Shown: one piece after another, positions 1-64,000 of the stretch | Layout of the letters: each line of letters opens with the position of its first letter | How positions within the stretch are numbered: the stretch's first letter is position 1 | Source of the DNA: Paraburkholderia sp. FT54 | GTDB taxonomy: Bacteria > Pseudomonadota > Gammaproteobacteria > Burkholderiales > Burkholderiaceae | DNA: 64,000 nucleotides | Direction of reading: 5' to 3' | NCBI RefSeq assembly: GCF_031585635.1 | Contig: NZ_CP134195.1 | Coordinates: forward strand, 2,666,001-2,730,000 | Notes under the pieces: model-generated | Databases searched by the model: none | Told to the model about the DNA's origin: nothing | The model's input: only the letters and a program-made list of their open reading frames with translations | Program-made: the position numbers and the translations under genes

Positions 1-1120
1 TAAACGCGACTAGCACCGCCAACCCCGCGACCACGGACAACAAAACCGGCACCGTCGGCGAAGCATTGATCATCATGAACGCCGGATACACCGCCACAAT
101 CAGCAAGACCCGCGAAACCCACAACACGCGCTTACGCCCAACGCGATCGGACAGCGCCCCGGCGAACGGCGAACAGATCACCGTCACCACCGCTGCGGTC
201 CACGCAGCCCAAAGCGCCGACGACATCGGCAAATGCAAGATCCTGATCGCGTAGGTGGACAGATAAAACAGCACGATATAGTTCGCCGCCGTGCCACCGA
301 TCGTCGTCAACACACCCGTCGTGATCACGCGGGAATGCTCGCGAAACAGCTTGCGTACCGGCTGCGAAGCCGCCGCTATACCGTCGCCCGACTGCGCAGG
401 CGCCCCATCTTCGACACCAGGCAGCGTCTCATGCAGATGCCGCCGAATATAAATGCCAATCGGCCCCATCGCCATGCCGATCACGAACGGCACGCGCCAC
501 CCCCAACTCTCCAGCGCCGCAGTCGACAGCGCCGCCGCCAACGCGACACCGAGCAACGACCCGCACACCGTATTCAAGCCCTGGCTCACGAACTGCCAAC
601 TGCCATAAAACCCGCGTGTCTTATTGCTGCCATACTCCAGCAACAGCGACGTCGACGCCCCTACCTCACCGCCCAGCGCAAAACCCTGAATCAACCGCGC
701 AAGAATCACCAGCAGCGGCGCTGCAACACCGATCGCGGCATAAGTCGGCGCGAACGCGATGATCGCCGAGCCGAGCGTCATCAGCCATAGCGTAAGACTC
801 ATCGCGGCCTTGCGCCCCGCGCGATCCGCATACGCGCCGAGCACGATGCCACCCACCGGCCGCATGATGAACCCGACGCCGAACGTGCCGACCGCGAGCA
901 TGAGCTGCGCGAGCTGCCCCTCCACCGGGAAATACAGCTTGCCGATGATCGTCGCAAAGAAGCTATAGATCGTGAAGTCGAAAAACTCGAGGCCGTTGCC
1001 CAGCGTGATCGCGGCAATCGCCTTGGCGTGGCTCGTGCGTTCGACAGGCTGCGCGGCCGGCGTGCCCTGCATGCTCAACGCGTCGGTGCCTGCGGGTTGC
1101 GGTGTGGCGGAATAGTCCAT
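1..1120 (-). CDS. MHS-family MFS metabolite:H+ symporter (3' end outside window)
   Basis: An open frame runs from ATG at 1120 off the window edge, giving about 373 residues. It is preceded by GGAG 6 bases before the start. After a polar N-terminus of about 35 residues it shows alternating hydrophobic segments of a 12-helix major facilitator. The loop-2 signature GAYADRAGRKAA near residue 95 and its repeat SDRVGRKR near residue 325 identify the metabolite:H+ symporter branch (CitA, ProP, ShiA relatives). The family imports organic acids or betaines with protons across the inner membrane. The substrate cannot be read from the sequence. The M20 hydrolase lies 65 bp upstream on the same strand in the opposite gene order, so the two may serve one catabolic route. 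The C-terminus is missing only because the window ends. Confidence 0.88.
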   Translation of the reverse strand, partial: MDYSATPQPAGTDALSMQGTPAAQPVERTSHAKAIAAITLGNGLEFFDFTIYSFFATIIGKLYFPVEGQLAQLMLAVGTFGVGFIMRPVGGIVLGAYADRAGRKAAMSLTLWLMTLGSAIIAFAPTYAAIGVAAPLLVILARLIQGFALGGEVGASTSLLLEYGSNKTRGFYGSWQFVSQGLNTVCGSLLGVALAAALSTAALESWGWRVPFVIGMAMGPIGIYIRRHLHETLPGVEDGAPAQSGDGIAAASQPVRKLFREHSRVITTGVLTTIGGTAANYIVLFYLSTYAIRILHLPMSSALWAAWTAAVVTVICSPFAGALSDRVGRKRVLWVSRVLLIVAVYPAFMMINASPTVPVLLSVVAGLAVLVAF

Positions 1121-1185
1121 CTGTGTCTCCGTGATGTTCTGCCTGCTAATGCGCGGCTTTGCCCGCTGATGCAAACGCTGTGGCC

Positions 1186-2358
1186 TCAGGCCAGAAACGT
1201 CTGCGCGAGTCTCACCCAGTACGCAGCGCCGGTGGCAAGGCAATCGTCGTTGAAGTCGTAGCCCGGGTTGTGAACCATGCAGCCGCCCTCGCCGTCGCCA
1301 TTGCCGATGATGAGGTAGCTGCCGGGGCAACGTTCCAGCAGGAACGCGAAATCTTCGCTGCCAGTGAGCGGCTGCATGTCGGCAATCAGGCCGCTTTCGC
1401 CGAGCCAGTCGAGCGCGACTTGTCGCGCCAGCCCGGTCATCGCCGCATCGTTGACGAGCACCGGGTAGCGGCGCTGATAGTCCACGTCCGCCCGCGCACC
1501 GAACACGGCCGCCTGGCCGCACGCCACCGCTGTGATGCGTTCCTGCAAATAATCGCGAACCTCCGGTTTCAATGCGCGCACCGAGAGGCGCATCTCGGCC
1601 GTCTCGGGAATCACGTTCGACGCTTCGCCCGCGTGAATCGCGCCGACGGTGATGATCGCCATGTCGAGCGGGGCGATATTGCGCGATACGATGGCCTGCA
1701 ACGCCAGCACGATCTGCGCACACACCACCACCGGATCGATCGCCTTATGTGGCACTGCGCCATGGCCGCCGCGGCCCGTCACCTTGATGATCACCGTGTC
1801 CGACGAGGCCATGAACGAGCCCGGCAGGAAACCGAACTTGCCTGTCGGGTAGCCCGGCATGTTGTGCATGGCGAAGACCGCATCGCACGGAAACTTGTCG
1901 AACAGGCCGTCCTCGAGCATTTTTTTCGCGCCGGCCAGGCCCTCTTCCGCGGGCTGGAAAATCAGATTCAACGTGCCGTCGAAGCACTTTTCCTGCGCCA
2001 GATGTTTGGCGGCGGCAAGCAGCATGGCCGTGTGGCCGTCGTGGCCGCATGCGTGCATCTTGCCAGGCACCTTGCTCGCGTAGGGCAGGCCGGTGGTTTC
2101 ATGAATCGGCAACGCGTCCATGTCGGCGCGCAGCCCCAATTTGCGCGTGCCGCCGCCGACCTTCAATTGACCGACGACGCCCGTCTGACCGAGCCCGCGA
2201 TGCACCGTGTAGCCCCACTCCTGCAAGCGTTCGGCGACCAGGTCGCCAGTGGCGAATTCCTCGTACGCCAGCTCGGGCTGCGCGTGGATGCGGCGGCGCA
2301 GCGCGATCATTTCGTCTTCGAGTTCGGCGATGCCCGCCGGAATGGCCATGGTGTTCAC
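1186..2358 (-). CDS. M20 family amidohydrolase (hippurate hydrolase/aminoacylase-like)
   Basis: A 390-residue cytoplasmic metallohydrolase of the M20D group, which removes acyl groups from N-acyl amino acids such as hippurate. RADMDALPI near residue 77 and HACGHDGHTA at residues 102-111 carry the expected metal ligands (Cys104, His106), and a later segment FAMHNMPG is also typical. Length matches HipO-type enzymes. A GTG start at 2358 is chosen because GGAG lies 7 bases upstream; the in-frame ATG at 2349 would be 16 bases away. It is divergent from the LysR gene at 2476, a common regulator-target layout, and upstream of the MHS transporter on the same strand. Exact substrate is unknown. Confidence 0.88.
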   Translation of the reverse strand: MNTMAIPAGIAELEDEMIALRRRIHAQPELAYEEFATGDLVAERLQEWGYTVHRGLGQTGVVGQLKVGGGTRKLGLRADMDALPIHETTGLPYASKVPGKMHACGHDGHTAMLLAAAKHLAQEKCFDGTLNLIFQPAEEGLAGAKKMLEDGLFDKFPCDAVFAMHNMPGYPTGKFGFLPGSFMASSDTVIIKVTGRGGHGAVPHKAIDPVVVCAQIVLALQAIVSRNIAPLDMAIITVGAIHAGEASNVIPETAEMRLSVRALKPEVRDYLQERITAVACGQAAVFGARADVDYQRRYPVLVNDAAMTGLARQVALDWLGESGLIADMQPLTGSEDFAFLLERCPGSYLIIGNGDGEGGCMVHNPGYDFNDDCLATGAAYWVRLAQTFLA

Positions 2359-2475
2359 GTCGTGTCTCCGTCATTGAAAGCGTGAACCCAGCATAACGAC
2401 GCCGATTTTCCAGCGGCAGGCGTAGAATCGTTGCGGCAGCAACTCGTGGTTGCCACCCTATCCCCGCCTCGCCAG

Positions 2476-3426
2476 ATGAAACTGCATCAGCTCAGCACCT
2501 TAGCGGCCATCGCCGATACTGGAAGTATCCGGGCCGCCGCTCGCTCACTCGGCCTCTCGCCCGCTGCCGTGACCAAGGCGATGCGGGAACTGGAAGCGGA
2601 TCTGCAAGCGCCGCTGGTGGTGCGCAGTGCGAGCGGCGTCGCGTTCACCGAGTTCGGCCGCGCGCTCGTCGTGCATGCGCGCGTGGTGCTGGGGCAATTG
2701 CAGCGCGCGCAAGCCGAGATCGAAGCGTTGCGCGGCGCGGCGGCCGGCAAATTGTCGATCGGCGTCACGCCGTGGGTCGCGTTGACGTTTCTGCCGCCCA
2801 CGGTGCAGCGCTTCCGGCAGCGCATGCCAGAAGTGCAGCTGGAGTTTTTCGAAGGCTTGCTCGCGGTGGTGCAACCGCGTTTGCGCGATGGCAGCCTCGA
2901 TTTTTCGATCGGCCGGCCGCCACCCGCGTCGCCGCAATCGGAGTTTCATAACGTGCCGCTGTTCTCCACGCATTCGGCCGTGGTCGCGCGGCGCGATCAT
3001 CCGAAGGCCGGCTGCCGCACGCTGCTCGAACTGGAAGACGCGGAGTGGATTTTGAACTGGGACCCGGCGAGTCGCGAGTCGATCTCGGACAATGTGTTCC
3101 GCAAGCGCGGCATGCAGGTGCCGCACACCATTCTGCTCGCGCATTCGCTGGCGGTCGTGCTGGGTCTGCTCGCCCATACGGACATGCTCAGCATTTTTCC
3201 GTGGCCGCTCGTGGAGGTGACGCTCGCGAAGGAGCAGTTGTGGGCGCTGCCATTGCGTGAGACGGTCGATGAAACCATTGTCAGCATCACGTCACGCCGC
3301 GGCGCGCCGACGAGTCCGGCGGCCGCGTGCTTTCTCGAATGCCTGCGTGAAGTGATCGACGAAGGGGCGCGCTCGCAAGACCCCGAGCAGCGCCGGCTGT
3401 TTCATTCGATCGAGTTGCTGCTTTAG
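2476..3426 (+). CDS. LysR-family transcriptional regulator
   Basis: A 316-residue LysR-type regulator. The N-terminal winged helix-turn-helix (residues 1-60) contains the typical pattern AAARSLGLSPAAVTKAMREL, followed by a linker and a periplasmic-binding-fold effector domain from about residue 90. ATG at 2476 begins the canonical HTH (MKLHQLSTL); an upstream TTG at 2431 would add 15 residues that do not fit the family. It is divergently placed 117 bp from the M20 amidohydrolase start, so it probably controls that gene and perhaps the neighbouring transporter. The effector is unknown. Confidence 0.9.
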   Translation: MKLHQLSTLAAIADTGSIRAAARSLGLSPAAVTKAMRELEADLQAPLVVRSASGVAFTEFGRALVVHARVVLGQLQRAQAEIEALRGAAAGKLSIGVTPWVALTFLPPTVQRFRQRMPEVQLEFFEGLLAVVQPRLRDGSLDFSIGRPPPASPQSEFHNVPLFSTHSAVVARRDHPKAGCRTLLELEDAEWILNWDPASRESISDNVFRKRGMQVPHTILLAHSLAVVLGLLAHTDMLSIFPWPLVEVTLAKEQLWALPLRETVDETIVSITSRRGAPTSPAAACFLECLREVIDEGARSQDPEQRRLFHSIELLL

Positions 3427-3456
3427 TCTTCGGTTACTTCACGGCGCTGTGCGGAT

Positions 3457-4902
3457 TCAAGCGTCGTAACCGACCACGCCCTTGATCTCCAGAAAATCCT
3501 CCAGACCAAACTCACCATACTCGCGGCCATTACCTGATTGCTTGAAGCCGCCGAACGGCGCCTCAGGGTTGTAGTCCGCGTAGTTCAGATAGATCGTGCC
3601 GGTGCGCAGGCGCTTCGCCACCGCACGCGCGTGCTCGATCGAGCCGGATTGGATGTAGCCCGCGAGACCGTAGAGACTGTCGTTGGCCATCGCGATTGCT
3701 TCGTCTTCGGAGTCGTAAGCGAGGATCGACAGCACCGGCCCGAAGATTTCCTCGTGCGCGATCGTCATGTCCGGCGTGACTTTGCCGAATACCGTCGGCC
3801 GCACGAAGTAGCCGTCCTTCAATCCTTCGGGACGACCCGGCCCGCCGGCTACCAGCGTGGCGCCCTCTTCCATGCCCACGCCGATCAGCCGCTGGATCTT
3901 GTCGAACTGCTGTTCGCTGATCACGGGGCCGAGGTCCGTGCCTTTCGCATCCGCGGGGCCGACGTTCAGCGCCTCAGCGGCTTCTTTCGCGTACGCCAGC
4001 GCTTCGGCTTCGCGCGCACGCGGCACGAACATGCGCGTGGGCGCATCGCACGATTGGCCGCTGTTGTCGAAACAGGCACGCGCGCCGCGCATCACGGCCT
4101 CTTTCAGATCGGCATCTTCGAGAATCAGGTTGGCCGATTTGCCGCCCAGTTCCTGATGCACGCGCTTGACCGTATCCGCCGCGGCCTTCGCGACCTGCAC
4201 GCCCGCGCGCGTCGAACCCGTGAACGACATCATGTCGATGTCCGGATGCGACGACATCGCTTCGCCCACGGTGCGGCCTTCGCCGTTCACGAGGTTGAAC
4301 ACGCCGGCCGGCACGCCCGCTTCGTCGAGAATCTCGGCGAAGAGGATGGCGGACAGCGGCGCGAGTTCCGACGGCTTGAGCACCATCGTGCAGCCGGCCG
4401 CGAGCGCGGGCGCAACCTTGGTGGTGATCTGCAAGGCCGGCCAGTTCCACGGCGTGATCAGCCCGCACACGCCGACCGCTTCCTTGCGGATCAGAATGCC
4501 GCTCTTCACGTACTCGAACTCGAAGGTATCGAGCGTGCGGATCATCGTTTCCAGATGCGCGACGCCGGTCCAGGCCTGCGCGTCGTTCGCGTACTGCAGC
4601 GGCGCGCCCATCTCGCGGCTGATCGCATGCACCATATCGTCATAGCGCTTGCGATAGACGTCGAGGATCGCTTGCAGCAAGTCGATGCGCTGCGCGATCG
4701 TCGTTTCGCTGTAGGCGGGAAACGCGCGCTTCGCGGCCGCGACGGCGCGATCGACATCCGCCGCGCTGCCCAGCGTGATCTGCGCGAACGCGGTAGCCGT
4801 GGACGGATCGATCACGTCGAGCGTGGGCGTGCTTTCTTGGTCACGCGGGGCGAGCGCGTCGACCCATTGACCGTCGATATAAAACTGCCTGGCGTGTTGC
4901 AT
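3457..4902 (-). CDS. NAD(P)-dependent aldehyde dehydrogenase
   Basis: A 481-residue aldehyde dehydrogenase that oxidises an aldehyde to the acid. All family landmarks are present: PWNWP at 151-155 with catalytic Asn, KPSE at 176, FTGSTRAG from 227 in the nucleotide fold, ELGGKS at 251 with the general-base Glu, and GQSC ending in the catalytic Cys285. EIFGPV occurs near residue 383. Length is standard. It is divergent from the cupin gene at 5115, with the FAD oxidase and NCS1 permease farther on. The group looks like an amine-to-aldehyde-to-acid route, in which this enzyme would take the aldehyde released by the oxidase; that is inference from context. Confidence 0.92.
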   Translation of the reverse strand: MQHARQFYIDGQWVDALAPRDQESTPTLDVIDPSTATAFAQITLGSAADVDRAVAAAKRAFPAYSETTIAQRIDLLQAILDVYRKRYDDMVHAISREMGAPLQYANDAQAWTGVAHLETMIRTLDTFEFEYVKSGILIRKEAVGVCGLITPWNWPALQITTKVAPALAAGCTMVLKPSELAPLSAILFAEILDEAGVPAGVFNLVNGEGRTVGEAMSSHPDIDMMSFTGSTRAGVQVAKAAADTVKRVHQELGGKSANLILEDADLKEAVMRGARACFDNSGQSCDAPTRMFVPRAREAEALAYAKEAAEALNVGPADAKGTDLGPVISEQQFDKIQRLIGVGMEEGATLVAGGPGRPEGLKDGYFVRPTVFGKVTPDMTIAHEEIFGPVLSILAYDSEDEAIAMANDSLYGLAGYIQSGSIEHARAVAKRLRTGTIYLNYADYNPEAPFGGFKQSGNGREYGEFGLEDFLEIKGVVGYDA

Positions 4903-5114
4903 GGGGCTTGTCCTCTACATGAAAGTTTCAGGTCAGACGCGGGGCCAATCGGACCCGCGGCGGCGTCGCCTGCCTTACATCGACGCCGCTCAATCTGAAT
5001 GTCTTCAAATCGAAATTCATCGCTACGCGGCTTTGGCTCAGACTCCGGCTTCGAATCCATTTTTCGCATCGTTTCAACGATAGCGACCTCGATCGAATCC
5101 ACCAGGAGAGACTC

Positions 5115-5486
5115 ATGAGCAACCTCACTTTCACCCGCATCGACGCTAAAGGCCCTGGCGCTTCAGGCCTGAATCCGGCCCTGCACGATCCGGCCGACGT
5201 CATTCTCGAAGGCGCCAAGGCACCGCACGCGCTGAACGCTTACTCCGACGCCACCAACATGCTGTCCGCGGGCGTGTGGCAATGCGATGCGGGCACGCTG
5301 AAGCTGGCCGACCTGCCGATCCACGAAGTGTGCGTGCTGATCGAAGGCGAAGTCGTGATCACCAGCGACGACGGCCGCAGCGAACGCTATGCCGCCGGCG
5401 ACGCCTTCATTCTGCACAAAGGCTTCTCGGGCACGTGGCACATGCCGGTGGCGACCAAGAAGTACAGCATCGTGTACTGCGGTTAA
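5115..5486 (+). CDS. Cupin-domain protein (DUF861 type)
   Basis: A 123-residue single-cupin protein. The central part, roughly residues 65-120, shows the two half-motifs: LPIHEVCVLIEGEVVI and later AGDAFILHKGFSGTWH. This is the small EutQ/ureidoglycine-aminohydrolase-like cupin group found beside amine oxidases and aldehyde dehydrogenases. The start is fixed by AGGAGAG 4 bases before ATG 5115. It is divergent from the aldehyde dehydrogenase and ends at a strong terminator. Its chemical role is unknown; these cupins are often assumed to bind a small ligand or metal. Confidence 0.85.
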   Translation: MSNLTFTRIDAKGPGASGLNPALHDPADVILEGAKAPHALNAYSDATNMLSAGVWQCDAGTLKLADLPIHEVCVLIEGEVVITSDDGRSERYAAGDAFILHKGFSGTWHMPVATKKYSIVYCG

Positions 5487-5517
5487 GTCTTACTGCATTG
5501 CAGCGTTGCTTCAACGG

Positions 5518-5547
5518 AAACCGCACTGATCAAGGTGCGGTTTTTTT
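5518..5547. terminator. Intrinsic terminator after cupin gene
   Basis: A perfect 9-bp stem (AAACCGCAC, 5518-5526, with GTGCGGTTT, 5535-5543) encloses an 8-base loop and is followed by a run of T. It sits 31 bp after the cupin stop. The A-rich 5' arm could also let it serve the convergent FAD-oxidase gene. Confidence 0.9.
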
Positions 5548-5602
5548 ATTCCAGTCACAGCATAAAAAACGCGTCCGCCACGACTGCGCGGACGCCTTCT
5601 GG

Positions 5603-6994
5603 TTACATCGGAAAACCCAGCGCCTTGATCGAATTGATCCACAGGCGCCGCCAGCCGCCGCGATCGTCGGCGCCGTCGAATGCGTTGAAGGTAATCTTCG
5701 CGGCGATCCAGCGCACCGGTTCCGGCGGAATATACGACGGCCCCTTGCGCGAAATATCGAGGGACGTAATCACCGTATCGCGATGCCACAGCATGTCGAG
5801 TCCCATCTTCGCGCCGAAGCGGCTGCCAGCAACGCCGAAGCCCGTATAACCCGCGACGAACACGCTCTTGCCGCCGTGATAGCGGCGCGCGAACACCGCT
5901 CCACGCGAGCAGTAGTCGATCGGGCCGCCCCATGCGTGCGTGAAGCGTACGTCGTCGAGTTGCGGAAAGGTGCGATAGAACGCTTCGGCGAGCTTGTAGT
6001 ACGTGCTTTCATCGCGATCGGCGGCGGGATTCGAATTGCCGCCGAAGTGATAGCTCACCCGGCCGCCGAAGATGATGCGATTGTCTTTGGTGAGCCGGAA
6101 ATAATTGAGCTGCGTGCGCGTGTCGTAAATGCCCTGACGATTCTTCCAGCCGATGCGCGCCATCTGCTCTTCGCTCAACGGCGCCGTCGCGATGATGTGA
6201 TCGCGCACCTGCATCACGCGGCGCTTGATGTCGGTCACGCCGACGTCCGCAGTGCCGGTGCCGAGCAGCACGCGCGGCGTTTCGATGCGGCCCGCCTGCG
6301 TGTGCACGATCATCTTCGCGCCACAATCTTCGAGGCGCGTGATCGGTGAATGTTCATGCAGACGCACGCCGAGTTTCAGCGCGGCGGCCTTCAAACCCCA
6401 CGCGAGCTTCGCCGGATGAATCGTGCCGCTGCGATTGCGCGACCACATCGCGCCGGCAAAGAGCGGCGAATCGAGTTGCTCGCGCGCGCCCTTGCTGTCG
6501 AGCAGCACCACGTCGTGTCCGTGTGCAACATGTAGCTCGTAATCGCCCTTCAGATGACCGAGGTGAGCAGAATCGACCGCGACGGTCATCTCGCCGTTCC
6601 ATTCGACATCCGCCTCGATGCCGTAGCGCGTCAACGATTCCTTGAAGCCGTCGAGGTTCTCCTGGCCCAGCTTTTCGAGCACGTCGAGGTCTTGCGGAAA
6701 GACGCGCGTCGCGTTCGGCAAGCCGTGCATCACCGAGGTCGAGATGATGCCGCCCGGACGGCCCGAGGCGCCGTAAGCCACCTTGCCCGCCTCGACCAGC
6801 ACGACGTCGAGCGACGGGTCGGCTTCTTTCGCCTGAATGGCCGCCCACAGACCGGTGAAGCCGCCGCCCACCACAACCAGATCCGCGGTAGTCGGACCGA
6901 TCAATTCCCGTTCGACAGCCGGCGCGCGCGGATTGTCCAGCCAGAACGGAAACAGTTTTACCCCTTCAAACGCGCGCTTTACTGACTCGCTCAT
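5603..6994 (-). CDS. FAD-dependent oxidoreductase (DAO family, PuuB-like)
   Basis: A 463-residue D-amino-acid-oxidase-fold flavoenzyme. The ADP-binding motif VVGGGFTG lies at residues 41-48, followed by the acidic strand end VLVEAG near 65 and the GASGRPGG motif that follows it. A C-terminal GYTGFG motif near residue 395 completes the FAD site. Overall pattern and length resemble gamma-glutamylputrescine oxidase and related amine oxidases, which yield an aldehyde, ammonia and peroxide. It lies 66 bp downstream of the NCS1 permease on the same strand and close to an aldehyde dehydrogenase, so import, oxidation and aldehyde oxidation could be consecutive steps. The actual amine is unknown. Confidence 0.87.
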   Translation of the reverse strand: MSESVKRAFEGVKLFPFWLDNPRAPAVERELIGPTTADLVVVGGGFTGLWAAIQAKEADPSLDVVLVEAGKVAYGASGRPGGIISTSVMHGLPNATRVFPQDLDVLEKLGQENLDGFKESLTRYGIEADVEWNGEMTVAVDSAHLGHLKGDYELHVAHGHDVVLLDSKGAREQLDSPLFAGAMWSRNRSGTIHPAKLAWGLKAAALKLGVRLHEHSPITRLEDCGAKMIVHTQAGRIETPRVLLGTGTADVGVTDIKRRVMQVRDHIIATAPLSEEQMARIGWKNRQGIYDTRTQLNYFRLTKDNRIIFGGRVSYHFGGNSNPAADRDESTYYKLAEAFYRTFPQLDDVRFTHAWGGPIDYCSRGAVFARRYHGGKSVFVAGYTGFGVAGSRFGAKMGLDMLWHRDTVITSLDISRKGPSYIPPEPVRWIAAKITFNAFDGADDRGGWRRLWINSIKALGFPM

Positions 6995-7060
6995 CTTCTT
7001 TGCCTACTCAACTTGAATACCATTACGTGTGCCGGACGATGTCGCACATCGGCGTGCGCT

Positions 7061-8665
7061 TCAACCCGCGTCCTGCGTGTCCAGTGCGGCTTCGCATTCG
7101 CGTTCCGCACCCACGGCGCGCTGCGGTTTCGTGCGCTGTTGCGCGGCTGCTTTAAGCTTAGTCGCCGGCACCACGGGATGCACGGTCACATTGTGCTGCG
7201 CGCCGCCGCGCAGCCAACGCCGGCCTTGCGGTCCATATACGCCGTCGGGCTCCGGAAAGCACTGCAGCAGCGCGATATACAGCGCGGCCGCCAGCGTCAG
7301 CGAAACCGGCATGCTGATGTCGAGACCGCCGGCGAGTTGGCCGAGCGGACCGACAAACTGATCCGGCAGATTGACGAAGCACAGGCTGATCGCCGCGCTC
7401 GGAATCCACGCGCCCATTGCGCGCCAGTTCCAGCCGTGCGTGAACCAGTAGTGACCGCCGCGGCCGCCGCGATTGAACACCTGCAAGTCGTCGGACAGAT
7501 AGAAACCGCGCCGCGTGACGAAACCGATGATCATGATCACCATCCACGGGCAACTGCAGACGTTGATCAGCACCGAGAACGTCGACACGCTTTCGACCAG
7601 ATTGAACGCGAAGCGCCCGAGAAAAATGAAGCCGATGGCAAGGCTGCCGATCAGCAACGTGGCGCGCACGCGGTTCAGGAACTTCGGAAACATGCTCGAC
7701 ATGTCGAGGCCGGTGCCGTACAGCGCGGTCGTGCCCGTCGACATGCCACCGATGATCGCGATCAGGCACACCGGCAGGAAGAACCAGTTCGGCGAGATCG
7801 CCAGCAAACCGCCCACGTAGTTATTCGACGCGATGAAATCCGGCGCCTTGCTGGCGATGATCGTCGCCGTGGCAAGGCCGAAGAAAAACGGCACGAACGT
7901 GGCCAGTTGCGCGAGCATCACCGCCATGATCGTGCGCTGCTTCGGCGTGTTTTCCGGAATATAGCGGGCCCAATCGCCAAGCGTGCAGGCGAACGATACG
8001 GGGTTGCTCATCGCGACCAGCACCGCGCTCACGAAGGCCGGCCAGAAACCCACCGAGCCGAGCGCGACCTTGCCGGCGTATGCGCCGTCGAACGACCTGG
8101 TGAACGCGAACAGACCGACCACGAAAAGAATGCTCGCCGCCCACACCGCGATCTTGTTGACCCACAGCATGAAGCGAAAACCGTACACGCAGACGGTCAG
8201 CACCAGCACCGCGAACAGGCCGTAAGCGAAGCTCAGCGTCATCCAGTTGACCGGCAGGCCGAGCAGATGATTCGCGCCGCCCACGAGCGCATCGCCCGAA
8301 CTCCACACTGCCAGCGAGAAAAACGCGACGGCCGTGAGCACCGCCAGAAACGAGCCGACGATCCGCCCATGAATGCCGAAATGCGCGCCCGACGAGACCG
8401 GGTCGCTGGTGCCGTTGCGTGGCCCGAACAGGCTCATCGGCGCAAGAATGCAGGAGCCGATCAGCACGCCGAGCACGATCGACCAGACACCCGCCTTGAA
8501 CGACAAACCGAGCAGCACTGGAAAACTGCCGAGCACCGAGGTCGAAAAGGTATTGCAACCGCCGAACAGCAAGCGGAACAGGTCGATCGGCCGCGCATAG
8601 CGCGAGCGATCCGGAATGCGCTCGAAACCGAATGTTTCGACTTGAGTGATGCTGTTGCTGCTCAT
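7061..8665 (-). CDS. NCS1-family (cytosine/purine/allantoin type) permease
   Basis: A 534-residue integral membrane protein with about twelve hydrophobic segments. The early FGGCNTF, the CTLGDWARYIPE loop near residue 245 and the middle SPNWFFLPVC region are typical of nucleobase:cation symporter-1 proteins. It would import a nitrogenous compound across the inner membrane with H+ or Na+. The ATG at 8665 is preferred over 8695 because GGAG occurs twice just upstream, at 4 and 10 bases. The polar C-terminal tail of about 45 residues is longer than usual. It leads a two-gene unit with the FAD oxidase. Confidence 0.88.
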   Translation of the reverse strand: MSSNSITQVETFGFERIPDRSRYARPIDLFRLLFGGCNTFSTSVLGSFPVLLGLSFKAGVWSIVLGVLIGSCILAPMSLFGPRNGTSDPVSSGAHFGIHGRIVGSFLAVLTAVAFFSLAVWSSGDALVGGANHLLGLPVNWMTLSFAYGLFAVLVLTVCVYGFRFMLWVNKIAVWAASILFVVGLFAFTRSFDGAYAGKVALGSVGFWPAFVSAVLVAMSNPVSFACTLGDWARYIPENTPKQRTIMAVMLAQLATFVPFFFGLATATIIASKAPDFIASNNYVGGLLAISPNWFFLPVCLIAIIGGMSTGTTALYGTGLDMSSMFPKFLNRVRATLLIGSLAIGFIFLGRFAFNLVESVSTFSVLINVCSCPWMVIMIIGFVTRRGFYLSDDLQVFNRGGRGGHYWFTHGWNWRAMGAWIPSAAISLCFVNLPDQFVGPLGQLAGGLDISMPVSLTLAAALYIALLQCFPEPDGVYGPQGRRWLRGGAQHNVTVHPVVPATKLKAAAQQRTKPQRAVGAERECEAALDTQDAG

Positions 8666-8945
8666 TGTCTCCGACTCCTGTAACGGCCAGGTCAATCACA
8701 ATGGCTCGCCACGGGGATGCGGCGTCCACTTTTCTCAGATGTCTGGGCGCCACTGTAAAGACAATCGGCGCGGGCAAAAATATCGTCCGCCCAACCTTTA
8801 CTTCGATCGCCGGCGATGTAACCCGAAAGGCTTGTCCGATAAGGCTCCGTGACCTGCTCGCAAGGCCGCATAGGGACTTCCCGCAGCGCTCGCGCGTCGC
8901 AAACGTCGAAGCGAATAGCGAGAATCCGCACGCCTTTTGCTCGCC
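8666..8945. other. Noncoding gap upstream of NCS1 permease
   Basis: About 280 bp between the permease start and the end of the next LysR gene. No convincing small gene was seen. It must hold the promoter of the permease-oxidase unit, but I could not place -35/-10 boxes with confidence. Confidence 0.5.
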
Positions 8946-9926
8946 CTATGCGCCGTCCGAGCCGGCCGCCTGACGCGAATGGCGGCGCTTTTTCGCGGCG
9001 GCGACAGCCGGCAGCGGCACCCGCACCGCGCCCGACATGCCGTGCTCGATCAGAAAATCGCGGAACAGCCCGGCCACGTGCGGCAGACGTTTATCCGACA
9101 CGTGCATCACATACCAGTCGCGCTCGATCGGGTTAGCCGGCATCGGCAACAACGCGAGCAGGCCCGCCTGAAACTCCAGCGAACAGGCGTGCAGCGACAG
9201 AAAGGCGATGCCCAGTCCCGCCTCGACCAACTGCTTGATCGCCTCGTTGCTCGACAACTCGGAGCCGATGTGAAGCTTGAGGCCCGCGAGGCGAAACAGA
9301 TTTTCGACGGTCGAACGCGTGCCCGAGCCGCGCTCCCGCACGAACAGATTCGCGCTTTGCAGATCGTCGAGCGACAAGCGCTTTTTCTTCATCAGCGCAT
9401 GTGCGGGCGAGGCGACGAACGCCATCGGATGTTTGGCGAACGCGGTCGCCGCCGTGCGCAATTCGCGCGGCGCGCTGCCCATCACCGCGAGATCGATCTC
9501 GTGCGTCGCCAGCATGCGGATGATGTCGGCGCGATTGCCGACCTTGAACTGCACCTTCACTTGGGGACGCGATTCGGTGAAACGCACCAGAAACGGCGGG
9601 ATCAGATACTCGGCCGTAGTGATCGCGCCGATCCGCAGCGTGCCGCCCTGCTCGCCGTGCAATGCGGCCAGATCGTCCGCCGCCCCGTTCCACAGGTCGA
9701 GGATTTCGAGCGCATAGCGGGCGAGGATCTCACCGGCCGCGGTCAACTGCACGCCACGCCCTACGCGCTGCAACAGCGGCGCGCCCGCGGCCTCTTCCAG
9801 CAGCCGGACCTGCAGCGAAACAGCCGGTTGCGTGAGTCGCAATTCCTCGGCCGCACGCGATACGCTGCCGAGCTTCGCAACCGTATGCAAGGCCTTCAAC
9901 TGACGAAACGTAGCCGCTTTTAACAT
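8946..9926 (-). CDS. LysR-family transcriptional regulator (CbbR-like)
   Basis: A 326-residue LysR-type regulator. The N-terminal HTH has LGSVSRAAEELRLTQPAVS (residues 19-37), and the start FRQLKALHTVAKLGS is typical of the CbbR/RbcR branch. The effector domain covers residues 90-300, followed by a basic tail rich in Lys/Arg/His. It is divergent from the type II NADH dehydrogenase; 156 bp separate the two starts, so it may respond to redox state and control that gene. No carbon-fixation genes are in the window, so a true CbbR role is not supported. Confidence 0.88.
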   Translation of the reverse strand: MLKAATFRQLKALHTVAKLGSVSRAAEELRLTQPAVSLQVRLLEEAAGAPLLQRVGRGVQLTAAGEILARYALEILDLWNGAADDLAALHGEQGGTLRIGAITTAEYLIPPFLVRFTESRPQVKVQFKVGNRADIIRMLATHEIDLAVMGSAPRELRTAATAFAKHPMAFVASPAHALMKKKRLSLDDLQSANLFVRERGSGTRSTVENLFRLAGLKLHIGSELSSNEAIKQLVEAGLGIAFLSLHACSLEFQAGLLALLPMPANPIERDWYVMHVSDKRLPHVAGLFRDFLIEHGMSGAVRVPLPAVAAAKKRRHSRQAAGSDGA

Positions 9927-10082
9927 AAGTGAAAACCTATATGTTCCGTATAAACATTAAATTGTGCTGCGGTTTTCGCCGATTCTATACTGGCCTGACA
10001 GATGAGCCGGGCAGCGTTCGGAACCGCGCCCCTGCGGCGCCACCACCGGCCCGGCACGAACAACGTCAGGAGGATAGAAATC

Positions 10083-11480
10083 ATGGCCGCAATCGATCAG
10101 CAGGCAGGCGCAATAACGCAACGGACGCACCACGCGCAATCCGCACAATGCACGGACAATACGGCGGCGCATCGGATCGTGATCGTCGGTGGCGGCGTGG
10201 GTGGGCTCGGGCTGGCCACGCGTCTGTCCGAAACGCTCGGGCGCGCCGGTCTCGCGCAGATCGTGCTGGTCGATCGCTGGCCCACGCACTTCTGGAAGCC
10301 CCTGCTGCACGAAGCCGCTTCAGGCCAGCTCGATCCCGCGACCCATCAGCTGCAATATGCGGTGCAGGCGCAACGGCATGGCTTCGAATTCGAACAGGGC
10401 GAACTCACCGCGCTCGATCGCACCGAGCGGCATATCACCTTGAGCGCGCTGCATGACGCCGACGGCCGCGAAATCCTGCCGGCACGTCAACTCGCTTTCG
10501 ATACGCTAGTGCTGGCCATGGGCAGCGTCACGCAATATTTCGGTGTGCCCGGCGCCGCGGACCATGCGTTGCCGCTCGAATCGGTCGCGCATGCGGAGGC
10601 ATTCCGCCGCAAGCTGCTCGACGCCTGTCTGCGCGCGAATCACGCACGCCGGGCACGGACCGCGCAAGCGGATACGCCGGTGTCGATCAACATCATCGGC
10701 GCGGGCGCGACCGGTGTGGAGCTTGCCGCGGCGGTGCGCGACACGGTACGTTTGCTGAATCGCTACAGTCCGTTTTCGCTCGATCCGGTGCGCGACTTTC
10801 GCATCCGTTTGATCGAAAGCGGCGCTCGCGTGCTGCCCGCTTTGTCAGAAACGATTTCGGCCCGCGCTCAACGGATGCTCGCCAGCCTCGGCGTGGAAGT
10901 GTTGAGCGCCACGCGCGTCACCGAAGTGCGCGCCGATGCCGTGCTGACCGACGGCGGCGCGCCGCTCGCCAGCGACATCGCGATCTGGACGGCGGGCATC
11001 TCGGGACCGCCGGTGTTGCGCACGCTGAACGGCATTGCCGTGAATCGCAACGCGCAGATCCTGGTGAATCGCACCTTGCAGTGCACGAACGACGCGAACG
11101 TATTCGGCCTCGGCGATTGCGCGGCCTGCCCCGCCGACGACGCGGGCGCGTTCCTCGCGCCGCGCGCGCAGGTCGCGCATCAGCAGGCGCTGTTTCTCGC
11201 GCGTGCCTTGAAGTGCCGGATCGCAGGCGAAGCGCTGCCCGAATTCGTGTATCGCGACGCCGGCACTTTGGTCGGCTTCGGCCGTGAAGGCACCATTGGC
11301 AGCCTCAGCAGCAGCTTGCTGACGCAGCCGGTATTCGTCGACGGGTGGCTGGCCACCGCCGTCTACAAGCTCATCTATCGACGGCACGTCATGACGCTGA
11401 CCGGTTTCGCGCGTATGGCGCTTGATACGGCGAGCCACTGGTTGCGCAGACGTGTGCATCCGGTGATCCGTCTGCATTGA
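10083..11480 (+). CDS. ndh: Type II NADH:quinone oxidoreductase
   Basis: A 465-residue single-subunit NADH dehydrogenase that passes electrons from NADH to quinone without pumping protons. The first dinucleotide motif GGGVGGLG lies near residues 36-43 (FAD), the second, IIGAGATGVELAA, near 205 (NADH), and VFGLGDCA near 340 is the conserved FAD-contact motif. The C-terminal part (VYKLIYRRHVMTLTGFAR) resembles the amphipathic membrane-anchoring end of Ndh proteins. The start follows AGGAGGAT by a good distance. The first 30 residues are a poorly conserved extension. The divergent LysR gene is the likely regulator. Confidence 0.9.
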   Translation: MAAIDQQAGAITQRTHHAQSAQCTDNTAAHRIVIVGGGVGGLGLATRLSETLGRAGLAQIVLVDRWPTHFWKPLLHEAASGQLDPATHQLQYAVQAQRHGFEFEQGELTALDRTERHITLSALHDADGREILPARQLAFDTLVLAMGSVTQYFGVPGAADHALPLESVAHAEAFRRKLLDACLRANHARRARTAQADTPVSINIIGAGATGVELAAAVRDTVRLLNRYSPFSLDPVRDFRIRLIESGARVLPALSETISARAQRMLASLGVEVLSATRVTEVRADAVLTDGGAPLASDIAIWTAGISGPPVLRTLNGIAVNRNAQILVNRTLQCTNDANVFGLGDCAACPADDAGAFLAPRAQVAHQQALFLARALKCRIAGEALPEFVYRDAGTLVGFGREGTIGSLSSSLLTQPVFVDGWLATAVYKLIYRRHVMTLTGFARMALDTASHWLRRRVHPVIRLH

Positions 11481-11553
11481 AAAAGCGTTGCCGCTCACCG
11501 GTCGCCGTTTTCCCTCCCGCCAGTGAGCGGTTCTGACGACACGTCCCGCGCCC

Positions 11554-12447
11554 TCAGTCCAGAAACTCCGCTGACCGCTTGCGCAGCACCGCGCCGAAGT
11601 CGTCGAGCCAGCCGATCGACAATCGCCAGCTCTGCCAGTAAAGATCGACATCGATCGGCTTGCCCGGCGCGATCTCCACCAGCTCGCCGCTGGCCAGATG
11701 CGAGACGATCATGCGTTCGGGGCACATGCCCCAGCCGAGCCCCGTGACACAGGCGCGCAAGAATCCGGCAACGTGCGGAATCCAATGCAGCGGCGGATCG
11801 AGTTCCGCGCGCGTGATGCGTCGCATGAAACGCTTTTGCAATTGATCTTTGGGATTGAAGTCGACGCACGGAGTGCGCCGCAGGCTCTCGCGCGTGACGC
11901 CGTCGGCAAAGTGACGTGCAAGAAAATCCGGCGAGCAGACCGCCAGATAGCGCATGCGTCCAAGCCGCGTGGAGCGGCAACCCTGCACCGGCTCGGCTTG
12001 CGTGGTGACCGCGCCTTGCACGCTGCCATCGCGAATCCGCTGCGCGGTGTGGTCCTGATCGTCGATCACGAGATCGAGCAGCATCTCCCGTTCTATGCAG
12101 AATTGCGCGACCGCGTCGATGAACCAGGTGCCGACGCTGTCGTCGTTGACGGCCACGCGCAACGCCGGCCACGGTTCCACCAGCGCACCGGGCAGCGCCG
12201 GCAGGCGGCCCGTCAGTTCCGCTTCCAGCAATTGCACGCGTTCGGTATGGCGGCACAGCAGCGCGCCCGAGGTGGTCGCGACGCAAGGTTGGCCGCGCTT
12301 CACCAGCACGCTGCCCACGCGCTCTTCCAGCAGTTTGACCCGCTGCGACACCGCGGACGGCGTCACATTCAGTTCGCTGGCGGCACGGTCGAACGAGCCG
12401 TGACGCACCACGGCGGCGAGCGCATCGAGCAACGCATAGTCGAGCAT
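11554..12447 (-). CDS. argP: LysR-family regulator ArgP (IciA)
   Basis: A 297-residue LysR regulator. LDYALLDALAAVV at the start and FDRAASELNVTPSAVSQRV (residues 19-37) are the hallmark HTH of ArgP, which senses lysine and arginine. The effector domain contains NDDSVGTWF, the ArgP-type entry strand. ArgP activates the arginine/lysine exporter gene; here the exporter lies divergently 97 bp away, as in many proteobacteria. Neighbourhood and sequence together make this a firm call. Confidence 0.92.
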   Translation of the reverse strand: MLDYALLDALAAVVRHGSFDRAASELNVTPSAVSQRVKLLEERVGSVLVKRGQPCVATTSGALLCRHTERVQLLEAELTGRLPALPGALVEPWPALRVAVNDDSVGTWFIDAVAQFCIEREMLLDLVIDDQDHTAQRIRDGSVQGAVTTQAEPVQGCRSTRLGRMRYLAVCSPDFLARHFADGVTRESLRRTPCVDFNPKDQLQKRFMRRITRAELDPPLHWIPHVAGFLRACVTGLGWGMCPERMIVSHLASGELVEIAPGKPIDVDLYWQSWRLSIGWLDDFGAVLRKRSAEFLD

Positions 12448-12455
12448 TAGCGTTC

Positions 12456-12471
12456 CTTAATCGGCATTAAG
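12456..12471. promoter_or_regulatory. Palindrome between argP and argO, candidate ArgP operator
   Basis: CTTAAT-CGGC-ATTAAG is a perfect inverted repeat 8 bp upstream of the argP start and 73 bp upstream of argO. It fits the A/T-rich dyads bound by LysR proteins. Assignment to ArgP is inference. Confidence 0.45.
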
Positions 12472-12544
12472 CGAATTAGCTTCTCTCATGAGCAGCCAAC
12501 CCGCAGACTAGCCCCCTTCGCTTCCCCCGTCTACCGGATCGACT

Positions 12545-13162
12545 ATGAACTGGCTGTCTTTTTCCCACGGCGCCGCCTTGTGCGCATCCCTGATCGTGAC
12601 GATCGGCGCGCAAAACGCTTTCGTGCTGCGTCAGGGCATCATGCGCTCGCACGTCGGCAAGATCGTCGCACTGTGCGCGTTGTCGGACTTTGTTCTGATC
12701 GGCGCCGGCGTCGGCGGCGCATCGGTGCTGGTCGAGCGCTATCCCGTGTTCGTCCACGCCATGCTGTATGTCGGGCTCGCCTATCTGGCGTGGTTCGGGA
12801 TCAACGCGCTGCGCCGCGCGGCGCGGCCGGGGCATGCAGTGCTGGAAGGTGGAGACACTGGCACCGCGCCCGTGCAGCGCGCCGTACCGATCATTCTGAT
12901 GACGCTTGCCTTCACGTGGCTCAATCCGCACGTGTATCTCGACACGTTCCTGCTGATCGGCACGGCCGGCGCACGCGAACCCGAAGGCGCGCGGCTTGCG
13001 TTCGCGCTGGGTGCGATGGCCGTCAGCGGGATCTGGTTTATCGGTTTGGGTTACGGCGCACGCGCCCTCGCGCCGCTCTTCAAGCGGGCAACGGCATGGC
13101 GTGTGCTGGATGGCGCGATCGGCAGTATGGTTCTGCTTCTCGCGGTGACGCAGTTGCGGTGA
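12545..13162 (+). CDS. argO: LysE/ArgO-family amino-acid exporter
   Basis: A 205-residue inner-membrane protein of the LysE superfamily with about six hydrophobic segments. The N-terminal pattern TIGAQNAFVLRQGI (residues 20-33) and the central FTWLNPHVYLDTFLLIG are diagnostic for LysE/ArgO. It exports arginine and lysine, relieving toxic build-up. Length is usual. It is divergent from argP, which is expected to activate it when basic amino acids accumulate. Confidence 0.93.
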   Translation: MNWLSFSHGAALCASLIVTIGAQNAFVLRQGIMRSHVGKIVALCALSDFVLIGAGVGGASVLVERYPVFVHAMLYVGLAYLAWFGINALRRAARPGHAVLEGGDTGTAPVQRAVPIILMTLAFTWLNPHVYLDTFLLIGTAGAREPEGARLAFALGAMAVSGIWFIGLGYGARALAPLFKRATAWRVLDGAIGSMVLLLAVTQLR

Positions 13163-13232
13163 AGGGTGTGAGCCGCGGCATGTACGTGCTGCGATGCGCG
13201 TCGTCACCCATGCCTGACCTTTTCCGCGCTGG

Positions 13233-13451
13233 TCACCCGTGGCTGTCGATCCAGGCACGCGCCCATTCGAGACCGGCGCGTTGCGCTTCTTCCTCGGTAT
13301 CGAAGTGGGCGAGAATGCCCGACGCTTCGATCAGCTTGCCGGCGAGCGTAATGGTCCCGCTAGCACCGTACCGTTCGGGCCGCAAGATGTCCTCCTGCTG
13401 CAAGATGGCGTGACCCCAGACGGTGTAGCCGTGATAAGTCTGGGACTCCAT
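13233..13451 (-). CDS. Small conserved-looking protein, unknown function
   Basis: A 72-residue soluble acidic protein (ESQTYHGYTVWGHAI at the N-terminus, ending in AWIDSHG). No motif that I can assign. Its ATG shares one base with the TGA of the upstream gene (TGATG at 13449-13453), a typical translational-coupling junction, which supports both as real genes. Composition and codon use match neighbours. Confidence 0.7.
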   Translation of the reverse strand: MESQTYHGYTVWGHAILQQEDILRPERYGASGTITLAGKLIEASGILAHFDTEEEAQRAGLEWARAWIDSHG

Positions 13452-13801
13452 CAGCGCATCACCTCGGCTGAGATGCCGCGAGCATCCACACGCAACACAT
13501 TGCCCTCGGGCGTGATCTGCCGCGGAATCCCGGACATATCCGGCGCATGGACAGGCACCTTCTCTCGCATATCCGTTCTCGTTGCAAGCTTCGCGACAGG
13601 CGCCGGTGTGCGCTGCGCGTGGACCGTCACGGCATGCGAAATGGAGTGTCTACCACTCGCCGCCCGACAGGCAGCAACCGCGCGATGCGGCATGCGCGCT
13701 CGCGCCTCCGGCGGGTTCCAGATTTCGACATAATGCTCGCCCGCCATTCCCGTCGAAGCCACAGCGAACAGCATGGTGCCCAAGCTCAAAAATCGAAACA
13801 T
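13451..13801 (-). CDS. Small exported protein, unknown function
   Basis: A 116-residue protein from ATG 13801 (GGAGAGA 2 bases upstream, spacing short). The first 20 residues (FRFLSLGTMLFAVASTGMAG) form a Sec signal peptide with probable cleavage after MAG or nearby. The mature part begins EHYVEIWNPPEARA and is basic with several His. I cannot assign a function. It leads a two-gene unit with the 72-residue gene, overlapping it by one base. A longer reading from 13975 would add 58 atypical Arg-rich residues and was not used. Confidence 0.65.
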   Translation of the reverse strand: MFRFLSLGTMLFAVASTGMAGEHYVEIWNPPEARARMPHRAVAACRAASGRHSISHAVTVHAQRTPAPVAKLATRTDMREKVPVHAPDMSGIPRQITPEGNVLRVDARGISAEVMR

Positions 13802-14221
13802 GTTCTCTCCGTAAGCTCTCTCGCGCATCTCACGCCTTGCAGGACTTCGCGGTACCCACACACGAACCGTCGCAGCCGCCGCATCGTGGCGGTCTCGCAC
13901 CGGGCGATCGAATGCCGGCTCGCCGCTGCGACACGCCTTGCGAGATACTGTACATTCATACAGGTGTTTACGCAATCACATGAGCGGCCCGCCAGATTGC
14001 GGGAGCAATACGCCCGTCGCGATGGCGGGCTTCGCGGCGGGCGAGCGGCTGCGGGAGAAGGATTGGAGAGATGCGAGCGCCGCGCCGTGCGCTCGAGACA
14101 CGGGGCACAGGGCACATGGCAGGGTGCAGACGGCAAGTGGCGATGCTTCAGCCCCCGCGCATTCCGAAGGGCCACGGCCGCGAACACATGGGCCTTGTGC
14201 CACCCCGAATCGAGCGCGGTC
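13802..14221. other. Intergenic region with one candidate SOS box
   Basis: 420 bp between galE and the small exported-protein gene. Open frames here are Arg-rich and look like chance. A LexA-type dyad is the one clear signal. GC-rich inverted segments (GCCCGCC...GGCGGGC near 13988-14042) may form hairpins. Confidence 0.5.
13948..13963. promoter_or_regulatory. Candidate LexA box
   Basis: CTGT-N8-ACAG with an A/T-rich spacer (CTGTACATTCATACAG) matches the proteobacterial LexA operator exactly at the eight defining bases. It lies 147 bp upstream of the exported-protein gene at 13801 (minus). No SOS gene is recognisable beside it, so it may be a chance match. Confidence 0.4.
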
Positions 14222-15244
14222 TCAGGCGTAACCGGCAGGATTGGTCGATTGCCAGCGCCAGTGGTCCGCGCACATCCGCTCGATGCCGTACCGCGCGCGC
14301 CAGCCGAGCAGCGTTTCAGCCGCGGCAGGGTCCGCGAAGCACGACGCCACGTCGCCCGGACGACGCGCCACGATTTCATACGGCACCGGCTTGCCCGACG
14401 CCTGTTCGAACGAGTGCACCACATCCAGTACGCTATAGCCCTGCCCCGTGCCGAGATTCACGACGAAGCTCGCATCGCGCTCGACGAGCGCGTCGAGCGC
14501 GGCCAGGTGTCCGCGCGCCAGATCCACCACGTGGATGTAGTCACGCACGCCGGTGCCGTCGGGCGTGTCGTAGTCGCCGCCGAACACACGCAGCTTCTCC
14601 AGCTTGCCGACCGCTACCTGCGCGACATACGGCATGAGGTTGTTCGGCACGCCGCCCGGGTCTTCGCCGATCAGACCGCTCTCGTGCGCACCGACCGGAT
14701 TGAAATAACGCAGCGTCGCGATACGCCATGACGCATCCGACACTTCCAGGTCGCGCAGCACCTGTTCGGCGATCAGCTTCGTCTGGCCGTACGGATTCGT
14801 GGCCGAGAGCGGAAACGATTCGTCGATCGGCGAGGTCTTCGGAACGCCGTACACCGTGGCCGACGAACTGAACACAAACTGCTTCACATTGCGCGCGCGC
14901 ATGACCGAGAGCAGCGTCAGCAGACTGCCGAGGTTGTTGTCGTAATACTCGATCGGCTTCGAGACCGACTCACCCACCGCTTTAAGCGCCGCGAAGTGAA
15001 TCGCGCCGGTCACCGGGTGCGCGTCGAAAATGCGTTGCAGCGCGGCTTCGTCGCGCGAATCCGTTTCGTAGAACGCCACACGCTTGCCGGTAATCTGCTC
15101 GACGCGTTTGAGCGACTCGCGGTTGCTGTTGACGAGGTTATCGACCACCACCACGTCGTAGCCGCCGTTCAGCAATTCGACACAGGTATGCGAGCCGATA
15201 AAGCCGGCGCCGCCGGTTACCAGAATCGTGCCTTTCAAGACCAT
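14222..15244 (-). CDS. galE: UDP-glucose/UDP-GlcNAc 4-epimerase
   Basis: A 340-residue SDR-family sugar-nucleotide epimerase. GGAGFIG at residues 11-17 binds NAD, SSSATVYG near 125 supplies the catalytic Ser, and NPYGQTK near 150 is the YxxxK pair. The enzyme interconverts UDP-Glc and UDP-Gal. At the position of E. coli Tyr299 (RPGDLPAYWAD there, RPGDVASCFAD here) this protein has Cys302. A small residue there is known to admit N-acetylated sugars, as Cys307 does in human GALE. It lies 46 bp downstream of the GH166 gene and closes the pel operon, so a UDP-GlcNAc to UDP-GalNAc role for Pel precursor supply is likely. ATG 15244 follows AAGGGGA. Confidence 0.9.
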   Translation of the reverse strand: MVLKGTILVTGGAGFIGSHTCVELLNGGYDVVVVDNLVNSNRESLKRVEQITGKRVAFYETDSRDEAALQRIFDAHPVTGAIHFAALKAVGESVSKPIEYYDNNLGSLLTLLSVMRARNVKQFVFSSSATVYGVPKTSPIDESFPLSATNPYGQTKLIAEQVLRDLEVSDASWRIATLRYFNPVGAHESGLIGEDPGGVPNNLMPYVAQVAVGKLEKLRVFGGDYDTPDGTGVRDYIHVVDLARGHLAALDALVERDASFVVNLGTGQGYSVLDVVHSFEQASGKPVPYEIVARRPGDVASCFADPAAAETLLGWRARYGIERMCADHWRWQSTNPAGYA

Positions 15245-15289
15245 GCGAAATTCCCCTTTATATGCATTCAATTCGAGTGGCACAGTCGC

Positions 15290-16189
15290 TCAACGTCGCC
15301 CTGTGGCGCCCACGCCGACAGTCGCGAGCCCGCCGTCGGTGACATAAGGCACGAACCCGGCTTCCGTAATCCGCGCCGCGGTGGCGGCGGCGCACGTGTC
15401 GTCGGCGGGCGGGCAATAGTCGATGGCCAGCACTGGCAGTTTGTATTGCTCGCGGATGATCGCCGTCTGCATCAGCAGCCAGGCGCGATCGGCCTGCGGC
15501 ACTTCCGTATAACGCTGCTTGCCGGCATCCCAACCGCGATACAGCGATTCGAACGCCACCAGGTAGGCAAGATCATGGACTCGCGGCAAGACCTCGAAGC
15601 CGCGATTGAAGATCAGTTGCGCCCTCGGATAACGCGTCCTGATCGCGCGGATGACGCGCACCAATCCAGCCTCCTGCGCGGCTCGCGTGGCGTCGGTTTT
15701 GGCGATCAGGTGGTAGGAGTCGAGCGTGTCGAGGAAAAAGCCCCGATAGCCTTTTTTCCATAGCGGTGCAATCACCTTGTCCACGAAAAACGCAGGCCAT
15801 TCGGCCGCTGTCTGATCGATCACATGCGAGGCCCACGCCTCGTTGACGCCTGGCAGCCACGCGCGCGGCATGGCCCTGTAATACGAGCGATGCGGGTTCA
15901 CCTCACCCACGCTCACGTAAGCGAACCACGCCGGATGCGTGTTCGCGTGAGCGCGCGGATCGAAGTGCGCGTCGGGGTCGATCACCACGACATCGAATCT
16001 GGCCAGTTCTTCAACCGGCGGATTCGCGCCGTAGAACAGCGCCACCGACGGCCCCGTGGGCGCATCCGCCGCGCCCTGCGCGTGCGCCACCGAAGCCAGC
16101 GCGCCCAACGCGGCCATGCGCGCGAATCGGCTGACACGGCGCAACAGCGCGCGCAATGTGAAACGTCGGTCGTGATCGTGCTCGGACAA
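15290..16189 (-). CDS. Stand-alone PelA-type glycoside hydrolase (GH166-like), secreted
   Basis: A 299-residue protein with a signal peptide (hydrophobic 24-36, cleavage near AHA-Q) and one (beta/alpha)8 domain homologous to the N-terminal hydrolase domain of PelA. It keeps the apparent active-site set: VSVGEV near 92, FFLDTLDSY at 151-159, NRGFE at 195-199 and AFESLYRGW at 212-220. Glu214 lines up with the catalytic Glu218 reported for P. aeruginosa PelA (number from memory). The family cuts alpha-1,4-GalNAc-rich Pel chains. TTG 16189 is used because GAGGAA precedes it. It lies 149 bp after pelG and 45 bp before galE. In Pseudomonas this activity is fused within PelA; here a separate gene carries the intact copy. 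Confidence 0.85.
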   Translation of the reverse strand: MSEHDHDRRFTLRALLRRVSRFARMAALGALASVAHAQGAADAPTGPSVALFYGANPPVEELARFDVVVIDPDAHFDPRAHANTHPAWFAYVSVGEVNPHRSYYRAMPRAWLPGVNEAWASHVIDQTAAEWPAFFVDKVIAPLWKKGYRGFFLDTLDSYHLIAKTDATRAAQEAGLVRVIRAIRTRYPRAQLIFNRGFEVLPRVHDLAYLVAFESLYRGWDAGKQRYTEVPQADRAWLLMQTAIIREQYKLPVLAIDYCPPADDTCAAATAARITEAGFVPYVTDGGLATVGVGATGRR

Positions 16190-16338
16190 AGCCGGTTCCT
16201 CTTTCGTGTCGTGCGGGCAACGCGGCCCGCTTCAGATGTCGGTTCTGACGGCCGCGGGCAAGCACGACACCGGCCGCCGTCGAGCCATTCGCGCTACCCG
16301 TGCCGCCTTCCTGGGTCGAAAACAGCGACGCCTTCACT

Positions 16339-17712
16339 TCAACCCCGCAACATATACGTTTCGTATTCCAGAGACATGAATTTGCGGTCGAGCACCTTCA
16401 CGGATGCGACCACCACGACCAGCAACGCCAGCGCGAATCCATAGCCGTAGAAATCCGGCCCGAGCGTGAGCGTGATGCCGGTGAAGAGCCCGTTCAGCAC
16501 GACGAACGCGCCGGTGAGCCGCAGCACGACGCGCCGTCCGTCGAGATAGAAGAACACGTTGAGCAGGCCCAGCAGCAACACCTGCAGGCTCGCCGACACC
16601 ACGTCGACGACGAGCAGCGGCATATAGAGCGGCGAAATGCCGAGCGAGCCCAGCACGCGCTCGCCGAAGGCGATGATCAGCAACAGCACGACGGCCTGCA
16701 CCTTGATGATTTCGTACAGACCGGCACGCACGCTGCTCACCATCATGTCGCGCATTTCGTTGATATGGCGCAGCGTCGCGCCGCTGCGCACCGCGTCATA
16801 GAAGGCATCGTAGTACTCGACGAAATCCGCTTCGATGCGCACGAGGAAGGTCGCCATGCCGGGCATCACGCACACGTAGGCGATAAAAATCGGAATGTCG
16901 TAGATCACCGAGGCATGCAGCGGCCCGATCACGCGCGTGCCGGTGCCCGGCGCATACCAGAACATGAACTTGTCGAGCCACACGCCGACGTTGAACAACA
17001 GGCCGACCAGCGCGAGGCTCGGATAGGCAAAGCGGCGCTCGAACACTTCGAACGACACGAAACGCTCGCTGTGGTAATTGCGGTAGATCAGCCCCGACAA
17101 CCCGGCGAGCAGCACGATGTGCCCCGCCACGAAGCCGCCGAGCAGGCCGGCCAGTCCGTAGCCGTTCAACGCGAGCGCGAAGCACACCACGCACGTATAA
17201 CCCACGGCGAACACCACCAGAATCTGCCGGTATTGCTTCACGCTCGACAGGAAGATCACGGCGATCCAGATATTGCTGACCACGACGAAGCCCGTAATCA
17301 TCAGCAAGCGGTAGATCAACGGCTCCTCGCGAAAACCTGCCAGCATCGCGACTACCGCGGCCACGCTGGCCAGCACCGACGACACCAGCACCACACCGTT
17401 ATAGTTCGACAGCACGAGGTCGTCGCGCTTTTCGAACAGCCGATCGGAGATGAAGCGCGTGAACGACAGTTGCAGCGGCCCGGTCAGAATCAGGCTGAGC
17501 GCGATCAGATAAGTGACCGATACCTGAAACTGCACGATCGCGAAGCGCGGAATCACCGAGGTGAGACTGATCAGCCCGATGATCAGGATGCCGAAGATCG
17601 ACAGGATCAGCGGCCCGGAACTGATCAGGCCCGCGTAGGCATACGCGCGCGCCACGCCGACCAGCGTGTCGCGGCGCATGATCTTGCGTAATTCGAAGCC
17701 GATTCCCGCCAT
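16339..17712 (-). CDS. pelG: Pel polysaccharide inner-membrane transporter PelG
   Basis: A 457-residue polytopic protein with about twelve hydrophobic segments, resembling the MOP/Wzx flippase superfamily. The start GIGFELRKIMRRDTLVG is characteristic of PelG. It works with PelF, PelD and PelE in the inner-membrane Pel synthase/export complex. ATG 17712 follows AGGAGA and overlaps the pelF TGA by one base (TGATG), indicating translational coupling. A longer in-frame reading upstream runs through pelF out of frame and is not coding. Confidence 0.93.
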   Translation of the reverse strand: MAGIGFELRKIMRRDTLVGVARAYAYAGLISSGPLILSIFGILIIGLISLTSVIPRFAIVQFQVSVTYLIALSLILTGPLQLSFTRFISDRLFEKRDDLVLSNYNGVVLVSSVLASVAAVVAMLAGFREEPLIYRLLMITGFVVVSNIWIAVIFLSSVKQYRQILVVFAVGYTCVVCFALALNGYGLAGLLGGFVAGHIVLLAGLSGLIYRNYHSERFVSFEVFERRFAYPSLALVGLLFNVGVWLDKFMFWYAPGTGTRVIGPLHASVIYDIPIFIAYVCVMPGMATFLVRIEADFVEYYDAFYDAVRSGATLRHINEMRDMMVSSVRAGLYEIIKVQAVVLLLIIAFGERVLGSLGISPLYMPLLVVDVVSASLQVLLLGLLNVFFYLDGRRVVLRLTGAFVVLNGLFTGITLTLGPDFYGYGFALALLVVVVASVKVLDRKFMSLEYETYMLRG

Positions 17713-19349
17713 CAGCGTGTCTCCTGCGATTGAACGGGCTGCGGCCCTGGCTTGGATTGAGTGCCGTGATGCATCGGGCAGCGCGCCGCGTCGGCGGCCG
17801 TGCCGTTGCGCTCGCGGTCCGGCAACGCGGCAAGGCGCTCGTACAGCGTGCGATAACGGTCGATCATCTGCTTCCTGGTGTAATAGCGGCGCACGCGCGC
17901 GAGTCCGGCCTGCTGCGCGGCCCGCCAGCGGGTTTCGTCGGCGAGCAGCGACAGCACCGCCTGGGCGAACGCCGCCGGGTCCGCGAGCTGGACCACCATG
18001 CCGGCCGGCCCGAGCGCGCGATCTTCCGCATCCACGCCTTCGATCAGTTGACGGCACGAACCCACATCCGTCGTGATGGCCGGCACGCCGGCCGCGAATC
18101 CTTCCAGCACCACCAGCGGCAGCGCCTCGCTGATCGACGTCAGCGCGATCACGTCGACTTGCGGCAGCATGTCGTCGATGCGCTGGAAACCGAGGAATTT
18201 CACATTGCGGCCAAGCCCGAGACTCTCCACGAGCGCGCGGCATTCGAGCGCGTAAGCGGGATCTTCCTCTTCCGGTCCGATGATCCAGCCCTCCAGATCC
18301 GGCATGGTGCGCGACGCAATGAAGATCGCGCGAATGAAGGTCTTGATGTCCTTGATCGGCACCACGCGCCCAATCAACGCGGCCACGCGGTGCGAGCGCG
18401 GCTTGCGTGCGGCCACCAGCGGCGCGAGCGCGTCGACGTCGATCCCGTTCGGAATGCATTGCGTGCGCTCGGCGCGCGCGCCGTCCGTGACCTGGCGCTG
18501 GCGGTTCGCCTCGTACAACGCGACGATGTCGTCCGCCGCGTCGTACGCGAGCTTGCCGATCGCCTCGAAGAAACGCACCCACAGTTCACGGAAATAGCTG
18601 ACACGCGAAATGTCGCGTTCGAACACGCCGCGGTTATCGCGAATCCACTGGCTCTGCAGCAGATCGATCTTGCGCTCTTTGGTGTAAATGCCGTGCTCGG
18701 AGATCAGCAGCGGGCGGCCCGTGCGGTAGTGCGCCAGTGCGCCGAGAAAGCCGCCATATCCGGTCGATACCGTGTGGTACACCTTGGCCGGCAGCAGCTT
18801 TTCGGCGACGCGCGCGAGCTGCCACAGCGGCTTGTGCATGATGCGCACGGTCCAGAAGTAATCGGTGAACGACGGATCGGTGCAGTACTTCTGATATTGA
18901 TCGACGATCGTGTCCCAGGCCGCGCGGCTCGACAGAAATTGTTCCTCGCTCAATGCGCCGTTCGTCCCGAGCATCGGAATCACGTCGGCCATCAGCGCGC
19001 TCACGTCCCTGCCGTTGCGCGGATCGCGCAGTGCGTCGTGCAAATTCTGCGAGCGCGCAAAGGCCGCGGGGTCGCCATCGACGGCACGCGGCTGAAAGTC
19101 CGCCACGGCCTGCTCGTACAGGTAGTGCGCTTCGATATGCACGACGTTGTCCGGCAATGCATACGCAGCCCCGTTGTAGTCCTGTTCCCGGCTGCCGATG
19201 AAGACAATCGCGAAACGGGTCGCCGGATACGAGCGGATCATTTCATTGACCCAGCTCGACACGCCGCCACGCACGAACGGGAACGTGCCTTCCAGCAGCA
19301 GGCAGACATCGGCATCGGCGGCACGGCGGATCGGGAGTTGTTTCATCAT
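17712..19349 (-). CDS. pelF: Pel polysaccharide glycosyltransferase PelF
   Basis: A 545-residue cytosolic GT4-family glycosyltransferase that polymerises the Pel chain from UDP-sugars. The start region LLLEGTFPFVRGGVSSWVN (residues 17-35) is diagnostic for PelF. The C-terminal Rossmann domain has the EX7E motif SEALPLVVLEGFAAG near residue 415. Length is slightly above the P. aeruginosa protein, with a polar tail of about 40 residues. The start (ATGATG at 19349/19346) overlaps the end of pelE by four bases. Confidence 0.95.
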   Translation of the reverse strand: MMKQLPIRRAADADVCLLLEGTFPFVRGGVSSWVNEMIRSYPATRFAIVFIGSREQDYNGAAYALPDNVVHIEAHYLYEQAVADFQPRAVDGDPAAFARSQNLHDALRDPRNGRDVSALMADVIPMLGTNGALSEEQFLSSRAAWDTIVDQYQKYCTDPSFTDYFWTVRIMHKPLWQLARVAEKLLPAKVYHTVSTGYGGFLGALAHYRTGRPLLISEHGIYTKERKIDLLQSQWIRDNRGVFERDISRVSYFRELWVRFFEAIGKLAYDAADDIVALYEANRQRQVTDGARAERTQCIPNGIDVDALAPLVAARKPRSHRVAALIGRVVPIKDIKTFIRAIFIASRTMPDLEGWIIGPEEEDPAYALECRALVESLGLGRNVKFLGFQRIDDMLPQVDVIALTSISEALPLVVLEGFAAGVPAITTDVGSCRQLIEGVDAEDRALGPAGMVVQLADPAAFAQAVLSLLADETRWRAAQQAGLARVRRYYTRKQMIDRYRTLYERLAALPDRERNGTAADAARCPMHHGTQSKPGPQPVQSQETR

Positions 19350-20356
19350 GACCAGTACTTCACAACCGGTTTGAGTGTGGGCAACGCGGCGGCATTGCCC
19401 AGCGACGCGAGAAGCTGCTTGACGCGAGCGTAGTCGCCGCGCAGGAAGTCGGCTTCAGCCAGCCACGGCACGAGCCGTTCGCGCGGGAAACCGAGCGCGA
19501 GCGCGCGGCCAATATATTCGTGCGCGGCATCCGGCTGGCTGCTCGCCAGCGCGAGACGGCCGCGAATCAGCCACAGCGCGGCATCCCCCGGATCGGTCTC
19601 GAGCGCCGCCTGCGCGTAGCGGTCGGCTTGTTGCAGCGTATGGCGATAGACCGCGCCCTGCACCAGGTTCTGGTACACGAGTTCGAAATAAAGCTCGGCG
19701 AGCATCCGGTTGAGCGTGTGGCGTTCGACGTCGCTGTCGGTCGTTTCCAGCGCTTTGCTGGCCCGGAAGATCTTCTGCATGATTTCGTTTTCGGCGTGAT
19801 CCAGCGTACCGTAAGCGATCAGGCGAATGTCTTCGAGCGGGTCGGCAAGCAACTCGCGCAGCAACGTGCCCGTAGTGCGGGTCGGCATGTTCTGGATCGC
19901 CACCAGCGCGGACAGCCGGTCGGTGGGCGACACCTGGGTATTGGCAAGGCGCGCCTGCAGCCGCGCACCGCCGCCGTGCGACACACGCGACACCAGGTAG
20001 GTGACGAATTCCGGGCGCGGCACATCGGCGAGCTGATCGCTGTCCTTGTTGCCCGGAAAGAGCGCCGCCCACACGCAGCTGCTCAGCACGACGAGGCCGC
20101 CGAACAGCGGCACGAAGGTACAGGCGAGCCACAGGAACAGGAACGACACCACTCGGGGCTCACGATAATTCGACGGCAACCATGCGCTGAACGCGGCTGC
20201 TTCGGCGAGTCCCGCCACCGCTTGCAGCGCGAGAAAGCGCACCAAAGGATCGATCGCGCCGGCTGGTTGCAGCAGGCTCGCGATCGCCAGATATTGCATG
20301 ATCACGGCCACCACGGCCGCAAGCGCGCTGACGACGAGAGAAAGGGTCTTAGACAT
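19346..20356 (-). CDS. pelE: Pel inner-membrane protein PelE
   Basis: A 336-residue protein with two N-terminal membrane segments (about 7-30 and 67-100) and a helical TPR-like cytosolic part containing repeats such as ALETDPGDAALWLIRGRLAL. This matches PelE, part of the DEFG synthase complex. It overlaps pelD by 8 bp and pelF by 4 bp, so the three are probably translated together. Confidence 0.9.
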   Translation of the reverse strand: MSKTLSLVVSALAAVVAVIMQYLAIASLLQPAGAIDPLVRFLALQAVAGLAEAAAFSAWLPSNYREPRVVSFLFLWLACTFVPLFGGLVVLSSCVWAALFPGNKDSDQLADVPRPEFVTYLVSRVSHGGGARLQARLANTQVSPTDRLSALVAIQNMPTRTTGTLLRELLADPLEDIRLIAYGTLDHAENEIMQKIFRASKALETTDSDVERHTLNRMLAELYFELVYQNLVQGAVYRHTLQQADRYAQAALETDPGDAALWLIRGRLALASSQPDAAHEYIGRALALGFPRERLVPWLAEADFLRGDYARVKQLLASLGNAAALPTLKPVVKYWS

Positions 20357-21791
20357 CGAGGCCGCTTCGTTTGAGAAGACGCATCAGCGCCGCGCCCGGC
20401 TCGTCGCCCTCGAGGTGGAGCGTATGAACGCCGACGCGCGCGCGTTCCAGGTCGGTGTTGAACTGGGCCGTGAGGCTGGCCTCGATCCGCGCCAGATAGC
20501 CGTCGATCCCGGTCGTGTCGGTAGCCGGCATCAGGTTCACCAGCACCGACTGCTTGGCCGTCTGCACCGGCCACATCACGTCGAGTGAACGGCGTCGGCG
20601 CATGACGTGCTCGAACAGCGAGTCGCCCTCTTCATCGCGCGGAAACGCCAGTGCGACGAGCGACGACGCCACGCCCGCCTTCTGCTGAAGACGCGTGAGG
20701 CGGCTCAGGTCGAGCGCGAACTCGTACGGGCAATTCGGCACGCGGTCCAGAATGCGCTGCACGAAAGCGGAATGCTCGACGCCGTCGGCGTAATAACCGA
20801 GCAACACCAGCAACAGTTGCAGGTTGTCGAAATTGAGCGACAGGAACGGCATGCGCTTGACGACGAGCAGCGCGCGCAGCTCACCGTTCGCGGACACCAG
20901 CGGCGCGCAGACGAGGTACTGGCTGACCGGCAGCACCGTGTCTTCGTTCTTCAGATGCGCGACGCTCAGCGTGGTGAGCGCATGCGTGACGAGTTGATCG
21001 TGCACGGCGAGTTCGAACGCGTCGCCGATCTGCGCGATGGCCTGCGTGCCGAGCTTGCCGCGATGCACCGGATACAGCGCCGCAACCTCGATCTGGCAGG
21101 CCTGCGCGACGAACTCGAGCAGACCGCCCGCGCCGTCAAGCGGATCGCCGCCCGACGGATCGCCGCCCGACGGATCGCTTTCCTTGCCCGCCGCCGGCAC
21201 GGCAAGCGCCGTATCGGTCGCGACCGAGAGACGGCGCAGCTCGGTAATCGAATCGCGCAACGTGGTCGGACGCGAAAGCAGGTCCTTTTCGAGCCGCTCG
21301 TGCGACAGCCGCATCAGGTAGTGGCTGTTGGTCAACGCCACGAGACGGTCGTTCAGGTAGTCGTTCAACGAGGACGCGCGCCCGGCGCGGCTGCCCCATG
21401 TATCGCCGAAATGCCCGGCGAGAATCGTCTGGATCAAACCGCCCGCGAAATACAACGCCGGGAACGGGCCGCCGTGCGGATAAAAGAGCGCCCATGCGCC
21501 GAGCATGAAAGCCCCGCTCAGCAGGCCGAGCAGACTGCCGTAGCGCAGGGCCACCAGCAATGGCACCAGCCACAGCCACGGAAAACCGGCGTGCAGCAGC
21601 AACGCGTCTTCAGGATGAAGCCAGCGCGCCACGGCCAGTACCACCAGCACGAGCACGACGGTCTCCACGATCGCGAACGGCCGCGCCACCGCGGGCGCCA
21701 GCAAGCGGCGCACGCGTCCGAGATTGCCGAACGGATGCGCATGGCGCGGCTTCGAGGCGCCCGGGTTGTTTTCCACGGCTGCGGTATTCAC
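20349..21791 (-). CDS. pelD: Cyclic-di-GMP receptor PelD
   Basis: A 480-residue inner-membrane protein. Four hydrophobic segments lie between about residues 40 and 130, followed by a GAF-like domain (about 215-350) and a degenerate GGDEF domain. No GGDEF signature remains, but the inhibitory-site motif RSLD at 401-404 is kept and Arg435 lies 31 residues later. This mirrors the RxxD plus distant Arg that bind c-di-GMP in P. aeruginosa PelD (D370 and R402, from memory). Binding activates Pel synthesis post-translationally. A GTG start at 21791 is preferred (AAGGA 8 bases upstream). A short duplicated SGGDP segment in a linker near residue 210 comes from a 15-bp direct repeat. Confidence 0.92.
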   Translation of the reverse strand: MNTAAVENNPGASKPRHAHPFGNLGRVRRLLAPAVARPFAIVETVVLVLVVLAVARWLHPEDALLLHAGFPWLWLVPLLVALRYGSLLGLLSGAFMLGAWALFYPHGGPFPALYFAGGLIQTILAGHFGDTWGSRAGRASSLNDYLNDRLVALTNSHYLMRLSHERLEKDLLSRPTTLRDSITELRRLSVATDTALAVPAAGKESDPSGGDPSGGDPLDGAGGLLEFVAQACQIEVAALYPVHRGKLGTQAIAQIGDAFELAVHDQLVTHALTTLSVAHLKNEDTVLPVSQYLVCAPLVSANGELRALLVVKRMPFLSLNFDNLQLLLVLLGYYADGVEHSAFVQRILDRVPNCPYEFALDLSRLTRLQQKAGVASSLVALAFPRDEEGDSLFEHVMRRRRSLDVMWPVQTAKQSVLVNLMPATDTTGIDGYLARIEASLTAQFNTDLERARVGVHTLHLEGDEPGAALMRLLKRSGLDV

Positions 21792-21881
21792 GGCCAGTTC
21801 CTTATGACATGTCGGGTTTCGGCTTGCGGGCCGCACTTCGGGCGCAAGCCGGCAACCTCGGGGATAGGCTTATTGACGTTC

Positions 21882-22433
21882 TTACTGACGTGCTTGCAAC
21901 GGCGACAGAACCTTGCCGATCAGCGAGATCGCCACGCTCGACAGACCCGAGCGGCTCCAGCCCGTATGCGTGCCCGTCGCGCTCCACACCACGGCGCCGT
22001 TCGACACGTCGATCAGTTCGAAGGTCACGCCGACCACCGGCTCGCCGTCCACGCCCGTCTTGTAGCGCCATTCTTCGACCGCGCCCGACAATACATAGCG
22101 GGCGTTCTGCGAACGCGCCCATTCGAGCGACTTGTCGCTGTCGGCGCGTTGCGTCGTGTCGAACAATGAATTGCGGTTCGAATCGGCCGGCGCGATGCGC
22201 ACGTCGGCGATCCCGCCCGCGCGCAGCGCGTTGGCCGCGATCGACTCGGCGCTATGGCCGGCATCCGGCGTTTCGGTGTAGTTGGCGATCGACACCACCG
22301 CCACCTTGTCGCCGCGCGAGAGCGCGGGACCCGGCGTCTGGCGCACCGTGCCGCACGCGCTCACCATCAGGGCCAGCGCGGTTGCCGCGACACACCAGGC
22401 GCTCGTGCGAGCCAATCGTTTAATGCCGTACAT
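21882..22433 (-). CDS. pelC: Outer-membrane lipoprotein PelC
   Basis: A 183-residue lipoprotein. The signal ends at the lipobox MVSAC (Cys27). The mature domain has the PelC pattern VAVVSIANYTETPDAGHSA and, near the end, VVWSATGTHTGWSR. PelC forms a ring at the outer membrane that funnels Pel towards PelB. AAGGAGA precedes ATG 22433. It sits 37 bp after pelB and 90 bp before pelD. Confidence 0.92.
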   Translation of the reverse strand: MYGIKRLARTSAWCVAATALALMVSACGTVRQTPGPALSRGDKVAVVSIANYTETPDAGHSAESIAANALRAGGIADVRIAPADSNRNSLFDTTQRADSDKSLEWARSQNARYVLSGAVEEWRYKTGVDGEPVVGVTFELIDVSNGAVVWSATGTHTGWSRSGLSSVAISLIGKVLSPLQARQ

Positions 22434-22470
22434 GAAGGATTCTCCTTGGGATGACTATGCGAAATCCGGT

Positions 22471-25400
22471 TCAGTAAAACCAGCTGTAGCGAGCGCCGAT
22501 CTGGGTCACCGGTGTGCCGAGATGCGAGACGCGCTGATGCGAGAAAAAGAGCGCCGCGTGATCGCCGCCGAATACGGTGCCGGCGAGGCCCAGGCTGAGT
22601 CCCGGACCCCAACCCTGGAATGAGTCGTGCAACAGGCCGACGTCGAGGAACGGCCGCCAGGCACGCGTATACTGGTCGATCAGATCGTTGCCGAAACCGA
22701 CGAACAGCCCGTATTGCGAGTACGTCTGCGGGATGAAGGTCGATGCGTTGACCGGACCGGCAGCCACCGGAATCAGCCGAGAAATCAAACCGTCGGCGGC
22801 GCCGCTCGCGCTGTAGTCGCCATGCGCGCCGACCAGCCGCAACGTGTAGTCGGGATAGTTCGTGCGGATCCGATAGCCGATTTCGCCGGTCGACAGCACA
22901 CCGCTGCCCAGGTAGTTGCGCGCCTGGCTATAGAAACGATCGGCTTCGACCGTGCCCGTGGCATACAGTTGCTGCGTCACGCGGTACGTGATCGTGCCGA
23001 TCACGTTGTCCTTCATGCCGCCGACCTGCAATGCCTGCGATTCACGCGCCGTCTGATTGCGGCCCGCCTTGACGGCCACCGACAACGGCGAGTTCCTGCC
23101 CCACTCGGCGCCCACCGACACGCTGTAAAAACTGTCGAGCGCTTCGCGGCGGCCGGCGGTCACCACGAAGGCGGTGTCGTACGTTTGACGCCGCGCGTAA
23201 ACCTCCACCGAACGATCCACCGACGGCACATTGGTCAGTTGCGACTCATCCGTCGAATGCTGGAAGCGTTGAACACCGTTCACGCCGACCATGTAAAAAT
23301 CGGCGACCTTGATGCTGCCCGCCAACGTCTGTTCGACGTAATCGAGCGGATGCTCGACGTAGCTGGTCACGCTCGCGTCGAGCGATTGCGGCCATGTCAG
23401 CGCGGTCTGCTCCAGCCGGCCATGCAATTCCGAATCGTAGGGCGCGCCTTCGAGGCCCTGAAACGCGAGCTTTTCAGCCGTGCCCGGACGATCCACCGCG
23501 ATCGACGCGTCGATCCGGTTGTAAAGTGGCAAACGCGCGCCTTGCTGGTCCAGCAGACGCTCCATCGCGGGCTTGTCGTTTTCGGCGAGCGCGATCGCGA
23601 TCAACTGCTCCGCGGGCTGCGCCAGCACGTTGGCGTACTGGCGAGCCAGCCAGCGCTTCGCCAGCGGATCCGCTTCATGCGACATCGCCCAGGCGAGCGC
23701 CACATCGCGTGCCACCGAGGACGTCAGTTGCGCCTGATCCGGCGACGCAGCAGCGTGTGCTTTTGCGGGTTGCGCGGGCGGCAGGCCGGCTACGTCGCCC
23801 AGCAACGTGCGGCGCGCATCGTTGTTATCGTTGCGGCCGGCGTCGCTGGCCAGCAGATCGATCAGGAAAGCCTTCGACACGTCCGCGTTGTCGAAGATCG
23901 ATGCGAGCGTGACGCGGCGGCCGAGCATTTGCTCACGCACTTCACTGCCTTGCGAGGCGCGCGTGCGCAGCACGATCCGACCTTGCTCCGTGTTGGCGCG
24001 AATCGCGGCCTCTTCCTGCTGCATCTGACGCCAGACGTTGCGGCGGATCGACCAGGCGAGATCGCTGCGCCCCGCCATGTCCTGCGCTTCGGCGTACGTG
24101 AGTTGCCACAGCGGATCGCGCGACATCGACGCCGACTGCAGACGCAGATACGCGAGCGCGGCTTGCGGCCGGTTCAGACGCATCAGCGCGGCGGCCAGCG
24201 GCCCCCACAAAGCAGGCGCCTGCGCGGGTGCATCGCGCCATTCGGCGACCGCCTTGCGCAGTTGCGCTTCGCTGCCGTAGTCCACCAGCGTCCAGAGCAG
24301 CGCGGCGCGCAAGTCGAGCGTCGCGCCTGGCAGCGAGACCGCGTGCTGAAGATCGTGCAGCGCGTCGAGCGGGCGGTCGGTCTGGCGATAGTATTCGGCG
24401 CGCACGCGCAGAAACGCGGGGTCGCCCTCACCGGCCCTCAGTTGTTCGGGCGTCACGCTGTTCAGCAACGCGTCGACGCGATCGTATTGTTCGGCATCGG
24501 TGTAGTAGTGAATCGCGCTCTGCAGTGCGCGCTGCGAGTGATCGCGGCGGAACTGCAACTCGGAGGTGCGAGCCGCATCGACCGGATACGCGTCGTAGAA
24601 GTACGTCATCGCGCTCAGGTCCTCGGGTGTGGCCTGGCCGCTTGCCAGCAGATGCCTGTAGGCGTCGTTCGCGATATCGTCACGCTGCAACAGACGCGCG
24701 AGTTGCGCGGCATTGCGCCAGAACAGCACATCGTCGTCCCTGGCGCCCCGGCGTGCGGCGAGCAGCGTGTCGAGCGCGCCCTTGTAGTCACCGTGACGAT
24801 ACAGGAGGCTCGCCGTGCGCAGTGCGTATTGCGTGTTCGACGGATAGAGCTGATTCAGCTTGCGGTAGTAAGCCAGCGCTTCGTCGTCGTGACCGGAGCG
24901 CTCAGCGAGCTGACCCAGACGCGAGTCGATCGCTTCAGCCGGCGAATTGCGTTGACGGCCGCGCAGGAAAGCCAGCGCGTCGTCCGGACGGCCGAGACGC
25001 TCGTAGGCCGCGACCACCGAATCGATCAGCTTGAGATCACCGGGCGCCGCATTCGATGCCTGGATCAATGCCGCCAGATAGGCGTTGTCGTCGTTGAGCA
25101 TCGGCGCGAGGCGCTTGACGTTTTTCCAGCCTTCCGGATCGTGCGTGGCCTGCGCGTAGGCGAGCCACATCTGCAAGGCGAGCGGCGACGCGTGGTTCCA
25201 TTCGGCCACCTGAGCGAGGCGCCTGGTCCAGAGCGGCGAGCCGGGATTCTTGCCGACCTGTTCGGTGGCCACGCGCTGTGCGTTGGGCAAATCGCCCGAT
25301 TCGAGGAACGACTGGTACAGGAGGCTGGGGACGTCGGTCGATGCGGACGCGGAGTTCGACGCGGTGGCCGGCGCAGCAGCCGAAGCCGCTGCCGTTGCAG

Positions 25401-26478
25401 GGCTCGAAGTGGCCGCGGCGGGCACAGCGGCCGCGCTTTTCGCGGGCGCAGCAGTGGGCGCCGCGACGCGCACGAGATGCACGGCGCGCGAGCCGTGCGT
25501 GCGAGTGCGCATGGCGAGACCGGACCCGGCTTGCGGGCCGTCCATATAAGCGTACTGCCTTTGCGAACCGTCTTCGCGCGCGCGTTCGCGGATAAAGTCG
25601 ACGAGGCGCAGCGCGCCGTCTTCATCAGGCTGAACCTGCGCATAGCCGGCCAGCGCCTTCGCGTAACGGTCGACGAGGTCCGCACGGTGTGCCGCGCGCG
25701 CCAGGTTCAGCAGCACGACGAGCGTCTCGTGATCGTGGGCAAATGCGGCGCCGTGTTCGTTGGCGGCAGCGAGCGCTTCGTCGAGCAGATTGCCCGATTG
25801 CAAGGCGCGAATGCCTTCGATAAAACACTGACGCTTCGCATCGAACGTCGCCGCGCTCGCTTGCAGGCCGAACCAGCCATTCGCCGCGCCGCGATAATCG
25901 CCGCCATACATGGCGAAACGCACCACTTCGCGATTCCAGCGCGTTTGCTGCGCCGGGTCCTGCGCGGCAAGACGCGCATAGAGCTGGCCGGCGAGCTGTT
26001 GCGCGTTCACCGATGCAGCCGCCTCGGCCAGCATCTGCAGATCGGCATTCGACCACGTCAGCGCCGCCGCATTCGTGAGTTGCGTACGCAAATGGGCGAG
26101 CGCGGCATCGCGGCCCGGGTCGTTCGCGGGCATCGCGAACGTCTCGCGCGTGTCGACCGTCAGACGCAGCAACTGCGCCGCGCGGCGCATCTGATCGCCC
26201 GGAATCGCCTCCATGCGTGTGGCGATACGGCGCGCGTCCTCGTTGCGTCCGAGACGCACATACTGCGTGCCGAGCACCGAGAGGATCTCCGTGTTGTCGG
26301 GCTGCACACGCAGCCATGCTTCCAGATAGGCAATGCTGAGATCGCTCGGCGCGTCGGTTGACGTCATCCGGCTGCGCAGACCGCCGCGCGGATGCACGAG
26401 ATACAGCGTGATCAACACGACGCCCGCGAGCAACAGGACGAGCCACGTTGGCGCGATTCGTGGGCGACTATCGGCCAC
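22471..26478 (-). CDS. pelB: Pel outer-membrane export porin PelB (TPR plus beta-barrel)
   Basis: A 1335-residue protein: one N-terminal membrane segment (about 11-29), a long periplasmic superhelix of TPR repeats to roughly residue 1000, and a C-terminal 16-strand-type beta-barrel ending in aromatic RYSWFY. It exports Pel through the outer membrane and positions PelA through its TPRs. An Ala/Ser-rich low-complexity stretch (about 340-375) interrupts the TPRs. It is somewhat longer than P. aeruginosa PelB (about 1190). The GTG start at 26478 overlaps pelA by 11 bp. Confidence 0.94.
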   Translation of the reverse strand: MADSRPRIAPTWLVLLLAGVVLITLYLVHPRGGLRSRMTSTDAPSDLSIAYLEAWLRVQPDNTEILSVLGTQYVRLGRNEDARRIATRMEAIPGDQMRRAAQLLRLTVDTRETFAMPANDPGRDAALAHLRTQLTNAAALTWSNADLQMLAEAAASVNAQQLAGQLYARLAAQDPAQQTRWNREVVRFAMYGGDYRGAANGWFGLQASAATFDAKRQCFIEGIRALQSGNLLDEALAAANEHGAAFAHDHETLVVLLNLARAAHRADLVDRYAKALAGYAQVQPDEDGALRLVDFIRERAREDGSQRQYAYMDGPQAGSGLAMRTRTHGSRAVHLVRVAAPTAAPAKSAAAVPAAATSSPATAAASAAAPATASNSASASTDVPSLLYQSFLESGDLPNAQRVATEQVGKNPGSPLWTRRLAQVAEWNHASPLALQMWLAYAQATHDPEGWKNVKRLAPMLNDDNAYLAALIQASNAAPGDLKLIDSVVAAYERLGRPDDALAFLRGRQRNSPAEAIDSRLGQLAERSGHDDEALAYYRKLNQLYPSNTQYALRTASLLYRHGDYKGALDTLLAARRGARDDDVLFWRNAAQLARLLQRDDIANDAYRHLLASGQATPEDLSAMTYFYDAYPVDAARTSELQFRRDHSQRALQSAIHYYTDAEQYDRVDALLNSVTPEQLRAGEGDPAFLRVRAEYYRQTDRPLDALHDLQHAVSLPGATLDLRAALLWTLVDYGSEAQLRKAVAEWRDAPAQAPALWGPLAAALMRLNRPQAALAYLRLQSASMSRDPLWQLTYAEAQDMAGRSDLAWSIRRNVWRQMQQEEAAIRANTEQGRIVLRTRASQGSEVREQMLGRRVTLASIFDNADVSKAFLIDLLASDAGRNDNNDARRTLLGDVAGLPPAQPAKAHAAASPDQAQLTSSVARDVALAWAMSHEADPLAKRWLARQYANVLAQPAEQLIAIALAENDKPAMERLLDQQGARLPLYNRIDASIAVDRPGTAEKLAFQGLEGAPYDSELHGRLEQTALTWPQSLDASVTSYVEHPLDYVEQTLAGSIKVADFYMVGVNGVQRFQHSTDESQLTNVPSVDRSVEVYARRQTYDTAFVVTAGRREALDSFYSVSVGAEWGRNSPLSVAVKAGRNQTARESQALQVGGMKDNVIGTITYRVTQQLYATGTVEADRFYSQARNYLGSGVLSTGEIGYRIRTNYPDYTLRLVGAHGDYSASGAADGLISRLIPVAAGPVNASTFIPQTYSQYGLFVGFGNDLIDQYTRAWRPFLDVGLLHDSFQGWGPGLSLGLAGTVFGGDHAALFFSHQRVSHLGTPVTQIGARYSWFY

Positions 26479-29263
26479 AGGCGACCTCGACTGACCGGTA
26501 GTTCAGTTTCTGTCCGACGTCAGCCGGCGTATCGAAACGCAGGAACTCGCCATCGCGACGCGTGGCGACAGCCTGTGTGTCGACGCTGACCTTGCATTGC
26601 TGCGCGTTGGCCAGCCTGACGAACGGCTGGTAGTGCCCGGCGAATTCGAAACGCATGCCTTGCGCCGTGCGCCGGAAGTTGCGCACGAAACCGTTGGCTT
26701 CGCCGATATACGGCGCTCTTTCCGCGCTCGCGGTCGCGGTCGTTGCGTTGGCGATCGCAAAGCGGGCACTGCCGCCGTCGATATGGATATAGGTGCCATC
26801 AGAGCCCGTTGCAAAACCGGTCACGCCGGAAGCGTTATCGAGCGACGGCCTGGCCGCTTGCGGCCAGTGCAACTCGCGCACCTCGCCGTTGCCGCGCACG
26901 ATCCAGTCGTTCGCCTGCGGGCCCACCTCTTTCGCCACGGCGAACGTGTGCCAGTCGAGCACCTTGCGGATGTACTCGCTCACATACACCGGCATCACCG
27001 GCTGCTTGAGCACCGTCGAGAAGATCTGGTCGAGCGCGCGCAGCGAGGCCACCTTGGTGCCGCTATACATGTGGTAGTAAATGTCGATCGGCTTGAAGCG
27101 CAGCGGCCGATCGGTCATCGCGAAGGTTTCGAGCACGCGCTGGAAACCATAGAACGGACCTTGCCAATCGTTCGTGTAGACGTTCTCGTCCTGATTCGGC
27201 GCATACACCTGATACGCGCCCGGCCCCTTGTCCACGCCGATCGGTGCGATGTTGGTCCAGCTATCGGCCGATTTCGTGATGACCGTGTCGCCGCCGTTGA
27301 AGTTGTAGACGCCGGCCTCGTACACCTTGCGCACGACGAAACCCGGCGGCCGGCAGTCGCCGGACCATTGCAGCAGCACGGTCTTCTTTCCCGGCGGCGC
27401 AAGACGCGTGTTGATGTAGTCGATCGAACCCGTGATCTCACGGTCGATATTGAAGCGGTAACCCGGAATGTTCAGCGAGAACGCCGCGTCGCCGCCGCCG
27501 CGGTCCACCTGGGCGCCGGTCTTGCTGTCCACCTGCTCCCATTGAAACGGATGCGAATACGTGTGCGTGCCGATTTCGACGTGCTGCAGCGCGAACATCT
27601 TGCGTGCGATCTCTTCGAGGCGCGGCGAGATATCCGGATGCAGGCCCTTCGGACCGACCTCGCCTTCGATCACCGAGAGCGTCATCGGCACCTGATAGCG
27701 AGTGAAAATCTGCTGATACAGCGCTTCGCCGGAATAGTCGGGGCCGGGGAATTCGGCGCGCGAGGCAAAACCGTCGCCGTCCACGTGCGACATGAACAGC
27801 CGCCGCCCGTTTTCGGTCGTGACGCTCGGCGACGGCATGTCCTGCAAATGCAGTGCCGCCTTCATGAACGCCATCGGCTGAATCGCCCAGCGCTCCTGCT
27901 CGATGCTGTCGAGCGACGTCACGGTATACGGACTGAGCGCGTAGCCGCCCCACGGCGTGAGCGCGACCTGATCGAGCAGCACGCCGTTGGCCGAGACGCG
28001 CAGCAGCGACTGGCTGCGCGAACCCACGCGCACGCCTTGCAGATCGCGCGGCTCGGGCTTCGGGCTGATCTCGAAGCCGACCATCGGATCGCTCCTGACC
28101 ACCGTGACCGGCCCCGCCAGCGTGCCGCTCACGGCTTGCAGATCGAGCGCCGCGCCGGCGGAGCCGGCGGCGTCGAAGCCGAACTGACCGAGGAACGCAA
28201 CCGGAACATGATCCGCCATGCGGGCCGCGACCCAACGTTGCCACGCTTGCGGATCGGGCACCGCGCCGCGCTGGATCCAGGCGACGACGCCCGCATAGCG
28301 ATCCGGCGTAACGGCGTCCGGCAGACGCGACGAAAAATCGGCGTACTCGACGTCGTAGCCCATATAGTTGAGCGGCGTGGCCAGATCGCGCACACCGGCG
28401 CTCAGGTCGAGCGGATCGCTGGTGTCGCGGTCCTGCACGACGAGAATCTTGCGCGGCAGCACTTCGATCTTGCCGATGCCGACGACATCGCGCGCCTTGT
28501 TCGTCACATACGGCAGCATGCCGGCCGACACGACGCGCGCGGCCGTGTCACGGGCGCACTGCCGGTCGGTGCGCGCGCAATACTCCACGGACACGACCGG
28601 CACGCCGCTTTGCCGCGTGAACGCACGCGCCTCTACGATGCGTTGCGCGCGCAACGATTCGGTAACGTCGAGAAGCTGGCCGCTGTCGTCCAGACCGCGA
28701 ACCAGCGAGTCGCCCACCACCGCGTACAGCGACTTCGCAACCGGCAGCGCGTTGCGCATGACATCGGCGCCGCCCGCCACGAGGCGCGCGTCCGGGTGAG
28801 TCTCATGAATGCGGCCCGCAGCGGCCACGGCCGCCGGCGTGTCGAGCAGGAAGCCACGATAGCCGCGCTGCCACAGCGGCTCAATCTGACTGGCGAGAAA
28901 CGCGTCGGCGGAACCGGCGGACTCGGCACCGTTGGTACGCGCGATCCAGGTGGTATGAGCCAGCGGATGAGCCGCCGGATCGAATCCCGTGGCGGGATCG
29001 ACCACGACGGCATCGAATGCCTGCAATTCGCCAACAGGCGGATTGGCCGCATAGAAGAAAGCGAGGTTGGGTTGAGACGCGGCAGCGGACTGCAACGGCG
29101 CAACTTCCGCCGGCGTCACTGCATGAGTCGCGAGCGGTGCAATACCGGCCGCCCCAAGCATTACCGCAATCAAGGTACGCGTAAGAAATCGTTGGCCCGC
29201 ACGTTCGACAGCCCCGCAAGAGTCCCCGCCGGCGCACGCCCGGGCCCGCTTCTTCATCGCCAA
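26468..29263 (-). CDS. pelA: Periplasmic Pel deacetylase PelA with degenerate hydrolase domain
   Basis: A 931-residue exported protein with a signal anchor at about 27-47. Domain order: PelA hydrolase domain (65-270), a linker/reductase-like domain (270-470), CE4-like deacetylase (485-770) and a C-terminal beta domain. The deacetylase is intact: HVDGDGF gives Asp495 and Asp497, THTYSH gives His567 and His571. These sit exactly 33 residues before P. aeruginosa D528, D530, H600 and H604 (numbers from memory). The hydrolase domain is not intact: VSVGEV is gone, LDTLDSY reads LDTPAAV, NRGFE reads GGADV and FESLYRGW reads GDSLVRGL. TTG 29263 has GGGGA 7 bases upstream; ATG 29257 is the alternative. 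First gene of the operon. Confidence 0.93.
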   Translation of the reverse strand: MAMKKRARACAGGDSCGAVERAGQRFLTRTLIAVMLGAAGIAPLATHAVTPAEVAPLQSAAASQPNLAFFYAANPPVGELQAFDAVVVDPATGFDPAAHPLAHTTWIARTNGAESAGSADAFLASQIEPLWQRGYRGFLLDTPAAVAAAGRIHETHPDARLVAGGADVMRNALPVAKSLYAVVGDSLVRGLDDSGQLLDVTESLRAQRIVEARAFTRQSGVPVVSVEYCARTDRQCARDTAARVVSAGMLPYVTNKARDVVGIGKIEVLPRKILVVQDRDTSDPLDLSAGVRDLATPLNYMGYDVEYADFSSRLPDAVTPDRYAGVVAWIQRGAVPDPQAWQRWVAARMADHVPVAFLGQFGFDAAGSAGAALDLQAVSGTLAGPVTVVRSDPMVGFEISPKPEPRDLQGVRVGSRSQSLLRVSANGVLLDQVALTPWGGYALSPYTVTSLDSIEQERWAIQPMAFMKAALHLQDMPSPSVTTENGRRLFMSHVDGDGFASRAEFPGPDYSGEALYQQIFTRYQVPMTLSVIEGEVGPKGLHPDISPRLEEIARKMFALQHVEIGTHTYSHPFQWEQVDSKTGAQVDRGGGDAAFSLNIPGYRFNIDREITGSIDYINTRLAPPGKKTVLLQWSGDCRPPGFVVRKVYEAGVYNFNGGDTVITKSADSWTNIAPIGVDKGPGAYQVYAPNQDENVYTNDWQGPFYGFQRVLETFAMTDRPLRFKPIDIYYHMYSGTKVASLRALDQIFSTVLKQPVMPVYVSEYIRKVLDWHTFAVAKEVGPQANDWIVRGNGEVRELHWPQAARPSLDNASGVTGFATGSDGTYIHIDGGSARFAIANATTATASAERAPYIGEANGFVRNFRRTAQGMRFEFAGHYQPFVRLANAQQCKVSVDTQAVATRRDGEFLRFDTPADVGQKLNYRSVEVACGR

Positions 29264-29899
29264 AATCTTTTCCCCGTTCAGTCTGAACGCGAGCGGCGTT
29301 CTCCTTCGGGGAGAATGTTTCCGCTAGCGGATTTTCGAGCCGGCCCGTCGGCATTATTTACATCGCGCAAATCCGACGTTGCGCCGGATGCGAAACCGAC
29401 TTTTTGTTTGATTACTGGTAAGGCGGTGGAAGATATCACATGACATGTGGCGTCTCAAGCTCGCTTATGTCAGCGCGTGCATCCCAATAGTTAAATAGAG
29501 GTAAATGGATCCGCTTGAATTCAAAGGCAAACGATTGCGCCCACCGGCGCAGCCGATACCAATGCCGTCATTGATTAAAATCGCTTCGTCAAGCGGGTCG
29601 GCAATGTGTTGGAAAATCGCCGCGGTATGTCAAATCCATCTCTCCGGCACTTGATGTTCTGATCGGCAAATCCTCGCGAAGGAATGCACTGTCTCGTGTC
29701 TTTCCCGATTCTTTCAAATATTTTCAAGCTGTACCTAACACGCGTATTCGATAAGCTCGCCCGCTCGGCGTCAGCACTGAATGCAGCAATAAACACCGGG
29801 ACGCAAAACAGAAATCGATTTTTCGGGTACTCTCGAGCGCGTTCGATTCAATGATGAAAAATAAATTGGCCCCCTAAAGAAATCTAAAGGGATGCCGTT
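29264..29899. other. Intergenic region between pelA and the GH135 gene
   Basis: Over 600 bp, noticeably richer in A/T than its surroundings. It must carry the divergent promoters for the pel operon (minus) and the riboswitch-led transcript (plus). No credible protein gene. An 8-base segment ATTGGCCC at 29865-29872 is complementary to GGGCCAAT at 29993-30000 and may pair with it in the leader RNA. Confidence 0.6.
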
Positions 29900-29908
29900 A
29901 GTGCAGTT

Positions 29909-29978
29909 TGGGCAAACCCGGAGCGATCCGGCGACGCAAAACTACAGGGACTCCCTCGCGGGAGTTTGCCAGTTGCCC
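29909..29978 (+). ncRNA. Cyclic-di-GMP class I (GEMM-I) riboswitch aptamer
   Basis: The conserved GEMM-I blocks occur in order. GGGCAAACC is at 29910-29918, with the ligand-binding G (Vc2 G20) at 29911. A 4-bp hairpin with a GCGA tetraloop follows (29919-29930). GACGCAAA is at 29933-29940, including the stacked A (Vc2 A47) at 29938. A second helix has ACT and GG pairing to CC and AGT, capped by CTCCC-TCGC-GGGAG. The closing segment GCCAGTTGCC (29968-29977) places the second ligand-binding base (Vc2 C92) at 29977. Gaps between blocks fit the family. It lies 60 bp before the GH135 start codon. G at the first position favours c-di-GMP over cGAMP-type variants. No covariance search was run. Confidence 0.85.
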
Positions 29979-29996
29979 GCCGTGTCCACGGCGGGC
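29975..29996 (+). promoter_or_regulatory. Expression-platform hairpin overlapping the aptamer end
   Basis: A 10-bp perfect stem, GCCCGCCGTG with CACGGCGGGC. Its 5' arm includes C29977, one of the ligand-contact bases, so hairpin formation and ligand binding look mutually exclusive. There is no U-run after it, so it may gate translation or Rho access rather than act as a simple terminator. Confidence 0.6.
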
Positions 29997-30005
29997 CAAT
30001 CGACA

Positions 30006-30023
30006 GCGGTTTCGAAAAACCGC
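30006..30023 (+). promoter_or_regulatory. Hairpin just before the GH135 ribosome-binding site
   Basis: GCGGTTT-CGAA-AAACCGC forms a 7-bp stem ending 3 bases before AGGAGG at 30027. It could affect ribosome access or mRNA stability. Confidence 0.5.
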
Positions 30024-30036
30024 GTCAGGAGGCTAC

Positions 30037-30894
30037 ATGCAAAAAAGTCGGGGAATGGGGGCGGTTGCGTTGGTTGCTTGGGAGTCGGCGGACGGAAGTC
30101 GCCTCGCGAGGCGAACCGGCAGAGGTCTGAAACGGGCCGGACTCATCGCAGGTCTGCTGCTGGCATGCCTCAGCGGCACGGCCTTGGCGGCCAGCACGGC
30201 GACCAGTCTCGTCGTACCCTCCTACTTCAACGCCACGGGCAGCGTCGCGAACTGGAACAGCCTTGTGACCACGGCGCGCAAAGTGCCGACCACCGCCATT
30301 CTGAATCCGAACAGCGGACCGGGCGTCAAGGAAGATCCGAACTATGCCGCCGCCGTCACGAAGCTTCGCGCCGCGGGCGGCAAGGTACTGGGCTACGTCT
30401 CCACCTCGTACGGCAAGCGCCCGCTCTCCGCGGTCGTGACCGACATCAACACCTACCTGGCGCTCTACAAGGTGGATGGCTTCTTCATCGACGAGATGAC
30501 GTCCGACAGCCAGATGTCGCACATCCAGTTCTATCAGTCGATCTACAACTACATCAAAGGACTGAATGCCACCTACTCGGTGACGGCCAATCCTGGCACC
30601 AACATTCCTGAGCTCTACGCGAGCCTGCCGACGGCCGACCAGTTCGTCGTGTTCGAAAGCACTGCGAAGAATTACGCAAAATATCAACCGATGAGCTGGC
30701 AAGCCACCTATCCGAAGAGCCGCTTCGTGCACATGGTGTACGGCGCGACCGCCGCGCAGTTGCCAGGAGTCGTACAATACGCGAAGACGCATGGCGCGGG
30801 CGGCGTGTATGTCACGTCGCTGTCCGGGGGTAATCCGTATAAGGCGCTGCCGGCCTACTGGAATGACGAGGTAACCGACGCCGCCGCGCCTTGA
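30037..30894 (+). CDS. Secreted GH135 (spherulin-4/Sph3-like) glycoside hydrolase
   Basis: A 285-residue protein with an N-terminal export signal (hydrophobic 34-51, cleavage probably after ALA near 51; LLLAC at 40-44 also allows a lipoprotein reading). The rest is one spherulin-4 domain: LVVPSYFNA near 58, TTAILNPNSGPG at 85-96, VLGYVSTSYG at 117-126. DGFFIDEM gives Asp152-Glu153, and VVFEST gives Glu207. Fungal Sph3 uses Asp166, Glu167 and Glu222 (from memory), so the 55-residue spacing fits its 56. Sph3 cuts alpha-1,4-GalNAc in galactosaminogalactan, a polymer chemically close to Pel. AGGAGG precedes ATG 30037; a TTG at 29908 would place the riboswitch inside the gene and was rejected. Divergent from pelA. 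Confidence 0.87.
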   Translation: MQKSRGMGAVALVAWESADGSRLARRTGRGLKRAGLIAGLLLACLSGTALAASTATSLVVPSYFNATGSVANWNSLVTTARKVPTTAILNPNSGPGVKEDPNYAAAVTKLRAAGGKVLGYVSTSYGKRPLSAVVTDINTYLALYKVDGFFIDEMTSDSQMSHIQFYQSIYNYIKGLNATYSVTANPGTNIPELYASLPTADQFVVFESTAKNYAKYQPMSWQATYPKSRFVHMVYGATAAQLPGVVQYAKTHGAGGVYVTSLSGGNPYKALPAYWNDEVTDAAAP

Positions 30895-31326
30895 CGAGCT
30901 GACTTATATCGACATACATCATGCCTGCCGCGGCCGACGATGGCGGTCGCGGCGAATCGATTCCGACGTCCTGAATCACGCCGCCTTCAACGCGACGACG
31001 AAGCGTTCGAAGGTCGACCGCTCGACACACACGCTCTCGCTGCACGGACACCCCTGCCCGGCATTCGTGACGCTCGGCTTCAGAGCCCCGCCACCGCCGC
31101 ATCGTAGTTCGCGTCTGCGATATGACTGCCGCATTCTTGCCGTCACGTTCGAGCGAAATTTGCTGCACGCCAGCGCGCCGACCAGGGCGCTCCTGCACAT
31201 GCGCGGGATCTGGGCACACCTATTGCTCTATTCCGCTCGCCGGCAAGTAACCCGTCAAAGCACGCAGTGCCCACAACGAGCCGCCGTTTTCAATCTCAAT
31301 CCAGCAATCCATCGGTGGGAGGCCCC
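30895..31326. other. Noncoding gap
   Basis: About 430 bp between the GH135 gene and the DUF1328 gene. A weak GC-rich dyad (near 30928-30955, CCGCGGCCGA...TCGCGG) may end the GH135 transcript. No credible gene or other signal was seen. Confidence 0.45.
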
Positions 31327-31488
31327 ATGCTTCGATACGCTGCAATCTTCTTCATCATCGCAATCATCGCCGCGGTGTTCGGCTTCGGCGGCATAGCCGC
31401 AGGCGCGACGGAAATCGCCAAGATCCTGTTCTTCATCTTTGTGGTGATCTTCCTCGTCACCTTGCTGATGGGCGTGATGCGACGCTGA
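31327..31488 (+). CDS. DUF1328 (YtjA-like) small membrane protein
   Basis: A 53-residue protein with two hydrophobic helices, [19 protein letters not shown] and a second ending [12 protein letters not shown], separated by [13 protein letters not shown]. This is the full DUF1328 pattern, a stress-associated inner-membrane family of unknown mechanism. ATG 31327 is preceded by GGGAGG. Confidence 0.9.
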
Positions 31489-31521
31489 TGAACGCTTCGA
31501 CCGCTTAGTAGGAAAATACCT

Positions 31522-31597
31522 GCCCCGGCGCCGCAGTCAGCATTCCGTTGCAATACTTGCCGTACCGTATTGCAATTGTTGCTGCCCACGCCGGGGC
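31522..31597. repeat. Nested inverted repeats
   Basis: Outer arms GCCCCGGCG (31522-31530) and CGCCGGGGC (31589-31597) enclose inner arms TTGCAATAC (31548-31556) and GTATTGCAA (31567-31575); both pairs are perfect. The element lies between two convergent genes, so it may be a bidirectional stop or a structured RNA. Confidence 0.6.
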
Positions 31598-31689
31598 GTT
31601 TGCTTCCAGCTATCCGCTGCATCCATCCGTTCCGTTGAACTCATTGCACTGCAGCAGCGCTTCCTTTTTTTGTCGTCGCTTCGTCGTGT

Positions 31690-32328
31690 TTACGCGGCGC
31701 GCGCAATCGGCGCACGCACACTCAATCGATGCGACCAGTTCGCGAGCGTGCGCGTCGCCACCGGCGGCTTGCTCAAGATCGCGCTGTCGTACCGCTTGCC
31801 CTCGAAGCGCACGAAATCGACGATACGAAACCCCTGCCCACGATAAAACGCGATCAGATGCGCAGCCGGTTGCGGCGTATCGAGCGCAAGCTCCGCATAA
31901 CCTCGCGTCGCGGCCCAATGGTCGGCGAATGCGATCAGCAACGTACCGATACCGCGCGCCTGCCATACCGGCTCGACCGCGAACTGCCGCAAGCTGGCGA
32001 TATCGTCGCGACGGTATAACTCGCAGGCCGAGTCACGATCTGTCGCATAGAGCGTCATCGTGCCGACGATGCGTCCATCGCACACCGCCACGTAGCAATC
32101 GCCGCGCGTTGCGCGCAGGCGGGTGGTCTCGACGGTCTGATCCACGCAGGTGCAATTGAGGCCCATCGCGCCGAGCGGCGTGAATGCCCGATGCAACAAC
32201 GCCGTCAACGCAACGAACGAATCGCGCGCCGGATCGAAGCGGCGCAATTCGACACGGCCCACACCGTGACACACATAGTCGATACGAACGGATTGCTGCG
32301 TCGTTGCACGTCGCTTCACGTTGAGCAC
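31690..32328 (-). CDS. GNAT-family N-acetyltransferase
   Basis: A 212-residue protein. A central GNAT fold shows CYVAVCDGRIVGTMTLY (about 79-95), LRQFAVEPVWQARGIGTLL (113-131) with the acetyl-CoA-binding R/QxxGxG/A loop, and AHLIAFYRGQGF near 155. A C-terminal extension of about 35 residues is not part of the fold. The substrate is unknown. The gene is monocistronic. Confidence 0.82.
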   Translation of the reverse strand: MLNVKRRATTQQSVRIDYVCHGVGRVELRRFDPARDSFVALTALLHRAFTPLGAMGLNCTCVDQTVETTRLRATRGDCYVAVCDGRIVGTMTLYATDRDSACELYRRDDIASLRQFAVEPVWQARGIGTLLIAFADHWAATRGYAELALDTPQPAAHLIAFYRGQGFRIVDFVRFEGKRYDSAILSKPPVATRTLANWSHRLSVRAPIARAA

Positions 32329-32423
32329 CTCGCGGTATCAAGATGCCCAAAGTGTAGATTTCGCGTGGGCGCGTCTCAAGAAAAAATGTCGTAAAAACTC
32401 ACATGGGAGCCGTCGCCGGCGCA

Positions 32424-33329
32424 TCACCCCAAAGCCGGCGCAAGCTGCGGTTCGCCTTCACGCAGACCGAGATGCAGCTCCTCGCAAAGGAACGTCTGCA
32501 AGGTTTGCACAGCCGCCGCCTGGGCACCGGAAACCTCGCGCATGAAGAGTCCGAAGTCCGCGGTGGGCGCGTCGGGCAAACCATCGCCTTGACCTAGCAC
32601 GCGCATCGACTCCGAACGGATGTTGCCGTCGAGCAGCACCGATACACCGAGCCCCGCTTCAACCGCGGACTGCACGGCCGGCAGACTGGTGCTGGTGCAC
32701 ACGATGCGCCACGCGATCCCCGCGCGCCGCAACGCCGCCAGCACCTGCTGCTGCCACAGACACGCACTGCCGAATGCCACCACCGGCAAAGCCGCCTGCG
32801 CGTCGCGGCTGAAGCCACGTGCGCCGACCCAGAAAAGCGGCTGCGTCCATGTGAGAAGCGGCGCGGCGTCGACCAGCGCGGGATCGGCGACCAGCACGTC
32901 GAGGCTGCCGTCCGCGAGCCGGTTCGACAGCGCCACGCTGCTGTCGACGACGATCTCCAGCGCCACTTGCGGATAGGCGATCGAAAAGCGCCGCAACGCC
33001 CGCGGCAAACGGCCGACCGCAATGTCCTCCAGCATACCGAGCCGCACCGTGCCGGACACCTGCCCCGCGCTCAACGCGCGGCGCGCATCGGCGCCGGCTC
33101 CGAGTATCGTGTGGGCATACGGCAGCAGCAGATGACCCGCTTCGGTGAGTTGCACGCCGCGCGGCGAACGATCGAGCAGACGCTGCCCGAGTTCTTCTTC
33201 GAGCCGGCGCAACTGCATGCTCACCGCGGCCTGGGTACGCGCGAGGCGCGTCGCCGCCACGCCCACCGCGCCCGTCTCCGCCACGGTGACGAAGGCACGC
33301 AACAGGCTGCTGTCGAGGTCCCGGCTCAT
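32424..33329 (-). CDS. LysR-family transcriptional regulator
   Basis: A 301-residue LysR protein starting at ATG 33329 (MSRDLDSSLLRAF), 7 bases after AGGAA. HTH pattern GVAATRLARTQAAVSMQLRRL lies within residues 22-42, and the effector domain starts near residue 90. It is divergent from the EamA exporter at 33438, 108 bp away, so it likely controls that gene. Confidence 0.9.
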   Translation of the reverse strand: MSRDLDSSLLRAFVTVAETGAVGVAATRLARTQAAVSMQLRRLEEELGQRLLDRSPRGVQLTEAGHLLLPYAHTILGAGADARRALSAGQVSGTVRLGMLEDIAVGRLPRALRRFSIAYPQVALEIVVDSSVALSNRLADGSLDVLVADPALVDAAPLLTWTQPLFWVGARGFSRDAQAALPVVAFGSACLWQQQVLAALRRAGIAWRIVCTSTSLPAVQSAVEAGLGVSVLLDGNIRSESMRVLGQGDGLPDAPTADFGLFMREVSGAQAAAVQTLQTFLCEELHLGLREGEPQLAPALG

Positions 33330-33364
33330 AACGATTCCTGAAGTCAGCATAAGAAATATCAACT

Positions 33365-33394
33365 TATCTTAATACCGTCGACACCGATAAGATA
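33365..33394. promoter_or_regulatory. Dyad between LysR gene and EamA exporter
   Basis: TATCTTA (33365-33371) and TAAGATA (33388-33394) form a 7-bp inverted repeat with a 16-bp spacer, the kind of spaced dyad LysR tetramers use. Assignment is inference from position. Confidence 0.35.
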
Positions 33395-33437
33395 GCGATG
33401 ACAGGATTCCGATCCAGCGCCAACCCAACCGACGACC

Positions 33438-34328
33438 ATGCAGGACACCACTCTCCCATCCGCGCTGAATTCCGCGCAAACCACCGTGAAACCCGCCCGC
33501 ACCGCAGCTGGGGCGGCGTTGCTGTGCGTGCTGTCGATGTCGTGCGTGCAATTCGGCGCCGCACTTTCCGCGCCGACGATGGCCACCTACGGTTCGCTCA
33601 GCACCACCTGGCTGCGTCTATGCTGGGCGGCCGTGGTGCTCGCCTTGCTGGTGCGTCCGCGCTTTCTGAGCTACTCGCGCGCGCATTGGACCGCTGCTGG
33701 CGTGCTCGGCGCGGCGATGGCCGGCATGACGCTATGTTTTTTCGCGGCGCTCCAGCGCATTCCGTTGGGACTCGCCGTGGCGATCGACTTTCTCGGTCCG
33801 CTTGCCGTGGCGACCTTCGCGGTGCGCCGCGCGCGAGCATTGCTCTGGCCCGCACTGGCGATTGCCGGCGTGATCCTGCTCTCGCGCGATCGCGCCGGCT
33901 GGATCGGCGAACCGCTCGGCGTGCTGCTTGCCTGCGCCGCGGCGCTCGGATGGGGCAGCTATATCGTGTTGATGAAGAAGGCCGGCACCCTGTTCGCCGG
34001 ACTCGAGGGACTGTCGGTATCGCTGATCGCGGCGGCGCTCGTGGCCACGCCGTTCGGATTGGCGCAAAGCGGTCTGCACGTCGCAACGGGCCAGCTCGCG
34101 GCGACGGCGGGCCTCGCGCTGCTGGTCCCGCTGCTGCCATATGCGCTGGAAATGGTGGCGTTGCGGCACATGCCGGCCGCCTCGTTCGGTATCCTGATGA
34201 GTGTTGAACCGGCGATCGGCGCGTTGGCCGGTTTCGTCGTACTGCATCAGCCGATGGGGGTTCTACAGATCGTGGGCACGCTGCTGGTGGTGACCGCGAG
34301 CGTCGGCGCCGTGGTGGCGACGCGCTGA
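33438..34328 (+). CDS. EamA/DMT-family exporter (RhtA-like)
   Basis: A 296-residue membrane protein with ten hydrophobic segments in two EamA halves, after a polar N-terminus of about 25 residues. Segments such as GLAVAIDFLGPLAVA (around 115) and the final half SFGILMSVEPAIGALAGFVVL (around 250) are typical of RhtA-type threonine/homoserine exporters. The substrate is not determinable here. Probably regulated by the divergent LysR. Confidence 0.87.
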   Translation: MQDTTLPSALNSAQTTVKPARTAAGAALLCVLSMSCVQFGAALSAPTMATYGSLSTTWLRLCWAAVVLALLVRPRFLSYSRAHWTAAGVLGAAMAGMTLCFFAALQRIPLGLAVAIDFLGPLAVATFAVRRARALLWPALAIAGVILLSRDRAGWIGEPLGVLLACAAALGWGSYIVLMKKAGTLFAGLEGLSVSLIAAALVATPFGLAQSGLHVATGQLAATAGLALLVPLLPYALEMVALRHMPAASFGILMSVEPAIGALAGFVVLHQPMGVLQIVGTLLVVTASVGAVVATR

Positions 34329-34375
34329 AAGCCGCGGCACAGCACGGCACGGCACAGCAAGCCACTGTGCTTAGC

Positions 34376-34927
34376 TCAGGCGATGTTTTCCGCTTCGTAA
34401 AGACGCCGGCCCGCGGCATCCTTCGCGCCGAGGGTCGGTTCGAAATCGATCGGCCACTCGATGCCGATGTCGGGATCGCGCCAGAGAATGCAGCGCTCCA
34501 GCTCGGGAAACCAGTATTCCGTGGTCTTCCACAAACACTCGGCGAAGTTGGACAGCACCACGAAACCGTGGGCGAAACCCGGCGGCGCCCAGATCTGCCG
34601 GTAATTGGCCGCGCTCAGATACGCCCCGCACCACTTGCCGAAATTCGGCGAATTGAGCCGCACGTCGACGGCGACCGTGAACACCTCGCCCACCACGACC
34701 CGCATGAGCCGGCCCTGCGGGCGTTGCACCTGATAATGCAAACCGCGCAACACGCCATGCACCGCGCGCGAATGCCGGTCCTGCACAAACTGGAAAGCTT
34801 GCGAGACGTCGTCGATAAACTCGTCCGCGCTAAAGCTTTCGAAGCAGAAGCCGAATTCGTCGCAAAACACCTCGGGCTCGATGAGTTTCACCTCCGGCAA
34901 TGCCGTCGCGATCACCTTGTTGCCCAT
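34376..34927 (-). CDS. rmlC: dTDP-4-dehydrorhamnose 3,5-epimerase-like cupin (RmlC family)
   Basis: A 183-residue RmlC-family protein, the usual length. It has RGLHYQ near 61 with the catalytic His, GEVFTVAVDVR near 79 with the conserved Asp, and APPGFAHGFVVL near 114. Deviations are visible: DERGFFFES of typical RmlC reads DEFGFCFES, losing the nucleotide-binding Arg, and the Tyr of the xYKTT segment is Trp. No rmlA, rmlB or rmlD lies nearby. It could be a divergent RmlC or a related sugar isomerase. ATG 34927 fits family length; a longer reading from a TTG at 34990 lacks a ribosome site. Confidence 0.78.
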   Translation of the reverse strand: MGNKVIATALPEVKLIEPEVFCDEFGFCFESFSADEFIDDVSQAFQFVQDRHSRAVHGVLRGLHYQVQRPQGRLMRVVVGEVFTVAVDVRLNSPNFGKWCGAYLSAANYRQIWAPPGFAHGFVVLSNFAECLWKTTEYWFPELERCILWRDPDIGIEWPIDFEPTLGAKDAAGRRLYEAENIA

Positions 34928-35035
34928 TGCCGCTGTGCTCGTAAGAAACCTGACCCGCGCAAACGCGGCCGCCACGACGGACGCGTCCAAATCTCGTAAG
35001 GCGAACCGCTGTCGGCACGGACGCCTGCATGAATA

Positions 35036-36031
35036 TCACGCCTCTGTCGCCACGCGGCTACGCGCGCGATATTCGGTGGGAGACAACGCCATGCGCTTGC
35101 GAAAAATCTTCGCGAGGCGATCGCCGTTGCCCGTACCGCTGCGGCGCGCGATCTTGTCGACCGGCAATTCCGTCTCGGTCAGGAAGTTGCAGGCAATGCG
35201 CAGTCGGACCTGCAGCAGATAGTCCGAGGGCGTGACCTGCATTTCGTGCTTGAAACGTCGCAGGAAATTGCGCTCGCTCATCGCCGCGACCTGTGCGGCG
35301 TCGGCCACCGAAACCGGGCGGTCGCAATTGGCCTCCATCCAGCGTGCCGCCGCACGGATCTTCTCGGCCACACTGAGCGTGCCGCCTTCCGCCGGCAAGG
35401 GCACCCAACTTGCAGCCATGCCGGGCATCACACGGTCGGCGACGCTGCGAGCAAGCTCGGCGCCCAGATCGCGTTTGATGAACATGAGCGCGCTGCGGGC
35501 ACAGTCGTTACGATCGTTGGACGCGTTGAGCGCGGACTCGCCCGCGACGCTGGCGAGATAGCGGTTCACCTGCGGTCCTTCGCTATCCGTCGGGCCGGCC
35601 GCTTCCAGCACGAGCCGCCCTTCACCGATCGTTTCGATCGCGCGCGTGCGCGATTGCACCGAACGCAACCAGCTGAGTACCCGCTCGTCGCGGGCGGCCA
35701 CGTGCGCGCCGTAGCCGCCCGCGATGAACAGCACGTCGAAACCGCTGGCAAAGCGCGTGTCGATACGGTCAGTCCAGATGCGCGCGGAAGAAGAACTCGC
35801 GACGCTGCCGCCGTCCATGGAAAGGAATTGCACTTCGTAAGGCTGTTCTTCACCGGTGTGCGAACCCGAGAGTTCGTTGGCGGTCTGGAACATCTCCACC
35901 ACCGTGCCCGGGCCGAGCAGCCAGAAGCCGTCGAACAGCAGCACGCCGATTCGCCGCGTTGCACTACGCACGTTCAGCGTCGGCGTATGTAACCAGGTGA
36001 TCCTCGCAGTATCAAGGTGCATGTGCGGCAT
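35036..36031 (-). CDS. GlxA-type AraC-family regulator (DJ-1/PfpI-like plus HTH)
   Basis: A 331-residue protein. Residues 25-200 form a DJ-1/PfpI-like sensor domain (RIGVLLFDGFWLLGPGTVVEMF at its start), which lacks the usual elbow Cys. The C-terminal 100 residues are an AraC double HTH: VSVADAAQVAAMSERNFLRRF, then the RR(S)GTGNGDRLAKIFRKRM pattern. The start at ATG 36031 follows GGGGA. The first 21 residues precede the fold and are atypical. Target genes are unknown. Confidence 0.88.
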   Translation of the reverse strand: MPHMHLDTARITWLHTPTLNVRSATRRIGVLLFDGFWLLGPGTVVEMFQTANELSGSHTGEEQPYEVQFLSMDGGSVASSSSARIWTDRIDTRFASGFDVLFIAGGYGAHVAARDERVLSWLRSVQSRTRAIETIGEGRLVLEAAGPTDSEGPQVNRYLASVAGESALNASNDRNDCARSALMFIKRDLGAELARSVADRVMPGMAASWVPLPAEGGTLSVAEKIRAAARWMEANCDRPVSVADAAQVAAMSERNFLRRFKHEMQVTPSDYLLQVRLRIACNFLTETELPVDKIARRSGTGNGDRLAKIFRKRMALSPTEYRARSRVATEA

Positions 36032-36789
36032 GATATTTCCCCAAACTGTCGTACATTGTGGACCCCGATCGCCGTTAGCAGCCAATATGAGTGGAATGAT
36101 TTATTGCCGACACAACGAGGCGCGGCCACTTAACGGATTTAGCGTGATGTTAGCGGAATGGCTGGCTATAGTAAATTTGAAAAACAAATTACTATCGAAA
36201 AATAGAATGTATGAAGAAAACCGTTATCTCGCGGCTCATATGAGAACAGCGGATTGCTCCGCCGCGACAGCAAACCCATGCAGGCGCGATTTCGATGTCT
36301 GGCCGCAAAGCGGCTCGCAGCCTCGTTGTTCAGGCGTCGGCAGGCGTCGCGCGAGCATGCCGGAAGACGCCCGTTTTGTGACCCGCGCTGGGCCAGGCGG
36401 CATCCAAAAGTGTTTCAAACCTGAACTCCAAACCTCGCGGATAATGACCGTTCAATAGCCGTTTTATTCGCAAATTGGGAATTTATTTGCTGCTCCATGC
36501 AGCCGAACCGGCGTTCAATGAATTGATTGCGATTTAAGAGTTTGAAACGCGCTTCTCTAACGTCTGAAAATGTTTCTATATTGAAACACTGGCGGATTTA
36601 TACGTATGACCAAATCTCGTGTGCGGCGCACAATTGCGATAAACGTCAGAAGATTGAATGTCGGCCGCGCTGAAGTACGCAAGCGCGTTCCTTAAACAAA
36701 GTTTCATCCATGGATCGTGCTCTTTAAGGATACGCCGGGTACGGCAGCGACATAATTTGCGCATCGTGTTAGCCGCAAGGAGCCATGAC
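36032..36789. other. Long A/T-rich intergenic region
   Basis: About 760 bp without a credible gene, clearly lower in GC than the genes around it. A near-perfect dyad, TAGTAAATTTG/CAAATTACTA (36169-36194), lies just beyond the GlxA-type gene's upstream side. The 3' half must contain the promoter for the 36790 gene. Possibly a remnant of acquired DNA. Confidence 0.5.
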
Positions 36790-37164
36790 ATGTCGCGCCC
36801 CATGAGCATCGAAAGAGTCAACGAATATGGTCAGCACGCGGTTCGCATCGCCGTCGAGGACAGCGCCGTGCTGCTCGAGGTGGCCGATCTGGACGCCGTG
36901 ATCGAACACCTCAGCGTGCTGCGCGCCGGCATGCGCCCCGAAGTGCCCAAGCAGCCTTCACGCACCCATCAGTATGTGATCGAGATCGACCCGTGCTGGC
37001 ATGCGGAGAAGCATCCGCTGCACGACGGCGCTGTACTGTTCCTGCGCCATTCCGGTCTCGGCTGGGCCGGTTTCGCGCTGCCGACTGAAAGCCTCGCCAA
37101 ACTGCACCACGCGCTTACGCAGCAACTGGAAGCCTCGCTGGAAGTGCACGGCATGCTCAACTGA
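36790..37164 (+). CDS. Conserved-looking protein of unknown function
   Basis: A 124-residue soluble protein from ATG 36790, 7 bases after AAGGAG. The first half (SIERVNEYGQHAVRIAVEDSAVLLEV) looks like a small beta-rich domain; the middle is Trp/His-containing (IDPCWHAEKHPLHDGAVLF), and the end is helical. No signal peptide or known motif. A strong terminator follows about 135 bp later. I do not recognise the family. Confidence 0.7.
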   Translation: MSRPMSIERVNEYGQHAVRIAVEDSAVLLEVADLDAVIEHLSVLRAGMRPEVPKQPSRTHQYVIEIDPCWHAEKHPLHDGAVLFLRHSGLGWAGFALPTESLAKLHHALTQQLEASLEVHGMLN

Positions 37165-37298
37165 AGCACCCGGCACGCGGAGCGTGTTGCGTTTCACGCA
37201 GGACTGGATTTCAGATCACGCGCGCAACGCGTTGCGCAACCCACCTATACTTTAGTCGCCGCGTAGCTGCGGCTACTTTCATTCAAGTCTCTTTCACA

Positions 37299-37326
37299 AG
37301 CGCGGCTTTGTCCGCGCTCTTTTTTT
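37299..37326 (+). terminator. Intrinsic terminator
   Basis: AGCGCGG-CTTTGT-CCGCGCT forms a 7-bp GC-rich stem followed by CTC and a run of seven T. It would end the transcript of the 36790 gene. Confidence 0.9.
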
Positions 37327-37493
37327 GTCCATGGCCTGGTGTAGCCGATGGTGTTCTCTGGAGCCGGCAAGCAGTCCGCGCGGCCAGTTCATGAACATTG
37401 CACAAAATTAAAAAAGACTTAATGTACCTAGCGGCGTGGATTTATCCGCCATCGCCCATGATGCACCCATCGCCCCCTCTCTACTGTTCCAAC

Positions 37494-38417
37494 ATGAACC
37501 AGCTACAAGCGATGCGTGTCTTCACACGAGTAGTCGATCTCGCCAGCTTCAATCTCGCGGCGAGACAGTTAGGCATGTCGGCAGCCGCAGTCACGCGCAG
37601 CGTCGGCACGCTCGAAGCGCATCTGAACATGCGTCTCCTGAACCGCACCACGCGCAGTCTCTCGCTGACCGACGTGGGCCGCGAATATCTCGACGGTTGC
37701 CGCGCGATCATCGAGAAGCTCGACGAGATGGAATCGAATCTGCTCGAAACCACGCGTGACCCGCAGGGCACGTTACGGATCGCCACGCCCATGACCTTCG
37801 CCACCGCGGGTCTGGGTGCGCTGCTCGCCGCTTACCGCACGCTGCATCCGCGCGTGGGCTTCGACGTCACGACATTCGACACGCACATCGACCTCGTGGA
37901 AGGCGGCTTCGACGTGTGCTTCTCCGACGACCGGCGCCTCGCCAATTCCACCCTGGTGAGCCGCACGCTCACCAGCGTCGACGAACTCACCGTCGCGTCG
38001 CCCACCTATCTCGCGCGCAACGGCACGCCGCGCGATCCCGCCGCCTTGAACCGGCATGGTCTGCTGACCGTGTCCGACGGTTCGTCGCGAGCCTGGGAAT
38101 TCGCGGACGCCGACGGCCTCTACCGCGTCAACACCGGCAGCGCGCTCACCGCGACCAGCAGCGCGATGGTGCGCGTGGCCGCGCTCAATCATATGGGCAT
38201 TGCCTTGCTGCCCATGCCGATCGTCGCCGACGATCTCGCGCGCGGCACGTTGATACCCGTGCTCGAACAGTTCGAGATCAACGGCGGCCCGCGCCAGGTG
38301 TCGATTCTCTACTCCGGCCGCAAATACCTGTCGATGCGCGTGCGCAGCTTCATCGACTTCGCCGTCAGCCAGTATCGCGCGCCGGACCGCCCGGTTGCAT
38401 TGCGCGCGGTCGCCTGA
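37494..38417 (+). CDS. LysR-family transcriptional regulator
   Basis: A 308-residue LysR of the CrgA/DmlR-like branch: MNQLQAMRVFTRVVDLASF at the start, HTH with AARQLGMSAAAVTRSVGTLE (residues 22-41), and RLLNRTTRSLSLTDVG following. The ATG at 37494 gives the canonical start; the 32 residues available upstream (from 37398) do not resemble the family. The response-regulator gene begins 16 bp after its stop, so the two may be co-transcribed. Confidence 0.9.
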   Translation: MNQLQAMRVFTRVVDLASFNLAARQLGMSAAAVTRSVGTLEAHLNMRLLNRTTRSLSLTDVGREYLDGCRAIIEKLDEMESNLLETTRDPQGTLRIATPMTFATAGLGALLAAYRTLHPRVGFDVTTFDTHIDLVEGGFDVCFSDDRRLANSTLVSRTLTSVDELTVASPTYLARNGTPRDPAALNRHGLLTVSDGSSRAWEFADADGLYRVNTGSALTATSSAMVRVAALNHMGIALLPMPIVADDLARGTLIPVLEQFEINGGPRQVSILYSGRKYLSMRVRSFIDFAVSQYRAPDRPVALRAVA

Positions 38418-38433
38418 AGCGGGCTCGCGTATC

Positions 38434-39108
38434 ATGCCCAGAATATTGACGATCGAAGACGACGAACTGATCGCCCACGACATCGTTCGCACGCTCAGCG
38501 CGAGCGGCTTTTCCGTCGATGTGGCGCGTACCGGCCGAGAAGGCATGGCGAAAGTCATGGCGGGCGAATACGACGTCGTCACGCTCGACCGGATGCTGCC
38601 CGATCTCGACGGCCTGACGATCGTCGCGACCATGCGCGGCGTCGGCATGGAAACCCCCGTGCTCGTGATGAGCGCGATGTCCGATGTCGATCAGCGCATT
38701 CAAGGCCTGCGTGCCGGCGGCGACGACTATCTGACCAAGCCCTTTTCGCCAGAGGAAATGTCCGCGCGCATCGAGGTGCTATTGCGGCGACGTCCACGTC
38801 ACGCGAAACCAGAAACGATGCTACGCAACGGCGCACTCGAACTGGATCTGGTGCGTCGCAAAGTCACGCATCGCCATCGCGAACTCGATCTGCAACCCAC
38901 GGAATTCCGCGTGCTCGAATTCATGATGCGCCATACCGGCCAGGTGCTCACGCGCACGATGATTTTCGAAGCCGTGTGGGGATGCCGCTTCGACCCCGGT
39001 ACGAATCTGATCGACGTGCACGTGGGACGTTTGCGCAAGAAAGTCGAGATGCCCGGCGAGCGTCCGTTGATTCGCACGATTCGCGGCTCGGGCTATCTGT
39101 TCGGCTGA
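38434..39108 (+). CDS. OmpR-family response regulator, no kinase nearby
   Basis: A 224-residue regulator. The receiver (1-118) has the acidic pair EDD at 8-10, phospho-acceptor Asp52 in TLDRMLPDLDG, and Lys in TKPFSPEE near 103. The C-terminal winged helix (about 128-222) ends RTIRGSGYLFG. No sensor kinase is adjacent; the upstream gene is a LysR. It closely resembles the regulator at 48508-49185, which does have a kinase. No good ribosome site precedes ATG 38434, so translation may depend on coupling to the LysR gene. Confidence 0.9.
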   Translation: MPRILTIEDDELIAHDIVRTLSASGFSVDVARTGREGMAKVMAGEYDVVTLDRMLPDLDGLTIVATMRGVGMETPVLVMSAMSDVDQRIQGLRAGGDDYLTKPFSPEEMSARIEVLLRRRPRHAKPETMLRNGALELDLVRRKVTHRHRELDLQPTEFRVLEFMMRHTGQVLTRTMIFEAVWGCRFDPGTNLIDVHVGRLRKKVEMPGERPLIRTIRGSGYLFG

Positions 39109-39416
39109 GTCAGCCGCATTCGCATTTCCGAAGAGCAGACTTTGGCGCTGCATGCAGCGCCAAAGTGAAGCCACAACTGCCATGTATCGAAGCGACCTTG
39201 CCGCCGGGGCTCAAGCTCGTCAAGCTGGCCGTCAACCGGTCTTCGTGAAAGGCATCGTCAGCGGCGCTCGCCGACGCCTGAGCGGATAAATATCTTTTCA
39301 TGCACACACCACCGATCCGCTAAAGCCAGTTGACTATCCTTCTGCTCAACCGGTCCACGAATGCATTGAGGTTCGCACATCGGTTCCATCCAATCTGATT
39401 TGTGGGGATTACGAAC
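39109..39416. other. Noncoding gap with a perfect palindrome
   Basis: 308 bp between the response regulator and the DUF4148 gene. The only clear structure is the 28-bp palindrome. The promoter of the DUF4148 gene must lie in the distal part. Confidence 0.5.
39139..39166. repeat. Perfect 28-bp palindrome
   Basis: ACTTTGGCGCTGCA is followed directly by its exact reverse complement, with no spacer, 30 bp after the response-regulator stop. It could act as a transcript-end hairpin or protein site; there is no T-run. Confidence 0.7.
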
Positions 39417-39692
39417 ATGAGATCTCTGACGCTCGCCATCGCTTTCATCGGCGTTACCGCAACGGCTTCCGCCTTCGCTCAATCAAGCACGGCGCCCACT
39501 CAGCAGACCACCGCGCCGTCGATGCAAGTCGCCGCGAATAGCACGGCTCCCGTCAATGCCGCTGGTTCGTGGGTTGCGCCGTATGGGCAGGCCACCGTCG
39601 AGAAGACGCGTGCCCAGGTCTATCAGGAACTGGTGCAGGCTGAGAAGAACGGCCAACTCGCGACTCTGGATTCGACGCTTTACTGGCACTGA
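39417..39692 (+). CDS. DUF4148 family exported protein
   Basis: A 91-residue protein with a cleavable signal (RSLTLAIAFIGVTATASAFAQ, cut after AFA near 21) and the DUF4148 C-terminal pattern KTRAQVYQELVQAEKNGQLA, a periplasmic family expanded in Burkholderia. ATG 39417 follows GGGG by 9 bases. The usual function is unknown. A second family member lies at 49544. Confidence 0.85.
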   Translation: MRSLTLAIAFIGVTATASAFAQSSTAPTQQTTAPSMQVAANSTAPVNAAGSWVAPYGQATVEKTRAQVYQELVQAEKNGQLATLDSTLYWH

Positions 39693-39778
39693 GTTACCGA
39701 CGGCCAGATGAATTATCTCCATCTGCATCTGCACCGGATCTATTAATCGCACCGCCCTCTTGTTCACCAGAGATATCA

Positions 39779-39934
39779 ATGACTCTTCGCTCCGCGATCA
39801 AACGTTCGGCTCGTTTCGCCGCCGCCGCTGTTGCAGCCGGCCTGCTGTTATCCGGCTGCGCGACGACACCTTCGAGCACTGCCGACAATTGCGTCGGCCC
39901 AGTCAGTTACTGCAACATCTACATCGGTTCCTGA
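39779..39934 (+). CDS. Small lipoprotein (51 residues)
   Basis: ATG 39779 opens a 51-residue reading frame. The N-terminus is basic (TLRSAIKRSARF), followed by Ala/Leu-rich hydrophobic sequence and a clear lipobox LLSGC with Cys27. The mature part has only 25 residues and includes two further Cys (38 and 45), so a small disulfide or metal role is conceivable. It ends at a strong terminator 6 bp after the stop, which supports it as a real gene. No ribosome site is strong. Function unknown. Confidence 0.65.
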   Translation: MTLRSAIKRSARFAAAAVAAGLLLSGCATTPSSTADNCVGPVSYCNIYIGS

Positions 39935-39940
39935 AAAAGA

Positions 39941-39976
39941 AGAGCGCGCTACCCTTGCGGATAGCGCGCTCTTTTA
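39941..39976. terminator. Intrinsic terminator, likely bidirectional
   Basis: AGAGCGCGCTA (39941-39951) pairs with TAGCGCGCTCT (39962-39972), with T's on one side and A's on the other. It separates the lipoprotein gene from the convergent porin remnant. Confidence 0.88.
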
Positions 39977-39991
39977 CTGACCGCTTCGACT

Positions 39992-40447
39992 TTAGAACGA
40001 GTGCCGCACGCCGACCCGGCCGACCACCTGCTTGCCGTTGGACGACGGATCGAAACCCGCGACTTGCGCGACCGCCCCACCGCTTGCTTTCTGCAATGCA
40101 GCGACTGCATACACAGCAATACGTTTCGACAGTTCGTATTCCGCGCTCAGATTGAGTTGCTGATATTTCGGCTCCTGATTGGTCGCGTGATCCCGGCCAT
40201 CGGTGTAGGTGTAGCCTGCTGCGAGATTGAGCTGACTGGTCGCGGCGAAAGTGCCGGCGATTTCGTAGTTCTGGAATTTGACATCCTGTCCCGCGTCACC
40301 CTGCTGGAAATCGACGTTAGTGAAGTTGCCCCTGACCTTGAACTTGCCGAGTTGATACGACGCGCCGGCGGCAAAGATGCCCTGACTGCGGGCATTGGCG
40401 AGATAGTTGCCGTACACCGCATTGGTGTAGCCCGCGCTCCGGATCAT
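39992..40447 (-). pseudogene. C-terminal fragment of a Gram-negative porin
   Basis: A frame of 151 codons encodes only the last third of a Burkholderia-type trimeric porin: alternating beta strands such as FKVRGNFTNVDFQQG, LNLAAGYTYTDG and LNLSAEYELSKRIAVYAVA, ending in the consensus VGRVGVRHSF with terminal Phe. There is no signal peptide and no N-terminal two thirds. The homology stops at the 27-bp palindrome near 40434-40460; the frame beyond it continues as unrelated sequence to a stop near 40502. This is a truncated gene left by a rearrangement, not a functional porin. Confidence 0.85.
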
Positions 40448-40460
40448 TGATCCGGAGCGC
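40434..40460. repeat. Perfect 27-bp palindrome at the porin breakpoint
   Basis: GCGCTCCGGATCA and its exact reverse complement flank a single T. It coincides with the point where porin similarity ends. Confidence 0.75.
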
Positions 40461-40736
40461 GTGAACCGGAATCGAGAAGCGAGAGGGAACGAGGAGAAAA
40501 ATCAACGCACGCGCCCACCACCATGGACGCAGCAAAGCAATTGTTTTCTAGAAATACCGCCACGGCGCGCGCAGCGCCGCCGGAAGAATGACGGCCTTGT
40601 CACTCACGCGGAATGTGCGAGAACACGGAGTCCAGATGTTCCACTACCGCGACTGTGCGAGGAGCCCGCTTATGAGCTGGCGGTGTGAAGCCGCTTTCTT
40701 TGCCTACTTTCTTTGCGGCGGCAAAGAAAGTAGGTG
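40461..40736. other. Noncoding segment between porin remnant and IS
   Basis: About 275 bp with no credible gene. Its last 45 bp are the hairpin repeat next to the IS end. Confidence 0.5.
40703..40734. repeat. Interspersed hairpin repeat (REP-like) abutting the IS
   Basis: CCTACTTTCTTTGC, a GGCG loop and GCAAAGAAAGTAGG form a perfect 14-bp stem. Repeats of this look are common in Burkholderia and Paraburkholderia intergenic DNA (recall, not checked). The IS begins 2 bp later, so the repeat was probably its target. Confidence 0.65.
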
Positions 40737-40799
40737 TGTAGTGGTCCAATGGCTCTGGACACCTCTAAAGGGGATAATTCTCCAACTGAGGTGAGAGAC

Positions 40800-41102
40800 A
40801 TGGGCAGACGGAACCTGACTGACGAATTCAAGGCAGAGGCAGTGCAACTGGTGGTTGGGCAGGGTTATTCGATCACCAGGGCTTGCGAGGCGCTGGGCGT
40901 GGGCGACTCGGCTTTGCGGCGCTGGGTGGCGCAGTGGCGTGCGCAGCAGGCTGAGCCGCCACGCAGCGACATGCAGATCCAGCGCGACCAGCGACGCATC
41001 CGTGAGCTGGAAGCGCGCGTGATGGAGCTTGAGCGGGAGCGCGAGATACTAAAAAAGTCTACGGCCTTCTTCGTCAAGGAAATGGATCGCTCCTCGAAGT
41101 GA
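40800..41102 (+). CDS. IS3-family transposase OrfA
   Basis: A 100-residue DNA-binding subunit. The HTH shows DEFKAEAVQLVVGQGYS and ACEALGVGDSALRRWVAQW (residues 8-51), followed by a leucine-zipper-like coiled coil (RIRELEARVMELEREREILKK). Alone it binds the ends; with OrfB, joined by a -1 frameshift, it gives the full transposase. It overlaps orfB by 4 bp. Confidence 0.92.
   Translation: MGRRNLTDEFKAEAVQLVVGQGYSITRACEALGVGDSALRRWVAQWRAQQAEPPRSDMQIQRDQRRIRELEARVMELEREREILKKSTAFFVKEMDRSSK
41051..41057 (+). promoter_or_regulatory. -1 ribosomal frameshift site
   Basis: A AAA AAG in the orfA reading phase (Leu-Lys-Lys) is the standard slippery heptamer of IS3 elements. OrfB lies in the -1 frame, so slippage here yields OrfAB. 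Confidence 0.85.
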
Positions 41103-41935
41103 TCCGTTCGCTGAAGAAGGCCTGGCCGGTGAGTCTGATGTGCCGTTTGCTGAAAGTGCCGCGAAGCAGCTATTACGCCTTTGCTGCGCGGCCACGCAAA
41201 CCAGTCGCATCGCCTCCACTGCTGAAGGCCGTGCGTCAGATTCACAGCGAAAGCCGCAGCAGTTACGGCAGTCGCCGGATGGCGCAGGCACTGCAGCAGC
41301 AGGGTTACGCGATCGGACGCTACCGGGCGCGTTCGCTGATGCGCGAGGCGCAACTGGCTGTGGCCAGGCGGCGAACGCACCGGTACCGCAAGGCCGGGGG
41401 TGAAGCCCTGATTGCACCTAACCTGCTTGAGCGGCAATTCGAGCCGGGCGCGATCAACCGGGTATGGGCGGGCGATATCACGTATGTGAGAACGCGTCAG
41501 GGGTGGTCCTATCTGGCCATCGTGATGGATCTGCACTCGCGCCGCATCGTAGGCTGGGCGTTCGCCTTGCAGGCGGATACGGAACTGGTCATCCAGGCGC
41601 TACAGCAGGCCCGGCAGAAGCGGCGCCCGGCAGCGGGGCTGATGTTCCACTCCGATCAGGGCTGCCAGTACACGAGCGAGCGCTTTGTGAGCGATCTGAA
41701 GGCGAACGGGATCGTCCAGAGCATGAGCAGAAAGGGCAATTGCTGGGACAACGCGGTGGTCGAGCGCTTCTTCAGAAGCCTGAAAAGTGAATGGATTGGC
41801 GAACAGGAATACGGCAGCCACGAAGTCGCCCGCCGCGACATCGCGGGCTACATCGCAGACTTCTACAACTACCGGCGCATTCATTCGGCGGCAAACAATT
41901 TGCCTCCAGTGCGATACGAAACTTCGATTTATTGA
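41099..41935 (+). CDS. IS3-family transposase OrfB (DDE integrase)
   Basis: A 278-residue catalytic subunit. An HTH_21-like region (about 30-90) precedes the integrase core with its DDE triad: Asp in WAGDITYV near 127, Asp in FHSDQGCQYTS near 186, and Glu in DNAVVERFF near 224, followed by the YNYRRIH motif. GTG 41099 overlaps the orfA stop; production as OrfAB by frameshift is more likely. Intact, so the IS may still move. Confidence 0.93.
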   Translation: MIRSLKKAWPVSLMCRLLKVPRSSYYAFAARPRKPVASPPLLKAVRQIHSESRSSYGSRRMAQALQQQGYAIGRYRARSLMREAQLAVARRRTHRYRKAGGEALIAPNLLERQFEPGAINRVWAGDITYVRTRQGWSYLAIVMDLHSRRIVGWAFALQADTELVIQALQQARQKRRPAAGLMFHSDQGCQYTSERFVSDLKANGIVQSMSRKGNCWDNAVVERFFRSLKSEWIGEQEYGSHEVARRDIAGYIADFYNYRRIHSAANNLPPVRYETSIY

Positions 41936-42142
41936 AAAACCTCTTTGTGGGTGTCCAAAGAGGCTTGACCACTACAGTCGGTTCGCTTTTCCTGACGTCG
42001 AGGGTAAATCCCCTTTCACACAAAGCAGCGGCGTCTGCTGCTTGCCCCGCTCCCAATCTATTACGCTGCTATTGCAAATGCTTACGCGCGGATGCCGTTT
42101 GTGAAAAAGACTTATCACAACAGGATCAGGGATAAAGCAAAT

Positions 42143-44275
42143 ATGAAAAAGACAGCCCGAAGGCAAAAGCCGGAATACTCACGCAAGGCAAACAACGGCG
42201 GTCGTTTTCTATCGTGGAAAAAAGAGGCGCACCGCGGACTCGCGGCAGCCGCCTCAGTATCGTTACTGTTCACGCTCGCAGCGTGCGGCGGAAGCGGCAG
42301 TAGTGATGCGTCGCCCGCCGCTACCTCTCATGAATCTTCGACACCGACACTCGAATCGACAGCAGCGCTTGCAGCAAAATCAACGACTGTTCCGCTTGCT
42401 CTGTCGTTAAAGATGGGCGGAAGCAGCCTGCCTTCGGACACTACGGTTGACCGATTCATCGTTAAATACAAATCGACTACGGCGGAACGCACGTCAACGA
42501 CGGCGGTGCAGTCCAGACTTGACCGCCTCGCCGGAGTTTTCCCATCTAAAGCGCGTCATTTGCGTCGCATGGGAGTCGGGTCGGATGTAATAACGACAGA
42601 GCGTAAACTGAACGCCGACGATGCCAGGAAGTTCATGCGCGCCATTGCGTCGGACCCGGACGTTGAATATGTAGAGCCGGATGTCCCTATATCCGTAAAC
42701 TCTACTCCCAACGACCCGTTTTACAATCTGCAATGGGGAGTCTTATCAAACCTTGACCCTGGCCAGTCCAATGTGGGGATTCGCGCGGCCAAGGCGTGGG
42801 ACAACGCGACAGGTGCGGGAATCACAATCGGACTTGTGGACAATGGCGTAGCAAGCCATAGCGACCTGAACGCCAATATCATCCCGCAAGGCTTCGACTT
42901 CACCTACCTCGGCCCCCCGGGTGGCTCAAATCCTGGCGTAGCAGGAGGATGTGGCTACGTCACGTATCACGGCACTCACGTTGCTGGCATCATGGCCGCC
43001 GTGACGAACAACGGCATCGGCATTTCAGGAATCGCCCCATCGGCAAAAGTTGTTTCCGCGCGGGTGCTCAACGGATGCGGAACGGGTGTGCTTTCCTCCG
43101 CTTCGGATGCGGTGATGTGGGCATCTGGCGGATCGGTTCCGGGCATTCCCGACAATACTCGCCCCGTAAGTGTTATCAACTTGAGTATCTCGGCTCCAGG
43201 CCAATGTTCAAAATCGATCCAGGCCTCAGTTGATTATGCAACCAGTCACGGCGTGGTCGTGATTGCTGCCGCAGGGAACGATAACAAGGATGCATCGAAT
43301 AGCCAGCCTGCCAATTGTCACGGTGTTATTGCTGTCGGCAATACTCAGGAAAACGGTGCGAGAGCCAATGATTCCAACTATGGGGCTACTGTTGATATTG
43401 CCGCGCCAGGAACAAATATTTATTCAACCTATAACGATGGTACCCGGGGGCTTGGCGCTGAAAGTTACGCTTACTTATCCGGCACTTCGATGGCCACGCC
43501 GATGGTTAGCGGCGTCGTTGCGCTGGTGAAGTCAGTGGCGCCGATGTCGTTAAGCTCCGCGGAAATGCGCACGCTAATCACTCAGAACGCGCAACCATTT
43601 CCTAAACAGCCGGACCAACCGCTAGGATCGGGCATTATTGATGCGGCGGCGGCAGTCGCTGCGGCGAAAGCCGGTAAGATTCCGGCAGCGGCAGATTTCA
43701 GTTGTTCGCAGGGTGAGGCTGGGATGACGGTGACATGCACAGACCTCTCCACGGCGAGAGGCGCCACCTCGATCAGGTCTTGGGCCTGGAACTTCGGCGC
43801 GAGTAATCAAGCTGATTTGGTCACCAAGCAATCAACGAACCCGAACTACAACTATGAATATCCTGGCACCTACAACATCACATTAACTACGACTGACAGC
43901 ACGGGCGCAATTAGCTGGCTTACGCGCCCTTTTTTGGTCGCCCCCCCGGTAGCAACTGCTATCAGCCCTGAGACCCACGTAATGGTCCCAGCCCAAGCCA
44001 ACGTAAGGAAGTATTTTTCGCTCGATGTTCCGGTTGGCACGACATTCCTGAGGGTAGCAATGGCAACCCTGAGTAGCCTTGCAACTGGAACGATGTATGT
44101 CACGGCTGGTTCACCCACTACGGTAGGCGCGGCTTGCGTCCGGTCTTATTCTGCCTCAACGGGCGGCAGCGCCAGTTGCATCATGCCGAACCCGACAGCG
44201 GGCACTTACTACATTATTCTGAGTCCTAACGCGAACCTTAATGGCGCTGACCTTTTTGCCACCTTTAATCCATAA
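42143..44275 (+). CDS. Subtilisin-like (S8) serine protease lipoprotein
   Basis: About 710 residues. A lipoprotein signal ends LAAC (Cys48). A linker leads to an I9-type inhibitor prodomain (about 100-185) with DRFIVKYK and DPDVEYVEPD, then the S8 domain with Asp233 (GLVDNG), His276 (HGTHVAG), Asn379 (AAGND) and Ser449 (SGTSMATP). A PKD-like domain (about 530-610) and a PPC-like C-terminal domain follow. It is predicted to sit outside the cytoplasm and cut proteins. GC content is lower than the surrounding genes, and the IS ends 166 bp upstream, suggesting acquisition. ATG 42143 is chosen because it begins a normal basic signal; 42092 is possible. Confidence 0.9.
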   Translation: MKKTARRQKPEYSRKANNGGRFLSWKKEAHRGLAAAASVSLLFTLAACGGSGSSDASPAATSHESSTPTLESTAALAAKSTTVPLALSLKMGGSSLPSDTTVDRFIVKYKSTTAERTSTTAVQSRLDRLAGVFPSKARHLRRMGVGSDVITTERKLNADDARKFMRAIASDPDVEYVEPDVPISVNSTPNDPFYNLQWGVLSNLDPGQSNVGIRAAKAWDNATGAGITIGLVDNGVASHSDLNANIIPQGFDFTYLGPPGGSNPGVAGGCGYVTYHGTHVAGIMAAVTNNGIGISGIAPSAKVVSARVLNGCGTGVLSSASDAVMWASGGSVPGIPDNTRPVSVINLSISAPGQCSKSIQASVDYATSHGVVVIAAAGNDNKDASNSQPANCHGVIAVGNTQENGARANDSNYGATVDIAAPGTNIYSTYNDGTRGLGAESYAYLSGTSMATPMVSGVVALVKSVAPMSLSSAEMRTLITQNAQPFPKQPDQPLGSGIIDAAAAVAAAKAGKIPAAADFSCSQGEAGMTVTCTDLSTARGATSIRSWAWNFGASNQADLVTKQSTNPNYNYEYPGTYNITLTTTDSTGAISWLTRPFLVAPPVATAISPETHVMVPAQANVRKYFSLDVPVGTTFLRVAMATLSSLATGTMYVTAGSPTTVGAACVRSYSASTGGSASCIMPNPTAGTYYIILSPNANLNGADLFATFNP

Positions 44276-44294
44276 ATTTACGATGTAGTGAAGA

Positions 44295-44324
44295 CTCCTG
44301 CGTCGCCATTGCGGCGCGCAGGAG
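44295..44324. terminator. Hairpin after the protease gene
   Basis: CTCCTGCG and CGCAGGAG form an 8-bp stem with an inner GC-rich loop, 19 bp after the protease stop. There is no T-run, so termination is uncertain. Confidence 0.4.
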
Positions 44325-44361
44325 CTCAGCCTCCGCAAAAGCTACGCCAGTTATTCCTGAA

Positions 44362-46182
44362 ATGTCCAACCCCACCGCCCGCAATTTCTGCATAACAGAC
44401 CTGAACGCCCTGATTGCCCGCGCAGATGCCGATTATTCCGCGCAACGCATGACAGATGCGGCTCATGGATATCGTCAGGTACTGGCAATCAGTCCGCGCG
44501 ATGTTCATTCGCTGCATCGTATGGGGCTGGTCAGCGTGAACCTTAACGAGACCACAGAGGCAAGCGCTTTTCTCGAGTTGGCACTTCAGGCAGCCCCTGC
44601 CCGTGCGGACCTATGGGAACATGCGGGCCTGGTTGCCACAATGAGAGGCGAATATGTCCGGGCCGAGGCGTTTTACCGTCATGCACTTGGACTCGCCGGC
44701 AGAACCGCGACGCTGCACCGTAACCTTGGCGACTGCCTGCGTCTATCGGGGCGGCTCTCTGATGCGAAAGCACAGTACAAACAGGCCATTTCGATAGAAC
44801 CGGACTTGCATCATGCGATTCGTGCCGTCGCGCGCATAAGCACAGAACTCGGGGAAGACGATGAAGCTGCCGACTACTGGCTACGCGCGTGGGGACTCGA
44901 TCCGTCCTCCCTGCAAGACGGGCTTGATCTGATCACCGCACTAGAAAAAGTTAGACGGACCACACTGGTTGGCGAAGCGGTTGCCCAGATCAGAAACCGG
45001 GAGGCGGCCAGTGTCGAGTCATTGCAAGAACTTTGTCTCACGCTGTATAAGATGGACCGTTTCGCCGAGATGCTGAGTGTCTCCCGCCAGGGGCTCGACA
45101 TTGATCCGCGACGCGTTAGGTTGCACCACTACGCGGCACATGCACTCAGTGTGCGCGGCAGAGTTGCAGAGGCTATCGTTCACAGCAGGAAAGCCGTGCG
45201 ACTCACGCCGGACGATCCAGTCATGCAGTGCCAGCTCGCATGCCTCGAACTGAGTTTAGGTGACTTTAAGAATGGCTGGGCGCGACGTAATACTATTTAC
45301 GCCACGCCATTGGCGCGTAGCACGTTGGTTTTCCCGGGCTTTCCGCTCTGGAACGGTGAACCGGTTGCCGGCCGCCAATTCCTGCTCGTTGGCGAGCAGG
45401 GGCGCGGGGACGAAATCCAGTTTATCCGGTTCGCTGAATGGCTATACCAGCAAGGCGCAACTGTCGATGTGATGGTCAGCCAGCCCATTGCCAGAATTGC
45501 GACCAGCATGAAGGGTGTACGGTCAGTTTTTACCGAGATCCCGTCCGGCCCCTATGACTACTGGAGCCACATGCTAAGGATGCCGGAGTATATGAATCTC
45601 GATCTGACAGTGCTGCCCATCGCTATGCCATACCTCGCGGCACCTCCGCGCGAGGTTGACCGATGGCGTGTCAAGATTGACGCGGCCTCGCCGTTAGTGG
45701 CAGTAAAGAAAACGCCGAGAATTGGAGTCGTGTGGTCCGGCGGTCCCTATACCGCTCTAGATCGGTTTCGGTCTATTTGCATCGAGGCGCTAATCCCTCT
45801 TTTCTCGCATCCGGGGACCACATGGTTTTCGGTCCAGAAAGGCGAGCATGAGCGCGACAGCGAAGCCTTGGAGGAGAGGTTCGATTTTCATACGCTCGGA
45901 CCAGTCATCGGAGATTTCGCAGATACGCTCGCTATTCTTGAGACGCTCGATTTGCTTATTACTGTTGACACGGCCGCCGCGCATCTTGCCGGCGCGGCGA
46001 ATCTTCCTGTCTGGGTACTACTGCCCGCGTATTCAGAGTTGCGCTGGTTGACCGATAGAACAGACAGCCCCTGGTACCCGTCGATGCGGCTATTCCGGCA
46101 GCGCGAGCTTGGGGAGTGGGACCCGGTTATCGAAGAAGTGCGCGACGCTCTCAGGGATTGGTGTGGTACTCGGACGCCATAG
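44362..46182 (+). CDS. TPR protein with GT9-like glycosyltransferase domain
   Basis: A 606-residue protein. The first 310 residues are TPR-like helical repeats (AAHGYRQVLAISPRDVHSLH, EAFYRHALGLAGRTATLHRN and others). The C-terminal part resembles the GT-B fold of heptosyltransferase/GT9-like proteins: RIGVVWSGGP near 454 and DLLITVDTAAAHLAGAANLP near 530, a conserved donor-site motif. Such proteins are often sugar transferases acting on proteins or surface glycans. There is no signal peptide, so it is cytosolic. It follows the protease gene by 86 bp. Whether it modifies the protease or an unknown target is speculation. Confidence 0.8.
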   Translation: MSNPTARNFCITDLNALIARADADYSAQRMTDAAHGYRQVLAISPRDVHSLHRMGLVSVNLNETTEASAFLELALQAAPARADLWEHAGLVATMRGEYVRAEAFYRHALGLAGRTATLHRNLGDCLRLSGRLSDAKAQYKQAISIEPDLHHAIRAVARISTELGEDDEAADYWLRAWGLDPSSLQDGLDLITALEKVRRTTLVGEAVAQIRNREAASVESLQELCLTLYKMDRFAEMLSVSRQGLDIDPRRVRLHHYAAHALSVRGRVAEAIVHSRKAVRLTPDDPVMQCQLACLELSLGDFKNGWARRNTIYATPLARSTLVFPGFPLWNGEPVAGRQFLLVGEQGRGDEIQFIRFAEWLYQQGATVDVMVSQPIARIATSMKGVRSVFTEIPSGPYDYWSHMLRMPEYMNLDLTVLPIAMPYLAAPPREVDRWRVKIDAASPLVAVKKTPRIGVVWSGGPYTALDRFRSICIEALIPLFSHPGTTWFSVQKGEHERDSEALEERFDFHTLGPVIGDFADTLAILETLDLLITVDTAAAHLAGAANLPVWVLLPAYSELRWLTDRTDSPWYPSMRLFRQRELGEWDPVIEEVRDALRDWCGTRTP

Positions 46183-46353
46183 TGTCAGGGTAACCCGTGT
46201 CATCCGGGGACCGCGGCTCCGCTTTGGCAACTTGCTCGGGGGAAGTAATGACAGTCAACCAGGCTGCGTGTTGCTGTCGGGCTTCGGGGGAACCATCGAC
46301 ATGTCAACTGAAATAGCGGACTACTGTGAACCAAAAAAAACGCAAACAAAAAA

Positions 46354-47061
46354 CTACGCATCAACCGAAACCTGATACCCAAACCGACTAACCGTCTCAA
46401 TCCGAACCTCAGGAAAATCACCCAACAGCTTCTTCCTCAGCCGGGAAACAACCAGATTGACACTAGAAGGATCGACATCCTCCTTCTCCGGCCAGGCATA
46501 TCGAATGAGCTGATCCCGTGCCACAGGCGCATTAACCTGCCTGATCAGGCACTCGAGCAAAAGAAACTCTCTACGAGTAACGCCAACCCTGCGCCCACCA
46601 AAAACAAGCTCCCGTGTAGCAGCATCCAGCGAAGGCCCATCGACAGCATTCAAAACTGAAGAAAGCGAGGACGAAACACCAGCCCCCGCGCGCCCCACTC
46701 CAATACGCTGCAAAGCCTGCATCCGTTCATGCATTTCGATAAACGAAAAAGGCTGGCAAAAGCAAGCGTCCGCGCCGGCGCGCAGAACTTTGGTGCGATC
46801 CCGCGCAGTAGCCGCCCCCAACACAGCCACAATCGCAGCCCCCTTCCCAGCCGCGGCAAACTCCGCAATAAACTCAAGTAACGCAGAATAAAGCCCAACC
46901 TCCAGCACCATCAAAACAATTGCATCAAACGGTTCCTGAGCCGCGAGAAAGACCCCATCCCGCAGATCCTGAGCCGGCTGCAAACTATGTGCGCTCTCCT
47001 GAAGCGCCTTGAAAAGCCAAGCCGCTTCCGGATGAGATGGACCCACGAAGAGGATGCGCAT
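46354..47061 (-). CDS. OmpR-like regulator with degenerate receiver
   Basis: A 235-residue protein with a receiver-like N-terminus (1-118) and an OmpR winged helix at the C-terminus (about 145-233, ending VETVSRFGYQVSVDA-like). The receiver has lost its chemistry: the acidic pair is replaced (VGPSHPE), the phospho-acceptor Asp is Met51 in VLMVLEVG, and the conserved Lys is Gln in CQPFSF. It cannot be phosphorylated in the normal way. It sits downstream of the two-component pair at 47097-49185 on the same strand, 35 bp from the kinase stop, so may be part of that operon and act constitutively or by another signal. Confidence 0.85.
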   Translation of the reverse strand: MRILFVGPSHPEAAWLFKALQESAHSLQPAQDLRDGVFLAAQEPFDAIVLMVLEVGLYSALLEFIAEFAAAGKGAAIVAVLGAATARDRTKVLRAGADACFCQPFSFIEMHERMQALQRIGVGRAGAGVSSSLSSVLNAVDGPSLDAATRELVFGGRRVGVTRREFLLLECLIRQVNAPVARDQLIRYAWPEKEDVDPSSVNLVVSRLRKKLLGDFPEVRIETVSRFGYQVSVDA

Positions 47062-47096
47062 TCACTCCCCTGCAAGGACAAGAAAAAAGGCCAGGC

Positions 47097-48497
47097 TCAT
47101 GCGAGCGTCCTCGACCAGCATTCGATGGATATCCTGGCACCAGGCTGCGCATTGCCGATCTTCATCGTGAAGTCATGCACCCGCATCACCGCGGAGACAA
47201 TGCTCAGCCCCAATCCGGATCCGGCCAGATGACGTGTGCTCTCCCCACGATAAAACCGCTGCAGAACCGCATCGCGCTCATCCGCGGAAATACCCGGTCC
47301 GTTATCGACGACATCCACCTGCGGCCCGGAGGTCGTCTGACGCAACTCCATGCGCGCCACGCCACCTTCAGGGGTGAACTTGATAGCGTTATCCACCAGA
47401 TTGCTCAATGCTTCAAACAGCAAGGCGCGATCGCCATAGATCGCATCCACCGGCTGTGCATGGACGGAAAACTGGACCGAACGGCTCTCGGCGAGCGGCT
47501 CGTAAAGTTCGCCGACCTCTTCGATCAGCGTCTCCAGTTGCACTTCACCAAAGCCGCCGCGCCGCTGTAACGTGCCGATCTCCGAGATGCGCAGCATGGC
47601 GCGAAACCGGTCGAGCAAGGCGTCCGTTTCGGTGCGCGCGCGATCCACCAGTTTCGCGAGCTCGCCATCGTCGAGCGTTTCGGTGCGCTCCGCCGCGTGT
47701 GCAAGCAAGGTCCGCACATGCGCGAGCGGCGTACGCAGATCATGAGCAATGCCGTCGCACGCGCCCTTCACTTCGTTCATCAGACGCTCGACTTCGGCGA
47801 GCATATGGTTCACGAGATGCGCGAGCATGTCCACTTCGTCGCGGCCGCCGATCGGCAGACGCTGCGCGAGATCACCCTGCGCGATACGCTGCGTGACGTG
47901 CCGGATCGCTTTCAGACGGCGCATCTGCCGCACGCTCATCGCAAGGCCGCCGGCCACGCCGGCGAGCAGACACAGCACGCCGCCACCTACCAGCGCATTG
48001 ATGATGGTCTCGCGAATCCGCAAGATGTGCGTGAGGTCACGCGCGATCACGAGCGTCGAGCCGTCCTTGCGCCGCTCGGACATGGCGCGCACCACCGGCG
48101 CCTGATCGTTGTGTCCCAAAGCAAGTGTCAGATCGAGCGTCCTGCCGGTGCGGTTGGTGGGCAGCGCAGCCGGATACGCGAGCACGTCGCCGGCCAGCAG
48201 CCCGCCCTCAGCGGAGAACAGGCCGTAGTAATCGGTGTGCATGCGTTCATGTTCGATGCGCCGATGAATCGCTTCCACGAGACCCGAATCGGGCAGCGAA
48301 TCGAAGTAGATCAGTTGCCAGTCCATCACCACGTCGGTCTCGCGCTCCATATCGCCGGTCACGGCCCAGCCGATGAAGCCCAGCAGCAGCATCACGGATA
48401 ACGAAAAGATGACCGCGTAGACGGAAAGCAGGCGAAAGGTGGTGGAATGCCAGCGCCGCCCGAGCGCAGATTGAGCGGGGGGGGTTGTGTCCATCAA
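47097..48497 (-). CDS. Sensor histidine kinase
   Basis: A 466-residue membrane kinase. Two membrane segments (about 23-46 and 166-188) flank a periplasmic sensor of about 120 residues. A HAMP domain follows (190-245), then the H-box GIAHDLRTPLAH with His252, N-box NLVDNAIKF near 375 and G-boxes VVDNGPGIS and GSGLGLS. It would phosphorylate the regulator at 48508, 10 bp upstream. The signal is unknown. Confidence 0.92.
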   Translation of the reverse strand: MMDTTPPAQSALGRRWHSTTFRLLSVYAVIFSLSVMLLLGFIGWAVTGDMERETDVVMDWQLIYFDSLPDSGLVEAIHRRIEHERMHTDYYGLFSAEGGLLAGDVLAYPAALPTNRTGRTLDLTLALGHNDQAPVVRAMSERRKDGSTLVIARDLTHILRIRETIINALVGGGVLCLLAGVAGGLAMSVRQMRRLKAIRHVTQRIAQGDLAQRLPIGGRDEVDMLAHLVNHMLAEVERLMNEVKGACDGIAHDLRTPLAHVRTLLAHAAERTETLDDGELAKLVDRARTETDALLDRFRAMLRISEIGTLQRRGGFGEVQLETLIEEVGELYEPLAESRSVQFSVHAQPVDAIYGDRALLFEALSNLVDNAIKFTPEGGVARMELRQTTSGPQVDVVDNGPGISADERDAVLQRFYRGESTRHLAGSGLGLSIVSAVMRVHDFTMKIGNAQPGARISIECWSRTLA

Positions 48498-48507
48498 AAT
48501 GTGTCGC

Positions 48508-49185
48508 TCATGCGAGGATATAACCCGAGCCCCGCACGGTCTGGATCATTGGCGTCACACCCGGCGGGTCGATTTTCTTGCGCAGGCGCCCCATGTGCAC
48601 GTCGATCAGATTGGTACCCGGATCGAAGTGATAACCCCACACCGCCTCGAACAGCATGGTGCGCGTAATGGTTTGCCCCGCATGGCGCATCATGAATTCG
48701 AGCACACGGTACTCGGTGGGCAGCAGAACGATTTCCTCGCCGTCACGCTGCACCTTGCGTGAAATCAGATCGAGTTCGAGCGGGCCAACGCGCAAGTGCG
48801 TTTCGAGTTGCGCGGCCGGCGTCTGACTGCGGCGCAGCAGCACTTCGAGGCGCGCGGTCATCTCTTCAGGGTCGAACGGCTTGGTCAGATAATCGTCGCC
48901 GCCGGCGCGCAGGCCGCGCACCCGCTCATCCACATCGCCCAGCGCGCTCAACATCAGCACCGGTGTCTGGATGCCGATGCTGCGCATGGTCGTCAGTATT
49001 GTCAGACCGTCCATGCCGGGCAGCATGCGGTCGAGCGTGATCACGTCGTAGTCTTCGCTGATCGCGCGCGCCATCCCGTCGCGGCCGTTGGCCACCCAAT
49101 CCACGGTGAAGCCGCGGCTTTTCAGCTCACCGACAATTTCATTCGCGGTAATTTCATCATCTTCGATCGTCAGTACTCGCGACAT
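48508..49185 (-). CDS. OmpR-family response regulator
   Basis: A 225-residue regulator with an intact receiver (EDD at 8-10, Asp52 in TLDRMLPGMDG, Lys in TKPFDPEE) and a winged helix ending QTVRGSGYILA. ATG 49185 begins MSRVLTIEDD; ATG 49191 two codons earlier is equally possible. It is the first gene of an operon with the kinase 10 bp downstream. Its closest relative in the window is the orphan regulator at 38434. Confidence 0.92.
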   Translation of the reverse strand: MSRVLTIEDDEITANEIVGELKSRGFTVDWVANGRDGMARAISEDYDVITLDRMLPGMDGLTILTTMRSIGIQTPVLMLSALGDVDERVRGLRAGGDDYLTKPFDPEEMTARLEVLLRRSQTPAAQLETHLRVGPLELDLISRKVQRDGEEIVLLPTEYRVLEFMMRHAGQTITRTMLFEAVWGYHFDPGTNLIDVHMGRLRKKIDPPGVTPMIQTVRGSGYILA

Positions 49186-49543
49186 GATCATTGCTTGCGC
49201 CGCAGCCAGCTCTACCGATGCAAGCGGCGGGCGCGACCGGTTATCAGTAGGTGGACATGATGCCATATTCGGCTTGCGCATTCAGAGCACGGGCGTGCGG
49301 TTCGACGGATGCCGGCGCTTCGCCAAGTGCCTGAGTGCAGATTACGCGCGGGCTGTTAGCCGGGGAATATCCGCTTCATGAAGAAAAATTTAGGTTCGCT
49401 GCAAAGACATCAAAACCCGGCAAGCCACACCGGGATAAAACAAGTTTCATGCTGCCGATGCCGCTCCGGTAGGGGGCGCCCACTAGTCTAATGTCAACCC
49501 GCAGCCCGTTTCGCGGGACGACCCGAACCCTCTTGTGGATGAC

Positions 49544-49903
49544 ATGAACATGAAGCTTGCAACGAAAACCCTGCTCAGCGCCCTTCTTCTGATTGGCAGT
49601 GCGTCGGCCATGGCCGCACCGCATCTCACGCCGCAGCAATGCAACGATTATCCCTTCACACCGTTGAAAGGCGAAGTGACGCACAAGCAGTTGATGCGCG
49701 AACTGGGCGAACTCGAAGCAGTCGGCTATCAACCGACCGCCGATGACGACGACTACCCGAACGAACTGCAACAGGCGGAACATAAGCTGCAGGCCGAGTA
49801 TCGCGCGGACTGCATGCCGGCCGCGCCGAACGTGTCGGCAAGCAATGCACAGATGCCGACGAGCGCGGCGCCCATGCAAGCCGCGAATCAGCCGGCCGGT
49901 TGA
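49544..49903 (+). CDS. DUF4148-type exported protein
   Basis: A 119-residue periplasmic protein. The signal peptide ends SAMAAP (near residue 24). The mature protein has TPLKGEVTHKQLMRELGELEAVGY, the DUF4148 pattern, then an acidic stretch and an Ala/Pro/Gln-rich tail. ATG 49544 and ATG 49550 are two close starts. It is divergent from the two-component operon (starts 358 bp apart) and may be a target of that system; this is inference. Confidence 0.83.
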   Translation: MNMKLATKTLLSALLLIGSASAMAAPHLTPQQCNDYPFTPLKGEVTHKQLMRELGELEAVGYQPTADDDDYPNELQQAEHKLQAEYRADCMPAAPNVSASNAQMPTSAAPMQAANQPAG

Positions 49904-49925
49904 GCACGGCGTTGGTGAAGCACAG

Positions 49926-52900
49926 TCAGGCGGTTGGCGATTCGTCGAATGATCCGCGTTCGACCGCGGCACGGCGCATCCGCCGTTGCTCACGCTTGCG
50001 ATGCAGCTCCGCAAGCCGTCGCCGGCCATGCGTGAGCGATGCGACCGCATGGAACGCGACCGGCGCGAACACCAGCCCGAACAGCGTGGCAGCCAGCACC
50101 CCGCCGAATACACCCGTGCCAATCGAGCGGCGGCTTTCGGCGCCCGCGCCGCTCGACACCACGAGCGGCACGACGCCTAGCAGGAACGCCGCCGAGGTCA
50201 TCACGATCGGCCGGAAGCGCGCGCCCGCGGCTTCGGTCACGGCGCGCGTCAACGGCAGGCCACGCTGGTACAGATCGCGGGCGAACTGCACGATTAGAAT
50301 CGCGTTCTTCGCCGCGAGGCCGATCACCGTGATCATGCCGACCTTGAAGTACACATCATTAGGCATGCCACGCAACAGCACCGCCGCGACCGCGCCGATC
50401 ACGCCGAGCGGCACGACCATCAGCACGGCAAGCGGGATCGTCCAGCTTTCGTAGAGCGCGGCCAGCGCCATGAAGACCGCCAGCAACGAGAGGCCGATCA
50501 GCAGCGGCGTGAGTTTCGCGGCCGCGGTTTCCTCGCGTGCCGCATCGACCCAGTCATAGCGCACACCGACCGGCAACGAAGCCGCGAGCCGCTCCATCTC
50601 AGCCATGGCCGCACCGGAGCTATAGCCCGGCGCCGCATGGCCGCTCACGTCGAGCGACGGATAACCGTTGTAGCGCGTCAGCATCACCGGGCCGATCGTC
50701 CACTGACGCGTCGCGATGGCCGAGAGCGGCACCATGCCGCCCGTCGAGTTGGGCACGGCGAGCGCGAGCAGATCGTCTTCGGTCATGCGCGTGGCGGCGT
50801 CGGCGGCGATCATCACGCGGCGCATGCGGCCGCCGGCCGGGAAATCGTCGATATAGGTCGAGCCGAAGGTGCTGCCCAGCACGTCCGAGATGCGATCGAA
50901 CGACACGCCGAGCGCGTACGCTTTCGCGCGGTCGACGATCAGCTCGACGCGCGGCGCGTCAGGCAGATCTTCCGAGTGCACCGAGGCCAGCACCGGACTC
51001 GCCTTCGCCCGCGCGAAGAGTTGCTCGCGCGCGGCCTTCAGCGCGTCGAGCCCCACTCCGCCGCGATCCTCGAGGCGGAACACGAAACCTTCCGAATGTC
51101 CGAGTCCCGGCACCGAAGGCGGCAATTGCGCCTCGACGTTGCCGTCCAGAATCTTGTCGAACTTTGCGTTGAGCCGGTCGCGCAGCGCCAGTGCATCGAT
51201 ATCGCGCTGGCCCCAGTCCTTGAGTTCGACGAATCCCATCGCCACGTTCTGGCCACTGCCGGAAAAACTCCAGCCGATCACACTCGTGACATTCGCGATG
51301 GCGGGCTCGGCATGGAGAATCTTTTCCATGCGTTGCACGACAGCCAATGTGCGTGCCTGGGTGGCGCCCGCGGGCAATTGCACCATCACCTGCAACTGAC
51401 CTTCGTCTTCGCTCGGCAGAAAACCACCGGGCATCTGCCAGTAGAGCACGCCGCATGCGGCGACCAGCACCGCGTAGACAGCCAGCATCGGGCCGATGCG
51501 GCGCAGCGTGCGCGCGGTCAGGCCGCGATATCCACGCGCGGCGCGATCGAAGCCAGACGTGAAGCGGCTTGCCGCACGCGCCGCGAAACCAGGAAAGCCG
51601 CGCCGCGCATCGCGTTGCCGCACCGATCGCGTCTGCGCCTTCAGCAGATTCGCGCACAGCGCGGGCGTCAACGACAAGGCCATGAACGACGACACCAGCA
51701 TCGACGCGATCATCGCCACCGCGAATTGCCGGTAAATCCCGCCGACGCCTCCGGGAAAGAACGCCATCGGCACGAACACCGCCGTCAACACCGCCGTGAC
51801 GCCGACGATCGCGCCGCCGATCTGCGACATGGCACGGCGCGTGGCCTCGCGTGGCGGCAAGCCCTCTTCTTCCATCACGCGATGCACGCTCTCCACCACC
51901 ACGATCGCGTCGTCGACGAGAATGCCGATGGCGAGCACGAGTCCGAACATCGTGAACACGTTGATCGACAGACCGCACGCATACATGGCGAGAAACGCGC
52001 CCATCAGCGTGACCGGAATCACCACGGTGGGCACCAGCGTGTAGCGCAGATCGCGCAGAAATAGCCACATCACGAAGAACACCAGCACCACCGCTTCCGC
52101 GAGCGTGACAAGCACCTCGTGAATCGCGATCTGCACGAAGTGCGCATTGTCAAACGGGATTTCGATGGCGACGCCCGAAGGCAAGCCCTTTGCCAGCTCG
52201 GCAAGCCGCGCGCGAATCGCGTTCGACGTTTCCAGCGCGTTGCCGCGCGGCCCGAGTTGAATCCCGACCGTGGCCGCAGCCTTGCCGTTCAGGCGCGAGT
52301 AGTACGAGTAGTTGTCACGCCCGAGTTCGACCCTCGCGACGTCGCGCAGGCGCACAGCCGAGCCGTCGGGCCGCGCTTTCAGCACGATCTGGCCGAATTC
52401 GGCCGGCGAGATCAGCTGTCCTTTCACGCTCACCGAGGCCGTCAGTTGCTGCCCCGGCACGAACGGCGCGTCGCCGAGCGTGCCCGCCGTCACGGTCGCG
52501 TTCTGTGCGGCGATGGCGGCGTTCACCTCGGCGGCGCCGAGGCCGTATTCGCGCAGCTTCATCGGGTCGAGCCAGATGCGCAGCGCTTCGTCGGCGTCCC
52601 AGAGTTGGGCCGAGCCCACGCCGGGCGCGCGCTTCAGCTCGCGCAACACGTAGCGGCTCAGATAGTCGCTCAATTGCACGGAGTCGCGCGTGCCGTCGGT
52701 GGAACTCAGCGCGACCAGCATCAGGAACGTGTTGGCCGCCTTGAACACGCTGATGCCCTGCTGCACCACCTGCTGCGGCAAACGCGGCTCGACCTGCTTG
52801 AGCCGGTTCTGGATGTCGACCAGCGCGAGATCCGGATTGGTGCCGGGCGCGAAGGTCGCGTCGATTTCGAGCTCGCCCAGGTTGTCGCTGGTCGTTTGGT

Positions 52901-53132
52901 AGTACAGCATATTGTCGGCACCGTCGAGACTCTCCTCGATGATGCTGCCGACGTTGGCGTCCACGACTTCAGTCGAGGCCCCCGGATACATGGCGGATAT
53001 CACGATGCGCGGCGGCGCAAGGCGCGGATACTGCGCCACCGGCAGTTGCGGGATAGCCAGCGCGCCCGCCACGACGATGGCGAGCGCGACGATCCATGCG
53101 AAGACCGGGCGGTCGATGAAGAAAAATGGCAC
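49926..53132 (-). CDS. RND multidrug efflux pump, inner-membrane component (HAE1)
   Basis: A 1068-residue AcrB-like pump. GTG 53132 gives the canonical start VPFFFIDRPVFAW. The proton-relay pair lies in GILVDDAIVVVE near residue 405, and the relay Lys is in VIGLAAKNAILIVQFA near 945. Two large periplasmic loops and about twelve membrane helices are visible. It would drive drugs or metabolites out with H+. Unusually, no membrane-fusion-protein or outer-membrane-channel gene is adjacent in the window; instead it follows two acetyltransferase genes with a 13-bp gap, as the last gene of a nine-gene unit. Confidence 0.93.
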   Translation of the reverse strand: MPFFFIDRPVFAWIVALAIVVAGALAIPQLPVAQYPRLAPPRIVISAMYPGASTEVVDANVGSIIEESLDGADNMLYYQTTSDNLGELEIDATFAPGTNPDLALVDIQNRLKQVEPRLPQQVVQQGISVFKAANTFLMLVALSSTDGTRDSVQLSDYLSRYVLRELKRAPGVGSAQLWDADEALRIWLDPMKLREYGLGAAEVNAAIAAQNATVTAGTLGDAPFVPGQQLTASVSVKGQLISPAEFGQIVLKARPDGSAVRLRDVARVELGRDNYSYYSRLNGKAAATVGIQLGPRGNALETSNAIRARLAELAKGLPSGVAIEIPFDNAHFVQIAIHEVLVTLAEAVVLVFFVMWLFLRDLRYTLVPTVVIPVTLMGAFLAMYACGLSINVFTMFGLVLAIGILVDDAIVVVESVHRVMEEEGLPPREATRRAMSQIGGAIVGVTAVLTAVFVPMAFFPGGVGGIYRQFAVAMIASMLVSSFMALSLTPALCANLLKAQTRSVRQRDARRGFPGFAARAASRFTSGFDRAARGYRGLTARTLRRIGPMLAVYAVLVAACGVLYWQMPGGFLPSEDEGQLQVMVQLPAGATQARTLAVVQRMEKILHAEPAIANVTSVIGWSFSGSGQNVAMGFVELKDWGQRDIDALALRDRLNAKFDKILDGNVEAQLPPSVPGLGHSEGFVFRLEDRGGVGLDALKAAREQLFARAKASPVLASVHSEDLPDAPRVELIVDRAKAYALGVSFDRISDVLGSTFGSTYIDDFPAGGRMRRVMIAADAATRMTEDDLLALAVPNSTGGMVPLSAIATRQWTIGPVMLTRYNGYPSLDVSGHAAPGYSSGAAMAEMERLAASLPVGVRYDWVDAAREETAAAKLTPLLIGLSLLAVFMALAALYESWTIPLAVLMVVPLGVIGAVAAVLLRGMPNDVYFKVGMITVIGLAAKNAILIVQFARDLYQRGLPLTRAVTEAAGARFRPIVMTSAAFLLGVVPLVVSSGAGAESRRSIGTGVFGGVLAATLFGLVFAPVAFHAVASLTHGRRRLAELHRKREQRRMRRAAVERGSFDESPTA

Positions 53133-53145
53133 GCAAAGAATCCGT

Positions 53146-53694
53146 TCAGATGGTCTGGAGGCGCGGCGCGTCGACGAGACGGGCCATATGCAGCACGTCG
53201 GCCAACATGCCGTCGCGCATGGCAAAACCGCGCGAGCGGCCTTCTTCGACAAAGCCGAACTTGCGATACAGCGCGATGGCCGGCGCGTTGTCGGAGAACA
53301 CCGTGAGGTCGATGCGGCGCAAACCGAGCGACGCGTCCGCGCAATCGGTCAGCCCTTCCAGAAGCGCGGCGCCGACACCGCGGCCATGATACGCATCGTG
53401 CACGGCAACGCCTAAATGCGCGCAGTGCGCGCGGCTCGACCGGTGGACCTCCAACCCGGCATGGCCGACCACGCGTCCGTCGATAATCGCGCATACATTC
53501 ACGCCGCCTTTGAGGCGCCGCTCGTACCACGCCGCGAGTTGTTCGGGACTGCGATAGCCGACGGACAGCGTGCCGCGCCGCACGCCGGGCAGGCTCATAA
53601 TCTCGGCGAACGCATCCATGTCCGACGATTCGAGCGCGCGCACCGCAATACATTTGCAATGTTCGGCGTCACCAGGCAACCTTGTTTCTTTCAT
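53146..53694 (-). CDS. GNAT-family N-acetyltransferase (copy 1)
   Basis: A 182-residue acetyltransferase. GNAT landmarks: VCAIIDGRVVGHAGLEVH (about 67-84), LGVAVHDAYHGRGVGAALLEGL (93-114) with the acetyl-CoA loop, and NAPAIALYRKFGF near 142. It resembles its neighbour at 53699 throughout the fold, indicating tandem duplication. The substrate is unknown. It is separated by 4 bp from copy 2 upstream and by 13 bp from the RND pump downstream. Confidence 0.85.
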   Translation of the reverse strand: MKETRLPGDAEHCKCIAVRALESSDMDAFAEIMSLPGVRRGTLSVGYRSPEQLAAWYERRLKGGVNVCAIIDGRVVGHAGLEVHRSSRAHCAHLGVAVHDAYHGRGVGAALLEGLTDCADASLGLRRIDLTVFSDNAPAIALYRKFGFVEEGRSRGFAMRDGMLADVLHMARLVDAPRLQTI

Positions 53695-53698
53695 GGTC

Positions 53699-54280
53699 TT
53701 ATTCCGCAGCGAGATGGACGGCCTGTGGCGGCGGCATCCACGGCGCCGGCTCGCGCAGCCGCGCCATGAAGAAGCAATCGATCAGCACGCCGCGACGCAA
53801 TACCGCGCCGCGCTGACGCGCTTCGACCTCGAAGCCGAACTTGCGATATAGCGCGAGTGCCGCGTAGTTATCGGTGTAGACATGCAACTCGACGCGGCGC
53901 AGACCGAGCCAGTTGTCGGCGAGATCGAGCAGTTCGGCCATCAGCGCATCACCGATGCCGCGCCGCTGCCATGCGTCGTGCACGCCAATGCCAAGCGATG
54001 CGGCATGCGCGCGGCGCCCCTTTAAAGGTCTAAGGCTCGCCTGACCGACGAGCGTATCGCCCACCGTCGCCGCGATGGCGATTTCGGGCGCCTCGAGTTT
54101 TTGCAGGTACTCGCGCGTGCTGGCAATGGTCCGAAACGGAATCTGCGGATTGCCGTTCATCGCCGCGGGCAACTGGAGCAGCGCATGAAATTGTTCCGCG
54201 TCGGCCACGCGCAACGCGCGCAGCGTCAGGCCCTCGGGCAAGCTCTCAGGTTTTGAATCTGTTTTTATTGGTCTATCCAT
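53699..54280 (-). CDS. GNAT-family N-acetyltransferase (copy 2)
   Basis: A 193-residue GNAT protein. LGIGVHDAWQRRGIGDALMAEL (about 95-116) contains the acetyl-CoA-binding loop, and NYAALALYRKFGFEVEARQRGAV (about 142-164) is the C-terminal motif. The tail PAPWMPPPQAVHLAAE is extra. It lies 4 bp after the TldE-like gene and 4 bp before copy 1. GNAT domains of this broad RimL-like kind include MccE, which acetylates processed microcin C; a similar detoxifying role is possible given the peptide importer upstream. Confidence 0.85.
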   Translation of the reverse strand: MDRPIKTDSKPESLPEGLTLRALRVADAEQFHALLQLPAAMNGNPQIPFRTIASTREYLQKLEAPEIAIAATVGDTLVGQASLRPLKGRRAHAASLGIGVHDAWQRRGIGDALMAELLDLADNWLGLRRVELHVYTDNYAALALYRKFGFEVEARQRGAVLRRGVLIDCFFMARLREPAPWMPPPQAVHLAAE

Positions 54281-54284
54281 AGGC

Positions 54285-55649
54285 TTATAACGTCAATTCG
54301 AATGACCTCACCAGAATGCCCGGCAATTGCATGCCGCCCGTGGCGCGCTCGCCCCATGTCGAGTCGCTCAATAGCAGTTCGGCCTGCGCGCCGAGTTGTT
54401 CGAGTTCGCTGCCGAGCAAACGGTACAGGCTGTCGTCGAAACGCATGGCATCTAGCGGTGCGACGATTTCTCCATTCTCGACCCAGAACGTCGCGAAGCG
54501 CGTCATGCCGGTGAGACGGCAATTCATGCGGTCGGAGAAGTTCACGTACCAAAGGTTGCCGATGTAGAGCCCGGTATCGATCTTTGCGAGTACGTCTTCT
54601 TCCAGCAGATCGCCCGCTTGCATCGAGAGCGCGGCCGGCGACTCGCTGGCGAGCGCGCCGTTGGGCGTCAACCCGTACTCGCGTGCGCTGCGTGCGTTGG
54701 TCAGGCGTTCGGCGCTGCGGCCGGCCTCGATCAACGGAACACTGTCACGCAGGTAGCCGTCGTCGTTGAAACCTGGCGTGATGCCGAGACTCAGATCTTC
54801 GCTGACCGTGACGCGCGGGTCGACTACGACTTCTCCCACATGCAGCTTGTACAACTCGCTGCGTGAACTCGCCTGGGCGCGTGCGGAAAAGCCGCTCCAT
54901 GCGGTGACGCCGAGCAGTTCCGCGAGCGCGGCAGGCGCGAGATAGGAACGGTAACGTCCCGGCGCCAATGCGCGCGGCGTGCGCGCGAGCACGGCAAGAC
55001 GTGTCGCGGCTTGCTCGACTTTGCGCGCGAACACGGCATCGCTCCAGTCGTCGCCTGCGTAAGTTGTCTTGATCGCGCGGCCGCTCGGGTCGTACAGCGA
55101 CCAGCTGAAATTGAAGTTGTCCACCTCATACCAGCCACGGCTGCCGTTCGTGCTTGCGAAGCCGCGCACGATCGTGCCGCCCGCATAGAAGCCCACGAAA
55201 TCGAGCCCTTGCGCGCATTCCGCGACGATACGCGCGAGGCTGTCTGGATTCGGCAGCTTGCCGGAGCGCTGCGTCGTGCGCTGCCATTTCGACGTGTCGA
55301 ACAGCAGATGCGGATCGTCCGCCGCATCGCGCAGACCTTCACGCAACGTGGCGAGCGCGGCGCTCACTTCGTCGAGATCCTGTTGCAGATCGCCGCAGAC
55401 CGTCAGCGTGGAATAGGCCTGACGTGCGCCGTCGATCAGACGCAAAGTCAGCTTGCCTTGCGACACGCTACCGGTCTGCCGCACCTTGCCCGAATTGAAA
55501 CGAATGAAGTCGGACTGCTCGCCGGCGAAAGAACTCAGCGTAGTTTCGCCGCCTTGCTGAAGACGCTCGATCGCATCGGCGAGCAAAGCGAAATGCCGCT
55601 CCCAATCCACCGACGTAGCGGCGCGCGAAGTGATGAACTGGCTCATCAT
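54285..55649 (-). CDS. TldE/PmbA-like metalloprotease-complex subunit
   Basis: A 454-residue protein with the TldE/PmbA fold. Family segments include VRQTGSVSQGKLTLRLI (about 50-66), FYAGGTIVRGFASTNGS (around 155) and, at the C-terminus, NLWYVNFSDRMNCRLTGMTRF and ENGEIVAPLDAMRF. In characterised TldD/TldE complexes TldE lacks the zinc site and shapes the substrate channel that degrades unfolded peptides. The start overlaps the TldD-like stop (ATGATG at 55649/55646). Sequence is far from E. coli PmbA, so this is likely a second, specialised pair. Confidence 0.87.
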   Translation of the reverse strand: MMSQFITSRAATSVDWERHFALLADAIERLQQGGETTLSSFAGEQSDFIRFNSGKVRQTGSVSQGKLTLRLIDGARQAYSTLTVCGDLQQDLDEVSAALATLREGLRDAADDPHLLFDTSKWQRTTQRSGKLPNPDSLARIVAECAQGLDFVGFYAGGTIVRGFASTNGSRGWYEVDNFNFSWSLYDPSGRAIKTTYAGDDWSDAVFARKVEQAATRLAVLARTPRALAPGRYRSYLAPAALAELLGVTAWSGFSARAQASSRSELYKLHVGEVVVDPRVTVSEDLSLGITPGFNDDGYLRDSVPLIEAGRSAERLTNARSAREYGLTPNGALASESPAALSMQAGDLLEEDVLAKIDTGLYIGNLWYVNFSDRMNCRLTGMTRFATFWVENGEIVAPLDAMRFDDSLYRLLGSELEQLGAQAELLLSDSTWGERATGGMQLPGILVRSFELTL

Positions 55650-57082
55650 GCGCCTCCGAACACGTCGACATCGCTGAACACGCAGGCCGGCGACGCATGG
55701 CCGACGCGAATGATCTGCGCCGGTTCGCCTTTGCCGCACATGGACGTGCCATACACTTCGCGCGTGCCCGCGTTGCCCACCGCGCTCAGGCTGCGCCAGA
55801 AATTCGCCGAAATGCCGCGGTAATTCGGCTGTTTGACGACTTGCGCGAGCTTGCCGTTCTCGATCAACTGGCCGAACTCGCAGCCGAACTGGAATTTGTT
55901 GCGATGGTCGTCGATTGACCAGGACGTGTTGGTGCGCATCAGAATGCCGTGTTCGATATTGCCGATCATCTCCTCCAGCGAACTCTCGCCGGGCTCGATA
56001 TTCAGATTCGCCATGCGGTCGATCGGCGGCCGGTTCCAGTTCGACGCGCGCGAGTTCGCCACACCCGGCATGCGTGCGCGCTGCTGCGACAGCGCGCCGC
56101 CAAGCGGACGCTCCAGCACGCCGTTGCGAATCAGATACTGCTTGTGTGCTTCGGTGCCGTCGTCGTCGAATGCGTAGGCTGCCGCTTCTTCGCGCAGCTC
56201 CGGATCGAAGGTGACGTTCAGCAGTTCCGAACCGTAGCGATACGAACCGAACATGTCCTGCTTGACGAAGCTCCAGCCCGCGAAGTTGCGCTCGTCGCCG
56301 AGAATGCGGTCCAGTTCGAGCGGATGGCCAATCGATTCGTGAATCTGCAGCATCATCTGGTCGGGCATCAGCAACAGATCGCGCTTGCCGGATGGGCAGT
56401 TCGGCGCAGCCAGCAATTGCAGCGCCTCGTTAGCGACGCGCGCGCCCGAGCCTTCGAAGCCGAAGCGCGCCAGCACTTCCATGCCGCCCTGTCCGAGCGT
56501 GCCGTAGTTGCCGCCCAGCGTGCGAACCTGGGTATCGCCATTCGCGTGCGCGGCGACGCTCAGTTGCGGCATCACGAAGCGGAACTGCTGGTCGATCCGT
56601 ACACCGTCGCCAGTGATGTAAAGCTGATCGGTGTGCGTGATCTGCACCGCTGCCACACGTTCGACAATCTTTGCATCGAGGTTCGCGCCCGCGCATTCCG
56701 CGCTGAGAAGCGCGAGCCATTCGGCGCGGCTCGGCAATGGGCGTTGCGCATTCGGCGACACGTACTGGCCGCTCGCAACCGGACGCGCGACTTCGCGATG
56801 GTCGATCAACGACAAGGCCGCGCTCGCCTCCGCGCGTGCGGTGGCGATATCAAGCGCCGCCTGCAAACCCGCCGCCGACAGATTCGCCGTCGCGGCATAG
56901 CCTGCGCCGGCGCCCACCCACGCGATCAGCATCGCACCGCGGTCGCACACCGTGCGCAGCGGCTGCGCGATGTCGTTACGGATCTCGTGGTCGTCGATCT
57001 GTCCATCGACAATCCGCAGCGACCAGAAGGCCGCGCGGCTCTTCAGCGTTTGGGCAGCCTGCGCCCAACGTTCGTCAATCAT
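55646..57082 (-). CDS. TldD-like zinc peptidase
   Basis: A 478-residue protein with the zinc-binding motif HESIGH (HExxxH) in MLQIHESIGHPLELDR near residue 245, the hallmark of TldD. C-terminal segments ILMRTNTSWSIDDHRNKFQFGCE and GNAGTREVYGTSMCGKGEPAQ match the family. TldD/TldE cut short peptides, including microcin B17 and CcdA. ATG 57082 is inside the end of yejF (8-bp overlap), so its translation is probably coupled to the peptide importer. Confidence 0.9.
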   Translation of the reverse strand: MIDERWAQAAQTLKSRAAFWSLRIVDGQIDDHEIRNDIAQPLRTVCDRGAMLIAWVGAGAGYAATANLSAAGLQAALDIATARAEASAALSLIDHREVARPVASGQYVSPNAQRPLPSRAEWLALLSAECAGANLDAKIVERVAAVQITHTDQLYITGDGVRIDQQFRFVMPQLSVAAHANGDTQVRTLGGNYGTLGQGGMEVLARFGFEGSGARVANEALQLLAAPNCPSGKRDLLLMPDQMMLQIHESIGHPLELDRILGDERNFAGWSFVKQDMFGSYRYGSELLNVTFDPELREEAAAYAFDDDGTEAHKQYLIRNGVLERPLGGALSQQRARMPGVANSRASNWNRPPIDRMANLNIEPGESSLEEMIGNIEHGILMRTNTSWSIDDHRNKFQFGCEFGQLIENGKLAQVVKQPNYRGISANFWRSLSAVGNAGTREVYGTSMCGKGEPAQIIRVGHASPACVFSDVDVFGGA

Positions 57083-58742
57083 TGGCGTGTCCCGTATGAG
57101 TCGTGCCGGTGCCCGGCTCCGGCACGTTGAGCGACGAGGCCAGCAGCGACTGGGTATAAGGATGCGTCGGCGCATGCAACACATCGAGCGTGTCGCCGGC
57201 TTCGACGATGCGTCCCGACTTCATCACGATCACACGATGCGCCATGGCTCGCATCACCGCCAGATCGTGCGTAATGAACAAATAGCTTAGCTTGTACTTT
57301 TTCTGCAGATTTGTCAGCAGATTCAGCACCTGCTTCTGGATCGAGACATCGAGCGCGCTGGTGGGCTCGTCGAGCACCAGCAATTCCGGCTCGACCGCCA
57401 GTGCGCGTGCAATCGCAATACGTTGACGCTGGCCACCGGAGAATTCGTGCGGATAGCGCAGCATCGCGTCGGCGGGCATGCCGACCTCCTGGAGCAGACT
57501 GCCGATGCGCGCGCGCCGCGCCTTCGCATCCACTTCCGGCTTATGCACGGCCAACCCCTCGCCGATGATCTGCTCCACCGTCATGCGTGGCGACAGCGAG
57601 CCGAACGGGTCCTGAAACACGACTTGCATGCGCGAATACAGCGCACGGCGTGAGCTCGCCGTCCTGAGCGTGGAAAGCGGCAAGCCGTCGATATGGATAT
57701 GACCGGCGGCCGGTTGTTGCAGCCCGAGCACGGTGGCCGCCAGCGTCGATTTACCCGAGCCCGATTCGCCGACGATGCCGAGCGTTTCGCCGCGCCGCAC
57801 GTTCAGATCGACGTCATGCACCGCGCGGAATGTGGAACGCCCGAACATGGAGCGCCAGCCTTTCGCCGACGTGCGGTAGTCGACGGCCAGGCCTTGTACT
57901 TCGAGCAACCGGCGCGCGCCCTTTTCGACCGGTGCGAGCGCGCGTTGCGGCTCGCTGTCGAGGAGGCGCCGCGTGTAGGGATGCTGCGGATTCCCAAACA
58001 ACGCCTCGGTCGTATTGGTTTCGACCAGCACGCCCTTTTCCATCACCGCGACGCGCTGGGCGAAACGCTTCACCAGATTCAGGTCGTGCGTGATCAGCAG
58101 CACGGCCATGCCGCGCTCCGCCGCTTCCTGCTCCTGCAACGAAATCAACAGATCGACGATCTGCTGGCGAACGGTGACGTCGAGCGCCGTGGTCGGTTCG
58201 TCGGCGAGCAGCAAACGCGGACGGCACGCGAGCGCCATGGCGATCATCGCGCGTTGCCGCTGGCCGCCGGACAACTGGTGCGGAAAGCTGTCGATGCGCC
58301 GTTCCGGCTCAGGAATGCCGGTGCGCCTGAGCAATTCGATGCCGCGCTCACGCGCCGCATTGGGCCGCAAACCTTCATGCAAACGAAGACTCTCCGCAAT
58401 CTGCTTGCCGATCGTGAAGAGCGGATTGAGCGCCGTCATCGGTTCCTGAAACACCATCGCGACGTCGGCGCCGCGCAGGCCACGCATCTGGTGCTCGGTT
58501 TTCTGCAGCAGGTCTTCTCCATCGAGCAGCATGCGGCCGCTCAATTCGGCATGCTCGACGAGCCGCAAAATGGATAACGCGGTGACGCTCTTTCCCGAAC
58601 CCGATTCGCCGACCAGCGCCACGCGCTCGCCGCGTGCGATGGACAGGCTGAGTTCATGCACGGCGACCTTGTCGCCGAAACGCACGGAGAAACGGTCGAT
58701 TTCCAGCAACGGCCGGTTGATATGCACCTGAGTGGTCGTCAT
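57075..58742 (-). CDS. yejF: Peptide ABC transporter ATP-binding protein (YejF-like, double ATPase)
   Basis: A 555-residue fusion of two ABC ATPases. First half: Walker A GESGSGKS near 42, signature LSGGQRQR near 165, Walker B LLLADEP near 185. Second half: GESGSGKS near 350, FSGGQRQR near 460, Walker B LLVLDEP near 480. This matches YejF, which powers the YejABEF importer of oligopeptides and microcin C. ATG 58742 overlaps yejE by 4 bp. Confidence 0.92.
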
Positions 58743-59854
58743 CGCGGACCTCCGCCGAAAGCCGAACCGCGCGAGCGCGTGTCCAGCGCATTGCGCAGCG
58801 CGTCGCCCATGAAGGTCAACAGCAGCAGCGTAATCACCAGCGCCGCAAACGCCGACATCGAGATCCACCATGCGTCGAGATTATTCTTGCCTTCCTGCAG
58901 CAATTCACCGAGGCTGGGTGTCGGTGGCGGTACGCCGAGGCCGAGAAAGTCGAGGCTGGTCAGCGAGAGTATCGCGGCGCTCATGCGGAATGGCAGGAAG
59001 GTAATCACCGGCGTCAAACTATTCGGCAAAACATGACGCCACATGATCTGCCAGTTGGACAGACCCATCGTGCGCGCCGCCTTGACGTAATCGAGCGAAC
59101 GGTTGCGAAGAAACTCGGCGCGTACGTAATCGGACAGAACGAGCCAGCCGAACATCGACAGCAGAATGAAGAGCAGCCACAACGTGGGCTCGAAGATCGA
59201 CGCGAAGATGATCAGCAGGTACAGGTCAGGCATCGAACTCCAGATTTCGATCAGACGCTGGCCGATCAGATCGGTGCGCCCGCCGTAAAAGCCCTGCACC
59301 GCGCCGGTCAGCACGCCGACCACGACACCGGACACCGTGAGCGCCAACGCCATCAGCACCGACAGGCGGAAGCCGTACAGCAGCCGCGCCAGCACGTCGC
59401 GCCCGAACTGGTCCGTGCCGAGCCAGTTGCTCGTGGTAGGCGGAGCCGGATAAGGATGCGCGGCGAAGTAGTCGATCGTGTCGTAGTGGAAATGATTCGG
59501 CGGATAGATCGCAAAGTTGCCGTTCGATTCGAGCCGCGAACGGATATACGGATCGAGATAGTTCGCACGCGCCGGAAAATCGCCACCGAACAGCGTCTCC
59601 GGATAGTCCTTCACGATGGGGAAATAGTAGTGTCCGTCGTAACGCACGAGCAACGGACGATCGTTGGACAACACCTCGCCGAGCAGGCTGATGGCGAACA
59701 GGGACACGAAGATCACGAGGCTCCAGTAGCCCAGACGCTGCTGCCTGAAGCGCCGCCACGTACGCCGCCACGGAGACGGCGACGCCGCGTGCGCCGCGCC
59801 GGCCGCGTCAGCGGTCCAGGCGGTTGAATTGGATGCGGGGGTCGACGAGGACAT
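58739..59854 (-). CDS. yejE: Peptide ABC transporter permease (YejE-like)
   Basis: A 371-residue inner-membrane permease. One helix near 40-60 precedes a periplasmic loop with GGDFPARANYLDPY, then a five-helix permease core (about 155-365) with the EAA-type loop YVKAARTMGLSNWQIMWRHV. The long loop is typical of YejE. ATG 59854 lies inside yejB (47-bp overlap); a TTG at 59869 is an alternative. Confidence 0.9.
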   Translation of the reverse strand: MSSSTPASNSTAWTADAAGAAHAASPSPWRRTWRRFRQQRLGYWSLVIFVSLFAISLLGEVLSNDRPLLVRYDGHYYFPIVKDYPETLFGGDFPARANYLDPYIRSRLESNGNFAIYPPNHFHYDTIDYFAAHPYPAPPTTSNWLGTDQFGRDVLARLLYGFRLSVLMALALTVSGVVVGVLTGAVQGFYGGRTDLIGQRLIEIWSSMPDLYLLIIFASIFEPTLWLLFILLSMFGWLVLSDYVRAEFLRNRSLDYVKAARTMGLSNWQIMWRHVLPNSLTPVITFLPFRMSAAILSLTSLDFLGLGVPPPTPSLGELLQEGKNNLDAWWISMSAFAALVITLLLLTFMGDALRNALDTRSRGSAFGGGPR

Positions 59855-60860
59855 AGCAGACGTCAGCAATGAGTTTGGTTACGAGGGCAATCAGCGTGAA
59901 CAGAAACAGCGAACCGAGCACGACCGGGTAGTCACGGCGAATCACGGAGTCGTACGACAGCTGGCCCATGCCGTCGAGCGAGAACAGCGTTTCGATCAGC
60001 AGATTCCCGTTTAGAAACGCGCCGACGAAAGCCGCCGGCAAACCGGTGAGCAGCGGAATGGCGGCGTTGCGAAGCACATGTTTCCACAGCACGTCGCGCT
60101 CCGGTGCGCCCTTGGCGCGCGCGGTCAGCACATACTGCCGGCCGATTTCCTCCAGAAACGTGTTCTTCGTCAGAATGGTGACGATCGCGAAGTTGCCGAC
60201 CACCGACGCCGTGACCGGCAACACGATGTGCCACAGATAGTCGAGCACTTTGCCAAACGCGCTGAGATCATTGAAGTTATCCGACGTGAGGCCGCGCATC
60301 GGAAACACCTGCCAGAACGTGCCGCCGCCGAATAACATCAGCAGCAATACGCCGAGCACGAAGCCGGGAATGGCATAGCCCGCGAGCACCAGCACGCTCG
60401 TGACGGTGTCGAAACGCGAGCCGTTGCGCACCGCTTTCGCGATCCCCAACGGCACCGATATCAGATAGGTGAGCAGCACCGTCCACAAGCCGAGCGTGAT
60501 CGACACCGGCAGCTTCGATTTGATGACGTCCCACACGCTGTCGTGCTGATAGTAGGACTCGCCGAGGTCGAACGTCGCGTAGCGCTTGAGCATCAGCAGA
60601 TAGCGTTCGAGCGGCGGCTTGTCGAAGCCGAACTGCTTCTTGATCTGCTCGATCTGCTGCGGATCGACACCCTGGCTGCCGTGATAACCGCCGCCGCCCG
60701 CGCCCGCCTCTCCGCCACGGCCGCCGCCGTGGCGGAGTTGCGTCATCACCTGTTCGACCGGCCCACCCGGCACGAACTGCGTGACGACAAAGGTCAGCGT
60801 GACCACGCCGAGCAGGGTCGGCACCATCAACAACAATCGTCTGAGAATGTAGGCAAGCAT
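59808..60860 (-). CDS. yejB: Peptide ABC transporter permease (YejB-like)
   Basis: A 350-residue permease. Starts MLAYILRRLLLMVPTLLG, the standard DppB/YejB opening, then VTQFVPGGPVEQ. A Gly-rich insertion (GGGRGGEAGAGGGGYHGS) near residues 45-65 is unusual but is known in YejB-like proteins. Five further helices follow, with the EAA loop YVLTARAKGAPERDVLWKHV. It lies 8 bp after yejA. Confidence 0.91.
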   Translation of the reverse strand: MLAYILRRLLLMVPTLLGVVTLTFVVTQFVPGGPVEQVMTQLRHGGGRGGEAGAGGGGYHGSQGVDPQQIEQIKKQFGFDKPPLERYLLMLKRYATFDLGESYYQHDSVWDVIKSKLPVSITLGLWTVLLTYLISVPLGIAKAVRNGSRFDTVTSVLVLAGYAIPGFVLGVLLLMLFGGGTFWQVFPMRGLTSDNFNDLSAFGKVLDYLWHIVLPVTASVVGNFAIVTILTKNTFLEEIGRQYVLTARAKGAPERDVLWKHVLRNAAIPLLTGLPAAFVGAFLNGNLLIETLFSLDGMGQLSYDSVIRRDYPVVLGSLFLFTLIALVTKLIADVCYVLVDPRIQFNRLDR

Positions 60861-60868
60861 GCTGTGCC

Positions 60869-62800
60869 TCAGTGGGCCGTGGCGGCCGTGGCCGCGGTGG
60901 AAGATGCGGTCTGGGCGGCCGGCGTTTTCGTGTACCAGTAGTCGATCACCCAGTCTTCGTATTGATACGACATCGGCACTTTGTCCGGGTGACCGAGCGT
61001 CGACTTGTAGCCGATTCGCGCGCCCGGCGCGTAATACTCCGGCACGAGGTAAAACGAATAGATCAGCACGCGATCCAGCGCGCGGGTCGCCGCTTGCAGG
61101 TCGTCGAGATTGTCGGCGGAGAGTGCTGAGTGAATCAGCGAGTCGACCGCTTTGGAGCGGATGCCCGGATAGTTTTCCGAGCCGATTTCCGACGCCGCCG
61201 CGCTGCCAAAGCGGCGTGTCAATTCCGCGCCGGGAATCGTCACCGGTGGATAGATGAAGGTGGTCATATCGTACTCGAAGTTATCCAGCCGCTTCTGGTA
61301 CAACGCGCTGTCGATCTCGCGCATATGTGCCTGAATGCCGAGCATGCCGAGGGCCTGCATGTACGGCAGGATCAGGCGGTCCATGCCGGGCTGATCGTCC
61401 ATGATCTCGATCGTCATCGGCGTGCCGTTGGCGTCGCGCAAAGCGCCATCGCGATAGTGCCAGCCGGCTTGCGCCAACAGATCGCGCGCCGCGCACAAGT
61501 TGCCGCGCAAGGAATCCGGTGCAATCGTCGTGGGTTGCTTGAGCATGGGACCGAACACTTCCGGCGGCACGCTGGCTCTCAATGGTTCAAGCAGCGCCAG
61601 TTCCTTCGGGCCGGGCATGCCGGTCGCGCCGAACGGACTCGCCGCGAAATAGCTGCTGGTGCGCCGGTATTGACCGTAAAACATCATGCGGTTCATCCAG
61701 TCGTAGTCGAATGCCATCGTCAACGCGTGACGCACGCGCGAGTCCTGAAACATCGGCTTGCGCAGATTCATCAGCATGCCTTGCATCTGCGCGGGGCCGT
61801 CGGCGAACTCTCCCCTCTTCAGCAGTCCATTGTCGAAGTTCTTGCCGACGTATTTACGCGCCCATTGCGTTGCGCTGTATTCGACGATCGCGTCGGCGTC
61901 GCCGGCCTTGAACGCTTCCAGTTGCGTGTAATGATCGCGATAGAGTTTGAATGTGATGCTCGCGAAACGGAACATGCCACGCCGCGACGGCAGATTCGCG
62001 GCCCAGTACTCGGGGTTGCGCCGATAGGTGATCTGCTTGTCGTTCTTGCGCGACTCGATCAGATACGGACCGCTCGCGACAGGCGGCTCGTTCGCGATCT
62101 GGTCGAACGGTAGGCGTGTGCCGTCCGCGCGCATGCCCCACTTCGGCGAGAAGATCGGCAGATCGCCGGCGATCAGCGGCGCGTCGCGCTCGGCGTGCCT
62201 GAAAACGAAGCGGATCGTGTTTTTGTCGACTACGGTCGCGCTTTTGATGACTGAGAACTGCGCGTTGAAGAGCGGCGAGGCCTTCGGGCTCGTCAATGTG
62301 TCGAACGAGTATTTGACGTCGGCCGCAGTGATCGGATCGCCATTCGAAAAGCGCGCGGCGGGATTGATGTGGAAGGTGGCCGAACCGAGGTCCGGCGCGA
62401 CTTCGACATCGTCGGCAATCAGCGGATACTCGGTGGCCAGTTCGTCCCAGCTGCGCTGCATCAGCGTATCGAACATCAGATGCAGGATGTCCGGCGCGGG
62501 CGCGCCGCGCACGAGAAACGGATTCAGCGAATCGTAGCTCTGCAGTTCATCGAAGTTCTGGAAGCTGAGTTTGCCGTCGCCCGGTGCGGTGGGATCCGCA
62601 TAGTCGAAGTGCGTGAAGCCGGCGGGATATTTGGGCTCGTCGTATTGCGCAATCGAGGGCCGCGCCTGCGCGCAGAACGCGCTCAATGCCAGACACGCAC
62701 CAGCGCACAGCGCGATTCGCGCGACGGTGCGACGCCGCGGCACGGGCGCAGTCGCTGCCGTCCGCATGGTGCGAGGCCAGTGAAACTTCACAAGTCTCAT
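60869..62800 (-). CDS. yejA: Peptide ABC transporter substrate-binding protein (YejA-like)
   Basis: A 643-residue periplasmic solute-binding protein of cluster C (DppA/OppA). A basic N-region and hydrophobic segment (about 28-44, ending FCAQA) form the export signal. Mature sequence includes YPAGFTHFDYADPTAPGDG and FQNFDELQSYDSLNPF, strongly YejA-like. It captures oligopeptides or peptide antibiotics for YejBEF. Residues 620-643 form an Ala/Thr-rich tail. First gene of the nine-gene unit. No strong ribosome site precedes ATG 62800; ATG 62767 is an alternative. Confidence 0.91.
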   Translation of the reverse strand: MRLVKFHWPRTMRTAATAPVPRRRTVARIALCAGACLALSAFCAQARPSIAQYDEPKYPAGFTHFDYADPTAPGDGKLSFQNFDELQSYDSLNPFLVRGAPAPDILHLMFDTLMQRSWDELATEYPLIADDVEVAPDLGSATFHINPAARFSNGDPITAADVKYSFDTLTSPKASPLFNAQFSVIKSATVVDKNTIRFVFRHAERDAPLIAGDLPIFSPKWGMRADGTRLPFDQIANEPPVASGPYLIESRKNDKQITYRRNPEYWAANLPSRRGMFRFASITFKLYRDHYTQLEAFKAGDADAIVEYSATQWARKYVGKNFDNGLLKRGEFADGPAQMQGMLMNLRKPMFQDSRVRHALTMAFDYDWMNRMMFYGQYRRTSSYFAASPFGATGMPGPKELALLEPLRASVPPEVFGPMLKQPTTIAPDSLRGNLCAARDLLAQAGWHYRDGALRDANGTPMTIEIMDDQPGMDRLILPYMQALGMLGIQAHMREIDSALYQKRLDNFEYDMTTFIYPPVTIPGAELTRRFGSAAASEIGSENYPGIRSKAVDSLIHSALSADNLDDLQAATRALDRVLIYSFYLVPEYYAPGARIGYKSTLGHPDKVPMSYQYEDWVIDYWYTKTPAAQTASSTAATAATAH

Positions 62801-63082
62801 CTTCGGAATGCTTAGGGACGCGCGCCGGCATCAGGCCGGCGCGCGGTAAATCGGATAGGCGCGAGTGACGGCCCGACGCCGTCGCTCCCGTAACTTCCCC
62901 CGTTGGCGCCGCACTGCTGATTACTGGCCGCCGTCGCTCGCTGTGATCTCGAACGAGCATTGTGCACGGGAAACTGCAAAGTACTTCTCTAACAGAATTG
63001 CGCCGCTCCAGTACCGATGCACGGAAACCGGAGCGGTCGACCGGCTGGACAGACAGCCGGTGCATCACCAACATCAATGACT
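62801..63082. other. Intergenic region before yejA
   Basis: 282 bp between the TonB-dependent receptor stop and yejA. Two hairpins are visible: one at 62820-62844 and another, ACCGGCTG/CAGCCGGT, at 63040-63061 just past the receptor stop. The yejA promoter is expected here. Confidence 0.5.
62820..62844. repeat. GC-rich hairpin upstream of yejA
   Basis: GCGCGCCGGC-ATCAG-GCCGGCGCGC is a perfect 10-bp stem 19 bp upstream of the yejA start. It has no T-run; it could lie in the yejA leader. Confidence 0.6.
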
Positions 63083-64000
63083 TCAGAAGCGGTATGTCGC
63101 ACCGACCTGGAAGAAGCGGCCGATGTTGGTGTAAAGCGACTGGTCGTAGCCCGTGATATCCGGGGTGGCCTGCCACTCGACGTCGAACGGCGGCTTGCGA
63201 TCGAAGATGTTGTTGATGCCGCCGTAGATCGTCCAGTTCTTGAAGCCGCGATACGTGGCCACCAGGTTGAACTGACTGTACGACGCCACCGACAGCGTGC
63301 CGCCGTCGCCGAACTCGGCCGCCACCGCGTTGGTGTACGGACCAGTGTACTGCCACGTCAGCGTGGTGGTCAGCTTGCGGTAATCCCAGGAGAAGCTGGT
63401 ATTACCCTTCCAGCGCGGATTGGACGCGCCGAACGGCTGCAGCAGCGCGAGGTTGTTGCCGGCGAAGTCCTGCGTCGGCGCACCCGGGCTATTCAGCTTG
63501 AAGTGCCATACGTAGGCCCAGTCGCCTGCCAGCGTGAACGTGCCGTACTTCGTGCCCACCGACTTGCGGAAGTTCATGTCGAAGCCGTCGGTATCGAGCG
63601 AGCCGAGGTTGACGAACTGTTCCTTGATGTAGGCCACCGTGCCGTCCGGGTTGCGGATCACGCTCGACGGGTTATTCGCATCCATCACCGCGTTCGGATC
63701 CTGCGTGCCGATCACGCCGTCAATGTGGATCTTGTAGAACGCCGCACCGATATCCGTCGACGAATCCGGCGAGAGCTGGAAGCCGATGTTGTAGTTCTTC
63801 GTATGCTCAGGCTGCAGCGCCGGATTGCCGTTCACCTGTTCCGTCGTGAAGTGCTTGGTCGGCGTGCCGCTCGGGTCGTTCGGGTCGACAAGGTTCTGGT
63901 GGGCCAGATAGGTTGCCTGCGAGTTTTCGACCAACGTCGGGGCCCGGAAGCCGCGGCTATACGATGCGAAAGTCGTGAGTGCCTGCACCGGCTGGAAGCG
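63083..64000 (-). CDS. TonB-dependent outer-membrane receptor (C-terminal part)
   Basis: The frame runs in from beyond the window and ends at 63083, covering about 305 residues. It contains the barrel signature FASYSRGFRAPTLVEN, the strand LQPEHTKNYNIGFQLSP, a conserved IYGGINNIFDRKPPF near the end, and a terminal aromatic YRF. These identify the C-terminal barrel of a TonB-dependent receptor that imports a large or rare ligand across the outer membrane. The plug and signal lie outside the window. It is upstream of, and co-directional with, the YejABEF unit and might supply its substrate. Confidence 0.9.
   Translation of the reverse strand, partial: RFQPVQALTTFASYSRGFRAPTLVENSQATYLAHQNLVDPNDPSGTPTKHFTTEQVNGNPALQPEHTKNYNIGFQLSPDSSTDIGAAFYKIHIDGVIGTQDPNAVMDANNPSSVIRNPDGTVAYIKEQFVNLGSLDTDGFDMNFRKSVGTKYGTFTLAGDWAYVWHFKLNSPGAPTQDFAGNNLALLQPFGASNPRWKGNTSFSWDYRKLTTTLTWQYTGPYTNAVAAEFGDGGTLSVASYSQFNLVATYRGFKNWTIYGGINNIFDRKPPFDVEWQATPDITGYDQSLYTNIGRFFQVGATYRF

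What the first reader, a model, noticed from the sequence alone, without database searches (positions are those of the whole stretch)
29909..30894. Sph3-like GH135 hydrolase under a c-di-GMP riboswitch, divergent from the pel operon
The plus-strand gene at 30037 encodes a secreted spherulin-4 domain with the acid residues in place (D152, E153, E207). Fungal Sph3 of this family cuts alpha-1,4-GalNAc polymers chemically close to Pel. It starts beside pelA, in the opposite direction, and its leader matches a GEMM-I aptamer. The same second messenger that switches on PelD would thus also control an enzyme able to trim or release the product. Sequence and location are seen; the link to Pel degradation is inference.
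Basis: partly seen in the sequence, partly recalled or inferred. Interest (0 to 1): 0.85.

Follow-up and report, generated by a model that had tools for sequence, protein, structure and literature searches.

The report
Riboswitch-controlled biofilm-cutting enzyme beside pel
Beside its genes for the biofilm sugar Pel, this Paraburkholderia-like bacterium carries a gene for a Sph3-like sugar-cutting enzyme that sits behind a flagellar-type promoter sequence and a match to the c-di-GMP riboswitch family, a layout predicted to make the enzyme when cells leave the biofilm to swim, which would likely help dissolve it.

Summary
Window 30037-30894 encodes a GH135/Spherulin-4 protein (Pfam E=7e-48; modelled fold matches Aspergillus Sph3, TM 0.88; D152, E153, E207 invariant). 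A c-di-GMP-I aptamer lies at 29901-29980; pelA diverges from it. These are the only Spherulin-4 match and the only c-di-GMP-I match in the 8.6-Mb genome.

The conserved unit is riboswitch plus hydrolase, not hydrolase plus pel. In 249 family genomes, 28 of 30 c-di-GMP-I sites precede a Spherulin-4 gene. 30 of 32 Spherulin-4 genomes carry pel, but only 4 of those 30 have it within 20 kb.

Two features were not in the finding. A sigma-28 (FliA)-type promoter abuts the aptamer in 21 of 23 Paraburkholderia-Caballeronia-Robbsia-type leaders scored, but 0 of 13 Ralstonia-Oxalobacteraceae-type ones. A conserved two-state platform predicts that bound c-di-GMP frees an anti-SD 'GCC' that masks the ribosome site, switching the enzyme OFF, inverse to PelD. 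Low c-di-GMP plus flagellar transcription would give hydrolase, hence dispersal.

Caution: fungal Sph3 does not cut native, partly deacetylated Pseudomonas Pel, so the target may be GalNAc-rich stretches or another polymer. The window's PelA has lost its own hydrolase motifs; a separate GH166 gene keeps them.

The parts
29875..29901 (+). sigma-28 (FliA)-type promoter element: TAAAG (29875-29879), 14-nt spacer, GCCGTTAG (29894-29901); directly abuts the aptamer
   Evidence: consensus recalled (E. coli FliA) and compared with the genome's own flagellar region
29901..29980 (+). c-di-GMP-I (GEMM-I) riboswitch aptamer
   Evidence: RF01051, 49.3 bits
29973..29999 (+). hairpin T (UUGCCCGCCGU / ACGGCGGGCCAA): captures the aptamer's 3' strand (UUGCC) and the anti-SD GCC; predicted ligand-free, ON state
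   Evidence: covariation; row by row; ensembles
29995..29997 (+). anti-SD GCC, predicted to pair with 30031-30033 when the aptamer is bound
   Evidence: identical in 28 of 28 aligned leaders; pairing predicted
30002..30026 (+). hairpin S between the anti-SD and the ribosome-binding site
   Evidence: 5 of 7 counted pairs with compensatory change
30027..30033 (+). Shine-Dalgarno AGGAGG followed by C (GGC = predicted partner of the anti-SD)
30037..30894 (+). GH135 / Spherulin-4 glycoside hydrolase gene, 285 aa; signal-peptide-like N-terminus by eye to about residue 51; D152, E153, E207
26468..29263 (-). pelA, divergent neighbour; deacetylase motifs kept, hydrolase part a remnant
20349..21836 (-). 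pelD, c-di-GMP receptor; RxxD (RSLD) and the later R kept relative to Pseudomonas PelD
   Evidence: role of the residues recalled
15290..16189 (-). stand-alone PelA-type (GH166-like) hydrolase between pelG and galE
   Evidence: E=1.4e-45 to PelA hydrolase 5tcb

Best explanation
The gene at 30037-30894 encodes a GH135 (Sph3-fold) glycoside hydrolase whose mRNA leader holds a c-di-GMP-I aptamer that is predicted to block translation when c-di-GMP is bound, behind a promoter likely read by the flagellar sigma factor FliA, so that the enzyme would be made as cells leave the biofilm and would likely cut GalNAc-rich stretches of the cells' own Pel matrix. Step by step. Shown by sequence: the enzyme family and its acid residues; the aptamer family; the promoter-like element abutting the aptamer; two mutually exclusive leader folds with covarying hairpins; linkage of riboswitch and hydrolase across genera. 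Predicted: without ligand, hairpin T swallows the aptamer's 3' strand together with the anti-SD GCC, leaving AGGAGG open (ON). With c-di-GMP the aptamer keeps UUGCC, the freed GCC pairs with the GGC of AGGAGGC around hairpin S, and translation falls (OFF). Inferred: inverse control with PelD, which needs c-di-GMP to make Pel (recalled from Pseudomonas); FliA transcription in motile cells; secretion and attack on acetylated Pel. The split-off GH166 hydrolase in the pel operon would process the partly deacetylated stretches.
For: Family: Pfam 7e-48; Sph3 is the best structure hit by sequence and by fold (TM 0.88, E 3e-18, model pLDDT 95.5); acid residues identical in 49 of 49 sequences. Riboswitch; 28 of 30 family-wide sites precede this gene, and the three Oxalobacteraceae-type loci have it too. 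Platform: T and S covary (T 94.6% of cells paired, 2 of 8 pairs compensatory; S 5 of 7); GCC and GGC identical in 28 of 28; with the aptamer held in its Rfam fold, mean GCC:GGC pairing rises from 0.20 to 0.83 and the ribosome site becomes less accessible in 36 of 39 leaders. Where the SD is exactly AGGAGG, C follows in 17 of 18 of these genes but in 12 of 29 other genes of the same loci (p=0.0002; not phylogenetically independent), and the one exception is the Caballeronia grimmiae locus whose aptamer has decayed (L038). No U-tract terminator follows T on the + strand. Promoter: 21 of 23 leaders score at least 11/13 where 0.03 are expected; the window's site (12/13) scores above those found before its flagellin gene and two genes read as motA and flgK (11/13); FliA itself is encoded. 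Pel link: 30 of 32 Spherulin-4 genomes carry pelG against 74 of 217 others.
Against: Direction is computed, not measured. The GCC:GGC pairs never vary, so they carry no covariation, and only three pairs form; the accessibility change is modest (mean 0.46 to 0.37). The bound fold costs about 8 kcal/mol, so the switch would have to act during transcription. Five of 39 leaders do not favour the pairing (0.5 or less) even when bound, and five show it above 0.5 when free. The 13 Ralstonia-, MAG- and Oxalobacteraceae-type leaders scored lack the FliA motif. The exact FliA pattern alone is weakly specific in this genome (12 matches against 7 for the reversed control). Fungal Sph3 does not cut native Pseudomonas Pel, and the window's PelA keeps its deacetylase motifs, so its Pel is probably deacetylated in part. 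Deleting the hydrolase gene of the S. intermedius pel locus gave no phenotype. pel adjacency is rare.
Confidence: 0.5

Rival explanations
1. c-di-GMP switches the hydrolase ON, together with Pel synthesis: binding breaks hairpin T, which acts as a Rho-dependent or unusual terminator, and the enzyme trims Pel during synthesis as PelA's hydrolase does in Pseudomonas.
For: T is a strong G+C-rich hairpin that excludes the aptamer fold. PelA here has lost its hydrolase motifs. Pseudomonas PelA hydrolase makes secreted Pel during biofilm growth (PMC9894940; abstract and Discussion read).
Against: No U-run follows T in the leader. The conserved GCC and AGGAGGC are left unexplained. A stand-alone GH166 beside pelG already keeps the PelA-type hydrolase. 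FliA-type promoters point to motile cells.
Confidence: 0.2
2. The target is not self-made Pel but a foreign GalNAc polymer such as fungal galactosaminogalactan: swimming bacteria secrete the enzyme against fungal matrix.
For: Sph3 is specific for poly-GalNAc and does not cut native Pseudomonas Pel. Most loci are not beside pel. GH135 also occurs in bacteria without this leader.
Against: 30 of 32 Spherulin-4 genomes carry pelG, and the two exceptions are the weakest PF12138 matches of the sample with no RF01051 match. In one lineage the gene sits against pelA. Sph3 does disrupt GalNAc-rich Pel aggregates of Streptococcus intermedius.
Confidence: 0.2
3. Two unrelated facts: an ordinary secreted hydrolase under a c-di-GMP riboswitch, beside pel by chance and with no role in Pel turnover.
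For: pelG within 20 kb in only 4 of 30 genomes that have both; pelA the divergent neighbour in 5 of 33 loci.
Against: Gene-content association with pel, within the window's own genus too: 6 of 6 against 8 of 24, p=0.005 (counts).
Confidence: 0.1

Closest known systems
Sph3 of Aspergillus (GH135)
   Same: Same Pfam family, same barrel fold (TM 0.88), acid residues in register
   Different: Fungal, and I recall no riboswitch there; specific for poly-GalNAc and inactive on native Pseudomonas Pel. Activity of the window's enzyme is unknown
PelA hydrolase domain (GH166) and the stand-alone PelAH / SIR_1591 hydrolases beside Gram-positive pel loci
   Same: Hydrolase gene beside pel, often divergent; loss of the activity raises adherent biofilm in P. 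aeruginosa and B. cereus
   Different: Not PF12138; the window has its own GH166 in the operon as well. Deleting SIR_1591 in S. intermedius had no phenotype. I recall no riboswitch described for them
C. difficile c-di-GMP-I riboswitch upstream of CD2830, beside adhesin gene CD2831
   Same: c-di-GMP-I leader that lowers an exported protein when c-di-GMP is high, beside a surface-protein gene raised by c-di-GMP (PMC3649979 passages)
   Different: There the platform is a transcription terminator and, by recall, the product is a protease that frees cells by cutting adhesins; here predicted translational, and a glycan hydrolase
Bdellovibrio merRNA (c-di-GMP riboswitch RNA of the FliA-dominated attack phase)
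   Same: A c-di-GMP riboswitch RNA expressed in a motile phase whose promoters mostly carry the FliA motif (PMC3627812 passages)
   Different: merRNA has no conserved downstream gene and is proposed to store c-di-GMP
GEMM regulons with 'polysaccharide degradation' genes (comparative survey, 2013)
   Same: GEMM-linked polysaccharide-degradation genes counted (21 genes; PMC3766115 passages)
   Different: The passages I read name neither GH135, pel, FliA nor a switch direction

Membership tests
GH135 / Spherulin-4 (PF12138) | Profile match over the curated cut-off | tested here: met
   163.7 bits against 30.2
GH135 / Spherulin-4 (PF12138) | Sph3-type barrel fold | tested here: met
   Foldseek best hits 5d6t and 5c5g, TM 0.88 by query and 0.80-0.81 by target; model pLDDT 95.5
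GH135 / Spherulin-4 (PF12138) | Conserved acid residues D, E, E | tested here: met
   D152, E153, E207 invariant and aligned to Sph3; their catalytic role in Sph3 is recalled
GH135 / Spherulin-4 (PF12138) | Endo-alpha-1,4-N-acetylgalactosaminidase activity | not testable with these tools
   needs purified enzyme
c-di-GMP-I riboswitch (RF01051) | Covariance-model score over the gathering threshold, full length | tested here: met
   49.3 bits against 35, model 1-87 of 87
c-di-GMP-I riboswitch (RF01051) | Conserved alternative structure downstream of the aptamer that can act as a control platform | tested here: met
   covarying hairpins that exclude the aptamer fold; the direction of control is predicted only
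c-di-GMP-I riboswitch (RF01051) | Binding of c-di-GMP (not cGAMP) | not testable with these tools
   needs in-line probing
FliA (sigma-28) regulon | Promoter TAAAG-N14-GCCG(A/T)TAA at a fixed distance from the transcript | tested here: met
   12/13 in the window; 21 of 23 leaders of its side of the family at least 11/13 (window included), 0.03 expected
FliA (sigma-28) regulon | FliA-dependent transcription | not testable with these tools
   needs a fliA deletion and 5' mapping
GH166 (PelA hydrolase), window 15290-16189 | Homology to PelA hydrolase with the FESL glutamate and NRGFE kept | tested here: met
   E=1.4e-45 to 5tcb; motifs kept
GH166 (PelA hydrolase), N-terminal part of the window's PelA | FESL glutamate and NRGFE motif | tested here: not met
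   FESL reads GDSL, NRGFE lost, about 50 residues missing

The most novel reading that the evidence does not exclude
Burkholderiaceae carry a dedicated matrix-exit circuit: one secreted GH135 hydrolase transcribed by the flagellar sigma factor and translated only when c-di-GMP falls, through a riboswitch used for almost nothing else in the family, so that the messenger that switches Pel synthesis on through PelD switches Pel destruction off through RNA.
Probability: 0.42. Interest if true: 0.82.

Novelty: new variant of a known kind. Interest (0 to 1): 0.72.

Why it matters
Biofilm dispersal is usually explained by signals, while the enzymes that dissolve the matrix and how they are timed are rarely known. 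Here one short leader would combine both inputs of the motile-sessile decision (flagellar sigma factor and c-di-GMP) on a single matrix hydrolase, beside, or in the same genome as, the Pel machinery that c-di-GMP switches on. The direction of the switch, the promoter and the substrate can each be tested with one simple experiment. It would also give a function to a conserved gene that the listed records call 'spherulation-specific family 4 protein' or 'hypothetical protein'.

Tried and rejected
Mis-assigned helix: I first took GGGCAA/UUGCCC as the aptamer's closing helix. The Rfam structure line shows the core differently, so I repeated the ensembles with the Rfam pairs; the conclusion did not change. 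Model R1 and the count still contain the wrong, almost invariant helix; R1 was used only to find leaders.

First structure model (A1, 13 close sequences, signal peptide included) was poor, pLDDT 52; it was dropped and replaced by the mature chain with 49 sequences.

The whole-genome pattern for FliA sites was tried as a regulon list: 12 hits against 7 in the reversed control, too weak for that. Short protein pieces from 6 of the 12 hits gave one MHYT, one MreB and one sub-cut-off sCache match and otherwise nothing of use.

Conservation of the pel-divergent layout as the general rule: rejected. An intrinsic terminator in the leader: not found. The leader outside Burkholderiaceae and Oxalobacteraceae-type loci: not found in the 10 such loci scanned with R1 and Rfam.

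Paper searches for this arrangement: GH135 with Pel; PelA hydrolase with dispersal; c-di-GMP riboswitch with Ralstonia; Spherulin-4 with c-di-GMP; pel operon hydrolase domain in Burkholderia and Ralstonia; riboswitch with hydrolase and dispersal; GEMM with Burkholderia; FliA with riboswitch (101 papers, 20 listed); Sph3 with Pel (27 papers, 20 listed); 'spherulation-specific family 4' with Burkholderia. No listed title or abstract start describes it; only open-licence PMC papers are held. PMC11218506 (passages) was looked at for platform types only.

Full report
WHAT IS THERE. The window is 64 kb of an 8.65-Mb genome. Its closest relative for this gene among the genome-contig loci is Paraburkholderia sp. 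BL9I2N2, 90% identical in the best segment. Gene 30037-30894 (+) encodes 285 residues that match Spherulin-4 (PF12138) at 7e-48. By sequence the only convincing relatives of solved structure are the two Aspergillus clavatus Sph3 entries (2-3e-14). A model of the mature chain built on 49 sequences (pLDDT 95.5) has the same two entries as best fold matches, TM 0.88, with a GH191 galactosaminidase a distant third (TM 0.58). D152, E153 and E207 are identical in all 49 sequences, the window's included. The N-terminus has a signal-peptide-like stretch ending near residue 51 (by eye).

THE LEADER. RF01051 matches at 29901-29980 with 49.3 bits. In the whole genome this is the only RF01051 match and the gene is the only PF12138 match. 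pelA starts at 29263 in the other direction; the operon reads pelA-G, then a 299-aa hydrolase gene, then galE (pelC and pelE named by position, not by a profile). PelD keeps the RxxD motif and the later arginine of Pseudomonas PelD (the role of these residues is recalled).

CONSERVATION. In 249 genomes of the family, PF12138 occurs in 32 genomes (33 matches), RF01051 in 29 genomes (30 sites, stricter filters) and PelG in 104. By coordinates, 28 of the 30 RF01051 sites lie 165-301 bp upstream of a PF12138 match on the same strand; the other two are in one genome (G017). Of the five PF12138 matches without such a site, two have decayed aptamers that the wider leader model still finds (L023 at 82.7 bits, L026 at 51.3), two are the weakest matches, from one genus (G025, G130), and one is a second copy in G116. 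In the 33 loci the leader model finds 31 (all but L041 and L061), including three Oxalobacteraceae-type loci (L062 an unplaced Burkholderiales MAG, L063 a MAG, L064 IMCC9480) at 65-75 bits, which Rfam confirms. Elsewhere in the phylum PF12138 is rare (9 of 398 genomes, the window's included) and the leader was not found in the 10 loci tested. So the unit of inheritance is riboswitch plus hydrolase.

LINK TO PEL. Of 32 Spherulin-4 genomes 30 have PelG, against 74 of 217 without Spherulin-4 (Fisher p=6e-11; within the window's genus, 30 genomes as listed, 6 of 6 against 8 of 24, p=0.005; neither corrected for phylogeny). But PelG lies within 20 kb on the same contig in only 4 of the 30 (G000, G164, G201, G209; contig ends may hide some), and pelA is the divergent neighbour in 5 of the 33 loci (L032, L033, L035, L036, L039).

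PROMOTER. Directly before the aptamer stands TAAAG-N14-GCCGTTAG (29875-29901). I noticed it in the window first and then looked at the rest. One search scored 36 of the 41 leaders in hand (39 intact plus decayed L023 and L026); the five left out (L005-L008, L015) are Ralstonia-type and show no such motif. Of the 36, 23 come from the Paraburkholderia-Caballeronia-Robbsia side and 21 of these score at least 11 of 13; 22 of 23 lie 7-10 nt before the aptamer core (L030: 21). The two misses (L026, L022) show similar boxes with one extra spacer base. None of the 13 Ralstonia, REEB24-MAG and Oxalobacteraceae-type stretches scores above 8. The rate of such sites in 37 fetched loci (46 in 1.51 million positions, the GH135 sites included) gives an expectation of 0.03 among 23. 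In 60 kb around the genome's own flagellar genes there are five sites of 11/13 (0 or 1 in each of five shuffles): one before flagellin (PF00669), one each before genes I read as motA and flgK, and two before nothing I could name. A FliA gene is present (285 bits). No sigma-70-like site was found on the + strand between the genes. The exact pattern over the whole genome is weakly specific (12 against 7), so the evidence is position and conservation, not the motif alone.

PLATFORM. In an alignment of 28 leaders, hairpin T (29973-29999) pairs in 94.6% of cells with two compensatory pairs of eight, and hairpin S (30002-30026) has five compensatory pairs of seven; more divergent leaders keep T with other letters, some with one mismatch. 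T uses the aptamer's own 3' strand (UUGCC), so T and the bound aptamer exclude each other. GGCC in T's 3' arm and the GGC that ends AGGAGGC are identical in all 28. In 39 intact leaders (the decayed ones left out) folded freely, T forms (mean 0.85) and GCC:GGC mostly does not (0.20). With the aptamer held in its Rfam pairs and the ligand-contact bases (recalled) kept single, GCC:GGC rises to 0.83 (above 0.5 in 34 of 39, against 5 of 39 free) and the ribosome site becomes less accessible in 36 of 39; in the window 0.67 to 0.43. The bound fold costs about 8 kcal/mol, so it must be reached during transcription or paid by the ligand. Where the SD is exactly AGGAGG, a C follows in 17 of 18 of these genes against 12 of 29 others; the exception is the Caballeronia grimmiae locus L038, whose aptamer lost its second hairpin. 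There is no U-run after T. c-di-GMP-I switches are known to use either terminators or ribosome-site sequesters (PMC11218506 passages). I therefore read this one as translational and OFF.

THE OTHER HYDROLASE. PelA of the window has lost NRGFE, reads GDSL where FESL should be, and lacks about 50 residues, while the separate 299-aa protein keeps all of these and matches the Pseudomonas PelA hydrolase at 1.4e-45. Its relative in L039 reads GESL but also lacks NRGFE. Gram-positive pel loci have a comparable split. The GH135 is thus a second, separately controlled candidate galactosaminidase.

SUBSTRATE. Pel is a partly deacetylated alpha-1,4-GalNAc chain; Sph3 cut re-N-acetylated but not native Pseudomonas Pel, while PelAh released small amounts from native (PMC9135694 passages). 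Sph3 disrupted the GalNAc-rich Pel aggregates of Streptococcus intermedius but cannot disrupt Pseudomonas Pel biofilms (PMC12345266 passages). GH166 prefers partly deacetylated stretches relative to GH135 (PMC12054363 passages). Hence the caution on the target.

PRECEDENTS. C. difficile has a c-di-GMP-I leader that lowers CD2830 at high c-di-GMP beside a c-di-GMP-II leader on CD2831 (PMC3649979 passages). Bdellovibrio expresses a c-di-GMP riboswitch RNA in its FliA-dominated phase (PMC3627812 passages). A 2013 survey counted 21 GEMM-linked polysaccharide-degradation genes without naming them in the passages read (PMC3766115). The parts are known kinds; the combination, on a matrix hydrolase, I did not find described in the searches listed.

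Noticed in passing
window 26468-29263 (-) and 15290-16189 (-): Split PelA: the hydrolase part of pelA is a remnant (GDSL for FESL, NRGFE lost), and a complete stand-alone GH166-type hydrolase sits between pelG and galE; both states occur across the family.
   Followed up: partly
G024:C1:3029961-3030440 and similar places in other Ralstonia-type genomes: Several Ralstonia-type genomes have a long PelA with a complete hydrolase match plus a second long ORF with the weaker, partial type elsewhere, so perhaps a second PelA-like gene or pel-like locus.
   Followed up: no
G017:C36:248186-248274 and C9:578581-578669: The only two c-di-GMP-I sites of the 249-genome sample not in front of a Spherulin-4 gene; they also score highest (65-66 bits). 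What they control was not examined.
   Followed up: no
L026/L038 (Caballeronia grimmiae) and L023 (G160): Decaying aptamers before a kept GH135 gene; in L026/L038 the C after AGGAGG is lost as well, a natural test of the anti-SD idea.
   Followed up: partly
L041 (Burkholderia sp. 8Y, second copy); L061: GH135 copies with no leader: no R1 hit and no RF01051 hit.
   Followed up: no
L003-L016 and L018 upstream of the aptamer: Ralstonia-type leaders share a different conserved upstream stretch (TTTGCC ... TAGAGT) in place of the FliA motif; which sigma factor reads it is unknown.
   Followed up: no
L062:8674-8736, L063:8162-8224, L064:91-153 (all minus strand): Rfam 'Betaproteobacteria toxic small RNA' (RF02278) lies about 1.1 kb upstream of the riboswitch in all three Oxalobacteraceae-type loci.
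   Followed up: no
window 29870-29891: The FliA-type promoter overlaps an inverted repeat (CCCCCTAAAGAAATCTAAAGGG), terminator-like on the minus strand; perhaps chance.
   Followed up: no
window 40734-41935 (+): Two-ORF transposase (HTH_Tnp_1 and rve), followed by a subtilase with PKD and PPC domains at 42092-44275.
   Followed up: no
L064:1259-1400: In this leader the first conserved G of the aptamer core (GGCAAA) reads C, a position I recall as contacting the ligand.
   Followed up: no
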